Assembly: GCF_964020195.1 (NCBI RefSeq) | Contig: NZ_OZ026539.1 | Coordinates: 1,244,299-1,308,298 of the forward strand | Source: Spiroplasma endosymbiont of Lasioglossum villosulum | GTDB taxonomy: Bacteria; Bacillota_I; Bacilli_A; Mycoplasmatales; VBWQ01 | Direction: 5' to 3' | DNA: 64,000 nt | Part shown: one piece after another, positions 1 to 64,000 of the stretch | Position numbering within the stretch: the first letter of the stretch is position 1 | Layout: each line of letters begins with the position of its first letter | Program-made: the position numbers and the translations under genes | Notes under the pieces: model-generated | What the model was told of the DNA's origin: nothing | The model's database searches: none | The model's input: the letters and a program-made list of their open reading frames with translations, nothing else

Positions 1-70
1 GGGGTGGCAGGACTCGAACCCACAACACTCGGATCTGAAGGCCGATGTTCTACCATTGAACTACACCCCT
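1..70 (-). tRNA. tRNA-Trp (anticodon UCA), 3' end cut by window edge
   Basis: The minus strand folds as a tRNA. The 5' acceptor strand begins AGGGGTG at position 70 and pairs with CACCCC at 1-6. There is a short D arm, and an anticodon loop CTTCAGA with UCA at the anticodon position. The last acceptor base, discriminator and CCA lie outside the window. UCA decodes UGA, in line with the many in-frame TGA codons in the genes here. One C-U mismatch closes the anticodon stem (position 31-39). Confidence 0.93.
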
Positions 71-129
71 AAAATATTTAATTTAAATAATACATGTTCA
101 ATTTTACGCGAAAGAAGTTTTAAGTTCAA

Positions 130-591
130 TTAAAATTTCATTTTTTTTATTTTTAATTCACATTTATCACAAATTCCATGAATTTCTAACTTATAATGTG
201 AAAAATAAAAATTATTTTTAATCGCTAATTTTTCAAGTTTTTCTTCTTGTAATGGTGAAATTTGTTGTTTATCTTCGAAAGAGGCATGAATAATTTTATT
301 ACAAAAATTACAAATAATATGAACGGTATTTTCTGATAGTTCATAAATTATTTGTTTTCCTTCAAAAACATTAGCATGAATAATATGTTCTGTCATTAAT
401 AAATCAATAGTATTATAAATACTCATAATATTAATATTATCATTACCTTCTTTTGTTAAAAAACTAATAATATCATTAATACTAACATGTTGCTTAAGCG
501 TTAATACTTTAATAACTGCTTTACGAACATCAGTTAAACGATAGTCTTTATCTTTCAACTTTTGGATAATATTTTCAAAATTTTTATTCAT
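130..591 (-). CDS. Fur-family metal-responsive transcriptional regulator
   Basis: A 153-residue protein with the Fur layout: an N-terminal winged helix (RLTDVRKAVIKVL, then SIYNTIDLL as the recognition region) and a C-terminal dimerisation/metal domain. The two structural-zinc pairs are visible as C94xxC97 and C141xxC144, preceded by the typical LEIHGIC stretch. The usual HHDH regulatory-metal motif is reduced to a single His (TVHIIC), so the sensed metal (iron, zinc, manganese or peroxide) cannot be assigned. A Shine-Dalgarno AGGAGA lies upstream of the ATG. It sits 25 bp downstream of acpP on the same strand and is probably the last gene of that transcript before tRNA-Trp. Confidence 0.85.
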   Translation of the reverse strand: MNKNFENIIQKLKDKDYRLTDVRKAVIKVLTLKQHVSINDIISFLTKEGNDNINIMSIYNTIDLLMTEHIIHANVFEGKQIIYELSENTVHIICNFCNKIIHASFEDKQQISPLQEEKLEKLAIKNNFYFSHYKLEIHGICDKCELKIKKMKF

Positions 592-616
592 ACTAATCTC
601 CTGATAAAATATAATA

Positions 617-871
617 TTACTTTTTTTTATTTTCTGCTGATTCTAATCTCTCAATTTCATTTATTAAATCTTGAACTGTTTTTGTTTGTAAATCTAGTAA
701 TTTATTATCATCAATTTTTACATGATGCTCTTCTTCTAATTTAAGAACAATCATTACTAATCCAAGAGAGTCAATTTTTATATCTTTAAATTTAGTTTTC
801 GGTGTAATTTTTTCTTTAATCTCTGGATAATCCTCTTTAACAATTTTATGAATTTCACTTAAAATATTCAT
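617..871 (-). CDS. acpP: acyl carrier protein
   Basis: 84 residues, the usual ACP length, acidic and helical. The phosphopantetheine attachment motif DSL is at residues 34-36 (Ser35), followed by helix II. It carries acyl chains on 4'-phosphopantetheine in the cytosol. Most mollicutes lack a full fatty-acid synthase, so the partner is unclear; the same dispersal map contains coaE, which supplies CoA for the prosthetic group. The start is supported by AGGAGTG 6 bp upstream. Its position next to three mollicute-specific genes and proS matches the M. genitalium MG287-MG283 order as I recall it. Confidence 0.9.
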   Translation of the reverse strand: MNILSEIHKIVKEDYPEIKEKITPKTKFKDIKIDSLGLVMIVLKLEEEHHVKIDDNKLLDLQTKTVQDLINEIERLESAENKKK

Positions 872-931
872 AAATTCACTCCTAATTTAAATCATTTTTA
901 TTAATAGTTATACTTAGTATAACATAGAGCA

Positions 932-1405
932 TTAAATTTTATTTGTTATTTTAAAATATCATTCTAAATAATCTAGTTTTAAATTAGTATTATATTCAAC
1001 TCATACAGCATTATTTAAAATATTAAAATGAAAAATAAAATTATTAATTTTTCATTGTGGAAATGTTTTAATAATTAACTTTAAAAATATGTATTGAAAT
1101 AAATCTTGATTAAATTGTATTTTATATATAATCTGTGACTGATTTGCTAAGATAGTACTATTTTTATCTAAAATAATTGTAATACTTTCATTTAATTTTT
1201 TAATATCAATAGCTTCTACAACTATCTCTGGATTTAAATTTTCTTTTTTATCATCTACGGTCTCTAATTCTACATCATATTCTTTTACCATTTCATTTAA
1301 ATTTTTATTAGTTGAAAAATTTTTGATAATAAAAAATAATATAATACTTAATGTAATAGTGATAGTAATAATTAAAATGCTAATTTGTAACTTACGTATA
1401 AACAT
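932..1405 (-). CDS. conserved mollicute membrane-anchored protein (MG286-like by position)
   Basis: 157 residues once three in-frame TGA codons near the end are read as Trp. One N-terminal membrane segment (residues about 6-28, ISILIITITITLSIILFF) is followed by an acidic/lysine-rich linker and a mixed alpha/beta tail. The ATG is preceded by AAAGG and starts 1 bp after the stop of the upstream 463-residue gene, so the two are translationally coupled. I do not recognise a function. The MG286 assignment rests on gene order only: proS, MG284, MG285, MG286, acp. Confidence 0.75.
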
Positions 1406-1406
1406 T

Positions 1407-2798
1407 TTATACCTTTATTTGACTATGTATTAAATACTTATAATCAATAAAACTAAAGTTATCACTACTATAAAATTTTAATATTTCATTGTAAGTTAAA
1501 CTAAAATTAGTAGCTGCCACTCAATTTTCACTATTATTTCTTATTAATTTTTTAATAAAAATAGAATGATATGGACCACCAATAATTGGTTCACTACTTT
1601 CTTCAATAAATTTTAAATTAATATCATATTTAAAAAAGGTTTGAAAATAAAATGGAATATTTATATTAAAGTGAAAATCTTCAAATCTTGGTAAGTCAAA
1701 TTGATTTTTTCCTATTTCATCATTCAATACTATTTTATTTACAATGCTATTATAAATAGTGCTATAAAATTCTAAATAATATTCATCAATATTTTTTTTA
1801 TTACGTAATAAAAAAGCTGGTATTTTATTATTTTGATAAAATTTTGATAGATTTTCATTAATATTTAATGATGTATTTTGTTGTAAATCAAAATTATTAT
1901 TAAATATTAATATTTTACGTAATATTGTTTCTTTATCATTATATCAATCTTTTACTTTTGGAAAATGCGATACTAGATAACGTTTTATTTTTATTGGCAC
2001 TATATTTGCAGTATTAATATTATTACCAGAAAACTTAAAAACCTCATCTAATCTTGATTTTCCACCAACTATCATGTTCTTCATAATCGTTTTAGAAAAA
2101 ATATGATAAAATCCTTTATCAGAGAAATTTGTCGTTAAAATAATGGGATTTTTAATTTCTAAATTAAAATTTGTTGTAATAAACATTTTTGGTTTAATTT
2201 GTAATTGATACTGTGGATTACTATTAAAATAAAAACTAAGTGATCCATAATTATGTTTATTATTAATATGACGAATTTCCTTTAAATTACTAGGTTTTTT
2301 ACAATTAAAACTATAATTTAAAATATTTACATTATCTTTTTTAATTGCTATTGCTGGTAAAATTATCTTATAAGTTTTCATAACCATATGCAAAAAAGAA
2401 ATATCAGCATATGGACCAAGTTTATTATTTTCAAGTAATTCTAAATATGAAAAAGTAAGAAATACTCACTTAATTGATTTAGATATCACAAGTTGTCCAC
2501 TTGCTTGCTTAATACTACTATAATTCAAATCATATTGAAACGTTACATCGTCAAGTAATCCTTCACTTGGTTCTTTGTTAATATCAAAATCATAACTATA
2601 TGCTTCTACAATTTGAAGTTCAATATAATAATAACTGCTTTTTTGCAAAGTTTGGATCGGAAAGCCAACCACTGTAAATCTTGGAATTAAAAATAATTCT
2701 TTTTCATAAATGGGGCTGTTTTTTACATCACTTGTTAAATTCATCTTTTGTTCTAAAAAACTACGCGAATTCAATAAATCAATGCTATTAATATTCAT
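1407..2798 (-). CDS. conserved mollicute protein of unknown function (MG285-like by position)
   Basis: One frame runs through three segments split only by TGA codons, giving 463 residues. No signal peptide or membrane segment is evident. The protein is rich in beta-prone stretches with Tyr/Asn. The start is supported by AAGGAT 5 bp upstream. The stop lies 1 bp before the next ATG and the start follows the 118-residue gene by 9 bp, so it is the middle gene of a tight cluster. No catalytic motif was recognised. It probably works with its two neighbours, since the three travel together next to proS and acp in mollicutes. Confidence 0.75.
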
Positions 2799-2807
2799 TT
2801 TATATCC

Positions 2808-3164
2808 TTAAATTAAATATAAGTATAAAAAACGCTTAATAGCCGTTTTTTCTAATTTTTCATATTCTTTGATATGATAATATTTTTTTCATCAATTTTT
2901 ATTTGATTTAACTAAGAACGTTCTAATAATATAACTATATTCATTTTTTGGTAATAATGCTAAAACTGTATCAACAATTTGCACATGTTTTTCATAATTT
3001 TTTAAATCCTTATTTATCACTATCTTATTAGCATAGTGAACACTATCCTCTTTCAAAACATAATTTTCTTTAAAATTATTATTTGCTAATGTTAATTTTG
3101 CTTGTTCATATTTAACAAAAATAGCAGCAATTAGTTGCTTATCAGCACTTATTTGTTCTTTCAT
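2808..3164 (-). CDS. MG284/MPN403-like small protein, sigma-region-4/ArpU-like C-terminus
   Basis: 118 residues, starting at the ATG with a strong GAGGTG 6-7 bp upstream; the GTG three codons earlier overlaps that Shine-Dalgarno and is unlikely. The C-terminal third (EYSYIIRTFLVKS, WWKKYY, then LEKTAIKRFL) has the pattern of sigma-region-4-like phage/antitermination regulators, in which a Trp-Trp and Tyr-rich turn leads into a recognition helix. It lies directly downstream of proS. The DNA-binding inference is weak; the family placement comes from memory of the MG283-MG287 cluster. Confidence 0.65.
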
Positions 3165-3239
3165 TATTATCACCTCAATAATAATTTAAAAACAAATAAT
3201 TATTTTTCCTCTATTTTATTTCTATTTAACTTACTAATT

Positions 3240-4691
3240 TTAATATGATCTTGCAAAATAAGTTCAGACACTATTAAGAGTTTGACACTTAAAACAATTA
3301 CTTGGTTTTTTATACGGTTCTAAAGGAATACAACGTGATGTTGTACCAGTTAAACTTTTAATTTCTTCTTCACACTTTATTTGATCACAAAAAGGTACAA
3401 TAAAGAAACCTTTATGAATTTTAACTAATTTATGATATTCATTAAAATCTGTTAATTCTTTTAAACTTGTATTTAATTTTTTTTGTGAACTATTAAATAA
3501 ATCTTTATTTAATTTATTTAATTGATTAATAATAGTTGTTACTAATAATTTTTCATTATTAATTTCAACATCAATAGTATCTAAATTATGACGTAAAATT
3601 AATTTAATTACTTGGTTTTCAATTTCTTGCTCACCAATTGCAATAGTAATTGGAATACCTTTAATTTGACTTTCACTTTTCTTATAAGAAAAACTTTTAT
3701 TATCTTCATTTATTAATACTCGGAAATGAGAACTTAAAATTTTAAATATTCTTTCAACAGTTATTTTAACTTTATCACTTTTAGGTGATAAATTTAAAAG
3801 CATAATCTGATGCGGTGCAATTGTAGATGGCAATACTAAACCTAGATCATCGCTATGTGCCATAATTAAAGCACCAATTAATCTTGTCGATACACCTCAT
3901 GATGTTTGATATCCTAATTCTTGTTTATTGTCTTTATTGCTAAATTTAATATTAAATACCTTTGTGAACTCTTGGCCAAAATAATGACTAGTACCGGCTT
4001 GTAATGCTTGTCCATCTTGCATCATAGTTTCAATTGTATATGTCATTTTTGCCCCAGCAAAACGTTCGTGAATTGTTTTTGCACCAACAATAACTTTAAT
4101 TGCTAATTGTTGTTCAACAAAATCAGCATACAACTTAATCATTTTTAATGTAAAGTTTTTTGCTTCTTCATCGTTATTATGCATTGTATGTCCTTCTTGT
4201 CATAAAAATTCACTAGTTCTTAAGAATGGTTTTGTATTTTTTTCTCATCTAACAACATTGCATCATTGATTATATAATAATGGTAATTGTTTATATGAAC
4301 TAATTATTTTTGAAAAATGACGACAAAATAAAACTTCTGAAGTAGGACGAATAATTAGTTCCTCTGATAATTGATTATTTCCAACTTTAGTTACAGTTGC
4401 ACATTCTGGTGCAAAACCCTCAATATGATCTTTTTCAACTTGAAATGCTTTTTGACTAATTAAAAGTGGTAACATTACATTTTCAATATTTAAAATTTTA
4501 AATTTTTGATTTAATAAATGTTGAATATTTTCTCAAATTGCATATCCGCGAGGACGAAAAATAATGGTACCGGCTGCCGAACCATTTTCTGCACCATAAT
4601 CACAAAGTTCTGCTTGCTTAATAACATCAGTATATCATTTGGCAAAATCAATCTCTCTTGCTGTAATATTTTTATTCTTTGCATTATTCAT
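3240..4691 (-). CDS. proS: prolyl-tRNA synthetase, type 3 (ProRS without INS editing domain)
   Basis: 483 residues. It charges tRNA-Pro with proline in the cytosol. Class II motifs are visible: FRPRGYAIWENI near residue 46 (motif 1 region) and IIRPTSEVLFCRHFSK (motif 2 region). The C-terminus is the eukaryote/archaeal-type extension with zinc-type cysteines (PFCDQIKCEEEI, CFKCQ) and ends in the conserved FARSY. The bacterial editing insertion is absent, as expected for the mollicute type. Start ATG has AAAGGTG about 10 bp upstream. It overlaps nothing and follows the GGDEF/EAL-like gene by 6 bp. Confidence 0.95.
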
Positions 4692-4697
4692 AATAAT

Positions 4698-6482
4698 CTA
4701 TTCACCTTTCGTTGATTGACTTTTATGTCATTTCCAATAATTTGGATAATTTAAAGCATCTAGCACTTTATTTGCTTGTTCTGATTCTAATACTTTTCCT
4801 AGTAAATAGTCAACCTTTAATCCTTTTAAAACAATAATTTCAGGAACATTAATAATACCACGAGCTAAAATATTTTTAATACCTAAAATTCTTAAATAAT
4901 GCAAACAAATAATAACATCAATATATTTACTAAAACTAAAAGTAACTTGTTCTAATAAATTAGAAGTTAAAACTACATAATCAGGCTTAAAATGATTAAT
5001 TAATTTAAAATTATCAATATGACGTAAATCATGAGTAAAAGAAATTTTTATTTTATTACTACGAATAGTTTTAATAATTGAATCATACTTATTCCAACTA
5101 TTAATTTCACCAATATCTTGAAAATCAAAAATTAAATCACAATTTTCAAAAAGATTTTTTCTCTTATTAACAAGAGCAATCAACTTTGTTAAAATAGTTT
5201 TATCTTGTAACTCAATTAAACTAACAGGAAGAATAAGGTTTTTTTCTTGTTTTAATTTCGCAAATTTTTCAAATGTTTGAATAAATAAAGGTTCATTTAC
5301 TTTTCATCACAATCCTGAATCTTGAATATTACGCATCAAAACAATAAACGAAACATAATAAGAGTTTTTAACAAAATTTCATCAAGCATAGTAACAATTT
5401 GGCTCATTTGAATTATCACTTTTATACACTGGTCTAATACTAACACTTAATAATTTTTCCATTTGCTCTGATTGTAGAAGCGAATAATGATTATAATCAG
5501 GATAATTTAAAATATCATTTGTCTTCAATTTAATTTCAATTAAGTCTCTACTTTGTACTACTTCTAATTGATTCTTATCAATAATTTTATTATATAATAT
5601 ATAGACATTTGAAGCATCAGTTTTTACTGAAGCATAAACACATAATATTTGACTTTGAATCTGCAAATAACTACTTTTTTCTACTAAATTACGTTTAATA
5701 TAACTATTTATTTTTTTTTGGAATCGATATAAATTTATTTTCTTATTTCTAGAATAAATTAAAAACTGACCATCATAATATTTACAAATAATAGTATTAT
5801 CTAATCCTAAAGTTATTTTACTATAATATGAAATTAATAACTCCATTCGTTCAATATTATTAACAGTTAAAATATTTTCTAATGCTAAATAATTTTTTAT
5901 TTTTATTAAAATCATATATTCAAATTGACTATTTATTTTTTTATTATATTTTTTTTGACTAAAATTATCTAAAATAGTTTGCACAAAAACTGACTTTACC
6001 ACTGTTAACTCATTTTGTTGTAAAATAATTGCTTGTGAAATAGCAAAACGATTATAACGAATATTACTTTGCATTTGACCATACAAAACTTTATTATTAT
6101 TATCAAAATAATCAATTGATAAATCATAAACAATAACTTTACTTCCTAATTGAAAGGAAACCGAAAAATGACACGACTCAAATGGAACTTTATTCACTAA
6201 TAAATCTTGAATAAAAATTTCAATTTTTACTTTAGTTTTACGATTCATCATTGATTTAAATACAAACAATGAAATTCTTTTTTTACGATTTAAAACTTCT
6301 AAGCGTTCAGAAAAAGTAATAATTTCATTTTTTAAATCAATTTTCAATGGAACTAAACTTAACAAATCACCATGGATAACATTATAATATTGATTATTAC
6401 GATGATTTAAACGCATAAATAAAATAATTATTATTGTCATAAAAGGAATTAAAGCAATAATTACAATTGCAGATCAACGCAT
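4698..6482 (-). CDS. membrane protein with degenerate GGDEF-like and EAL-like domains
   Basis: 594 residues across several TGA codons; start at an ATG 5 bp after a perfect GGAGGT. An N-terminal membrane segment (about residues 4-23) precedes a region of unknown fold. A GGDEF-shaped stretch follows, where CKYYDGQFLIYS replaces the usual R-GGDEF strand-turn-strand. The C-terminal ~160 residues follow the EAL barrel order: LIFDFQDIGE at the ITE strand, ISFTHDLRHID where DDFGTG is expected, ARGI at the AEGVE position, and VDYLLGKVL at VDYLQGYL. Key metal/catalytic acids are missing, so c-di-GMP synthesis or hydrolysis is unlikely; a binding or scaffold role is possible. It forms a unit with the 233-residue gene 14 bp upstream. 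Confidence 0.6.
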
Positions 6483-6496
6483 AATTTTACCTCCAT

Positions 6497-7198
6497 TTAA
6501 TCAAAGCCTAAAGTAATATTACCATTATTTCCTTGGAAAAGTTTTAACTTTAGTCTTTGATTATCAATATATAATTTAGCTAAACGAAACATTTTGCGAT
6601 CTTTAACCAAAATTCAATCAATAGCTTCAACAGGAATTGTTTCATATATTTGAACACGATTAGTATCAACATTTAAACCTCAATCTTTAACAGTGTTTTG
6701 AAATAATTTATGAATATCAACAGAAATAATAGCTATTTTATTAACATCAACATTTTGCTCTGCACATCACTTTCAAAAAAAATGACGTGTTGAATTACCT
6801 AACTCTAATTCTAAATAAGTAGCATGTTCTAAATAAGTTCAAACAATATATTCTTGCTTTGGCAATAATTTAATTTGTGAAGAAGGTTTAATTCCTTGTT
6901 CTAATATTAATGTAATGTTACTAACATCAGTATAAAAAAATAAATTAAAAATATTTTTATTTTCTAAATGTTTAATAATTTGAATAGTTGATCTTCTTCT
7001 AAAATTTAAAAAAATATTATTGCGCTTTTTATTATTCGTTAAAGTAGAAGATTTATTAGTTTTTTTTTGTTTTTTAAACCTATTAAAAAAAGGAGTTTTT
7101 TTTTCATTGTCTTCTGATAATTTAGAAATATCCAAATTAGGTTGATTTTCATCACTAAAATATTCTTTAATTTTTTTAATTCGTCGACTTCAACCCAT
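6497..7198 (-). CDS. uncharacterised basic protein upstream of the GGDEF/EAL-like gene
   Basis: 233 residues; ATG with AAGGTGG upstream. The first ~60 residues are highly charged (KKQKKTNKSS, RNNIFLNFRRR), followed by a folded-looking alpha/beta part ending LGFD. Several tryptophans are coded by TGA. No family was recognised. The 14-bp gap to the degenerate GGDEF/EAL protein suggests co-expression and possibly a shared job, but the sequence gives no catalytic motif. Confidence 0.7.
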
Positions 7199-7248
7199 AA
7201 ATTATGACCACCTTATTATTAATATTTACCTAATTATACTAAATTTTT

Positions 7249-8772
7249 TTAAAATAATGGTGCTAAAATTCTAAGCAATAATAAAAATACACCCCGATAG
7301 GCAAAACTACGATGTAGTAGTGGATTACTAATAATTAAACTAGAATGAATAAAATCTTTTTCAAATGAAGCAGATAAATCACTATTTGTTTTACTATCAT
7401 AAACAATTACTAAAGTTTGATGGTCTGAATAAAGACTACGATAATCAAGATTAGTTGAACCAATAATAGTAATATCATCATCAAAAATACCAGACTTAGA
7501 ATGGTTAAAAACATTATTATATTCATAAATTTTAACACCTGACTCAATCAATGAATCATAATAAGTTCTTGACATATCTAATGATAAAAATTTATCAGTA
7601 ATTCCGGGTAATGATAATCTAACATCAACACCAGAATAAGCACTATTACGCAATGCAGTAATTAAATCGCTAGTTGGAATTAAATAAGGAGTACTAATTC
7701 AAACTCGCTTTTTAGCATTACTAATAAATTTAATAAATAAATCTTTTTGAATTGTTTCTTTAGTAATCGGTCCATCATCAATTACTTGGACAATAATATT
7801 ATTTTTAATTTTTATTTCAGATTTTTCAGCACTAATATCAAGAATATTACCAGTAATAAAATGCCAATCTTGTCTAAATATTAAATCAATTGATTTAACA
7901 GCTTCACCGACAATTCTAATTTGGGTATCTCTTCAAAAGCCATACTTTGCAGAAAGATAAATATAGTTATCTGCTAAGTTAACTCCACCAGCATAGCCAA
8001 TATTCCCATCAATAATGATATCTTTACGATGATTACGAAAATTATAATTTCCTGTCATAAATGGTAATCTAACTGGTGAAAATTTATGAATAATAATTCC
8101 CATTTTTTTCATTTTTCATATTTTATATTTAGATAAACTAAAATATGAACCAACAGCATCATAAATCATATAAACTTTAACTCCTGCTTCAATCCTTGCT
8201 TTTAAAACATTAATAATTACTTCTAATAGTTCCCCTTCACCAAGAATAAAATAATTAATAAAAATATAACTTTTTGCTTGTTTTAAATCTTCAATTAATT
8301 TAACAAATTTATTAGGACCATTATTTAAAATTTGAACATCAGTATTATTATAAAATGGTCGATGAGAAATTCTTGTTGTATAGTTAAATAAAGATAAAGT
8401 ATCATCACTCAAAGTTATTTTTTTTGATTCTAAAATTGAATTAGCAAAAGTTCAATCTTCTTGGGTATAAAAATAACTATTTGTTTTTAAATAAGCTTTT
8501 TGTTTTCGTCGATAACGATAAGGACGACCAAAAGTTCAATATAAAAAAATACCGATGATTGGCAAACATAAGGTAACCATAATTCATGATAGTTTTGCAT
8601 CTTGCATACGATTGGTAATAAAAATAATAATACCAGTTAAAATAGTTAAAGTAATAATTATCATCAAAATAATTCATGAATATTTAATATAATTAAATAT
8701 AACGAAAACTATTGTTGCAATCAAAGCAATATATAAGATTAATGATAAAAGTAAGTTTACTCGTTTACGCAT
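7249..8772 (-). CDS. cls: cardiolipin synthase (phospholipase D superfamily)
   Basis: 507 residues. It joins two phosphatidylglycerol molecules into cardiolipin at the membrane. Two N-terminal membrane segments (residues about 8-27 and 33-55) are followed by a short third one and the PLDNF half. Then come two HKD motifs: NHRKDIIIDGNIGYAGG in the first half and NHSKSGIFDDDITIIGSTN in the second. Order and length match the ClsA type. The start is supported by AAGGAG 6 bp upstream. It is transcribed away from tRNA-Ser, whose terminator lies 70 bp upstream, and stands apart from the next gene by 50 bp. Confidence 0.93.
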
Positions 8773-8843
8773 GATTTCTCCTTAATATAAAGAGTTCTTT
8801 ATTAAATTATATCTAATTATTAATAAATTTATTATTTAAAAGT

Positions 8844-8867
8844 AAAAAAAGCAATTAATGCTTTTTA
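8844..8867 (-). terminator. intrinsic terminator downstream of tRNA-Ser
   Basis: Stem AAAAAGCA/TGCTTTTT with a 5-nt loop, followed by a T-run on the minus strand, 6 bp past the CCA end of tRNA-Ser. Confidence 0.7.
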
Positions 8868-8872
8868 AATAA

Positions 8873-8963
8873 TGGCGGAATGGGAGAGATTCGAACTCTC
8901 GCGACAGTTTCCCGTCCTAACTGATTAGCAATCAGTCCTCTTCAGCCTCTTGAGTACCACTCC
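8873..8963 (-). tRNA. tRNA-Ser (anticodon GCU)
   Basis: 91 nt on the minus strand. Acceptor GGAGTGG pairs with CCATTCC; the discriminator is G and CCA is encoded. Anticodon stem-loop CTGATTGCTAATCAG gives GCU, reading AGC/AGU. The long extra arm (AGGACGGGAAACTGTC region) is the class II feature of serine tRNAs. Confidence 0.95.
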
Positions 8964-9007
8964 AAAGTTATAATAATTATTTTTTTTACAATTATTATTA
9001 TAACTTT
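8964..9007. repeat. AT-rich inverted repeat between tRNA-Ser and nrdE
   Basis: Arms AAAGTTATAATAATT (8964-8978) and its complement with a 3-base slip (8990-9007), separated by a T8 tract. It may terminate the nrd transcript before tRNA-Ser. The rest of 9008-9164 is A/T with a short palindrome (AAATTTGTTACAAATTT near 9110) and no gene. Confidence 0.4.
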
Positions 9008-9164
9008 AATTTTAAAATTTACTATGTATTTTTTAATTTTTTTTTAAAAATCCTATATTCCAAAATAAAATTTCACTATTTTTTAAATTAAATAAATAAT
9101 ATATTACTAAATTTGTTACAAATTTATTTATTACTTGAAACCACTATTCAATAATTTAATTAAT

Positions 9165-11771
9165 TTATACAACACAAACATTGCATTGATAATTTTCACT
9201 ATCCTCTAAAACCTCTTGACGAATACGAACATAATAAATTGATGAACAACCTTTTTTAAAGGCTCTAATATAAGCTTTATTTAAATCACGAGTTGTCGCT
9301 TTATCAGTAATAAATAAAGTTAAAGAAATTGCTTGATCAACGTGTTGTTGTGCTGCTGCTACAATATCAATAATTGGATTAGGGCCTAATTCATATCCAC
9401 CTGCAGTGTAATATGCTAAATTATTATCATCAATCTTATAAGCAGGAACATAAACACGACCTAATTTCCCTTCTTTTCGTACCTCAACAGGAGCAACTAC
9501 CGGTTGTAGACTTGGTGTACATGAAGATAAATAACTAATTGAACCAGTGGGTGCTACTGCCATTAAATGTGAATTAGCCAATCCTGTTTCTTTAATTTTT
9601 ATTACTAATTCTTTTCATTGCTTCTGAGTTGGAATCATAATGTTATATTTTGCAAATAATTCTTGTATTTTTTTTGTTTCAGGAGTTCATTTATCTGACT
9701 GACATTTTATATATTTATCAAAATATGAACCATCAGCAAATTTTGAATTTTTAAATCCACTAAAACTTCCAAATTTTAATGCTAATTTATTTGAAGCACT
9801 AAAAGCATGATAAGCCATAACATAAAAGAAAATATTAGTAAAATCAATTGCTTCTTTTGAATCATAAAAAATATGATTTGTTGCTAAAAATCCATGTAAA
9901 TTCATAGCGCCTAAACCCAAAGCATGATTTTTTTTATTTCCATATGCAACTGATGGAGCACTAGAAAAATCACTACTTCTTGATACATGGTCTAATGAAT
10001 GAATTGCTTGAAAAATAACCTCACCAAATTCACTTCCACTTTCCATTACTTTTGCAATATTAATACTTCCTAAATTACAACTAATATCTTCACCAATTTC
10101 TTTAAAACTTAAATCACTATTAAATTCACTAGCTGTACTTACTTGAATAATTTCACTGCACAAATTACTCATAACAATTCTACCAGGATGAGCATTATTT
10201 TTATTTACTGTATCATCAAATAATAAATAAGGATATCCACTTTCAAAATGTAATTCAGCAATCATTTGAAATAATTTGCGAGCACTAATAAAATTTTTAC
10301 TAATATCAGGGTTTTTTAACATATTATAATACTCTTTAGTAATAGAAATATCTGTCATTGCTTTACCATAAACTTTTGCAATATCATAAGGACTAAAAAG
10401 TGCCATCTGTTCATTATTTTTTGCTAATTCAAAAGTAATATCAGGAATAACTACTCCTAAAGACATTGATTTAATACGAATTTTTTCATCTGCATTTTCA
10501 CGCTTTGAATCTAAAAATAACATAATATCTGGATGATGAACATTTAAATAAACTGCCCCAGCACCTTGTCTTTGACCTAGTTGATTAGCATATGAAAATG
10601 AATCTTCAAGAATTTTCATAACCGGGATAACCCCTGTTGCTTGATTTTTAATATTTTTAATTGGCGCTCCAAATTCTCTTAAATTTGTTAAACACAAAGC
10701 AACTCCACCACCACGTTTTGATAACTGTAATGAAGTAGTAATAGCTCGAGCAATTGATTCCATGTTATCTTCAATTCGTAAAAGATAACATGAAGTGTAT
10801 TCACCTCTTTGTTTTTTCCCTGCATTTAAAAATGTGGGAGTAGCTGGTTGAAATCTACCAGACATAATTTGTCTTAAAATTTTACTAGCATGTTCAATAT
10901 TACCATCTGCAAAAAATAAACTATTCATAACAACTCTATCTTCATAATTTTCTAAATATTGTTTACCATTAAAACTTTTTAAAGCATAAGAATTATAAAA
11001 TTTTAAAATACCCATAAAACTTGTAAACTGATAATTAAAACTGTATGCTTCATTTGTTAATCGTTCAATTTCCGTAATTGAATATTTATTAATTATTGTT
11101 TCATCATAATATTGATTTTTTACTAAATATTCTATTCTTTCTTTAACGGTTTTAAAAAGCAATAAATTTGGTTTAATATGATTTTTCATATAAGATTGTG
11201 CTGCTTGCAAATCAAATTGTGCATTATTAGTAGTTTTTGCTCTAGCATTTAAAGTAACATATTCATCACTTTCTAAAGTTCCAGATAAAGTATTTATTTC
11301 ATTAGTATTTTTTTTATCTTTATCTCAAAAATCTACTAATATATTTTTTATTGTTGATACATCATTTTGAGTTCCTAATAATTCAAATTGAAATAATAGT
11401 GGGACATTTAATTTTTTTGAAAGAATTGGCCCAGCAATTGCAAAAGTATCACCAAAATTAGTATTCCCCGACGCAATAACACCACGACAAAAATTACGAT
11501 TTTGCTTATTATTTAAAAATTTAATTACCTGTTTAGGAACTGCCCCTTCTTTAATATCACCACCCCCACTATATGTTGGTGTTATTAACACATAATCTTT
11601 ATCAACTAAAATTTCCTCTTGTAAATCGTGAGGAATTCTTGAATTTAAAACCTCTAATTTTTGAATAAAACGATGAGTATTATTTGACAAAGAAGAAAAA
11701 TAAACAACATGAATTTTTCCTTCTGGCTTTAATATTTTTTGGTTTGAAACTTTTACAACATCATTATGCAT
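9165..11771 (-). CDS. nrdI-nrdE: NrdI-NrdE fusion: flavodoxin-like activator plus class I ribonucleotide reductase alpha subunit
   Basis: A single open frame of 868 residues. Residues 1-149 are NrdI, a flavodoxin-like FMN protein (VYFSSLSNNTHRFI, TPTYSGGG, SGNTNFGDTF, LLGTQNDV), ending in the usual EF/DFW. After a polar linker (about 150-172) NrdE begins at YVTLNARAK and runs to the end. Its redox and active-site residues are present: SCYLL, the N-L-C-S-E thiyl-site triad (SNLCSEI), CNLGSINIAK, the SIYYVR tyrosine pair, and a C-terminal CNVC. NDPs are reduced here. No ATG, GTG or TTG occurs between the NrdI end and the conserved start of NrdE; the first candidate (TTG at 11210) would remove about 20 conserved residues. 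AGGAGT precedes the NrdI start. Third partner NrdF lies 18 bp upstream. Confidence 0.85.
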
Positions 11772-11789
11772 TTTTTTACTCCTTTAAAA

Positions 11790-12809
11790 TTAAAATTCTC
11801 AATCTTCATCTTGCGTTTCTACAGTAATGCCCATTACATAAGATGAACCATTACCTGAAAAGAAATCGTGATTTTCATCAGCTCGAGCTGATAATTGATT
11901 AAAAATTTCCGGTTTAATTCTTGTTTGTTCTTCACTAAAAGGTGAATCATATCCTAAATTTTGTAAAAACTTACCAGCATTATATAAACTAAACTTAATA
12001 GCGTCTTCAGCTAAATTAAATTCTTGATATAATTCTGTCAAATATTGCTTTTCTAAATCAATTAATTTAAACAATAAATCAAATACAAATTTTTTCATTT
12101 CTTCTTGTTTTTCTTTTGGTAATTTTTCAACTTTTCTTTGATATTTATAGCCACTATAATAATTATGAATAACTTTATCACGTAAAATTAATCTAATAAT
12201 ATCTGAAGTATTAGGTAATTTACTACGAGCAGATAAATAAAATGGTAAATAAAAACCACCATATAATAAAAAACCTGGCATTAAAGCGGCAGCTACTTTC
12301 GATTTTAAAGGATCATCACTTGTATAATAAGGAATTAGTGCACGTGCTCTGGCTTGTAAACTTTCATTATTAATTACTCACTCATGAGCAGATTCAATCT
12401 GCTCACTAGAACATAAAGTTGAAAAAATTGTTCCGTATGATCGAGCATGAACTGCTACCATAAAAGCAAAATTTGTATAAATAACTTGTTCATGATCAGT
12501 TAAAGAATTAGGTATTTGTGCAATATCACCAACCGTTGCCTGAATTGTATCTAATAAAGTTAAACCTGTAAATGTTCTTGTTATTAACTCTTGTCATTTT
12601 GGATTTAATGTTTTTCAAGAAGTCAAGTCATTAGAAACAGGAATTTTTTCTGGTAACCAAAAATTTTGAGTAATACGATTTCAAACTTCTAAATCTTTTT
12701 CATCATTGATTACATTTCAATTTACAGATCGCATTTTTCCATTAAAATTTTTCATAATATACTCTAATGGTGACTGTGATTGTTGAAAATATTTGTTATC
12801 TTTTGCCAT
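11790..12809 (-). CDS. nrdF: ribonucleotide reductase beta subunit NrdF, class Ie (VPK type)
   Basis: 339 residues. Of the six residues that bind the di-metal centre in ordinary NrdF, three are replaced: Glu by Val118 in MVAVHARSY, Glu by Pro178 in AALMPGFLLYGGF, and Glu by Lys212 in RDKVIHNYY. Asp61, His121, His215 and the radical Tyr125 remain. This Val/Pro/Lys pattern is the signature of class Ie R2 proteins, which work without metal using a tyrosine-derived DOPA radical made with NrdI. The C-terminus DEDWEF is the NrdE-docking tail. GAGGGG precedes the ATG. It is the first gene of nrdF-nrdIE, downstream of a cobalamin riboswitch and terminator. Confidence 0.93.
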
Positions 12810-12841
12810 TTATTATTACCCCTCTACTTAATTACACAACT

Positions 12842-12875
12842 AAAAACATCCCCTATATTATATAAAGGATGTTGT
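12842..12875 (-). terminator. leader terminator (attenuator) of the nrd operon
   Basis: On the minus strand ACATCC pairs with GGATGT and the stem extends inward through TTTATA/TATAGG (about 13 bp, 3-nt loop, with G-T pairs), followed by TTTTTAG. It lies 33 bp before the nrdF ATG and about 110 bp after the riboswitch aptamer, so it is well placed as the expression platform. Confidence 0.75.
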
Positions 12876-12985
12876 CATTATTAAAAATTACTTTATTAAA
12901 ATTACAAATATTAAAAAATAAAAGTAATTATTAAAAATAATCATTAATTCACACCCAGGAATATAATATCACTTAAAAAATTAGA

Positions 12986-13125
12986 CCGGTCTACTGGCTT
13001 AGCTTCATTTTACTTGTTACCCTTCTCAAAGTTTTATCTTCAATGGTTTTGTAACGTTCATCAACATCACAGTTGCTGGGGCAGCAAAGAATTCTCATCT
13101 TTTTCCCGAACATCTAAAGTTCCTT
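12986..13125 (-). promoter_or_regulatory. cobalamin (B12) riboswitch aptamer in the nrdF leader
   Basis: Read on the minus strand, the conserved elements appear in order: GGGAA, then GATGAGAATTC, then GCTGCCCCAGCAACTGTGA (L5/J region and P5-P6 core), GATGAACG, ACCATTG, GAGAAGG, and finally GATGAAGCTAAGCCAGTAGACC (B12-box region). Base composition is clearly higher in GC than the flanks. These riboswitches bind adenosyl- or other cobalamins and usually shut down expression when B12 is abundant. Control of a B12-independent ribonucleotide reductase by B12 is a known arrangement in other bacteria. The self-complementary TAGACCGGTCTA at 12982-12993 followed by T6 overlaps the 3' end. Confidence 0.9.
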
Positions 13126-13136
13126 GTTATTTAGTT

Positions 13137-13165
13137 GTATAAATATTCTACTACAAGAAAAACAA
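13137..13165 (-). promoter_or_regulatory. candidate promoter of the riboswitch-nrd transcript
   Basis: TTGTTT (13160-13165) and TTATAC (13137-13142) on the minus strand with a 17-bp spacer, ending about 12 bp before the start of the aptamer. The remaining 13166-13321 is A/T sequence with no gene seen. Confidence 0.5.
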
Positions 13166-13321
13166 TTTTGGTAATTTATAAATACATTACTATGTATTTT
13201 TTTAACCTCAACTATTTTAAAATTATTATTAATTTTTTTATTATGAAAATTTTCATTTTAATATACAAAAATAATTTAATATATTTTACTATTGTTTTTT
13301 AAAGTAAAAAAACATTAATCT

Positions 13322-13915
13322 TTATACTTTATTTGTTAATAATTTTTTTTCAACTTTTTGTAATTGTTTAATAAAATCATTAATAGTGCCGTTATTTTTA
13401 ACAATAAAATCAATATCTTTATTTAAAATTAAATATTTTTTTTGTTGATTTAATAGTGAAATAACTTGTAAATCATTAACATTATCACGTTCTTTTATTC
13501 GTTGGATTTTTTTATCTTCCTCAGCCTCAATTAAAAGAATTTTATCAACTAATAAATTTAAATTTGCATTAAATAATACTGCACAATCAATAACAATTAA
13601 TTCTTGGTGTATTTTATTACGAATAATATCTTCTTCAACAATTTTTACCATTTTTGGTCAAATAATATTTTCTAATTTACGTAAAATATGAGGGTGTTGA
13701 AACGCTTCATACCGTAATTTTATTTTATTAATTGTTTTATCACTATTAATAAAAGTATTACCGAATTCATTAATTAATGCTTTTTTTGTTTCTTTTAGTG
13801 TATAAATATGTTTAACAACTTTATCAACAAAAATAACATACGCACCTTTATTTTGAAAAAAATTTGTAGCGGTTGTCTTACCTACTCCCGCTTCACCAAT
13901 AATACCAATAATCAT
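13322..13915 (-). CDS. coaE: dephospho-CoA kinase
   Basis: 197 residues. It phosphorylates dephospho-CoA to CoA, the last step of CoA synthesis. P-loop GEAGVGKTT at residues 7-15, then the CoaE pattern IVIDCAVLFNANLNLLVDKILLIEA and QRIKERDN (Arg of the lid). The start is taken at the ATG with GGGTG upstream; an earlier in-frame start would run into tsaD. The last TGA-coded Trp splits it in standard-code reading. It lies 10 bp downstream of tsaD on the same strand. CoA feeds the phosphopantetheine arm of ACP. Confidence 0.88.
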
Positions 13916-13925
13916 GAGTTCACCC

Positions 13926-14864
13926 TTACTTATGTTCAATTTGATAACTTGCAAGAATACCAATCATTGCTGCATTATCAGTACAGTATTCTAATTTTGG
14001 AACAATTATTTTTAAATTTGGATATTTATTTTTTAAATCTAATACTGCTAATCTTAATTGCTGATTAGCACTAACTCCTCCTGATAAAACTAAAGTTTTT
14101 GGATTATGTTTTTTTAATGCTAATTCAATTTTATTAATTAACACTTGAATAACTGTTGTTTGAAAAGAAGCTGCAAAATTATTAAATTGTAACTTACCTT
14201 TTTCTTTATTTATCAAATTAGCACATGCTGATTTTAAACCACTAAAACTAAAATCTAAACTATTATCATTTTTAGGTAATGGTAATTTATAAGTTGGCTT
14301 TCCCAATTTAGCACTTCGTTCAATTTCAGGACCACCGGGATATTTTAAACCTAACATTCTTGCAACTTTATCATAACATTCACCAACAGCATCATCTAAT
14401 GTTTGACCAAGTATAGTGAAATTTAAATGTTCATTTGCCAACATCAACTGTGTATGACCACCACTAACTAATAAACCAAGTACTGGAAATTCTCATTCAT
14501 TATTAATTAAAGAAGCATACAAATGTCCATACAAATGATTACATGGAAGCAATGGCTTTTCTAAATAAGCAGCAATAGTTTCTGCTATAATTTTACCTAC
14601 ATGTAAACAACTAGCAAGACCAGGAGTATTAGTATAAGCAATAAAATCAATATCCATAATTGAAATGTTAGATTTTTCAATTGCTGTTTGTAAGACAGTA
14701 GCAATATTTTCACTATGAGCTCGTGCTGCTAATTCTGGAACAACACCACCATATTGTTGATGAAGCTTAATTTGTGAAGCAATAATATTACTTAAAACAT
14801 TTTTATCTTTAATAACAGCAACACTAGTTTCATCACAACTAGTTTCTATTGCTAAGATTATCAT
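13926..14864 (-). CDS. tsaD: tRNA threonylcarbamoyltransferase TsaD
   Basis: 312 residues, the usual length. It transfers the threonylcarbamoyl group to A37 of ANN-decoding tRNAs. Motifs: [14 protein letters not shown] at the N-terminus, HLYGH (metal-binding HxxxH; Tyr in place of the usual Glu), VSGGHTQ, and LSGGVSANQQLR. The start is at an ATG preceded by AGAGGA and overlaps the 3' end of deoD by 26 bp. coaE follows after 10 bp. Confidence 0.94.
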
Positions 14865-15666
14865 CAATATCCTCTTCTTTATAATAAGCAACTGCTGATT
14901 CTAAAGCTAAAATCATCATTTTTTTAAAACTAGTTTCGCGTAATGTTGCTGAAATTGATTCACCGGTAATAAAAGAATCAGAAATTGTTAATAAACAAGC
15001 AGCATTTTTTTCTAAATGTTTTGCATTAGCAAATAAAGCAAAAGATTCCATTTCTACTGCTAAGCATTTGCTAATTAAAGGATTAGTTTTATAATCATTA
15101 TCATTAATACGATAAAATACATCACTTGAATGAATTAAACCTGATCTTAAATTTATTTTTTCACTTACTATATACGAAGAATTTTCATTTTTTTGCTGAT
15201 CAAATTCATTATCAATTTTTTGTGCCACTTTATTAATAATTTTGCTAATATTACCAACAGATTCAATTTGATTTTCATCAATATTAGCAGCATATTTAGC
15301 GAAAGTAGATTCACTATATACTTTAGTAGTATTAATAATATCATAAACTTTAACATCTTTTTGATATGAACCAGCACTACCAACACGAATAATACAGTCA
15401 ACATCATAAAATTTAAATAACTCATATGAATATATACCAATTGAAGGCATACCCATACCACTAGCAGCAATAGTAATATTATATCCTTTATATTTTCCAG
15501 TAAACATTAGCATATTACGAACATTATTTACTTGTTTTCAATCTTGTAAAAAATTAGAAGCAATGAATTGAGCACGTAATGGATCGCCTGGCATAATTAC
15601 TACTTTTGCAATTTGATCACGAGCAGCTTTAATATGAGCTGTTGGAATTTTTTCTTTATTTTCCAT
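14839..15666 (-). CDS. deoD: purine-nucleoside phosphorylase DeoD-type
   Basis: 275 residues. It cleaves purine (deoxy)nucleosides with phosphate to base plus sugar-phosphate. Recognised by [49 protein letters not shown] and TISDS with the catalytic Asp. It is ~40 residues longer than the usual ~235, with a lysine/asparagine-rich insertion in the middle (about residues 120-155, [19 protein letters not shown]). AAGGAG precedes the ATG. It pairs functionally with the BmpA-type nucleoside importer at the right of the window. Confidence 0.93.
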
Positions 15667-15696
15667 ATATTCTCCTTTTTTTAAATAATAATAGTT

Positions 15697-15725
15697 ATTA
15701 TAATATATTGTTAATTTAGTAACAA
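15697..15725 (-). promoter_or_regulatory. deoD-tsaD-coaE promoter
   Basis: Minus-strand TTGTTA (15720-15725), a 17-bp spacer, TATAAT (15697-15702), 31 bp before the deoD ATG. A second TATAAT on the plus strand at 15854-15859 could serve the opposite gene. The rest of 15726-15890 shows nothing else. Confidence 0.7.
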
Positions 15726-15888
15726 CATTAATATTTTTAATGACTGGTTTTTTATTTTAAAAATTAAATTTAATTTTATAACTTTTCATACTAATTAAAG
15801 AAAATAAAAAATAATCTAAAAAAGTTTAATCAACACCTTTTTAGTTTTTTTAGTATAATTTATTAAAACTAAATAATGTTTAGTTTAT

Positions 15889-15926
15889 AAAAAACTCATT
15901 ACTTTATTTTAAAGTAATGAGTTTTT
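15889..15926 (+). terminator. strong stem-loop with T-run in the leader of the 15951 gene
   Basis: ACTCATTACTTT pairs perfectly with AAAGTAATGAGT around a 5-nt loop, flanked by A5 and T5, so it can terminate in either direction. It lies between the plus-strand TATAAT at 15854 and the ATG at 15951, where it could act as an attenuator for that gene. Confidence 0.65.
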
Positions 15927-15950
15927 ATTTTAAAAAGGTGGGAAACATAA

Positions 15951-16471
15951 ATGTTTAAAAATTTAACTAAAGGAAATAAAAAAGAAATAGAAGAATGCCA
16001 AAGAAAAATGAAAAATTCTTCTGAAAATCAAAAATATTTACAACAAAAAATATATTTTGAATGAGAAAAATTAGATAAAATAAATTGGATAACAGAAGCA
16101 GAACGAGTAGTTGAAACAAATAATATTATAAAACCATTAGAACAAAAATTACGAAAAGAAGAAAAAAATGAATAAATAATTATAAACAAATAGAAGTAAT
16201 AAAAAATAGACCATATTGTCAAGAAGAAAGAAAACAACGAGAAGCATTAAAAAGTCAAGAATTTGCAAAATTAAAACATGTACGTATGAATGAACCATCT
16301 ATTTATCATGATGGAACTTTTGGTATAGTTTTTGATACAGTTTTAAAAACTGGTGAAAAGTTAAAAGGTTCATGGAATGAAACTAATAAAATCAAAATTA
16401 ATGAAACACCTAGTTGTTCTCAATGAGAAAGAAGGGCAAATAGCAATCCATATAGTTCTCCATTTAAATAA
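15951..16471 (+). pseudogene. unknown lysine-rich protein, one-base frameshift in an A-run
   Basis: GGTGGG precedes an ATG opening a 74-codon frame that stops at 16175. A second frame, open from 16124 to 16471, has no start of its own. Adding one A to the A7 run at 16162-16168 joins them into one 173-residue protein: a charged, coiled N-terminal half and a second half with PSIYHDGTFGIVFDTVLKTG and a Trp/Arg-rich end. I recognise no family. Either a true frameshift or a sequencing indel explains the break. Confidence 0.55.
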
Positions 16472-16484
16472 GTTTTTATATTTA

Positions 16485-16522
16485 AAAATAACTAATCTCA
16501 TTAATGAGATTAGTTATTTTTT
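16485..16522 (+). terminator. intrinsic terminator after the 15951 gene
   Basis: AATAACTAATCTCA and its perfect complement around a TTAA loop, followed by T6. Confidence 0.85.
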
Positions 16523-16574
16523 ATTTCTATCATAAACTAAACACTTATTGCATTTATTTTTAAATGACTTAAAA

Positions 16575-16603
16575 TATAATTAACTTCTTAAACTTAAGAA
16601 GTT
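16575..16603 (+). promoter_or_regulatory. -10 element and palindrome before the DUF285 gene
   Basis: TATAAT at 16575-16580 is followed at once by the palindrome AACTTCTTAA-AC-TTAAGAAGTT (16582-16603), which would straddle the transcription start. It could be a repressor operator or a 5' UTR stem. No convincing -35 was found. Confidence 0.4.
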
Positions 16604-17213
16604 ATTGGGGAAAAACAAATAAAGGAGAACTTAATGAAAATATTAATCAAAACATTAAGTGTTTTAACGCTTGCAACAACCACAGGAAATTTAACGAGTT
16701 TCTTAAACTCAACTATACAAAAAAATAATATTACAACTAACTATATTCAAAATAAAACACAGCAAGATACAATTTACATTGATAAAGATGGAAAGCAAGT
16801 AACAACTAATCAACATTTTTTAACAGACATAGATAGTAAAGAAATCATTCAAATTGGATTTTATAAAAATGAGAAAGAAGAAATTCAAGTTGTCAGAATG
16901 CCAAAAACAATCGAAAAAGTGCCAGAACAATTACCACAAGAAATAACATCTCTATGCGATATGTTTTTTAATGCATCAAAATTTAACCAAAATATGTCAA
17001 AGTGAGACACTTCTAATATAACAAATATGGATGGCATGTTTTATGGTGCTTCAGCATTTAACCAAGAAATTCTAAATTGAAATACTTCTAAAGTAACAAC
17101 TATGTGAGCTATGTTTTATGGTGCTGCATCATTTAATAAAAGTATTTGAAAATGAAATACTTCAAAAGTAACAAATATGGGTGTTATGTTTTTTAATGCT
17201 CACTCATTTAATA

Positions 17214-17221
17214 AAAGTATT
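17214..17221. repeat. putative target-site duplication, left copy (AAAGTATT)
   Basis: These 8 bases abut the left prophage end. The right flank begins AAAGTTT, the same sequence lacking one A. Keeping one copy restores the DUF285 frame as FNKSIT-NWNVS, matching the spacing of the other repeats. Confidence 0.6.
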
Positions 17222-17246
17222 GGGAGCGTACCGATGTTGTCAATAA
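17222..17246 (+). repeat. prophage copy 1 left terminal inverted repeat
   Basis: GGGAGCGTACCGATGTTGTC and the next 5 bases match the complement of the right end at 20 of 25 positions, with the first 8 identical. Confidence 0.8.
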
Positions 17247-17409
17247 TATTCAAATTTGTCTTTAAATTATAGGTTTAGACGAGAATAATTTTGACTTCAA
17301 TATGCAATTGTATGTTAATCTTAACACTTGAAAAATATTAGTCAATAATAATACTTAATTTTATAACTCAAAAATTCTTATTAAAATTAATTTTAATAAG
17401 TTTTTAATA

Positions 17410-17516
17410 TGTTATAATGTAATAAAGTCCTTTAAGATAAACCGTATACCGTTATGATTACTAAGCGTATGTAAAGTACGTGGTCTCTTAGGCAAATCCC
17501 TAATTTAGGGATTTTT
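17410..17516 (+). ncRNA. candidate small structured RNA at the prophage left end
   Basis: An extended -10 (TGTTATAAT, 17410-17418) is followed by ~90 nt without an ORF. This contains a nested hairpin (CTAAG-CGTA ... TACG-CTTAG, 17461-17491) and ends in an intrinsic terminator (AAATCCCTA/TAGGGATTT plus T5, 17494-17515). It is convergent with the transposase-like gene and stops 3 bp from its end. It could be a regulatory or antisense-type RNA; function unknown. Confidence 0.45.
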
Positions 17517-17518
17517 AA

Positions 17519-18679
17519 TTATAATAATTGTATTACTGTATTTATTTGATAGCATTTAAAATTAACCATTTTTGTATACATATCAATGTTATAGGTTCTA
17601 TCACCAATCATATGCTTTAAAATTTGTTTAATATTTGTTTCAGTAAAGCAACCAATATTTTCAACTAGTGCTTGGTTTAATACACCATCTTTTGCATTAA
17701 TAAAATAACCAACTTTTAATTTTTTATATTGCAAAGTTAATGATTGTAAAAAATCAATTAATTCATAATATTGACCTTTTTCAAATAAATTTATTGCATT
17801 TTGATAGTGTAATTTAGCAATTTTATTTTTTCTTCTTCCAGCCATTATACCAAGAAATAAAACATGAAAAGCATGGAATTTATCTAAAATAAATTTAGCA
17901 TTTAAAATTGTAGCAGTTTTTCTAATTCATTTTGCGCTATCTCCACAAACTACTAAATTTGCTTGTTCAAAATTTTCAAAAAATAAATTACCATATTTTT
18001 CAATTAATTTTGCAGTTTTTTCAGCACCAATTTCTGTTTTTGATACTCTTATTTTACATGCCGCTCTTTTATTAATTAATTTTCCATTTTTCTTTTTACC
18101 AGTACAAAATACTATTAATCTCATAGAACATTTTTTACAATTTTTAGTATTGTGTTTTTCATTAAACTTAAATTTTCTATGACCATCATCAATATTTATA
18201 TATAAAGTTTGATTTGGTTGTAATACTATTTTAGGAATATTAACTTTTGGTAATTCAAATTTTTGATATGTTCTGCAAACTGTACTATTACTTATTAAAT
18301 CTTCAATAAAAGTATCACAAACATCACGATACTTTTTATCATCAGCAAAATATTTTAAAATTTGTTTAATAACATCTGGTGCTAATTTACTATACTTTTT
18401 AACACCAAGATAGTTATCTAGCAATGAAACAAATTCCTTTTTTTGTGTTTTTGGGTTATAATGTATACAAATACGTCGTTTATAATTTAATAAACCTTTT
18501 TTTGTTTTTAATTTTCTTTTTCTAAATCTATATGATTTATATTCAGATTTATTACATGTACTTCATAAATAATCATCTATTTCTTTAAATAATTCTTCTG
18601 TTTGTTGTAAATTTAATTCATCTTGATTAAAATAGTGTTTGTCTCAATCAAAATGATTTACGAATGGTAGTTTTAACAT
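17519..18679 (-). CDS. UPF0236 / ISLre2-family transposase-like protein (Mbov_0401-type)
   Basis: 386 residues. It shows the UPF0236 order: a lysine-rich N-terminal part, then LYINIDDGHRKFKF with the first acidic pair, a Cys-rich insertion (CKKCSM), LVVCGDSAKWIRK with the second Asp, and LDKFHAFHVLF. These fit the RNase-H-like DDE catalytic core of ISLre2 transposases and the transposase-like proteins of Mycoplasma ICEs. It is the only candidate recombinase that belongs to the phage itself and sits next to the left inverted repeat, so it probably mobilises the whole 17.6-kb unit. AAAGGAA precedes the ATG. It is divergent from the terminase gene. Confidence 0.85.
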
Positions 18680-18752
18680 TTTTAATGTTCCTTTCAAAAT
18701 TTTGTTTGTTAATAATTTAATTGTATTGTTTATAAAAATTAGGGAGTAAAAT

Positions 18753-20459
18753 ATGGCTTTTATTAGTAGTTATGCACAACTGAATAAAAAATATAATCTT
18801 AATTTTAGTGATAATAATTATGGTTTTAGTTGAGATATTTTTAAAGCATTTGTTGGTGATGAATGAGCAGAATATTTTACTACTAATTGTTTTTATCGTT
18901 TTATACCAACAGCACGTGGAACAAGAAAAACATGAAACTGCTTAGCATTTGATTTATTTATATGTTGTAATTTTAGTGATAGTAGTGTTCAAGAAGTAAG
19001 ACGCTATGAAAATACTCATAATGAAACTACAATTGGCGCTTTAATGAATGTTTGTCAAGTTTTATTAGATGAATATAATATTAATTTATTACCTAATAAT
19101 CCACATGGTATTAAATGAAAAATAACTAAGGATGGTGGTTGTATTATTTTTCCTAATAATCAACAAATTGACTTTATTGGTTATACTAATGGTAATAAGA
19201 TTTTTGGAAAAGAAGCAGGTGGTTCAAGTTTTTTAGGTTCAAGAACAGATGAAATTATTATGGCAGAAGAAAAAGAAACATTAACTGAAAAGCAATTAAC
19301 ATATCGATATGAACGTTTACAAAACTCTATGTTTAGAAGTAATCGTATTAAAGTATCAAAAGAACCTATTAAAGAATGAAGTTGAACGTTTATTGATAAA
19401 AATATATATAGTCCTAATTTTGGAAAAAAGATTACTCGCTTTTTTTATAAAAGTTTCTTTATTACTTTTACATGTAATCCTTATGATAAATATCATCCAT
19501 TTTATTTAAAATACTGTACGCCATTTTTACCATTAAATGATAAAGTGATGGAAAATCTTAAAAAAAATGGCAAAATTTATTATGAAAATCAAGATATGTT
19601 TAGTGGTTTAGGTTTATTTGTTTTAAGATTTACTATTCAACCATTTTGAAATAAATTACCAGATATTCAAAAAAGAACATTATTAGAAATGAAAAAAAGT
19701 AATCCTGATGAATTTAATACTGTTTTTTATGGTTTTGAATTTTTAGATAGTGATGCAACAATTTTCCCATTTCAAAAAACTGTAAAGTGCTGACAACCAT
19801 ATGATTTAAAAGAATTTTATAATTCAAAAAAAGATATGTATAAATTTGATTTTTATTCAGTTGGTGTGGATTGAGCAACTGGTCATAAAGACCATACTGT
19901 ATTTATAGTAGTGGGTTTTAAAGAATATAATAATACTGGTTATTATGATGCTTATATTATTTGTGAATTAGTAGTTACTCCAAATCATTTTATAAATGAA
20001 AATGAAAAAATTAATGCTTATGTTAATGAAATTTTAGGATTAATTGATAATTTTGAAAATTTTGAACAAGCAATTTATTTTTATGATGATAAAGCACGAA
20101 CTGCCATTGATTGATTAAATCAAAAATTAATAGATGAACATAATACTATTTTAATCACACAAACTGCTATTAAACATGCTTCAAATTTAAATCAAGAAGC
20201 AGGATTAACTAATAGAGTAGTTTGAATGAGAAACATTATGAGTTATGGAAACTTTTATGCAAATAAAAATGATTTACCAAAGACTACTCAATGTTTAGAA
20301 GAATTACGTTATGACCAAACCAAAACTAACATTCCAGACAAAAATATGTACCAAGACCCATATGATGCTTTATTTTATGTACTGTATCCATATAAAAATG
20401 TAATTAGGGGTAAAAATAATGCTACTGTGAAAAAAAGCATCTTCACATTTGCCATATAA
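18753..20459 (+). CDS. terL: phage terminase large subunit
   Basis: 568 residues; AGGGAG precedes the ATG. The ATPase half has a Walker A-like TARGTRKTWN (residues about 48-57) and a Walker B-like DEIIMAEE. The nuclease half has three acidic clusters of the RNase-H fold: GVDWATGHKDHTVF, YFYDDKARTAI and YQDPYDALFYV. It cuts concatemeric DNA and drives it into proheads. It is the only long plus-strand gene of the phage. No small terminase subunit was recognised. Many TGA-Trp codons, so it is expressed only under the mollicute code. Confidence 0.9.
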
Positions 20460-20609
20460 TAAACAATTTAAATATAGTTAATAGTATAGGTATCACAAAA
20501 TAAACGACTTTAATTTAGGCGTTATTTTGCATTTAAAAGCATACTTGTAAAAATAATCAAAAATAGTACAATTTATAAATAAAATCAAGGAAAAAAGGAG
20601 TAATTTAAT

Positions 20610-20904
20610 ATGAAAACATGAATAAAAACAAATTTAAGTAAAATAACATTAGCATTAGCACTAACTGGTGCAGTAAGTGGAGTAACTGGTTTAATAATTG
20701 GTTCAATATCACATCATAAAACTAATGATTTACAATATTATTTAGGACATCAGTATAATGTTTACTGGGGGGGCTGGAACAACTATATGGTCACATAAAA
20801 CAAATGATAAACATAAAATAGAATTACATTTTGACATTAGACCAGAAAATAGTGATGACATAAAATGGGATGGTGTTTATCCTGAAGGATATTTTGATAA
20901 TTAA
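20610..20904 (+). CDS. small exported/membrane phage protein with a G7 frameshift site
   Basis: AAAGGAG precedes the ATG. An N-terminal hydrophobic signal-like segment (residues about 10-35, LALALTGAVSGVTGLIIG) leads to a run of seven G at 20767-20773. The direct frame stops at 20798 (62 residues). One G fewer opens a frame to 20904 giving about 97 residues ending in an acidic tail (EGYFDN). The G-run is striking in such AT-rich DNA. Phase variation, programmed slippage or a sequencing indel are all possible. Confidence 0.55.
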
Positions 20905-22928
20905 ATTTCTAAATTTATATAAGAAATATTTTCATTATATTTATCAAATAAATTAATATTTTGTAAGTTTATTTCTTGTTTATCAGTAATTAAAATAAAA
21001 TCATAATTACCAGCACCAAATATACCGCTAATTTCAATCCGATTTAAATTATTAATCGGATTTTCTATTTGTAATTCAAATTCACTAGTATTATCAATTT
21101 GTGCAATTTCTTTATAAAATTCTAATTTAGAAAATAATTGAGATTTATTTGAACCGTATAAATTTAAAGCATTTTTAATTTTACTTTTATCAATAATTGC
21201 TCTTGTAAAGTATTTTCCATATTCACCATTACCTAATGTTCAGTCAGCAGGAATTAATGAAGGTATATTATTACTTTCTAATTCGTTTGTAATAGATAAT
21301 CAATTAAATTGATTATCATCAAGTTTAAATAATTCATTTTGACTAATATCATTATTTTTTAATTTAATATTATTTATATCTATAAAATCAAAATATGCAG
21401 ATTTTAATATAACTTTTACGTCTTTAAATTGTCAAGTATCATTTTCACTAGGATGTATTGGACTTGATTTTAATTCAAAATAGTATGGTAACAAAATTTT
21501 ATTATCATCATTTAAACCTTTATTAATAGACATACTAGAATAAATATTATTTGATAACATAATAAATATTTGTTTAAAAATGTTAACTTGTTCTAAATTA
21601 ATATAATCTGGATAATCTAATTTTCATTGTTTAAATAAATTAGTAATAACATCATCAGGTTTTTGTCCTTCAAATTTTTCTTTTAACTTTGCAATTTTAT
21701 TATCCGGTTTACCATTATCTTTATAGGTAGCACCATCAAAATTTCTATTGTAGTTATATGTGTAACTTAGCATATCTAATAATAATTGTTGTAAACTATC
21801 ATTAGTTGGTGCATCTTTAATTTCAATTTCAATGTCATCAAATCTATTATTAGTTACAACATATTGATAAAATTGACTTTCACCCACAAAATCTCAAACT
21901 TCTTTATCCTTTAATTCTTTTTGACTTTTTAATGGTCATTTACCACCTAAAACATTACTAAACTCATATCCTAATCAAGCATGAGTTACTCTTGCATTTT
22001 TAATAACTTCTCTTCTTGTTACAGAACCACTACTAATTTTAATTAAATCTAAAACTGATTTTTCTTGTCCAATAAATTGTTTTGCTAAATTTCAAGGTAA
22101 GATTTGTTCACTAAATCATTGTTGTAATATTCTAACTTTTGGTTGAGTTTCAATAGGCATTGATAATAGCGGAAATGCTATCTTATCTTTAACAAATAAC
22201 TTTGGGTATACTTCCATATTATCAACTTCACCAAGTACCTTTATATTGCCAAAAATCATGCTTCTAGGGGCTTTAATTTTTAAACCAATAACTTTTGTAT
22301 CTTTATCTAATGGTTTTTGTAATTTAATAATGATTGGATAACCATCTCTTGTTTTAAAATCTTTAATTTTAATAATAGTAATACTTTTAGTACTTCTTGT
22401 TTTTGGGTTTTGATAAGGTTGTGAATAATTATTAATAATATATAAATTATCAATATTATTTTCAGTTAATGGTTCATTAATAGACACAGCATACAATTTA
22501 AATTGATTTAATAAATTTATTTCTTGAAATATTAAATTTTTAATATCAGTCATACTATATTCAATAGTATTATCATTAATATTAGTACTTGCTCTTTGAT
22601 TTAATTGCATAGTAAAGTCTGATGTTTCAACAGCAGTAGTTTTTAATACTTTTTCAATATCAATAAAACCTATTTTAATAGTATTTGCTGAAAATCTTAA
22701 ACTATTATTTTCATTATTTTTAAATAAACGTTCAATTTCATAAATATATAAAGTTCTTAGTTTAAATTCATCATATGCTCTATTAATATCTGGGTCACTA
22801 GTAGCGCGCATCATATTAGTAAAGTCATAAGGAATATTATCAATTAAATAATCATTTTCTACTTCTGCTTGATTAAGTTTAGTTTGTTTCTGTGGAAACT
22901 TCGTTTGTGGTTTGTTGTTGTTTTCCAT
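20901..22928 (-). CDS. phage structural protein candidate, 675 residues
   Basis: Last gene of the leftward structural block; its stop overlaps the plus-strand gene at 20904. The ATG (GGAGAG upstream) lies inside the 3' end of the portal-like gene, so the two are coupled by a 50-bp overlap. Asn/Ile-rich, with predicted beta structure and no membrane segment. Its position directly after the portal would suit a connector, tail-knob or head-tail protein, but I recognise no motif. Confidence 0.75.
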
Positions 22929-24120
22929 TGTTCTCTCCTATTAATTGGTTATTTTCTGGATTAAATAATTTTAACTTAACTGTTAAATTATTAATTTCTT
23001 GTTCATCATTAATATTAAATGTTTTACTATTTAATAAGTCTTTATCTAAACGTACTAATATTTGAATAAATTTAAGAATATCAATATTAAATTGTCATAA
23101 TTTTTGTTCAATATAATTAATAGTTGAAATATTTACTGCTGTACTTTCGGGAACTGATTGTTGTGCTGATTTCTTTTGACTTGGTATATGAATACCACAA
23201 CGTTTAAATATTTCATTAACATTTCAATCATATATATCAGTTAAATTTTTACCTTTAAAATTACTATTTGTCATATTGATATTTTCGTTTTGTTCATTAT
23301 TATCTCCACCACTTTTAAATATGTAGTTTTTAGTAACTAATGTTCTTACTGCTTCTTCTAATCTTGATTGAACATTACCATAAGTTTGACTAAAAATAAA
23401 CTTTGGTGAGTTTAAAATAGTATCTAAAACAATTTGTTCATAAATAACATCTAATGCTTTAATTTTATCCATTACTTTATCACAATCTGCTAATTCATTT
23501 GCTTTATTTCGCATAATTGCTATTGGTATATACTTAATATTTAGTGTTTGTTCTTGTGCTAAATTAGGGTTATTAATGAATGATTTAAAATCTAATGGAA
23601 ATTGTTTTTTATTATCATTAATACTATAAATTGCACGATTAATTGTTACTTGTTCATTGTTTAACGTATAAACTTCAAATAATCTTACAGTTTGCGCATT
23701 TTGTTTATAACTATCATAAAAAATAGTACATTGAATTAATTTACCAGTAATATCATAAACTCTTTGTTGAATATCTACTACTTGAAAATATAAGTCATCA
23801 TTAGCAATATAAATTAAATAACCACTAATTCCTAATTTACTTAATTTAAAAATAGAATTTCAATTTTTTCTGTAAAATTCTTGTTGAATTAAGTATTGTT
23901 TAATAGTTTCATTATTTATTTCTAATGGAGCATTATATAAATTAGCATTATTTTCTGCCACAAAATCAGTAAAATATGTCTCATGATTAAAATCATTAAA
24001 ACCAAAATAATTTAAAATTGAAGCATGCGTACTTTTGTGTTTATTAGTTAAAAATTTTACTTTTTCATTTTGATTATCACTAGTATTTGTTTTATCTCTT
24101 CTAAAAAATCTACCTAACAT
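22879..24120 (-). CDS. probable portal protein
   Basis: 413 residues, starting at the second Met where AAAGGTGG gives good spacing. Features resembling SPP1/HK97-type portals: an N-terminal lead followed by a wing-like beta region, IKYIPIAIMRNKANELADCDKVMDKIKALDVIYEQ (the pattern '-IPI-x-x-N-...-D-x-x-K-x-x-x-D', read across ~35 residues), and a long C-terminal helix region. A portal is needed beside terminase and capsid, and no other candidate fits better. Assigned by pattern, not by a decisive motif. Confidence 0.55.
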
Positions 24121-24138
24121 AATATTTACCACCTTTCT

Positions 24139-24261
24139 TTAAAATATTTGATTAATTTTTAATATAATTTTGACAATAATAAATATAATTAAGCCAGCAG
24201 TTGCAGATGATAGAATTACTCCAATTAAACCTAAAATAATTTTTATAATTTTAAAAAACAT
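24139..24261 (-). CDS. 40-residue single-membrane-span phage protein
   Basis: ATG with AGGAATA upstream, nested 4 bp before the end of the fibre-like gene. Almost the whole protein is hydrophobic (IILGLIGVILSSATAGLIIF) with lysines at both ends. It could be a holin-like or virion membrane peptide. Confidence 0.6.
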   Translation of the reverse strand: MFFKIIKIILGLIGVILSSATAGLIIFIIVKIILKINQIF

Positions 24262-24265
24262 AATA

Positions 24266-26350
24266 TTATTCCTGTAATTCTTCTAATTTTTTAAAAATAT
24301 AATCTCTACCCATACCCCACATTATTCTATTATTATAAATATTAATTTCAGTATCCGCATTAACATTATTATTTGATATTCATAAACTACTTTTTAAAAC
24401 ATTTGTATCTAATTGATAATAAAAATTAATTATTTGTCAACTATAATTTTTATTATTTTCTTTACTAGTATAATCACCAAAACTATAATATATTCTATAA
24501 TGTGTTTTATCTTTAAATATATATTCTATATGTGTAATATTATTTTTATCTACTACGACTTTACCTACTTCTTTTCAATTTGAACCACTTGGACTGGGTT
24601 GTGGTTGTTTTTCTAATATTTCATTAATGGCTTGTAATAATTTTTTATTTTGAGTTTTTAATAATTTATATTCATTATTTTCTAATAAATCTTTACAAAG
24701 TAATGAATTTTCTTCATCATTTAATGCAATTTCATTTGTTTCAGTATTATATTTAAAATAATCATTTGAAAATTTTTTATCTTTTATTTTTTCTTTTAAT
24801 TCATTAATAGCACCAGCAACAGTTTTATCAGTAGTTTCTAAATTAGGAATTTCAGTACCAATAGTATTTATAGAAAAAGCATATTTGAATTGGTCTTTAT
24901 CCATTTTATTGTCTAATTTTTTATCTACTTCTTCTTTTTTATAATAATCAGATAAATTAGGAATTTTATTATTGATTTCATTAATTGCAGGAACGATTTG
25001 TTTAGAAACTGTTTGTAAAGCATCATCATTGATATTTTGCTTTTTATCTAATAAATTATTAGTTTCTAGTTTTGTGTAATAATCATGTTCAGTACTTTCT
25101 TCTGTTATAAATTCAGTTGGTGTATCTATTCCTTGATATTGATATATTTCTTCTATATCACCAATTAAATTAATTTTTCCATGTTCAGGATAGGAATTAC
25201 CATCACCCCTAAATTTTTTATTTCTATTGTCATAGTAAATCGTTCCGGTATTTAAAATTCTTTTATTTTGGATTTGTTCACTATACGTCATGGAATCAAC
25301 ATTTAGCAATTCAAATTCATTAAAAACATTATTTAAATAAATTTTAATTACTTTATAAAATTTCATAAAGTTATTTTCTGTTAAATATTGATAACTGATT
25401 TTAATAAAATATCATTTAAATATTTCTATATTATTATTTTCAACTTTTTTTCATAAAGGACTAGTTTCAATATTAAATCAATTATTTTTAACATCATTAA
25501 TATTTTCATTTGCTTTAATTAATTCAGTATTTAATTTGGTAATTTCATTTTCATTAGTAGTAATTCGTTTTTGTTGTTTAGCAGAAAAATCACAAGTTGG
25601 TGCATGTGTATAATCACCAATTTGTGGATTATTTTGTAATGCTTCGGGGGGTAATGTACCAATTTCATCAGGTCAATCTAAAATCATTGTTTCAGTTTCT
25701 TTATCATAATCAGTTGCAACATAACCTTTATTAATAAATTTACTAACAGGACCTCTATATATTTCATTTTCATTATCATCAACTAAATCATCATATAATT
25801 TAATTTGTTTTAATAATGTAAATTCTTTTTGTTGTTCAATTAATTCATCAACTTGATTTCTAGTATAAAATGCTTTTAAGTCAATTTTTTCAACATCTAT
25901 TTCATCATCATTATAACTTGAAAATATTTGTTTTAATTCTGTTAGTCTTGCCCATATTTTCATTCTACTAGGTGCTAAATCTCAAACATTAATTGTAGGA
26001 ATACTACTTGCACTAAATTGATTACCATTATTAAATTGAATAGTAGCATCAACATTAAATTCAATTGGTGTACGATTAAATACTCAATGTTCTACCATTA
26101 CATAAACCATATCTCTTAATGTTTCTTTAATTAATTCATCTTTAAAACTATCAAAAGGAAATTTAGATAAAATAAAATTAAGATAAGCATTAATATCATT
26201 TTGAGCACGAATAGCAAATGTTTTAAATCAATCATTAGCATTTGGTCATGTTTGTATATATTGCTGTGGCGTTTCTGTAATTTTTCCAGTTAATGGATAT
26301 CAGTTATTATAATTTTCAAGACTGACATCAGTTCAAAGTTTATTAATCAT
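24266..26350 (-). CDS. tail-fibre / receptor-binding-like phage protein
   Basis: 694 residues over many TGA codons; AAGGAA precedes the ATG. The middle carries repeats typical of phage baseplate and fibre shafts: [33 protein letters not shown] and [18 protein letters not shown], a trimeric coiled-coil pattern. These are separated by globular parts, and the protein ends in a compact Trp-rich domain. It probably recognises the host surface. Its gene follows the 572-residue protein by 3 bp. Confidence 0.65.
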
Positions 26351-26353
26351 AAT

Positions 26354-28072
26354 TTATCATTCCTTAAAAAATGCTTGTTTATAATGATGAGTATGTTTTT
26401 TTGTTTTTTTATGTGTTATATGTTCAATTTCTTTTTGTATTTTATTTTTACCTTTTTTTAAATTTTTCTTACTTTTTGTTACAACTTGACTATATGCAAA
26501 TTTTTCTAAATGATGTAATAATCCAGTACCAAATAAAGTATTAACACTAAATTTTAAACCAACATTTTTAAATGATTTGTTAATATTTTCAATAGGATTA
26601 TTAATAATATTTACTACTTTATGATAAGTTCTAATAGTTCTAAATATTTCTCTATATACTTTAAAACTATCTCTAATTACTTGTTGTACCACTGGTGGAG
26701 CAAATGCTATTGCTTTTAATCATTTATTATGATTAACTCCATAACCAATGTATCAACCACTATATCAACGATATCAATGAAATGGATGTATTTGAGTAAC
26801 AAAAGTTTTTGCTTTAAGAATACTATCAACAACTGTAATTGGTTTATACTTAGGATTACAATGATAAATAGTAATTGCACATTTATCTAATGACAAAGGT
26901 TGAATTTTACAACCCATAAATACTGGTGAATTTAATGGAATTAATTGTGCGTGTTTAATTGCTCTTTTTTCTGCACTAGTAAATAAATCAGTTGCTTTTT
27001 CTTTTAATTTCTGAATTTTTTCAAATACTTGTTTTTCTAACTTTTCAAATTTTTCTTGTAATTTATATATACTTTCTCGTATTTTTTCAAAATATGGTGT
27101 ATCTTTTCAAAATTTATTTAAACCTTTTTTTAAATAAAATTTAATATCAAAATATTTAAAAGTTTGATTTGCTTTTAAAACAAGTTGATGAATAACATTA
27201 TTTTTAAAATTAAATTTAATAGCATTAGCACGAATTTTTTGTAAATCTAAAATTAAAGTTTTTCCATATCTATTTTCTGTATGTATTGTATGAACTAAAT
27301 TTAATCAATCATGTTGATTCATTTTTAATACTTCTTTTAAATCAGTATTAAATTTTTTAAAAAAGTTATTTGCTTTTTCAATATCTTTAATTTTAAATTT
27401 AGGAGTTAATTGTGGACTTAGTTTTATTAATGTATTTTGTAATAATAAGTGTTCCATTAATTTTTCTGTTTCTAGTTTTTGAAAATTATTCTTATATTGT
27501 CTTTCAGCAACATATCCTAAATCTCGTAATACTGTTTCACGATTAGGAGTAAAACTATACTTCATTAAATAACGTTTATTACCAATAATTTTATCTGTTA
27601 AAATTTCTTTTCCACTTACTTGACTAATAATTTCTTGTAAGTTTTTTGCTTCTTTAATACCAACTTGTTCTAATGTTTTAGTTTTTTGTGCTAACTTAAT
27701 AAATTTAGTTGTACGATAACCACGACTAATTTTATTAAGTCCAGCAAATGCTGGTAATATATTAAAAAAAGTATTTAATGGTGTTACATTTCCTTTTAAA
27801 TAATCATAAACTTGATTAATAGTAAAATCAGTTAAAAATTCTACACCAACAGCACTAATACTAGCAATTAAATCACTTGCACCTAATCCAAGGGCTACAC
27901 TTTCACTTAATCCACCAGTAAAAGGAGCAAGTGCTACTGCTATAACTTGTACACCAATCATTTCTAAAATTTCTCATCAAAAACTTTTGTTTTCTTGTTG
28001 GTTACTTGTTCTAGTATGTTTTGGTTTATTTATGTTTAAAAGTATTGCTGTACTAGTTGTACCGATTGGCAT
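26354..28072 (-). CDS. 572-residue phage protein with hydrophobic N-terminal region
   Basis: AAAGGAA precedes the ATG. Residues ~35-80 are a glycine/alanine-rich hydrophobic block (IGVQVIAVALAPFTGG, ALGLGASDLIASISAVG). A basic helical region follows, then an aromatic patch (HPFHWYRWYSGWYIGYG), and a lysine/histidine tail (KKGKNKIQKEIEHITHKK). The mix of amphipathic membrane-active and basic parts would suit an internal virion or DNA-ejection protein. No family recognised. Confidence 0.7.
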
Positions 28073-28086
28073 AATATTAATTTCCT

Positions 28087-29268
28087 TTATTTAAGAGTTA
28101 TTTTAATTGGATTTGTTGTTCCTTTATAATTTAAGTCATTAACATTAGCAGTAATGGTTATATATAAGTCACCTGCTTTTTGTTTTTGATTACTTACATT
28201 AGTTTTTCCTTGTGCATCACTAAAATATTTAATAGTTGGATTTGTTAAATTAGGATTTAATGATTTAAGTTCATTAGTACTTTTTATTTGTGTATTTAAT
28301 TCACTATTATTGTTATTAACATTTGCAGTAATATCAGTTGTTAAACTTGTAATTTTAGTTTTTAAATCATTTTTATCATTATTAACAATTGCACATAACA
28401 TTCAGCGTGAAGTTGTTTCTTCATCTGTTATATAGGGTATTGATTCACCAGTTACTTCTCCACCAACTAAATATCTTCTTCCAACTTTACCATCAGCAAT
28501 ATCTTGAACATATACAACTGTATTTTGTAACATATATCTTTTCATTGCTCTTGGTGTTGCTAAAACAAAAGACATAATTTTAGTTTCATTATTATCAGTA
28601 AATGTCATATAATCATCCATTACAATTTGACATAGTACACCTTTGATGTATAAATCATTTCCATTTAATCTTAATTGTTGAGCAATTTGATTATCAGTAA
28701 TTAGACCTTTATTATTGGCTAAATAAACAATAGTATCATAAAGATTATTAGTAATAAAAAAACGACAATTATTACTATTTCTTAGTTGAAATAAAGTATT
28801 TCAAGCATCTAACATTGATTTTAAATATCCTAATGGTGTTTTATCAGTAATATCTATTTTAGTTGCATATTTTGCAATTACATTTGTATCATTATTTGCT
28901 AAATAATCTGCTAAGTCATTAGCAACTTCATATTGCATTGTATTTAATAAATTTTGTCCATTTTCAGCATTTAAATCAACATTAGCAATTATTTCACCCG
29001 CAACCGCTTCTTCTTTAATTTCTTTTAAAATTTTAACAGTTTCAGCATAACTAACATCTAATCCTTTGCTTTTATCATTTCATTTTAATACTTTAATTTC
29101 TAAATTTTTTGGTTTTTTAACTATAAATTCAATTTTTGTTGAATTAACCATTTCGATAGGAAAAAAACTTGCTCATGGTGAATTTGATTGTTTATAAAAT
29201 TCTATAAACTCTGGTGCTTCTACTAATTTTTCGGTATTATCTAAATTTTTATTGAATTGTATTGCCAT
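28087..29268 (-). CDS. major capsid protein
   Basis: 393 residues; AAAGGAA precedes the ATG. It follows a scaffold-like gene, the standard order for HK97-fold capsids. The middle (EEAVAGEIIANVDLNAENGQ, RFFITNNLYDTIVYLANN, GVLCQIVMDDYM, MSFVLATPRAMKRYMLQ) fits the spine helix, A-domain and P-loop regions of this fold. The last ~85 residues form a separate domain (LYITITANVNDLNYKGT, TNPIKITLK) resembling the beta-rich domains of Spiroplasma surface proteins, possibly a decoration or adhesion domain on the capsid. Confidence 0.7.
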
Positions 29269-29286
29269 TTTTTGATTTCCTTTCTG

Positions 29287-29661
29287 TTATAAATTATTAT
29301 TTTTTTTATAATCCAATAATGTACTTTTTATTGAATTTTGTTGATTTGTTATTATTGTTTGTTGTTTACCACCTGTATTAATTATTTCTTTAAATACTGG
29401 TTGTTCTTTAATAATTTTTTTAATAGTTTCTTCAATTTTTGAATTTTCTAAATTATTAGTTTTAAATTTTAAAAAATCATAAAATTCAGTTTTAACTTGA
29501 TATTTTTTAAATATATTAATTATTTCTTTTTCTTTAATTTCTTGATTAAGTTTATTTAACTTATTTTCTGCTTCATTAACTTTATTTTCTATTTCTTGTT
29601 GAGCATTATTTTCAGTTAAAGGTTCAGTTGTTTGTTGAACATTATCTTCATTTTCTAACAT
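29287..29661 (-). CDS. probable capsid scaffold protein
   Basis: 124 residues, acidic, Gln/Asn-rich, with a long coiled-coil (ENKVNEAENKLNKLNQEI) and a basic C-terminus, 18 bp before the capsid gene. Length, charge pattern and position suit a phage scaffold (GPO/gp20 type). AAAGGGTG precedes the ATG. Confidence 0.6.
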   Translation of the reverse strand: MLENEDNVQQTTEPLTENNAQQEIENKVNEAENKLNKLNQEIKEKEIINIFKKYQVKTEFYDFLKFKTNNLENSKIEETIKKIIKEQPVFKEIINTGGKQQTIITNQQNSIKSTLLDYKKNNNL

Positions 29662-29676
29662 TTACATCACCCTTTA

Positions 29677-29865
29677 TTATTTATTTTCTTTATTAATTTT
29701 TTCATTTAATTTTGCTAATTTTTTTTGATGTTTTATAATTTTGTTATTTGCTCTAACATGTTTTGGAGTTGTGATAAATCTTTTTAATAAAACAATAATT
29801 TCTCTGCAAATTAATGTTCCAACACTTGTTCCAATAATTATTAATTCATGTAAAAATTCTTTCAT
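29677..29865 (-). CDS. 62-residue phage membrane protein
   Basis: One membrane span near the N-terminus (ELIIIGTSVGTLICREIIVLL) and a strongly basic tail (KHVRANNKIIKHQKKLAK). AAAGGAAA precedes the ATG. Holin-like in layout, but position between small genes and scaffold does not decide it. Confidence 0.6.
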   Translation of the reverse strand: MKEFLHELIIIGTSVGTLICREIIVLLKRFITTPKHVRANNKIIKHQKKLAKLNEKINKENK

Positions 29866-29898
29866 CTGAATATTTTCCTTTCAATTGTTTATTTTTAA

Positions 29899-30057
29899 TT
29901 ATTCATCAAATTGACCACCATTAATTCTTTCAATCATTGATTGTGAATTACTTATAATTTCTACTAATACAGATATTTCTTTATTGAATTCTTCTATTCT
30001 TTCTTTATATGTTTTTATTTCCTGATTATAATATTCAATTATTTTTTCTTTATTCAT
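29899..30057 (-). CDS. 52-residue coiled-coil phage protein
   Basis: Very strong Shine-Dalgarno (AAAGGAGGTG) and an all-helical charged sequence (NKEKIIEYYNQEIKTYKERI). No function assigned. Confidence 0.65.
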   Translation of the reverse strand: MNKEKIIEYYNQEIKTYKERIEEFNKEISVLVEIISNSQSMIERINGGQFDE

Positions 30058-30073
30058 AAATTATTCACCTCCT

Positions 30074-30394
30074 TTATAAACTCATGTGATTATAATCTCA
30101 ATTTAATGAAGCATTATCATTATTTAATGGTACTTCGCTCATATTATCACTACCGTATTGACTAGTTGTTTCACTATTAATAGTAAATCTATTATCATTA
30201 ATTAATCTTGTAGTTTCATCATTAAATGATGTTTCTTGCATTTCTTGATTATGATGTGTTGTTTCCATAGGTAGTAAATTATTGATTATTTCACTTGCAC
30301 CAGCAATAATAGTAGGTACTGCATAAGCATTATTAAAATCATTATTAATTCCCATTGCAACACCACTTGATATTAAACATCCACCAGTAGCCAT
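30074..30394 (-). CDS. 106-residue phage protein, hydrophobic N-terminus
   Basis: Starts MATGGCLISSGVAMG and continues as a Gly/Ala-rich segment, then a polar Asn/Thr/Glu tail. The upstream Shine-Dalgarno is weak (AAGAAAG at long spacing). Its start lies just past a 22-bp perfect inverted repeat. Unknown function. Confidence 0.5.
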
Positions 30395-30415
30395 ATTACA
30401 AATCTTTCTTATCGC

Positions 30416-30462
30416 TTCAAATTTATTAGGTATTAACTCAGTTAATACCTAATAAATTTGAA
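30416..30462. repeat. perfect 22-bp inverted repeat with a 3-base loop
   Basis: Arms starting TTCAAATTTATTAGG (30416-30437) and the exact complement (30441-30462) around TCA. It covers the last codons of the IS-split gene. No T-run follows, so it is not an ordinary terminator. Confidence 0.85.
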
Positions 30463-30703
30463 ATACCATAAGCATTTAATGAAATATAAGTATCTCAATC
30501 CATTAATGACTGATGTTCTTGTTTATTTAATAATAATCATGGAGGACCCTCAGTTGTAGTTGTAGTAGTTATTGGCATTGGTGTTGTTGGAATAATAGGA
30601 TTAATATTATTTTCTGTTCATTTACTATAATTTGCTAAACCAATTGTTCCTAAACCTAATAAAATTTTTTTAGAACTATTAATTAATTTGCTAAATTGTA
30701 AAG
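30426..30703 (-). pseudogene. 3' fragment of a phage gene split by IS30
   Basis: An open frame starting at the IS border encodes a hydrophobic stretch (ILLGLGTIGLANYS), a Thr-rich linker (PTTPMPITTTTTTEG) and a tail ending GINWVNT. It has no start of its own. It is probably the 3' part of the gene whose 5' part begins at 31967, but the two parts are one base out of phase once the IS and one duplicated AAG are removed. Confidence 0.5.
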
Positions 30704-31754
30704 GTAAGTGCAACTAAATTATTTTTCTATCCAAATATTCGATTGGTGAAAGATAATTTAGTATTTTTCTTGGTCTTTGGTTTAAAGACAATATAAATTT
30801 ATGAACTTCATTTTTATTAGTTTTTGAAAAAATAAATTTTTTAGGAAATTTTTCTCTAATTAAACCATTAGTATTTTCATTAGTACCTCTTTGTCAAGGT
30901 GAATATGGATTGGCAAAATAAATTTTTATATCTAAATTTTTTTCAAGTTGTTGTCAATTTGAAAATTCTTTGCCACGATCAAAAGTAATAGTTTTAACAA
31001 TGTTTTTAGGAAGAATTGATAAATAATAACTAACATTTTTATTAATAACTTTAGTAGTTCTGTTTTTAACTAATATTGCTAAAGTAAATCGTGATACTCT
31101 TTCAACTAAAGTTATTAAACATGATTTGCTTTTACCTCGTGATGATACTATAGTATCTCCTTCTCAATGACCAAGTGTTATACGATCATTAACATTTATA
31201 TCTCGTTCTTTAATTGATTTACCATTAAACTTGCCACGATTTTCTTTAGATTTTCGTTTTTTACCTTTTCTTCTTAAATTTTTACTAGTAACTTTATCAA
31301 GCATTCCAAAATAAATTCAAGTATAAATTGTTTTAAAACTAATAACTCACTCTTTATGAAAATTTTTAATTCTGCCATAAATTTGTTCAGGTGATCAACC
31401 TAATAGTAATTTTTGTTGTACATATTTTACTAAATTCTTATTTTTAAACTTATGAAAACTAATATGTGATTGTTTTCGATTTTCAGCTTTATTTTGTGCA
31501 ATTAATGAAAAATAATGATTATTATCTTTATTTCTATTAATTTCTCGAATAATAGTACTAATACTTCGATTAAGATTTTTAGCTATTTCACTAATTTTAA
31601 ATTTAAATTTCAATTGATTCTCAATATAAATCCTTTCATCTATGCCAAGATGTTTATAACTCATATAAAAACTCCTTACTTTTTTCTAAACTAAATTTAG
31701 CATTATGAAATTTTTATATGAGAATTTTTTGCAATTTTATTTACTTGCACTTAC
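30704..31754. mobile_element. IS30-family insertion sequence in prophage copy 1
   Basis: 1,051 bp. Terminal inverted repeats GTAAGTGCAA(C/G)TAAAT on both ends, a single transposase gene, and AAG directly repeated outside both ends (30701-30703 and 31755-31757). Confidence 0.88.
30714..31664 (-). CDS. IS30 family transposase
   Basis: 316 residues. N-terminal helix-turn-helix (ISEIAKNLNRSISTIIREI), then the DDE core: LGHWEGDTIV (first Asp), TFDRGKEFSNW (second Asp) and YSPWQRGTNENTNGLIR with the catalytic Glu. It appears intact under the TGA-Trp code. Confidence 0.93.
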
Positions 31755-31967
31755 AAGTATAACTCAGCATTTAGTTTTAGTATTTGGTCTTTGATTTAAA
31801 TTTCATATATCTAAACCTAATTTTTTACAAAATAATAAACTATTAATTGAACCTAATACTGGATTACTTATTACTTGACCATAATAAGCACTTGTACCAA
31901 TCATTGCACTTAAAGGACTTATTGAAGAGCGTATTATTTTTGTTAATGTATAATTATTTGTTTCCAT
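31737..31967 (-). pseudogene. 5' fragment of a phage gene split by IS30
   Basis: ATG with AAGGAG upstream. 76 codons, the last five inside the IS. The N-terminal part is METNNYTLTKIIRSSISPLS followed by a small hydrophobic region. Probably the 5' part of the gene that resumes at 30703. Confidence 0.55.
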
Positions 31968-31969
31968 TT

Positions 31970-32309
31970 CTATTCTCCTTTATTTGCTTTTAACATTTCT
32001 CTTACAATATCTAATAAAGTATTTACTTGATAATCATATAATTCAAATTCATGAATTCTAATTTTAATTTTTTTAATTTTCTAATTTTTTAACTGTTACT
32101 TTAATTCAACCTTGATAAACATCATTATCACCAACTATTAATGCAACATTACTTTCTGGGTCAGAAACAATTATGTGTTTTGATTTAACATTTGGGTATT
32201 GTCTTAAAATAATTGTTCTAATATCATTACTTGTATGAATTGCTTTTGGAAATGGTGATAATATTTCAATTTCATCTTTATTTTCAAACAAAGTAGGTAA
32301 TATTATCAT
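31970..32309 (-). CDS. small phage protein, possibly frameshifted near its end
   Basis: ATG with AAGGAG upstream. The direct frame gives 78 residues and stops at 32073. Dropping one A from the A4 run near 32077-32080 continues the frame smoothly (VTVKKLEIKKIKIRIHEF ...) to a stop at 31970, about 112 residues, and that downstream stretch has no start codon of its own. Features include IIVSDPESNVALIVGDNDVY. Function unknown. Confidence 0.5.
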
Positions 32310-32470
32310 TAATTATTCTCCTTATTTTTAATTTGATTAGCAATTTCACTTAATATTTTTAATACTTTATATTCATTTTTTAATTCTTTAATAATAAATA
32401 TTAAAAATATTATTAGTGTTATGCTTGTTATTAATATTGGTACTATTAATAAAATTTTTCATAATATCAT
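32309..32470 (-). CDS. 53-residue phage membrane protein
   Basis: A single long hydrophobic span (ILLIVPILITSITLIIFLIF) followed by a charged helix. The stop and the next ATG overlap as TAATG, indicating translational coupling. Confidence 0.6.
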
Positions 32471-32474
32471 TTTT

Positions 32475-32768
32475 TTACTCTTTTCATTTTTTAAATCATT
32501 TAACATTTATTGAACAAAATGCACGATTTTTAGGAATATTTAAAGTATTAAAAATTTGACCAGTTACTATAATTTCATCGTTTTTGTTTAATAAAATACA
32601 GCGTCTATAAAATTTTGGGTTGTTAAAAATTAAAGTAACATAGTTTAATCCATTTCATTGACCTCTAACACTATAATATAATTCTTTATTACCTTTTTCG
32701 TAATATTTTGCTTCAATAGTATTACTTAGTTTTACTGTTAATTTGACATAATTTGCTTTATCTTTCAT
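32475..32768 (-). CDS. OB-fold/SSB-like small phage protein (tentative)
   Basis: 97 residues; AAGGAAA precedes the ATG. Short beta strands with aromatic residues (NYVKLTVKLSN, YYSVRGQWNGLNYVTLIF, DEIIVTGQIFN) look like an OB-fold ssDNA-binding protein. It follows the RuvC-like gene by 2 bp, a recombination context that supports the idea. Confidence 0.4.
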
Positions 32769-32770
32769 GT

Positions 32771-33235
32771 TTATAATTTCCTTAAATAATTATCAAAAAT
32801 TAATATTTTTTTATGATTTTTTAAATAATATTGAATATGCTTATAAGCATCTTGTTCATGTTTTGTTAATTTTATATTTCCTTTATAATTTGTTATTTTA
32901 TTTTTATTTTTTGGTTGGTTTTCTAGATAATCTCAGTTGAAAACATCTTGAACTAATACCATTAATGCACCAATGATTTTAGGCGTTGATAATGGATTAG
33001 TTAGTAATTGTTTTGAATTTAAAAAGAAATTTTCTACAATAACTAATATTTTTTTATCAATAAATTTTTCTTTAATTAATTGAAATTTTTCTTTATACAT
33101 ATTTTTAGTTCATAAAACAGTTAATGTATTGAATGTTTCATTAAAAACAATATTATTAGTTTCATTTGAATATATAACAATTCCATTATTACCAATTCCA
33201 GCGGGGTCAATTCCAATAATTAAATCATATTGCAT
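32771..33235 (-). CDS. RuvC-like Holliday-junction resolvase of phage type
   Basis: 154 residues. RNase-H-fold acidic residues in RuvC order: IIGIDPAGIGNNGIVIY with the first Asp, ILVIVENFFL with the Glu, and KHEQDAYKHIQYYL with the last Asp. It probably resolves or trims branched DNA before packaging. The start has no strong Shine-Dalgarno and follows the 67-residue zinc protein by 8 bp. Confidence 0.7.
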
Positions 33236-33243
33236 TAATTAAG

Positions 33244-33447
33244 TTAACCTCTAATAACTGTTTTAATAATTTCTAAATCACAATTACATCAACAATATTT
33301 ACATTCTTCAATAAATTCTTTATGACCACAAACTAAATTATCTTTTTTTAAATCATCAATCAGTTTAATTAGTACTATTTTAAATTCAATATCATCACTG
33401 TCTGGTATGCAAATCGTTCCTCTTTTAGTTAAATATTCTTTATCCAT
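33244..33447 (-). CDS. 67-residue phage protein with zinc-ribbon-like cysteines
   Basis: AGGAGGT precedes the ATG. Contains VCGHKEFIEECKYCWCNC, a cluster of one His and five Cys typical of small zinc-binding proteins. Its 5' end overlaps the preceding gene by 8 bp. Confidence 0.65.
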
Positions 33448-33610
33448 ATTTATACCTCCTACTTAACCTAATATTTAAAATACAGTCATAATAAATCGCT
33501 TTACTATTTTTATCTCTTAAAAAATATTTTCTTGTTTTTATATCATTAGTATTAAAGAATAAATAATCTAATTTATTTTGTTTACATGTTCAACAAAAAT
33601 ACTTTTTCAT
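33440..33610 (-). CDS. 56-residue phage protein
   Basis: Begins MKKYFCWTCKQNK, a CxxC pair, then a basic helix. It overlaps both neighbours by a few bases, a tight early-type cassette. Confidence 0.55.
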
Positions 33611-34100
33611 TATGAATTGAAATTTCCTTATAAGAAGTAACTATATAATTAATTGGTAAATCATCATGTTTATATGGATTATTTATTTTAAAGCCTTTTC
33701 TATTTTCTTCTCACGTAATGTTATATTTAAAACAAGGATTAGTAATGTTTGTTTTGTTATCTGTTATTTCACCCATAAATCAACTATTATGCTGTTCATA
33801 AAATGTTAATGGTTCAAGTTTTATATCATTAAGATAATATTCTTTTGGAGCAGTTGGTTTATTAACAGTTATTTTTTGGTCTTTAATATATGGTTCTAAT
33901 AATTTTATTAATTCATTACCACTTAATTCTCTTTTAATATTTTCTAAATTAAAAACTCAATATGTATATTTATCATCAGCAATAAAACTATTATTTTTAA
34001 CCATTCATTTTGGACATTGTAATTTATATTCACCATAATCAATAAGAATAGATTGTGGTTTATCTTTAACAATTTGTTCTTTTTTAAATTCTATTTGCAT
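33582..34100 (-). CDS. 172-residue phage protein, first gene of the leftward operon
   Basis: AGGAAAGG precedes the ATG. Alpha/beta protein (QSILIDYGEYKLQCPKW, LIKLLEPYIKDQKITV) with several Trp coded by TGA. As the promoter-proximal gene it may be an early function. No family recognised. Confidence 0.65.
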
Positions 34101-34801
34101 AATAATCCTTTCCTAATATGTTCTGTTGCTTCTAGCATAAAGAACATATATTTTGATGTTTAGATTATTAATACTACTACTATTCGTTTTATTCATTCCA
34201 TGAAAACTGGGCTCAAAAATAAATTGTGAAATTTTAAAAAACATTGAGGCATTCGATTCAATATTTATTTAATTTATGTTTAATAAATTAATATTTTAAT
34301 TGAACCGGCACCGCTCAATTTTTTTTACAAGTTTGAAATTTATTTTCTCGCCCAAAAAAATTTTCAAAAAAAATAAAAAATAAAACCAACACTTGCTCAC
34401 TGGGGGGTGGCAAGGTTGGTTAAATAAAGAATAGAATTAATACAATAGGTCCCTACAACAGGTCTATATATACTAGTTTCCAATTCGCTCCCACCCCAAG
34501 AATTACCATTTCTGGTTAGTATATTTTATTAGGTATCACTCCACTTTTTATTTATCCATGCAAGTCCACATGCTAGCTACTATTTTTAACAACTGTGTTG
34601 TAGTTCACTTTTTTAGTTCCCTAACACGTGTTGATAATAGCGTTAAAGATGGTTATTAAAAATTTTAAAATTTTACAATTACAAAAAAAAGACAAGAATT
34701 TTATTCTCGTCTTTTGTCATTTATTTTTAATTCAAGGGTTTAAAAAAGAAAGGAGCTATTTAAGGGAAATGAGTTGTTATCGACATCTTCGACACGCTCC
34801 C
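34101..34801. other. non-coding right end of prophage copy 1
   Basis: No convincing gene. It holds an inverted repeat ATATGTTCT/AGAACATAT (34116-34149) just before the leftward operon, a possible operator. There is a hairpin AATTGA/TCAATT with T8 (~34310-34332). A long hairpin AACCAAC...GTTGGTT with inner CTTGC/GCAAG stem (~34391-34430) is followed on the minus strand by T-rich sequence. A stem AAAAGAC...GTCTTTT lies at ~34687-34716. Base composition is less AT-rich than the genes. A replication, packaging or small-RNA region is possible. Confidence 0.55.
34777..34801 (-). repeat. prophage copy 1 right terminal inverted repeat
   Basis: Ends GACATCTTCGACACGCTCCC; complement matches the left end at 20 of 25 positions. 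Confidence 0.8.
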
Positions 34802-34806
34802 AAAGT
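34802..34806. repeat. 5-bp spacer (AAAGT) between the tandem prophage copies
   Basis: CGCTCCC-AAAGT-GGGAGCG joins a right end to a left end. The five bases equal the start of the right chromosomal flank, as expected for a circle junction carrying flanking bases. Confidence 0.75.
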
Positions 34807-34831
34807 GGGAGCGTACCGATGTTGTCAATAA
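34807..34831 (+). repeat. prophage copy 2 left terminal inverted repeat
   Basis: Same sequence as 17222-17246. Confidence 0.8.
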
Positions 34832-34994
34832 TATTCAAATTTGTCTTTAAATTATAGGTTTAGACGAGAATAATTTTGACTTCAATATGCAATTGTATGT
34901 TAATCTTAACACTTGAAAAATATTAGTCAATAATAATACTTAATTTTATAACTCAAAAATTCTTATTAAAATTAATTTTAATAAGTTTTTAATA

Positions 34995-35101
34995 TGTTAT
35001 AATGTAATAAAGTCCTTTAAGATAAACCGTATACCGTTATGATTACTAAGCGTATGTAAAGTACGTGGTCTCTTAGGCAAATCCCTAATTTAGGGATTTT
35101 T
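34995..35101 (+). ncRNA. candidate small structured RNA, copy 2
   Basis: Same extended -10, nested hairpin and terminator as at 17410-17516. Confidence 0.45.
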
Positions 35102-35103
35102 AA

Positions 35104-36264
35104 TTATAATAATTGTATTACTGTATTTATTTGATAGCATTTAAAATTAACCATTTTTGTATACATATCAATGTTATAGGTTCTATCACCAATCATATGC
35201 TTTAAAATTTGTTTAATATTTGTTTCAGTAAAGCAACCAATATTTTCAACTAGTGCTTGGTTTAATACACCATCTTTTGCATTAATAAAATAACCAACTT
35301 TTAATTTTTTATATTGCAAAGTTAATGATTGTAAAAAATCAATTAATTCATAATATTGACCTTTTTCAAATAAATTTATTGCATTTTGATAGTGTAATTT
35401 AGCAATTTTATTTTTTCTTCTTCCAGCCATTATACCAAGAAATAAAACATGAAAAGCATGGAATTTATCTAAAATAAATTTAGCATTTAAAATTGTAGCA
35501 GTTTTTCTAATTCATTTTGCGCTATCTCCACAAACTACTAAATTTGCTTGTTCAAAATTTTCAAAAAATAAATTACCATATTTTTCAATTAATTTTGCAG
35601 TTTTTTCAGCACCAATTTCTGTTTTTGATACTCTTATTTTACATGCCGCTCTTTTATTAATTAATTTTCCATTTTTCTTTTTACCAGTACAAAATACTAT
35701 TAATCTCATAGAACATTTTTTACAATTTTTAGTATTGTGTTTTTCATTAAACTTAAATTTTCTATGACCATCATCAATATTTATATATAAAGTTTGATTT
35801 GGTTGTAATACTATTTTAGGAATATTAACTTTTGGTAATTCAAATTTTTGATATGTTCTGCAAACTGTACTATTACTTATTAAATCTTCAATAAAAGTAT
35901 CACAAACATCACGATACTTTTTATCATCAGCAAAATATTTTAAAATTTGTTTAATAACATCTGGTGCTAATTTACTATACTTTTTAACACCAAGATAGTT
36001 ATCTAGCAATGAAACAAATTCCTTTTTTTGTGTTTTTGGGTTATAATGTATACAAATACGTCGTTTATAATTTAATAAACCTTTTTTTGTTTTTAATTTT
36101 CTTTTTCTAAATCTATATGATTTATATTCAGATTTATTACATGTACTTCATAAATAATCATCTATTTCTTTAAATAATTCTTCTGTTTGTTGTAAATTTA
36201 ATTCATCTTGATTAAAATAGTGTTTGTCTCAATCAAAATGATTTACGAATGGTAGTTTTAACAT
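35104..36264 (-). CDS. UPF0236 / ISLre2-like transposase, copy 2
   Basis: Identical to the 386-residue protein at 17519-18679; both copies look intact. Confidence 0.85.
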
Positions 36265-36337
36265 TTTTAATGTTCCTTTCAAAATTTTGTTTGTTAATAA
36301 TTTAATTGTATTGTTTATAAAAATTAGGGAGTAAAAT

Positions 36338-38044
36338 ATGGCTTTTATTAGTAGTTATGCACAACTGAATAAAAAATATAATCTTAATTTTAGTGATAAT
36401 AATTATGGTTTTAGTTGAGATATTTTTAAAGCATTTGTTGGTGATGAATGAGCAGAATATTTTACTACTAATTGTTTTTATCGTTTTATACCAACAGCAC
36501 GTGGAACAAGAAAAACATGAAACTGCTTAGCATTTGATTTATTTATATGTTGTAATTTTAGTGATAGTAGTGTTCAAGAAGTAAGACGCTATGAAAATAC
36601 TCATAATGAAACTACAATTGGCGCTTTAATGAATGTTTGTCAAGTTTTATTAGATGAATATAATATTAATTTATTACCTAATAATCCACATGGTATTAAA
36701 TGAAAAATAACTAAGGATGGTGGTTGTATTATTTTTCCTAATAATCAACAAATTGACTTTATTGGTTATACTAATGGTAATAAGATTTTTGGAAAAGAAG
36801 CAGGTGGTTCAAGTTTTTTAGGTTCAAGAACAGATGAAATTATTATGGCAGAAGAAAAAGAAACATTAACTGAAAAGCAATTAACATATCGATATGAACG
36901 TTTACAAAACTCTATGTTTAGAAGTAATCGTATTAAAGTATCAAAAGAACCTATTAAAGAATGAAGTTGAACGTTTATTGATAAAAATATATATAGTCCT
37001 AATTTTGGAAAAAAGATTACTCGCTTTTTTTATAAAAGTTTCTTTATTACTTTTACATGTAATCCTTATGATAAATATCATCCATTTTATTTAAAATACT
37101 GTACGCCATTTTTACCATTAAATGATAAAGTGATGGAAAATCTTAAAAAAAATGGCAAAATTTATTATGAAAATCAAGATATGTTTAGTGGTTTAGGTTT
37201 ATTTGTTTTAAGATTTACTATTCAACCATTTTGAAATAAATTACCAGATATTCAAAAAAGAACATTATTAGAAATGAAAAAAAGTAATCCTGATGAATTT
37301 AATACTGTTTTTTATGGTTTTGAATTTTTAGATAGTGATGCAACAATTTTCCCATTTCAAAAAACTGTAAAGTGCTGACAACCATATGATTTAAAAGAAT
37401 TTTATAATTCAAAAAAAGATATGTATAAATTTGATTTTTATTCAGTTGGTGTGGATTGAGCAACTGGTCATAAAGACCATACTGTATTTATAGTAGTGGG
37501 TTTTAAAGAATATAATAATACTGGTTATTATGATGCTTATATTATTTGTGAATTAGTAGTTACTCCAAATCATTTTATAAATGAAAATGAAAAAATTAAT
37601 GCTTATGTTAATGAAATTTTAGGATTAATTGATAATTTTGAAAATTTTGAACAAGCAATTTATTTTTATGATGATAAAGCACGAACTGCCATTGATTGAT
37701 TAAATCAAAAATTAATAGATGAACATAATACTATTTTAATCACACAAACTGCTATTAAACATGCTTCAAATTTAAATCAAGAAGCAGGATTAACTAATAG
37801 AGTAGTTTGAATGAGAAACATTATGAGTTATGGAAACTTTTATGCAAATAAAAATGATTTACCAAAGACTACTCAATGTTTAGAAGAATTACGTTATGAC
37901 CAAACCAAAACTAACATTCCAGACAAAAATATGTACCAAGACCCATATGATGCTTTATTTTATGTACTGTATCCATATAAAAATGTAATTAGGGGTAAAA
38001 ATAATGCTACTGTGAAAAAAAGCATCTTCACATTTGCCATATAA
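36338..38044 (+). CDS. terL: phage terminase large subunit, copy 2
   Basis: Identical to 18753-20459, with the same ATPase and nuclease motifs. Confidence 0.9.
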
Positions 38045-38194
38045 TAAACAATTTAAATATAGTTAATAGTATAGGTATCACAAAATAAACGACTTTAATT
38101 TAGGCGTTATTTTGCATTTAAAAGCATACTTGTAAAAATAATCAAAAATAGTACAATTTATAAATAAAATCAAGGAAAAAAGGAGTAATTTAAT

Positions 38195-38489
38195 ATGAAA
38201 ACATGAATAAAAACAAATTTAAGTAAAATAACATTAGCATTAGCACTAACTGGTGCAGTAAGTGGAGTAACTGGTTTAATAATTGGTTCAATATCACATC
38301 ATAAAACTAATGATTTACAATATTATTTAGGACATCAGTATAATGTTTACTGGGGGGGCTGGAACAACTATATGGTCACATAAAACAAATGATAAACATA
38401 AAATAGAATTACATTTTGACATTAGACCAGAAAATAGTGATGACATAAAATGGGATGGTGTTTATCCTGAAGGATATTTTGATAATTAA
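38195..38489 (+). CDS. small exported phage protein with G7 run, copy 2
   Basis: Identical to 20610-20904. The G-run at 38352-38358 also has seven G, so the copies are in the same phase. Confidence 0.55.
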
Positions 38490-40513
38490 ATTTCTAAATT
38501 TATATAAGAAATATTTTCATTATATTTATCAAATAAATTAATATTTTGTAAGTTTATTTCTTGTTTATCAGTAATTAAAATAAAATCATAATTACCAGCA
38601 CCAAATATACCGCTAATTTCAATCCGATTTAAATTATTAATCGGATTTTCTATTTGTAATTCAAATTCACTAGTATTATCAATTTGTGCAATTTCTTTAT
38701 AAAATTCTAATTTAGAAAATAATTGAGATTTATTTGAACCGTATAAATTTAAAGCATTTTTAATTTTACTTTTATCAATAATTGCTCTTGTAAAGTATTT
38801 TCCATATTCACCATTACCTAATGTTCAGTCAGCAGGAATTAATGAAGGTATATTATTACTTTCTAATTCGTTTGTAATAGATAATCAATTAAATTGATTA
38901 TCATCAAGTTTAAATAATTCATTTTGACTAATATCATTATTTTTTAATTTAATATTATTTATATCTATAAAATCAAAATATGCAGATTTTAATATAACTT
39001 TTACGTCTTTAAATTGTCAAGTATCATTTTCACTAGGATGTATTGGACTTGATTTTAATTCAAAATAGTATGGTAACAAAATTTTATTATCATCATTTAA
39101 ACCTTTATTAATAGACATACTAGAATAAATATTATTTGATAACATAATAAATATTTGTTTAAAAATGTTAACTTGTTCTAAATTAATATAATCTGGATAA
39201 TCTAATTTTCATTGTTTAAATAAATTAGTAATAACATCATCAGGTTTTTGTCCTTCAAATTTTTCTTTTAACTTTGCAATTTTATTATCCGGTTTACCAT
39301 TATCTTTATAGGTAGCACCATCAAAATTTCTATTGTAGTTATATGTGTAACTTAGCATATCTAATAATAATTGTTGTAAACTATCATTAGTTGGTGCATC
39401 TTTAATTTCAATTTCAATGTCATCAAATCTATTATTAGTTACAACATATTGATAAAATTGACTTTCACCCACAAAATCTCAAACTTCTTTATCCTTTAAT
39501 TCTTTTTGACTTTTTAATGGTCATTTACCACCTAAAACATTACTAAACTCATATCCTAATCAAGCATGAGTTACTCTTGCATTTTTAATAACTTCTCTTC
39601 TTGTTACAGAACCACTACTAATTTTAATTAAATCTAAAACTGATTTTTCTTGTCCAATAAATTGTTTTGCTAAATTTCAAGGTAAGATTTGTTCACTAAA
39701 TCATTGTTGTAATATTCTAACTTTTGGTTGAGTTTCAATAGGCATTGATAATAGCGGAAATGCTATCTTATCTTTAACAAATAACTTTGGGTATACTTCC
39801 ATATTATCAACTTCACCAAGTACCTTTATATTGCCAAAAATCATGCTTCTAGGGGCTTTAATTTTTAAACCAATAACTTTTGTATCTTTATCTAATGGTT
39901 TTTGTAATTTAATAATGATTGGATAACCATCTCTTGTTTTAAAATCTTTAATTTTAATAATAGTAATACTTTTAGTACTTCTTGTTTTTGGGTTTTGATA
40001 AGGTTGTGAATAATTATTAATAATATATAAATTATCAATATTATTTTCAGTTAATGGTTCATTAATAGACACAGCATACAATTTAAATTGATTTAATAAA
40101 TTTATTTCTTGAAATATTAAATTTTTAATATCAGTCATACTATATTCAATAGTATTATCATTAATATTAGTACTTGCTCTTTGATTTAATTGCATAGTAA
40201 AGTCTGATGTTTCAACAGCAGTAGTTTTTAATACTTTTTCAATATCAATAAAACCTATTTTAATAGTATTTGCTGAAAATCTTAAACTATTATTTTCATT
40301 ATTTTTAAATAAACGTTCAATTTCATAAATATATAAAGTTCTTAGTTTAAATTCATCATATGCTCTATTAATATCTGGGTCACTAGTAGCGCGCATCATA
40401 TTAGTAAAGTCATAAGGAATATTATCAATTAAATAATCATTTTCTACTTCTGCTTGATTAAGTTTAGTTTGTTTCTGTGGAAACTTCGTTTGTGGTTTGT
40501 TGTTGTTTTCCAT
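38486..40513 (-). CDS. 675-residue phage structural candidate, copy 2
   Basis: Identical to 20901-22928. Confidence 0.75.
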
Positions 40514-41705
40514 TGTTCTCTCCTATTAATTGGTTATTTTCTGGATTAAATAATTTTAACTTAACTGTTAAATTATTAATTTCTTGTTCATCATTAATAT
40601 TAAATGTTTTACTATTTAATAAGTCTTTATCTAAACGTACTAATATTTGAATAAATTTAAGAATATCAATATTAAATTGTCATAATTTTTGTTCAATATA
40701 ATTAATAGTTGAAATATTTACTGCTGTACTTTCGGGAACTGATTGTTGTGCTGATTTCTTTTGACTTGGTATATGAATACCACAACGTTTAAATATTTCA
40801 TTAACATTTCAATCATATATATCAGTTAAATTTTTACCTTTAAAATTACTATTTGTCATATTGATATTTTCGTTTTGTTCATTATTATCTCCACCACTTT
40901 TAAATATGTAGTTTTTAGTAACTAATGTTCTTACTGCTTCTTCTAATCTTGATTGAACATTACCATAAGTTTGACTAAAAATAAACTTTGGTGAGTTTAA
41001 AATAGTATCTAAAACAATTTGTTCATAAATAACATCTAATGCTTTAATTTTATCCATTACTTTATCACAATCTGCTAATTCATTTGCTTTATTTCGCATA
41101 ATTGCTATTGGTATATACTTAATATTTAGTGTTTGTTCTTGTGCTAAATTAGGGTTATTAATGAATGATTTAAAATCTAATGGAAATTGTTTTTTATTAT
41201 CATTAATACTATAAATTGCACGATTAATTGTTACTTGTTCATTGTTTAACGTATAAACTTCAAATAATCTTACAGTTTGCGCATTTTGTTTATAACTATC
41301 ATAAAAAATAGTACATTGAATTAATTTACCAGTAATATCATAAACTCTTTGTTGAATATCTACTACTTGAAAATATAAGTCATCATTAGCAATATAAATT
41401 AAATAACCACTAATTCCTAATTTACTTAATTTAAAAATAGAATTTCAATTTTTTCTGTAAAATTCTTGTTGAATTAAGTATTGTTTAATAGTTTCATTAT
41501 TTATTTCTAATGGAGCATTATATAAATTAGCATTATTTTCTGCCACAAAATCAGTAAAATATGTCTCATGATTAAAATCATTAAAACCAAAATAATTTAA
41601 AATTGAAGCATGCGTACTTTTGTGTTTATTAGTTAAAAATTTTACTTTTTCATTTTGATTATCACTAGTATTTGTTTTATCTCTTCTAAAAAATCTACCT
41701 AACAT
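40464..41705 (-). CDS. probable portal protein, copy 2
   Basis: Identical to 22879-24120. Confidence 0.55.
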
Positions 41706-41723
41706 AATATTTACCACCTTTCT

Positions 41724-41846
41724 TTAAAATATTTGATTAATTTTTAATATAATTTTGACAATAATAAATATAATTAAGCCAGCAGTTGCAGATGATAGAA
41801 TTACTCCAATTAAACCTAAAATAATTTTTATAATTTTAAAAAACAT
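41724..41846 (-). CDS. 40-residue membrane peptide, copy 2
   Basis: Identical to 24139-24261. Confidence 0.6.
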   Translation of the reverse strand: MFFKIIKIILGLIGVILSSATAGLIIFIIVKIILKINQIF

Positions 41847-41850
41847 AATA

Positions 41851-43935
41851 TTATTCCTGTAATTCTTCTAATTTTTTAAAAATATAATCTCTACCCATAC
41901 CCCACATTATTCTATTATTATAAATATTAATTTCAGTATCCGCATTAACATTATTATTTGATATTCATAAACTACTTTTTAAAACATTTGTATCTAATTG
42001 ATAATAAAAATTAATTATTTGTCAACTATAATTTTTATTATTTTCTTTACTAGTATAATCACCAAAACTATAATATATTCTATAATGTGTTTTATCTTTA
42101 AATATATATTCTATATGTGTAATATTATTTTTATCTACTACGACTTTACCTACTTCTTTTCAATTTGAACCACTTGGACTGGGTTGTGGTTGTTTTTCTA
42201 ATATTTCATTAATGGCTTGTAATAATTTTTTATTTTGAGTTTTTAATAATTTATATTCATTATTTTCTAATAAATCTTTACAAAGTAATGAATTTTCTTC
42301 ATCATTTAATGCAATTTCATTTGTTTCAGTATTATATTTAAAATAATCATTTGAAAATTTTTTATCTTTTATTTTTTCTTTTAATTCATTAATAGCACCA
42401 GCAACAGTTTTATCAGTAGTTTCTAAATTAGGAATTTCAGTACCAATAGTATTTATAGAAAAAGCATATTTGAATTGGTCTTTATCCATTTTATTGTCTA
42501 ATTTTTTATCTACTTCTTCTTTTTTATAATAATCAGATAAATTAGGAATTTTATTATTGATTTCATTAATTGCAGGAACGATTTGTTTAGAAACTGTTTG
42601 TAAAGCATCATCATTGATATTTTGCTTTTTATCTAATAAATTATTAGTTTCTAGTTTTGTGTAATAATCATGTTCAGTACTTTCTTCTGTTATAAATTCA
42701 GTTGGTGTATCTATTCCTTGATATTGATATATTTCTTCTATATCACCAATTAAATTAATTTTTCCATGTTCAGGATAGGAATTACCATCACCCCTAAATT
42801 TTTTATTTCTATTGTCATAGTAAATCGTTCCGGTATTTAAAATTCTTTTATTTTGGATTTGTTCACTATACGTCATGGAATCAACATTTAGCAATTCAAA
42901 TTCATTAAAAACATTATTTAAATAAATTTTAATTACTTTATAAAATTTCATAAAGTTATTTTCTGTTAAATATTGATAACTGATTTTAATAAAATATCAT
43001 TTAAATATTTCTATATTATTATTTTCAACTTTTTTTCATAAAGGACTAGTTTCAATATTAAATCAATTATTTTTAACATCATTAATATTTTCATTTGCTT
43101 TAATTAATTCAGTATTTAATTTGGTAATTTCATTTTCATTAGTAGTAATTCGTTTTTGTTGTTTAGCAGAAAAATCACAAGTTGGTGCATGTGTATAATC
43201 ACCAATTTGTGGATTATTTTGTAATGCTTCGGGGGGTAATGTACCAATTTCATCAGGTCAATCTAAAATCATTGTTTCAGTTTCTTTATCATAATCAGTT
43301 GCAACATAACCTTTATTAATAAATTTACTAACAGGACCTCTATATATTTCATTTTCATTATCATCAACTAAATCATCATATAATTTAATTTGTTTTAATA
43401 ATGTAAATTCTTTTTGTTGTTCAATTAATTCATCAACTTGATTTCTAGTATAAAATGCTTTTAAGTCAATTTTTTCAACATCTATTTCATCATCATTATA
43501 ACTTGAAAATATTTGTTTTAATTCTGTTAGTCTTGCCCATATTTTCATTCTACTAGGTGCTAAATCTCAAACATTAATTGTAGGAATACTACTTGCACTA
43601 AATTGATTACCATTATTAAATTGAATAGTAGCATCAACATTAAATTCAATTGGTGTACGATTAAATACTCAATGTTCTACCATTACATAAACCATATCTC
43701 TTAATGTTTCTTTAATTAATTCATCTTTAAAACTATCAAAAGGAAATTTAGATAAAATAAAATTAAGATAAGCATTAATATCATTTTGAGCACGAATAGC
43801 AAATGTTTTAAATCAATCATTAGCATTTGGTCATGTTTGTATATATTGCTGTGGCGTTTCTGTAATTTTTCCAGTTAATGGATATCAGTTATTATAATTT
43901 TCAAGACTGACATCAGTTCAAAGTTTATTAATCAT
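41851..43935 (-). CDS. tail-fibre-like protein, copy 2
   Basis: Identical to 24266-26350, including the YYTK-E-T-N-LLDKK type repeats. Confidence 0.65.
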
Positions 43936-43938
43936 AAT

Positions 43939-45657
43939 TTATCATTCCTTAAAAAATGCTTGTTTATAATGATGAGTATGTTTTTTTGTTTTTTTATGTG
44001 TTATATGTTCAATTTCTTTTTGTATTTTATTTTTACCTTTTTTTAAATTTTTCTTACTTTTTGTTACAACTTGACTATATGCAAATTTTTCTAAATGATG
44101 TAATAATCCAGTACCAAATAAAGTATTAACACTAAATTTTAAACCAACATTTTTAAATGATTTGTTAATATTTTCAATAGGATTATTAATAATATTTACT
44201 ACTTTATGATAAGTTCTAATAGTTCTAAATATTTCTCTATATACTTTAAAACTATCTCTAATTACTTGTTGTACCACTGGTGGAGCAAATGCTATTGCTT
44301 TTAATCATTTATTATGATTAACTCCATAACCAATGTATCAACCACTATATCAACGATATCAATGAAATGGATGTATTTGAGTAACAAAAGTTTTTGCTTT
44401 AAGAATACTATCAACAACTGTAATTGGTTTATACTTAGGATTACAATGATAAATAGTAATTGCACATTTATCTAATGACAAAGGTTGAATTTTACAACCC
44501 ATAAATACTGGTGAATTTAATGGAATTAATTGTGCGTGTTTAATTGCTCTTTTTTCTGCACTAGTAAATAAATCAGTTGCTTTTTCTTTTAATTTCTGAA
44601 TTTTTTCAAATACTTGTTTTTCTAACTTTTCAAATTTTTCTTGTAATTTATATATACTTTCTCGTATTTTTTCAAAATATGGTGTATCTTTTCAAAATTT
44701 ATTTAAACCTTTTTTTAAATAAAATTTAATATCAAAATATTTAAAAGTTTGATTTGCTTTTAAAACAAGTTGATGAATAACATTATTTTTAAAATTAAAT
44801 TTAATAGCATTAGCACGAATTTTTTGTAAATCTAAAATTAAAGTTTTTCCATATCTATTTTCTGTATGTATTGTATGAACTAAATTTAATCAATCATGTT
44901 GATTCATTTTTAATACTTCTTTTAAATCAGTATTAAATTTTTTAAAAAAGTTATTTGCTTTTTCAATATCTTTAATTTTAAATTTAGGAGTTAATTGTGG
45001 ACTTAGTTTTATTAATGTATTTTGTAATAATAAGTGTTCCATTAATTTTTCTGTTTCTAGTTTTTGAAAATTATTCTTATATTGTCTTTCAGCAACATAT
45101 CCTAAATCTCGTAATACTGTTTCACGATTAGGAGTAAAACTATACTTCATTAAATAACGTTTATTACCAATAATTTTATCTGTTAAAATTTCTTTTCCAC
45201 TTACTTGACTAATAATTTCTTGTAAGTTTTTTGCTTCTTTAATACCAACTTGTTCTAATGTTTTAGTTTTTTGTGCTAACTTAATAAATTTAGTTGTACG
45301 ATAACCACGACTAATTTTATTAAGTCCAGCAAATGCTGGTAATATATTAAAAAAAGTATTTAATGGTGTTACATTTCCTTTTAAATAATCATAAACTTGA
45401 TTAATAGTAAAATCAGTTAAAAATTCTACACCAACAGCACTAATACTAGCAATTAAATCACTTGCACCTAATCCAAGGGCTACACTTTCACTTAATCCAC
45501 CAGTAAAAGGAGCAAGTGCTACTGCTATAACTTGTACACCAATCATTTCTAAAATTTCTCATCAAAAACTTTTGTTTTCTTGTTGGTTACTTGTTCTAGT
45601 ATGTTTTGGTTTATTTATGTTTAAAAGTATTGCTGTACTAGTTGTACCGATTGGCAT
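43939..45657 (-). CDS. 572-residue phage protein, copy 2
   Basis: Identical to 26354-28072. Confidence 0.7.
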
Positions 45658-45671
45658 AATATTAATTTCCT

Positions 45672-46853
45672 TTATTTAAGAGTTATTTTAATTGGATTTG
45701 TTGTTCCTTTATAATTTAAGTCATTAACATTAGCAGTAATGGTTATATATAAGTCACCTGCTTTTTGTTTTTGATTACTTACATTAGTTTTTCCTTGTGC
45801 ATCACTAAAATATTTAATAGTTGGATTTGTTAAATTAGGATTTAATGATTTAAGTTCATTAGTACTTTTTATTTGTGTATTTAATTCACTATTATTGTTA
45901 TTAACATTTGCAGTAATATCAGTTGTTAAACTTGTAATTTTAGTTTTTAAATCATTTTTATCATTATTAACAATTGCACATAACATTCAGCGTGAAGTTG
46001 TTTCTTCATCTGTTATATAGGGTATTGATTCACCAGTTACTTCTCCACCAACTAAATATCTTCTTCCAACTTTACCATCAGCAATATCTTGAACATATAC
46101 AACTGTATTTTGTAACATATATCTTTTCATTGCTCTTGGTGTTGCTAAAACAAAAGACATAATTTTAGTTTCATTATTATCAGTAAATGTCATATAATCA
46201 TCCATTACAATTTGACATAGTACACCTTTGATGTATAAATCATTTCCATTTAATCTTAATTGTTGAGCAATTTGATTATCAGTAATTAGACCTTTATTAT
46301 TGGCTAAATAAACAATAGTATCATAAAGATTATTAGTAATAAAAAAACGACAATTATTACTATTTCTTAGTTGAAATAAAGTATTTCAAGCATCTAACAT
46401 TGATTTTAAATATCCTAATGGTGTTTTATCAGTAATATCTATTTTAGTTGCATATTTTGCAATTACATTTGTATCATTATTTGCTAAATAATCTGCTAAG
46501 TCATTAGCAACTTCATATTGCATTGTATTTAATAAATTTTGTCCATTTTCAGCATTTAAATCAACATTAGCAATTATTTCACCCGCAACCGCTTCTTCTT
46601 TAATTTCTTTTAAAATTTTAACAGTTTCAGCATAACTAACATCTAATCCTTTGCTTTTATCATTTCATTTTAATACTTTAATTTCTAAATTTTTTGGTTT
46701 TTTAACTATAAATTCAATTTTTGTTGAATTAACCATTTCGATAGGAAAAAAACTTGCTCATGGTGAATTTGATTGTTTATAAAATTCTATAAACTCTGGT
46801 GCTTCTACTAATTTTTCGGTATTATCTAAATTTTTATTGAATTGTATTGCCAT
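45672..46853 (-). CDS. major capsid protein, copy 2
   Basis: Identical to 28087-29268, including the C-terminal beta domain. Confidence 0.7.
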
Positions 46854-46871
46854 TTTTTGATTTCCTTTCTG

Positions 46872-47246
46872 TTATAAATTATTATTTTTTTTATAATCCA
46901 ATAATGTACTTTTTATTGAATTTTGTTGATTTGTTATTATTGTTTGTTGTTTACCACCTGTATTAATTATTTCTTTAAATACTGGTTGTTCTTTAATAAT
47001 TTTTTTAATAGTTTCTTCAATTTTTGAATTTTCTAAATTATTAGTTTTAAATTTTAAAAAATCATAAAATTCAGTTTTAACTTGATATTTTTTAAATATA
47101 TTAATTATTTCTTTTTCTTTAATTTCTTGATTAAGTTTATTTAACTTATTTTCTGCTTCATTAACTTTATTTTCTATTTCTTGTTGAGCATTATTTTCAG
47201 TTAAAGGTTCAGTTGTTTGTTGAACATTATCTTCATTTTCTAACAT
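46872..47246 (-). CDS. probable scaffold protein, copy 2
   Basis: Identical to 29287-29661. Confidence 0.6.
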   Translation of the reverse strand: MLENEDNVQQTTEPLTENNAQQEIENKVNEAENKLNKLNQEIKEKEIINIFKKYQVKTEFYDFLKFKTNNLENSKIEETIKKIIKEQPVFKEIINTGGKQQTIITNQQNSIKSTLLDYKKNNNL

Positions 47247-47261
47247 TTACATCACCCTTTA

Positions 47262-47450
47262 TTATTTATTTTCTTTATTAATTTTTTCATTTAATTTTGC
47301 TAATTTTTTTTGATGTTTTATAATTTTGTTATTTGCTCTAACATGTTTTGGAGTTGTGATAAATCTTTTTAATAAAACAATAATTTCTCTGCAAATTAAT
47401 GTTCCAACACTTGTTCCAATAATTATTAATTCATGTAAAAATTCTTTCAT
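47262..47450 (-). CDS. 62-residue membrane protein, copy 2
   Basis: Identical to 29677-29865. Confidence 0.6.
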   Translation of the reverse strand: MKEFLHELIIIGTSVGTLICREIIVLLKRFITTPKHVRANNKIIKHQKKLAKLNEKINKENK

Positions 47451-47483
47451 CTGAATATTTTCCTTTCAATTGTTTATTTTTAA

Positions 47484-47642
47484 TTATTCATCAAATTGAC
47501 CACCATTAATTCTTTCAATCATTGATTGTGAATTACTTATAATTTCTACTAATACAGATATTTCTTTATTGAATTCTTCTATTCTTTCTTTATATGTTTT
47601 TATTTCCTGATTATAATATTCAATTATTTTTTCTTTATTCAT
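47484..47642 (-). CDS. 52-residue coiled-coil protein, copy 2
   Basis: Identical to 29899-30057. Confidence 0.65.
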   Translation of the reverse strand: MNKEKIIEYYNQEIKTYKERIEEFNKEISVLVEIISNSQSMIERINGGQFDE

Positions 47643-47658
47643 AAATTATTCACCTCCT

Positions 47659-47979
47659 TTATAAACTCATGTGATTATAATCTCAATTTAATGAAGCATT
47701 ATCATTATTTAATGGTACTTCGCTCATATTATCACTACCGTATTGACTAGTTGTTTCACTATTAATAGTAAATCTATTATCATTAATTAATCTTGTAGTT
47801 TCATCATTAAATGATGTTTCTTGCATTTCTTGATTATGATGTGTTGTTTCCATAGGTAGTAAATTATTGATTATTTCACTTGCACCAGCAATAATAGTAG
47901 GTACTGCATAAGCATTATTAAAATCATTATTAATTCCCATTGCAACACCACTTGATATTAAACATCCACCAGTAGCCAT
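47659..47979 (-). CDS. 106-residue phage protein, copy 2
   Basis: Identical to 30074-30394. Confidence 0.5.
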
Positions 47980-48000
47980 ATTACAAATCTTTCTTATCGC

Positions 48001-48047
48001 TTCAAATTTATTAGGTATTAACTCAGTTAATACCTAATAAATTTGAA
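48001..48047. repeat. perfect 22-bp inverted repeat, copy 2
   Basis: Same arms and TCA loop as at 30416-30462. Confidence 0.85.
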
Positions 48048-48288
48048 ATACCATAAGCATTTAATGAAATATAAGTATCTCAATCCATTAATGACTGATG
48101 TTCTTGTTTATTTAATAATAATCATGGAGGACCCTCAGTTGTAGTTGTAGTAGTTATTGGCATTGGTGTTGTTGGAATAATAGGATTAATATTATTTTCT
48201 GTTCATTTACTATAATTTGCTAAACCAATTGTTCCTAAACCTAATAAAATTTTTTTAGAACTATTAATTAATTTGCTAAATTGTAAAG
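48011..48288 (-). pseudogene. 3' fragment of IS30-split gene, copy 2
   Basis: Identical to 30426-30703. Confidence 0.5.
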
Positions 48289-49339
48289 GTAAGTGCAACT
48301 AAATTATTTTTCTATCCAAATATTCGATTGGTGAAAGATAATTTAGTATTTTTCTTGGTCTTTGGTTTAAAGACAATATAAATTTATGAACTTCATTTTT
48401 ATTAGTTTTTGAAAAAATAAATTTTTTAGGAAATTTTTCTCTAATTAAACCATTAGTATTTTCATTAGTACCTCTTTGTCAAGGTGAATATGGATTGGCA
48501 AAATAAATTTTTATATCTAAATTTTTTTCAAGTTGTTGTCAATTTGAAAATTCTTTGCCACGATCAAAAGTAATAGTTTTAACAATGTTTTTAGGAAGAA
48601 TTGATAAATAATAACTAACATTTTTATTAATAACTTTAGTAGTTCTGTTTTTAACTAATATTGCTAAAGTAAATCGTGATACTCTTTCAACTAAAGTTAT
48701 TAAACATGATTTGCTTTTACCTCGTGATGATACTATAGTATCTCCTTCTCAATGACCAAGTGTTATACGATCATTAACATTTATATCTCGTTCTTTAATT
48801 GATTTACCATTAAACTTGCCACGATTTTCTTTAGATTTTCGTTTTTTACCTTTTCTTCTTAAATTTTTACTAGTAACTTTATCAAGCATTCCAAAATAAA
48901 TTCAAGTATAAATTGTTTTAAAACTAATAACTCACTCTTTATGAAAATTTTTAATTCTGCCATAAATTTGTTCAGGTGATCAACCTAATAGTAATTTTTG
49001 TTGTACATATTTTACTAAATTCTTATTTTTAAACTTATGAAAACTAATATGTGATTGTTTTCGATTTTCAGCTTTATTTTGTGCAATTAATGAAAAATAA
49101 TGATTATTATCTTTATTTCTATTAATTTCTCGAATAATAGTACTAATACTTCGATTAAGATTTTTAGCTATTTCACTAATTTTAAATTTAAATTTCAATT
49201 GATTCTCAATATAAATCCTTTCATCTATGCCAAGATGTTTATAACTCATATAAAAACTCCTTACTTTTTTCTAAACTAAATTTAGCATTATGAAATTTTT
49301 ATATGAGAATTTTTTGCAATTTTATTTACTTGCACTTAC
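48289..49339. mobile_element. IS30-family insertion sequence, copy 2
   Basis: Same ends, same AAG flanks and same site as in copy 1. Confidence 0.88.
48299..49249 (-). CDS. IS30 family transposase, copy 2
   Basis: Identical to 30714-31664. Confidence 0.93.
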
Positions 49340-49552
49340 AAGTATAACTCAGCATTTAGTTTTAGTATTTGGTCTTTGATTTAAATTTCATATATCTAAA
49401 CCTAATTTTTTACAAAATAATAAACTATTAATTGAACCTAATACTGGATTACTTATTACTTGACCATAATAAGCACTTGTACCAATCATTGCACTTAAAG
49501 GACTTATTGAAGAGCGTATTATTTTTGTTAATGTATAATTATTTGTTTCCAT
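49322..49552 (-). pseudogene. 5' fragment of IS30-split gene, copy 2
   Basis: Identical to 31737-31967. Confidence 0.55.
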
Positions 49553-49554
49553 TT

Positions 49555-49894
49555 CTATTCTCCTTTATTTGCTTTTAACATTTCTCTTACAATATCTAAT
49601 AAAGTATTTACTTGATAATCATATAATTCAAATTCATGAATTCTAATTTTAATTTTTTTAATTTTCTAATTTTTTAACTGTTACTTTAATTCAACCTTGA
49701 TAAACATCATTATCACCAACTATTAATGCAACATTACTTTCTGGGTCAGAAACAATTATGTGTTTTGATTTAACATTTGGGTATTGTCTTAAAATAATTG
49801 TTCTAATATCATTACTTGTATGAATTGCTTTTGGAAATGGTGATAATATTTCAATTTCATCTTTATTTTCAAACAAAGTAGGTAATATTATCAT
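49555..49894 (-). CDS. small phage protein, possibly frameshifted, copy 2
   Basis: Identical to 31970-32309; direct frame stops at 49658. Confidence 0.5.
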
Positions 49895-50055
49895 TAATTA
49901 TTCTCCTTATTTTTAATTTGATTAGCAATTTCACTTAATATTTTTAATACTTTATATTCATTTTTTAATTCTTTAATAATAAATATTAAAAATATTATTA
50001 GTGTTATGCTTGTTATTAATATTGGTACTATTAATAAAATTTTTCATAATATCAT
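49894..50055 (-). CDS. 53-residue membrane protein, copy 2
   Basis: Identical to 32309-32470. Confidence 0.6.
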
Positions 50056-50059
50056 TTTT

Positions 50060-50353
50060 TTACTCTTTTCATTTTTTAAATCATTTAACATTTATTGAAC
50101 AAAATGCACGATTTTTAGGAATATTTAAAGTATTAAAAATTTGACCAGTTACTATAATTTCATCGTTTTTGTTTAATAAAATACAGCGTCTATAAAATTT
50201 TGGGTTGTTAAAAATTAAAGTAACATAGTTTAATCCATTTCATTGACCTCTAACACTATAATATAATTCTTTATTACCTTTTTCGTAATATTTTGCTTCA
50301 ATAGTATTACTTAGTTTTACTGTTAATTTGACATAATTTGCTTTATCTTTCAT
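50060..50353 (-). CDS. OB-fold/SSB-like small protein, copy 2
   Basis: Identical to 32475-32768. Confidence 0.4.
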
Positions 50354-50355
50354 GT

Positions 50356-50820
50356 TTATAATTTCCTTAAATAATTATCAAAAATTAATATTTTTTTATG
50401 ATTTTTTAAATAATATTGAATATGCTTATAAGCATCTTGTTCATGTTTTGTTAATTTTATATTTCCTTTATAATTTGTTATTTTATTTTTATTTTTTGGT
50501 TGGTTTTCTAGATAATCTCAGTTGAAAACATCTTGAACTAATACCATTAATGCACCAATGATTTTAGGCGTTGATAATGGATTAGTTAGTAATTGTTTTG
50601 AATTTAAAAAGAAATTTTCTACAATAACTAATATTTTTTTATCAATAAATTTTTCTTTAATTAATTGAAATTTTTCTTTATACATATTTTTAGTTCATAA
50701 AACAGTTAATGTATTGAATGTTTCATTAAAAACAATATTATTAGTTTCATTTGAATATATAACAATTCCATTATTACCAATTCCAGCGGGGTCAATTCCA
50801 ATAATTAAATCATATTGCAT
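50356..50820 (-). CDS. RuvC-like resolvase, copy 2
   Basis: Identical to 32771-33235. Confidence 0.7.
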
Positions 50821-50828
50821 TAATTAAG

Positions 50829-51032
50829 TTAACCTCTAATAACTGTTTTAATAATTTCTAAATCACAATTACATCAACAATATTTACATTCTTCAATAAA
50901 TTCTTTATGACCACAAACTAAATTATCTTTTTTTAAATCATCAATCAGTTTAATTAGTACTATTTTAAATTCAATATCATCACTGTCTGGTATGCAAATC
51001 GTTCCTCTTTTAGTTAAATATTCTTTATCCAT
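50829..51032 (-). CDS. zinc-ribbon-like small protein, copy 2
   Basis: Identical to 33244-33447. Confidence 0.65.
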
Positions 51033-51195
51033 ATTTATACCTCCTACTTAACCTAATATTTAAAATACAGTCATAATAAATCGCTTTACTATTTTTATCT
51101 CTTAAAAAATATTTTCTTGTTTTTATATCATTAGTATTAAAGAATAAATAATCTAATTTATTTTGTTTACATGTTCAACAAAAATACTTTTTCAT
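51025..51195 (-). CDS. 56-residue phage protein, copy 2
   Basis: Identical to 33440-33610. Confidence 0.55.
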
Positions 51196-51685
51196 TATGA
51201 ATTGAAATTTCCTTATAAGAAGTAACTATATAATTAATTGGTAAATCATCATGTTTATATGGATTATTTATTTTAAAGCCTTTTCTATTTTCTTCTCACG
51301 TAATGTTATATTTAAAACAAGGATTAGTAATGTTTGTTTTGTTATCTGTTATTTCACCCATAAATCAACTATTATGCTGTTCATAAAATGTTAATGGTTC
51401 AAGTTTTATATCATTAAGATAATATTCTTTTGGAGCAGTTGGTTTATTAACAGTTATTTTTTGGTCTTTAATATATGGTTCTAATAATTTTATTAATTCA
51501 TTACCACTTAATTCTCTTTTAATATTTTCTAAATTAAAAACTCAATATGTATATTTATCATCAGCAATAAAACTATTATTTTTAACCATTCATTTTGGAC
51601 ATTGTAATTTATATTCACCATAATCAATAAGAATAGATTGTGGTTTATCTTTAACAATTTGTTCTTTTTTAAATTCTATTTGCAT
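51167..51685 (-). CDS. 172-residue phage protein, copy 2
   Basis: Identical to 33582-34100. Confidence 0.65.
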
Positions 51686-52386
51686 AATAATCCTTTCCTA
51701 ATATGTTCTGTTGCTTCTAGCATAAAGAACATATATTTTGATGTTTAGATTATTAATACTACTACTATTCGTTTTATTCATTCCATGAAAACTGGGCTCA
51801 AAAATAAATTGTGAAATTTTAAAAAACATTGAGGCATTCGATTCAATATTTATTTAATTTATGTTTAATAAATTAATATTTTAATTGAACCGGCACCGCT
51901 CAATTTTTTTTACAAGTTTGAAATTTATTTTCTCGCCCAAAAAAATTTTCAAAAAAAATAAAAAATAAAACCAACACTTGCTCACTGGGGGGTGGCAAGG
52001 TTGGTTAAATAAAGAATAGAATTAATACAATAGGTCCCTACAACAGGTCTATATATACTAGTTTCCAATTCGCTCCCACCCCAAGAATTACCATTTCTGG
52101 TTAGTATATTTTATTAGGTATCACTCCACTTTTTATTTATCCATGCAAGTCCACATGCTAGCTACTATTTTTAACAACTGTGTTGTAGTTCACTTTTTTA
52201 GTTCCCTAACACGTGTTGATAATAGCGTTAAAGATGGTTATTAAAAATTTTAAAATTTTACAATTACAAAAAAAAGACAAGAATTTTATTCTCGTCTTTT
52301 GTCATTTATTTTTAATTCAAGGGTTTAAAAAAGAAAGGAGCTATTTAAGGGAAATGAGTTGTTATCGACATCTTCGACACGCTCCC
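51686..52386. other. non-coding right end of prophage copy 2
   Basis: Same hairpins and inverted repeat as 34101-34801. It ends at the chromosome rather than at another phage copy. Confidence 0.55.
52362..52386 (-). repeat. prophage copy 2 right terminal inverted repeat
   Basis: Same sequence as 34777-34801; the chromosomal flank AAAGTTTAC follows. Confidence 0.8.
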
Positions 52387-52864
52387 AAAGTTTACAAACT
52401 GAAATGTTTCAAATGTGACAAATATAGGATATATGTTTTATGGTGCTTCAGCATTCAATAATGATTTATCAAAATGAAATACATTAAATGTAAAAAATAT
52501 GCATGCTATATTTTGTAATGCCACTGCATTTAATAAAGACCTTTCAAAATGAAATACAAAAAATGTAACAAACATGAATTCAATGTTTTATGGTGCTTCA
52601 TCATTTAACCAAAAAATTCTAAATTGAAATACTTCTAATGTAACAAGTATGGATTTTATGTTTTATAATGCCACTACATTTAACGAAAATATTTCAAAAT
52701 GAAATACAAAAAATGTAACAAACATGAATTCAATGTTTTATGGTGCTTCATCATTTAACCAAGATCTTTCAAAATGAAATGTAAATAAAGTAACAAGTCA
52801 TGAAGAATTTGCTATTGGTTCACAAATTGATAATTCTAATAAATTACCAAAGTTTAAAAACTAA
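52387..52864 (+). pseudogene. DUF285-repeat surface protein, 3' part
   Basis: Continues the repeats of the 16634 gene without a start: NWNVSNVTNIGYMFYGAS, KWNTLNVKNMHAIFCNAT and further units, ending KLPKFKN at 52864. Joining it to the 5' part gives an uninterrupted ~355-residue repeat protein if one copy of the flanking octamer is kept. Confidence 0.88.
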
Positions 52865-52910
52865 AATCAAAAATTTTAATAAAAAGTAATATCTTATTGA
52901 CATTAAATAA

Positions 52911-52948
52911 ATAAAAATGTCTTTAAATTTTTAAAGACATTTTTATTA
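52911..52948 (+). terminator. bidirectional terminator between the DUF285 gene and the ABC exporter
   Basis: AAAAATGTCTTTAAA and its complement around a short loop, flanked by A- and T-runs, between two converging genes. Confidence 0.8.
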
Positions 52949-52976
52949 AACTCATTTATTAAACAATATTATCAAT

Positions 52977-53841
52977 TTACAAAGATAAATCTTTTTTAAT
53001 AAGAAAATAATTTCCTAATGGAAATAAACCAAGAGGTACTATTAACATTATTGGATATTGTCAAGCAAAATCTAATGCTCTAATAGAAAAAAGTGGTGCT
53101 TTTGTTACTTCTGTAACACCGGGAGCAGGTGTTATATTTGGAATATCACCAAACTTAAATGGACAATTTAATAAAGAAGCAATTGTCATATATTTAAAAT
53201 ATTTAAGGTACTCAACTTCAGGAATAAAAGAGAATAATGTCATTGTTTGAAATAAAATAAATACCGTTGAAATACCTGTTGCTACTGAAAGAGAAATAAC
53301 TGACTTATTAAAGTAACTAATAAAAGTTCAATTAATTGATGCTCAAAGTAAAGCCAATAATATTAAACCCAAATTATATAAAACAAGATATCCAAATTCT
53401 TGAAGTTTAAAATCTTGAAATCTAATTGGAAAAATAATTAATTGAAAAACAAAAGCCGAACCATATAATATTAATATTGAAGAAAGCAAAACAAAAAGTT
53501 TTGAATTTAAAATAGTTTTTCTAGACATTGGCATTGTTAATCATGAAGCTAAATAACCTTTATCAATTTCTTTAGAAACTAAAATATGATTTAAAATTAA
53601 ACTAAAAGAAAAAATTAATATTAACCCCGGAATACCAAAAAAAAACAAAATTAAGATAAGTCATGCCACCTAATCCACCTAAACCTGATACTCCATGTTC
53701 TTCGCCAATGAATGTCATAGTTGGAGCAAGATAATCTTGTGTTAAAATGGGAACTATTAAAATACATAAAATTATAAAAAATAATATTAATGGAATTTTA
53801 ACATTTTTAAATTGTGATTTAACAAATCTAAAATTAATCAT
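52977..53841 (-). pseudogene. ABC-2 type exporter permease, frameshifted in an A9/T9 run
   Basis: GAGGTAAA precedes the ATG. The first frame (79 residues, one membrane segment KIPLILFFIILCILIVPI) runs into a T9 tract (plus-strand A9 near 53637-53645) and stops at 53602. With eight T the frame continues (FGIPGLILIFSFSLILNH ...) through at least five more membrane segments to 52977. The whole would be a ~287-residue permease with MPMSRKTILNSKLFV, typical of ABC-2 exporters. Confidence 0.75.
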
Positions 53842-54728
53842 TAAAATTTACCTCATCCTTATAAAATTTAATAAAATATTCTTCTAAACTAAATGGTAAT
53901 TCTTTAAAATTATCAACTTTATAAAGTGATAATTCTTTTAAAAACTTATCAACATTAGTACTTAAAACATTCACTTTAATAACTTTTGTTATATTATTTT
54001 TTTCAATAATATCTCATTTTTTATTTAAGAAATCATTATAATCTTTCACTGTTGAAAATTTAATTTCATAATTTTTCTTAGCAGAATTTTGTATTTCCTT
54101 AATTGATATTTCAGAAATTATTTTCCCTTTTTTAATAATAGCAACTTTATCACATATATTTTCAATTTCGCCAAAAATATGGGAACTCATAAATATTGTT
54201 GCACCTTCATTTTTAGAATTTCTAATTAAAGTATTAAACCTTTCTTGCATTAAAGGATCTAAACCTGAAGTTGGTTCATCTAAAACTAAAACTTTTAGTT
54301 TATGCATAAAAACTGAAATAATCGCTACTTTTTGTTTCATACCCTTAGACATTTTTTTAATTTTTCTTTTTGCATCAAGTTCAAAATAATTAATTAATTT
54401 TTCAACATATGCCCAAGAAATATTTTTTCTAATAGTAGCTACTGTCTTTAAATAAGCAATTCCTAGGCAATGTTACTTCACCAGCTAAATAGCCAAGAGA
54501 TTCCATAATTTTTGCCGATTCTTTTCAACAATCATAATCTAAAATCTTTGCAAAGCCATTATCAGATTTAATAAAACCTATCATTTGTCTAATAACAGTA
54601 GTTTTTCCAGCACCATTAGGACCAATAAAACCATAAACTTCACCTTTGTTGATTGAAAGATTAATATCAAAACAACCAATATTTGGAGAATATTCTTTAG
54701 TTAAATTTTTTAATTGAATTATATTCAT
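53834..54728 (-). pseudogene. ABC exporter ATP-binding protein, frameshifted
   Basis: GGAGGAAA precedes the ATG. Walker A GPNGAGKTT, signature MSKGMKQKVA, Walker B VLVLDEPTSGLDP and the switch His in SSHIF are all present but lie in two frames. A one-base gain near 54465 (LPRN... instead of LPRIAYLKTV) separates Walker A from the rest. Partner of the permease, overlapping its start by 8 bp. Probably a drug or lipid exporter when intact. Confidence 0.8.
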
Positions 54729-54878
54729 ATTTCCTCCAAACTAAATTAATTCATGAAATTATTATAAACGAAAAAGGGGAAAATATAAATAATGATATGT
54801 TTTTCTTTTATAAAAAGAATCTTTAATATACTTATTTTCAAGTTTTATAAAACATTATCATTTAATTAAATTAAATAA

Positions 54879-56327
54879 TTAAACGTTTCCTAACTCACGA
54901 AAACGAAATGAAGTTTTATTTAATTTCTTTAACTCTCGTTTATTTAAAATATAAATAATTATTCCGGCAATTAAACCAACTAAAACACAAACGATAGCAA
55001 TAATTAATAAAATTTGAATTCCCTGTAATGAATAATTTTGATGACCATCAACCACATAAGAATTATTTGGCAATTTTCCAATGGCTGAAGCAACATAATT
55101 AAATCAAGCATCTGGAGTAAAAGCAATTCAAGAAATTAATGATATTGTACTAGCATAACTGTTCTTTTCCATTGGTAATTCTCCAACTTGAACAAATCTT
55201 AACGTCAATAATGCTCAACCTACACAGCCAATAAACATAAAAAGTAAACACATTATAACTTGAAATAAAACTTGAACTGCTTTTGATGACTGTAAAAATC
55301 AAGCATTACCTCAACCAGGGATAACTACATATAAAGAACATGCAATCATTCCAACTAATAATAAAAATATTAAACCCAAAACGTAAGACTTTCACTTATC
55401 AGCTCAACGACCAATTGGACTAGCAACTAAAAATCTTAAACCATATGACCGAATTCCACCAAGAATAGTGACTACACCAACAGTAACACCAACTTCTGTT
55501 AAAGCGTCTTTCATATAATATGCAAAAGTAGACTGGAACATGTACATCCCAAAAACAAAAATACCACAAAGTCAAACTCGCAAAAATTTCATTGGTTGAA
55601 ATAGTGAAATTATTTTTTCTTTTCAAATAATTTCTGTTTCTTCACGTTTTTTATTAGGAATAAATATTCAAACTAATAATGCCATTATAAATACCATACC
55701 ACAAATAAAATAAGCAAAAACTAAAAATGGTATTTTTGTAATAAAATCATTTTGACCATATTGATTTTGTAAATTTTTAGTTAAAATTGTTATTCCTGTT
55801 GCAATTCCAGCAATAAAAATTAAACCAAATAATCCCAAAACTGTGCCTTCAAGACCATAAGCAACACCTTGTTGTTCTTTTGTTACATTCTGTGATACTA
55901 ATTTTCAAAGTGGTGCTCAAAAAAGTCCCGCAATCGAAATACCCCATATTGTATAAATAATATACAATTGAATCATTCGTATATTTTTATCCATATTAAG
56001 TTGAATTATTAACGTTCATCATAAACCACATAATCCAGTTATTATAAGTGATACTATCATTATTTTTTTTGCACTAAAACGATCAGTAAGTCAACCACCT
56101 GGAATTCTAGAAATAAGAGCAACAAAACCATAAATAGCAACAACAAAATCAAACTCATCTTGATTTAAATTAATATACTGATTAAAGTTGGGAATAATAT
56201 ATCGTAAATAAAGCACTCCACTAAAAACAAATAAATCAGATAAAGCTAAAATGCTAATAATCAAAATAGTTTTACTATCCAAGTCGTGCGTAAAACTTTT
56301 TCAACATTTACTTAAAAATATCTTCAT
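54879..56327 (-). CDS. MFS transporter linked to glycerophosphodiester use
   Basis: 482 residues with about 12 hydrophobic segments. The MFS loop 2-3 signature appears as GGWLTDRFSAKKI. The start overlaps the glpQ stop (TAATG), so the two are translated together. A neighbour GDPD suggests the substrate is a glycerophosphodiester or glycerol-3-phosphate; that is inference from linkage, not from the sequence. It ends ELGNV, followed by ~150 bp of A/T spacer. Confidence 0.85.
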
Positions 56328-57055
56328 TATTTATTTTTCTGCTTTCATAATAATTTAGGATTATCACTAATATAGCCAGTTACTTGATTACCATATATTT
56401 CATTTATCTTCACGGCTTCTTCATCACTCTTAAATGTTCATATATTTAACGGTTTTTTTAATTTTTTTAACTTACTAATCATTTCAAAATCTAAAACTAC
56501 GGAAATTGAAGGATGCAAATAATCAAAGTTTTTAATATACCTCTCACTAAAATCATTTTTATTTTCAAATAAATAACCTTTTTTCATAGGATATTTAATT
56601 CTTTTAACAATTTCGTTTAATAACTGGTGATTAAATGAAGAAACAATAATTTCGGCTTTACTTTTTTTTTCTAATTTTTTAATTTCTGAAAAAATAACCA
56701 TTAATTGATTTGAAGTATATTTACGATTAATTTCTTCTTTAATTTCAACATTAATCATTTGATAATTTTTACTTAATTTTTCAATAAAATCATTAAATAA
56801 TGGTGGAATTCATTCTTTATTATTTTTAAAAAATTCCAAATTAATAATTTCTTCATATAATAAACTACTAACCTCACTTTTATTATTGGCAATTCTTTCA
56901 AATGTATCATCATGAAAAATAATTACTTTATTATCTTTTGTTAATCGAATATCAAACTCTACTGCTTGGCAAATTTTCAAAGCATTTTGGAAATCAATGA
57001 TTCGATTTTCACCTTCTGTAGAACGAAATCCACGATGTGCCACTAATAATGCCAT
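56327..57055 (-). CDS. glpQ: glycerophosphodiester phosphodiesterase
   Basis: 242 residues, the size of cytosolic GDPDs. Catalytic motifs are at the N-terminus: VAHRGFRSTEGENRI (HRG...EN) and VEFDIRLTKDNKVIIFHDD (E-x-D ... H-D). The TIM barrel ends with VTGYISDNP. It hydrolyses deacylated phospholipids to glycerol-3-phosphate and alcohol; in mollicutes this feeds glycerol metabolism. No signal peptide. It is the first gene of glpQ-MFS. Confidence 0.92.
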
Positions 57056-57207
57056 AAAATAAACACCCCCAATATTCCTATACCTAATTATTTTACACTA
57101 GACTTGTTTTGTAATTAAAAAAGTACTTTGTGTTTCCCAAAAATTCAACTATAAAATTTTATTTTTTTAAGTTTAAGTAAAAATTAACAATTAAAATTAA
57201 TATTTAA

Positions 57208-57952
57208 TTAAGGAATAAGTCTAGTTGATAAATTATAATCATAAATATCATTATCTAAATTACTTGTAACTACAATACTATTATTTCATTCAACATTTTG
57301 TTTTGCTATTTTTTCATTAACTAACAATTGTTCAATAGTTTTATCTAATAAATTTAATTGTTCTAATTCTAAATTATTTGATATATCTTTTACAATTTCT
57401 TCACTATACACATCATCAAAAATTAAATTAGATGACAAATTTTCACTACTCATTACTGAACTTTGTTCTTCATTAACCATATATTCAAATTCTGCTTCAT
57501 CTAACAACTTATCTAATTCTGTTTCTTGTGTTTCTGAATAAAGTTGTAATTCTAAAACATCTCATGCAATATTTTTTATTTGTTCACTACACATATCATC
57601 ACAATTAAAACTGCTTAAATCAAAATTTTGTTTTGAACTAAAAACATAATCAGATTGTAATTCTCTTTGTTTTTGCTTTTTTTGCTTATTAACTTGATAT
57701 CTTTTTTTATCATATTCTCTTCTCCTTGCTTTCACTTCAGGTCTTTGTTTATATTCTTTTTGCCTTTCTTTATTGCGTTGATATCATTTTTTTTCTATAT
57801 TGTCGCTGTTTTTCTTTAATAAGCTGATATCTTTTTTTATCATATTCTTGTTTTTTTGCTTTCACTTCAGGTCTTTGAGCATATTCTTGTTTTTTTTCTT
57901 TATTTTTTTGAAATAAATAAGGTACATTAATAACTATACTTTCATTATCCAT
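57208..57952 (-). pseudogene. lysine-rich repeat protein with a one-base frameshift
   Basis: Start taken at the ATG after GGGGGAG. The N-terminal half holds near-identical basic repeats (QRPEVKAKKQEYDKKRYQ and QRPEVKARRREYDKKRYQ), the C-terminal half is acidic (LDEAEFEYMVNEEQS, SEEIVKDISNNLELEQ). The first frame stops at 57770. One A fewer in the A8 run (plus-strand T8 near 57787-57794) joins both into ~247 residues. Function unknown; the basic repeats could bind nucleic acid. Confidence 0.6.
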
Positions 57953-58091
57953 ATGCTTTGCTCCCCCTATAAACATAATTAATTTAATTTAAACTTTTAC
58001 CACATTTTTCTATCTATCAAAAATTATATTTATTTTTTTTGATAAATAAAACTGTATTATTGTGAATTTTTTTTCAAATTCTTAATAAAAT

Positions 58092-58129
58092 AAAAAATTT
58101 TATAGTATAAAATAACCATAAAATTTTTT
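58092..58129 (-). terminator. terminator of the nucleoside ABC operon
   Basis: Perfect 12-bp arms (AAAAAATTTTAT and complement) around a 14-nt loop with T-rich sequence on both sides, about 100 bp past the last permease gene. The rest of 57953-58229 shows only A/T sequence. Confidence 0.6.
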
Positions 58130-58229
58130 ATTTTTTATTATATTTTTAATTAAGTCTTGGAAAATATTACTAAAAAAGTAAAATTTAATTTCAAAATTAA
58201 TTCATCATTAAAATTATTAATAACTAATT

Positions 58230-59150
58230 TTATCGTTTAGATTTATTGAAAGCAATACCCAATGCTTTTGGTATTTTACTTCATTTTGATGTAAACACTA
58301 AAACTAATAAAGATGTTACAAAAGGCAATATATTCCATATATCAGAATTACTTGATATTCATTGAGGAATATTTGGTAAAAACGTAATTCTGGCACCTGT
58401 TGTTTCAACAATAGCAAATAAGGCAGCACCAATTGTAATCAATGGTACCCTTCATTGTCCAAAAATTAAAATAGCTAAAGCAATAAAACCATTTCCACTA
58501 ACTGTTCCACGAAAAGTTTGACTAGCATACATTGGAAAAATACCACCAGCAATTCCTGCTAAAAAACCAGATAATAATACAGCAACATATCGTTGTTTAA
58601 TAACATTAATTCCCGCAGCATCAACTGCATTGGGATTTTCACCAGTCGCAACATGATGTAATCCTCATTTAGTATATTTCAAAATAATAGCAATACTGAC
58701 TAAAACTATAATTGCTAAAAATAAATATAAATTAAAAAATTCATTATTACCAATTTTTGGTAATTGATAAATATTTGTTAATGAAATAAAACCATTATTC
58801 CCTGGTAACTGAACAACAAAAACTGCAATTGCTGCTGCTAAAATATTAATTGCAACGCCAGAAATAATTTGATCAGATTTTAAAGTAACTGATGCAAAAG
58901 CATGGAAACAAGCAAATCCCATTCCCGCTAATCCACCTACTAATAAAGCAATAATTTGTGATCAATTACCTCAATTAACACCTATATTTTTTCCAAATGA
59001 AGAAAAAGCAAGAGCACCAATTGTCATCATTCCTTCAATACCAATATTAACAACACCAGCACGTTCTGAAATTAATCCAGATAATGCACCAAGTACTAAA
59101 ACAACAAAAATTAAACTAGAATGTTCAAGAATTATTTTGAGTGCTTCCAT
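58230..59150 (-). CDS. nucleoside-type ABC transporter permease 2
   Basis: 306 residues, about 9 membrane segments. Family features: LVLGALSGLISERAGVVNIGIEGMM, repeated in this permease family, and VSGNGFIALAILIFGQW near the end. Equivalent to NupQ/MG121-type permeases. Its ATG overlaps the stop of permease 1 (TAATG), so production is coupled. Confidence 0.92.
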
Positions 59151-61444
59151 TAACTTTTTCCTCCTGTTCTTTCGGTTTTTATTTTCATAATTGCTTGTTG
59201 TTCATTTTTAAATATATCAGTAAATTTATTAATAAAAGTTGTCTTTTCAATTTCCGCTTTTTTAGTAAATTGTTTGGTTAATATATTAATATTACTATTA
59301 ATTGGGATAATTTGACTTTTTAATTGCTGTTTGTTAATTTTATAATTTTTAATTAACTCTTTAACATTATTTTTATAATTAGTTTGAAGTTGATGTTTTG
59401 CTAAAATTAATTGTTTTTTTATTTTTTTATCATCAGTTTTAACTTTTTGATTTTTTAATGACTTTAATTCATCACTTAATTCTTGTTTCAATTTATTAAT
59501 TTCTCGATAAAGATTTAATTTTAAGTCTTTTACTCTTGACTTATCTAATATTGCTTTTTGTTTTTTTAATAATGTTATTTCTCGAATTAAATCTTGCTTA
59601 TAGTTATAAACATTATTTTCATATTTCATTTTTTCATTAATATACATATTTAAACTTTCACCATAAATCGTTTTTATTTCTTGTTGAAAATTATTTCAAT
59701 TACCAATTTTACCTTTTTTTCAAATTGCATTATATTGTTTATATATATAATGATTTAAAGCTTTATTTTCTTGGAAAAATTGTGCTCAATTAACACCAAC
59801 TTTATCATTTTTATTATTAATAACTGCTTGTAACTGTAAGTTGATATCACTATTAACTTTATTAATTTCTTGCGAAAGATTTTGTTTTAAATTTTTAACT
59901 TTTGACTCATAATCTGATAATGATTTATTATATTCTACCTTTAATTGTTCTTTATCAATTTTATATTTTTTAATTAATTCCTTAGTTTCAATTTTATAAG
60001 TAATTTGAAGTTGACATTTTTTTAAAATTAATTGTTCTTTTAATTTTTTATCATTAGTTTTAACTAATTGATTTTTTAATGACTTTAATTGATCACTTAA
60101 TTCTTGTTTCAATTTATTAATTTCTTGTGAAAGATTTTGTTTTAAATTTTTAACTTTTGACTCATAATCTGATAATGATTTATTATATTCTATCTTTAAG
60201 TGATTAATTTTATTATTTTTTTCTTTAATTAAATCTGATTTTAACTTATTATATTGTCTCTTTATTTTAAAATTTTCAATAAAATGATAGTACATCTTGG
60301 TAATAAAACTATTTGTAACTTTTCGTTTTTCTCCATCAAAGGCTATATTTAAATAACGAATTAAAAATTTAATTGGCTGTAAACGAGATAATAAAACTGC
60401 ACAGGCAGCTGAATAAATAATAACACCAAAAATAATATCACCAGTTGCTGTTGGTAATGTTAATACTGAACCAATTGAACCACCGCTCTTAATTAAACCT
60501 CAAAGAAAAGCAGAACCCACAACACCTATTGGATTAATTTGACCAACTAAAGCAACAGCTATACTATCAAAACCAATAGTCGGCAAATCATCAGTTAAAA
60601 AACTAATTGAAGGATTTTTGGCAATGTAATAAATAACAGCCATTACTCCTGCTAATGCTCCTGAAATAACAAATGATGTTATGCAATAATGTTTATGATT
60701 AATACCACTATAAACCGCAGCAAATGGATTTAAACCTACTGTTCGAATTTTATAACCTAAAGTTGTTTTTTTCAATAAGAATCAAACTGTTATTATTAAA
60801 ATAATAGAAATTAATAATGGTAGTATACAATTATAACCATTAATACTCATACTATCATGAATAGTTGCTGATGTTCCGTGATCAGCATCATATAAATCTT
60901 TATTGATTTTAAATAGTCATTTTACTAAATATCAAATTGTTCAATTTAATAAAATAGAAGTAACAACCTCATGAACATTAAAAAAAACTTTTAATAACAC
61001 TGTTACCAACGCCACCAATATTGCTGCTAATACTCCAGCAAAAAACGCGCTAATTATAGCTAATGGTTGTGATAAGTCATAACGAACACCAATTGCGATA
61101 ACAACAGCTCCTGCTGCTAACATTTGACCAGCAACTCCAATATTAAACATTCCTGAGCGGAAAGAAATAACTAGTGCTAATCCTGCTACAATATAAATTG
61201 CTCATCAAACTAAAGTATTATCTCAATTATTAGCTGGCCAACTTGTAAAAGCATATGTTAATAACAACTGAAAATAAGTAAAAGCATTTTGACCTGAACC
61301 AATTATAACAAAACAAGCAATAATTAATCCAAAAATAATGGCAAAAATTGAACCCTTAAATTTAGTAAGACTACTATTCATTTCTTTTGAACCAAGATAT
61401 AAACGACTTCGTCGTTTTAAAAATCATGTTTTTTGTTTAAACAT
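59150..61444 (-). CDS. nucleoside-type ABC transporter permease 1 with a long coiled-coil tail
   Basis: 764 residues in one frame. Residues 1-~375 form the permease (SFRSGMFNIGVAGQMLAAGA, TVGLNPFAAVYSGI, IAVALVGQINPIGV), like NupP/MG120. Residues ~385-764 are an unbroken lysine/glutamate/leucine coiled coil with internal repeats: NKSLSDYESKVKNLKQNLSQ and QEINKLKQELSD each occur more than once. The tail is predicted cytoplasmic. Usual permeases of this family end near residue 350-520. The start overlaps the ATPase gene end. Confidence 0.88.
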
Positions 61445-63017
61445 TATCTTCATTTCCTTCCATTAACATTTTTTGTCCCGCCATCATTAATCCTAACTGT
61501 TCACGAGTAACATTTTTAGTACTAACATTACCAGTAATTTTACCAGCATGTAAAACAACAATTCGATCTGCTAATGACATAACTTCTGATAATTCATAAG
61601 AAATTAATAATACTGCATTACCTTCATTTTTTTCATCAAGAATACGACTATGAATATATTCAATAGCACCAATATCCAAGCCACGTGTTGGCTGAGCAAC
61701 AACTAAAATTTTATGTTTTCTTGTTAATTCTCTACCAACAACCGCTTTTTGTTGATTACCACCCGACAAACCTCTAACTAAAGCAAAACCACTTTTACTA
61801 CCACGAACATCATAATTATTAATAATATTTTGTGCATAAGATTGAATAGCTTTACTGCGAATCAAACCATGCTTAGAAAAAGGATATTCGCTAATATTTT
61901 GTAAAACCATATTATCAATAACATTATAATCTAAAACAAGTCCATATTTATGACGATCTTCAGGAATATGACTTAAACCACTTTTATATAAACTTTGAAT
62001 TGAACTGTGTTTCATATTCTTATTACCAAAAAAAATATCACCTTTTTCTGGCTTAATTAAACCAGTAATTGCTGAAATTAATTCGGTTTGACCATTACCT
62101 TCAATACCAGCAATAGCCACAATTTCTCGTGACTTAACTTCTAAACTAAAATCAGAAAGACCCATTATTGATTTCTTATTACCAATTTTATGAACAAATA
62201 AATTATCAATTTTTAATAATACTGGCCCTAATACAACATTACCTTGATTTCTAATATCAACTAAATCTCTACCAACCATCAAAGTAGCAATTTCTTCTTT
62301 AGTTTTACTCTTAGATTCAAAAGTTTCAATAACTTTACCTAAACGAATTACTGTAACATTATCAGCAACTTGTTTAACCTCTTCTAATTTATGACTAATA
62401 AAAATAATAGTTTTACCATCACGTCTAAGTTCTTCAATAATTATTAATAAACTAGTAATTTCTTGTGGTGTTAAAACCGCGGTTGGTTCATCAAGCACAA
62501 TAATACTAGCACCACGATAAAGAACTTTTAAAATTTCAACACGTTGTTGCATACCAACACTAGCATTCTCAATTTTTAAATTAAGTTTAATGTCTAATTT
62601 ATATTTTTTTGAAATTTCTAAAATTTTAGACTTAGCTTTTTTATAATTAATTCACTGTCATTTATGAACTGGTTCACTACCTAAAATAATATTTTGTAAA
62701 ATAGTGAAGTTATCAACTAATTTAAAATGTTGATGTACCATTCCAATACCTAATTCACCTGCTCTAATTGGTCCTGATATTACTACTTCTTTACCATTAA
62801 TTTTAATAATACCTTTTGTTGGTTGATATAGTCCAAATAAGATTGACATTAGTGTCGATTTACCTGCACCATTCTCACCAACCAAAGCATGAATTTCTCC
62901 TTTTTTAATTTTAATAGAAATATTATTGTTAGCAATAATAGTATCTAAAAAAACTTTAGTAATACCTTCCATTTCAACAGCATATTGTAAGTTCTGTTTT
63001 TCAATATTTACTTGCAT
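61437..63017 (-). CDS. nucleoside-type ABC transporter double ATP-binding protein
   Basis: 526 residues, two fused ABC domains as in NupO/RbsA/MG119. First domain: Walker A VGENGAGKST, then a Q-loop MVHQHFKL, signature in NASVGMQQRVEIL, Walker B IIVLDEPTAVLTP. Second: GIEGNGQTEL in place of a full Walker A, LSGGNQQKAVVG signature, LVVAQPTRGLDIGA. GAGGGGTG precedes the ATG. Confidence 0.95.
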
Positions 63018-63034
63018 TTTATCACCCCTCTTAA

Positions 63035-64000
63035 TTATTTAAATGGATCATATTCTTTTTTAATACCATTAATTCAATAATGATCTTTTAAATTGAGTAC
63101 TTTTTGTCATCCAGCAGAAATTTTATCTAATCAATTAGTAGTTTCTGTCATTAATGGTGTGTAAATATCTTTATCACCGTCTTTAATTGCTTTATTTGGT
63201 GCTATTCCAGTAAAATTAGGTCCACCTCTGTATGGTGCATCATCAATAAATGTTTGATCGGCAGTTGGATCAGTTGAATGCTCTGGATTCTGATTAGTTT
63301 TACCAACTGATTTTCAGAGCATAAGTTTAATTGAACTAATTAAATCTTTTTCTGCAGAAGTAATAAATCTATCTGCAGATTGTGGATATTGAAGTTGTTG
63401 ATCTGTATCAACACCAATAATTTTACCTTGACCAGATTTTTTTAATGATGATAAAGTATCTTCGGTTTGTGGTCCTGCTACTGGAAAAATAATATTAGTT
63501 TTTTGTCGAGCAAGATCATCATTAATTGCTTGTGAACCTTTTGAACCTTGAGTAAAATCACCACTAAATTGAGTACCTGAATTTATAAATTTAATATTTG
63601 GTAATGGTTCTTTAAAATCTGAATTTAAAATTTTAACTCATGATATTAATTTTTCTTCATCTTCTTTATTTTTAAATTTATTATTAAAGAACTGTATGGC
63701 TCAATAATAACCATACATATAATTAGTAACTGCTGGAATATCAAGTCCACCATAGGTTGACATTTTTAAATTATCAAGTCCACCATATTGATTAGCATGA
63801 GCAGTTAACCATATTGCCCCTGCCAATCCGGCTAAAAAGCCTGATTGTTCTGCTTTGTAAAGTAAACCAGCCAATTGCTTATTAGATTTTGGTACTTCTT
63901 TATTTGGAGTATCACCATCAATAAAAATAAATTTCACTTTATGTTTTAAAATAGTATTTTGTGCTTTAACCAAAGCATTATGATGTAAAAATCCTGAAGC
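63035..64000 (-). CDS. BMP-family nucleoside-binding lipoprotein (3' part in window)
   Basis: At least 321 residues; the N-terminus with signal peptide and lipobox lies beyond the window. BMP-family features: VKFIFIDGDTPN, SGFLAGLAGAIWLT, TYGGLDIPAVTNYMYGYYWAIQFF, IIFPVAGPQTEDTLSSLK and IIGVDTDQQLQYPQSADRFITSAEKD. Probably captures purine or other nucleosides at the cell surface and hands them to the permeases; DeoD would then release the base. Confidence 0.92.

Follow-up and report, generated by a model that had tools for sequence, protein, structure and literature searches.

A NrdI-NrdE gene fusion beside a class Ie-type radical subunit in the Spiroplasma ixodetis family

The fused gene and its operon

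The minus strand of the window, as we call the whole 64,000-nucleotide stretch of DNA analysed here, carries a ribonucleotide reductase (RNR) operon in which nrdF is followed by a single gene that encodes both NrdI, the activating flavoprotein, and NrdE, the catalytic subunit. The features of the locus are the following.

9165..11771, minus strand: nrdI::nrdE fused gene, 868 aa (table 4), a single open frame with two family models in one protein
11322..11771, minus strand: NrdI domain, residues 1-150 (NrdI model match 23-151)
11256..11321, minus strand: linker, residues 151-172 (pLDDT < 50 at residues 152-167)
9168..11261, minus strand: NrdE domain, residues 171-868 (TIGR04170; PF08343/PF00317/PF02867)
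11790..12809, minus strand: nrdF, class Ie (VPK) R2 subunit by its match to the Mesoplasma florum R2e structure 6gp2
12845..12873, minus strand: terminator-like hairpin in the interval between riboswitch and nrdF, 13 pairs and a U run
12967..13132, minus strand: cobalamin riboswitch aptamer (RF00174) in the nrdF-nrdI::nrdE leader, 82.2 bits, E=1e-19

The fused frame runs from 11771 to 9165. It opens with an ATG located 18 bases past the nrdF stop and preceded by AAAGGAG, and extends for 868 codons under table 4 (TGA=Trp) up to a closing TAA. Its NrdI part is recognised by TIGR00333 at residues 23-151 with 176 bits and by PF07972 of Pfam at residues 23-142, and its NrdE part by the class 1b NrdE model TIGR04170 at residues 171-868 with 975 bits; both NCBIfam scores are above the cut-offs, 74.65 and 750 bits respectively. 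The NrdI domain also matches NrdI structures determined for class Ie systems (E=1e-46). The NrdE domain contains the RNR_N, all-alpha and barrel domains of the three Pfam families, and inspection of the sequence located the NLCSE motif, the YY pair and the C-terminal CxxC all within it.

From residue 150 to the conserved NrdE block there is neither a TAA or TAG nor an ATG, GTG or TTG in frame. The first in-frame TTG and ATG are codons 188 and 195, both within the RNR_N domain (171-247), and no Shine-Dalgarno motif was found upstream of these two candidate internal starts. The TGA at W149 is regarded as coding because TGA is read through elsewhere in the fused gene and in neighbouring genes, and because the separate NrdI of relatives also finish with FW and a few residues. 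An earlier, sequence-only reading of this DNA had proposed an unbroken passage from NrdI into NrdE through a linker of ~23 residues, without a usual start codon near the NrdE start, and a product of ~98 kDa; these claims were borne out, the size being that of the encoded chain. In the AlphaFold2 model of the fusion (mean pLDDT 86, pTM 0.78) two confident domains are joined by a low-confidence stretch at residues 152-167, and this part of the linker is probably disordered.

The NrdF encoded directly upstream gives 665 bits against 6gp2 (phmmer) and, as in that structure, has V, P and K at the three Glu metal-ligand positions (VAVHARSYG, LMPGFLLY and RDKVIH), with the radical-site Tyr and its surroundings conserved. 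These residues identify the partner as a class Ie (VPK) subunit, predicted to be metal-free and of the DOPA-radical type, and the gene order nrdF-nrdI-nrdE is likewise that of class Ie. The operons of Mesoplasma florum, Aerococcus urinae and Streptococcus pyogenes share this order, a VPK NrdF, and homologous NrdI and NrdE throughout, but their nrdI and nrdE are separate, whereas in S. ixodetis they are one gene. A separate NrdI is usual in class Ie VPK systems without being strictly defining.

The leaders differ too, a 2'-dG-I riboswitch being found near the operon of Mesoplasma seiffertii and a cobalamin riboswitch in the leader of S. ixodetis. The latter occupies the same place in the other genomes of the family that keep the operon, and several other members of the order (G105, G111, G137, G143, G155 and G200) have it before nrdFIE. 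Control by B12 of a class I RNR in genomes that also have a class II, B12-dependent RNR is a known logic. In the window genome the class II NrdJ (G000:C1:1461837-1463638, locus L084) is frameshifted and its conserved motifs are changed; intact copies (L085, L086) exist in G003 and G005, that of G005 scoring 1247 bits with the vitamin B12-dependent RNR model, and NrdJ gave no match in S. ixodetis SHM. NrdD was not found in the window genome, where no further NrdI and no other intact RNR large subunit turned up besides the fusion; therefore the protein, judged from gene content, should be functional. The riboswitch is kept although nrdJ is broken, so that B12 would switch off the only RNR.

Conservation and origin of the fusion

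The sequence-only reading had suggested looking for the fusion in related genomes, and this comparison returned seven genomes with the unbroken frame, namely the six of the genus (G000-G005) and one of the three of the sister genus (G007). The fused protein of S. ixodetis SHM (G001), which is grouped as the same species as the window genome, is 100% identical, and the fused genomes range to 78% identity. Their linkers vary in sequence and change in length only by whole codons. In comparisons of the more diverged fused genomes with the window genome, dN/dS is 0.08-0.14 for NrdI, 0.19-0.21 for NrdE and 0.65-0.87 for the linker; on these ratios, both domains are under purifying selection. In a scan of 298 genomes of the order, an unbroken junction frame was found in none besides the seven among the matches listed, and the other listed matches spanning both parts either had a TAA or TAG or consisted of separate matches. 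G135 and G030 each showed a longer open frame at NrdE, but on closer inspection both are cases of separate genes and were rejected.

In those relatives examined that keep two genes, NrdI stops 1-8 residues past the conserved FW (in a few, FF or LW); the distance from the nrdI stop to the nrdE ATG ranges between -68 and +33 nt and is often exactly 0. The separate NrdE of the relative G123 (L079) starts MNTKEINTLSGTSESDDYIALNA. The fused linker reads KNTNEINTLSGTLESDEYVTLNA and aligns with it, the position of the start Met being now occupied by Lys; therefore the linker would be composed of a few residues of the NrdI tail followed by the old N-terminal tail of NrdE. By this alignment it is mostly ancestral NrdE tail with the start Met replaced. 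A few mutations in an nrdF-nrdI-nrdE operon would have merged the two nearly adjoining genes into one, nrdI losing its stop codon and nrdE its start codon, together with small indels.

In the RpoB+RpoC tree the fused genus is sister, with full support, to a group formed by the fused G007 and the pair of G006 and G008; of these, the lineage JKS002669 (G006) keeps nrdI and nrdE separate and G008 has no operon. In the nrd tree the family is a single clade (support 96/98), and the fused rows as a clade of their own were weakly rejected (AU p=0.033, for a hypothesis named after the tree was seen). Because of that rejection and of the separate genes in G006, the history would comprise either a single fusion with a later split or two separate fusions, both equally parsimonious. 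Synteny was tried as proof of a single inherited fusion and discarded, as G000, G004, G007 and G006 have no genes in common within 12 kb of their nrd loci. At the nrd loci L139-L143, G002 and G004 differ from the S. ixodetis group in their gene neighbourhoods, and their NrdE are 78% identical to those of the group while RpoB/C are 92% identical. Both differences suggest that the nrdF/I/E operon of the genus underwent replacement or fast evolution.

A second fusion in phytoplasmas

The sequence-only reading knew of no such fusion in other mollicutes, a statement overtaken by the finding of an independent one in 26 of the 27 phytoplasma genomes that have NrdI. Among 392 Bacillota genomes scanned for NrdI, strong matches within frames of 857-878 aa occurred in one genus only; the frame lengths in that scan stop at TGA, so that fusions of code-4 mollicutes are invisible to it and the 298-genome scan is the test for those. 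A full scan of the phytoplasma genus placed NrdI in frames of 780-878 aa in the 26 genomes, 'Ca. Phytoplasma asteris' AYWB and 'Ca. P. australiense' among them, and at a contig end in the 27th. No fused NrdI was found in 316 genomes of another Bacilli order, and in a search of phages and plasmids the best-ranked matches were mostly in two pieces, with nrdI and nrdE annotated separately, and none was shown fused. A 742-aa frame with a weak NrdI match in G302 is an unrelated protein.

The phytoplasma proteins (loci L133-L137 and L144-L153) resemble the Spiroplasma one in having NrdI before NrdE in one frame, here in the standard genetic code. The adjoining NrdF keeps the canonical metal ligands (ENAVHAKSY, FLETWLFYSG and RDESIH) and is for this reason assigned to class Ib. 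Where adjacent, it is encoded after nrdIE, whereas the Spiroplasma nrdF is upstream and class Ie. The phytoplasma linker is variable in length and unrelated to that of Spiroplasma, and the N-terminus of the phytoplasma NrdI is diverged. The phytoplasma fusion is independent of the Spiroplasma one and had a separate origin. The N-terminal (FMN phosphate-binding) loop of the phytoplasma NrdI domain is changed, and the domain of AYWB scores under the TIGR00333 cut-off.

Phytoplasma papers, PMC3633829 among them, give nrdE/nrdA and nrdF and no nrdI. The absence of nrdI from these gene lists would be explained by its fusion to nrdE, and the gene may thus be missed or mis-annotated in phytoplasma genomes. 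Searches of the open literature, with few subscription papers, turned up no account of an NrdI-NrdE fusion in Spiroplasma or phytoplasmas. The closest known cases are the class Ie operons with separate NrdI and the NrdB of Facklamia ignava with fused glutaredoxin and ATP-cone (PMC6187632). In the latter an RNR accessory is likewise covalently joined to an RNR subunit, but it is a reductant on the radical subunit, while in Spiroplasma it is the activating flavoprotein on the catalytic subunit.

Possible roles of the tether

The domain content and the conservation of both halves make it likely that the fusion is a bifunctional RNR large subunit with a built-in activase. In such a protein the NrdI domain with reduced FMN would react with O2, and superoxide/HO2- would pass through the NrdI-NrdF channel to generate the DOPA radical of NrdF or to restore it. 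The activated NrdF would then be bound by an NrdE domain, either of the same chain or of its partner, which would use the radical. A fixed 1:1 stoichiometry and a high local concentration may allow fast re-activation after radical loss. The tether would probably let the activation and catalytic complexes alternate, so that simultaneous docking of both would not be needed.

That a tether between activation and catalysis, as proposed by the sequence-only reading, aids activation or re-activation is plausible and fits known chemistry. Class Ie enzymes of this kind form DOPA only with NrdI (PMC11846895, PMC7615503), which can also re-activate the radical by re-oxidising a quenched R2e (PMC7615503). 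In a class Ie QSK system DOPA formation peaked when the whole operon including R1 was co-expressed, to the surprise of the authors (PMC11846895). The gain from permanent tethering is nevertheless not obvious, because an activated R2e-VPK performs many turnovers without NrdI (PMC11846895), and the enzyme can evidently work without the fusion, since the sister lineage JKS002669 has separate genes.

Could the single frame be an artefact, or give rise to two proteins? A stop or frameshift at the junction masked by an assembly or sequencing error has a practically negligible probability, because seven genomes of the S. ixodetis family carry the same frame: S. ixodetis and its close relatives show the same junction in several assemblies, and genomes only 78% identical are also fused, with different linkers, so that the comparative data already refute it. 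Production of separate proteins from the fused frame, by a non-standard internal start or by cleavage in the linker, would agree with the disorder predicted in the model and, in S. ixodetis, with an ATA codon at residue 159. That ATA is absent in G004, however, the ancestral ATG is lost, no candidate start is preceded by a Shine-Dalgarno motif, and independent translation of NrdE would not hold the linker in frame, all of which makes this outcome very improbable. The conclusion that the fusion is genuine and made as one protein is hence well supported by the sequence comparisons.

The main rival to a built-in activase accepts the fused protein and denies the tether any advantage, the fusion having been fixed by drift in small host-bound populations and its halves working as before. 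The starting arrangement would make this easy, since with the nrdE start so close to the nrdI stop the loss of one stop and one start is enough. The linker evolves almost freely and, being relaxed and mostly ancestral tail, bears no sign of having been shaped as a tether; moreover, a re-split or unfused sister exists, and fusions were seen only in host-associated, genome-reduced lineages. Against drift, the fusion arose in the same I-then-E order in two mollicute lineages that are unrelated, and it persists genus-wide in the phytoplasmas, and the other scanned Bacilli genomes with NrdI show none. On balance drift seems an unlikely explanation, if one with some weight, and the built-in activase is preferred.

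A broader proposal is put forward tentatively, and we consider it somewhat doubtful. On this view selection would have favoured the covalent coupling of activase and catalytic subunit on two or more occasions in wall-less, host-bound bacteria, in one case alongside a class Ie and in another alongside a class Ib radical subunit. NrdF could then be activated, and activated again, while within the R1-R2 holoenzyme, and R1 would thereby join in cofactor maturation. S. ixodetis is a tick and insect symbiont and phytoplasmas are plant-pathogenic, and the same natural fusion arose independently in both. The convergent case indicates that the fusion is compatible with metal-free and metal-dependent radical subunits.

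With the fusion one can ask whether a single complex carries out both radical activation and catalysis. As the only intact RNR of its organism, it is a ready-made construct for the encounter of NrdI and NrdF in the cell, and is suited to the questions of whether R1 must leave for activation and why co-expression of R1 raised DOPA formation.

Elsewhere in the window, positions 4698-6482 of the minus strand encode a probable membrane protein of 594 aa, whose C-terminal half is weakly EAL-like (21 bits, below the cut-off), a resemblance unexpected for a mollicute.
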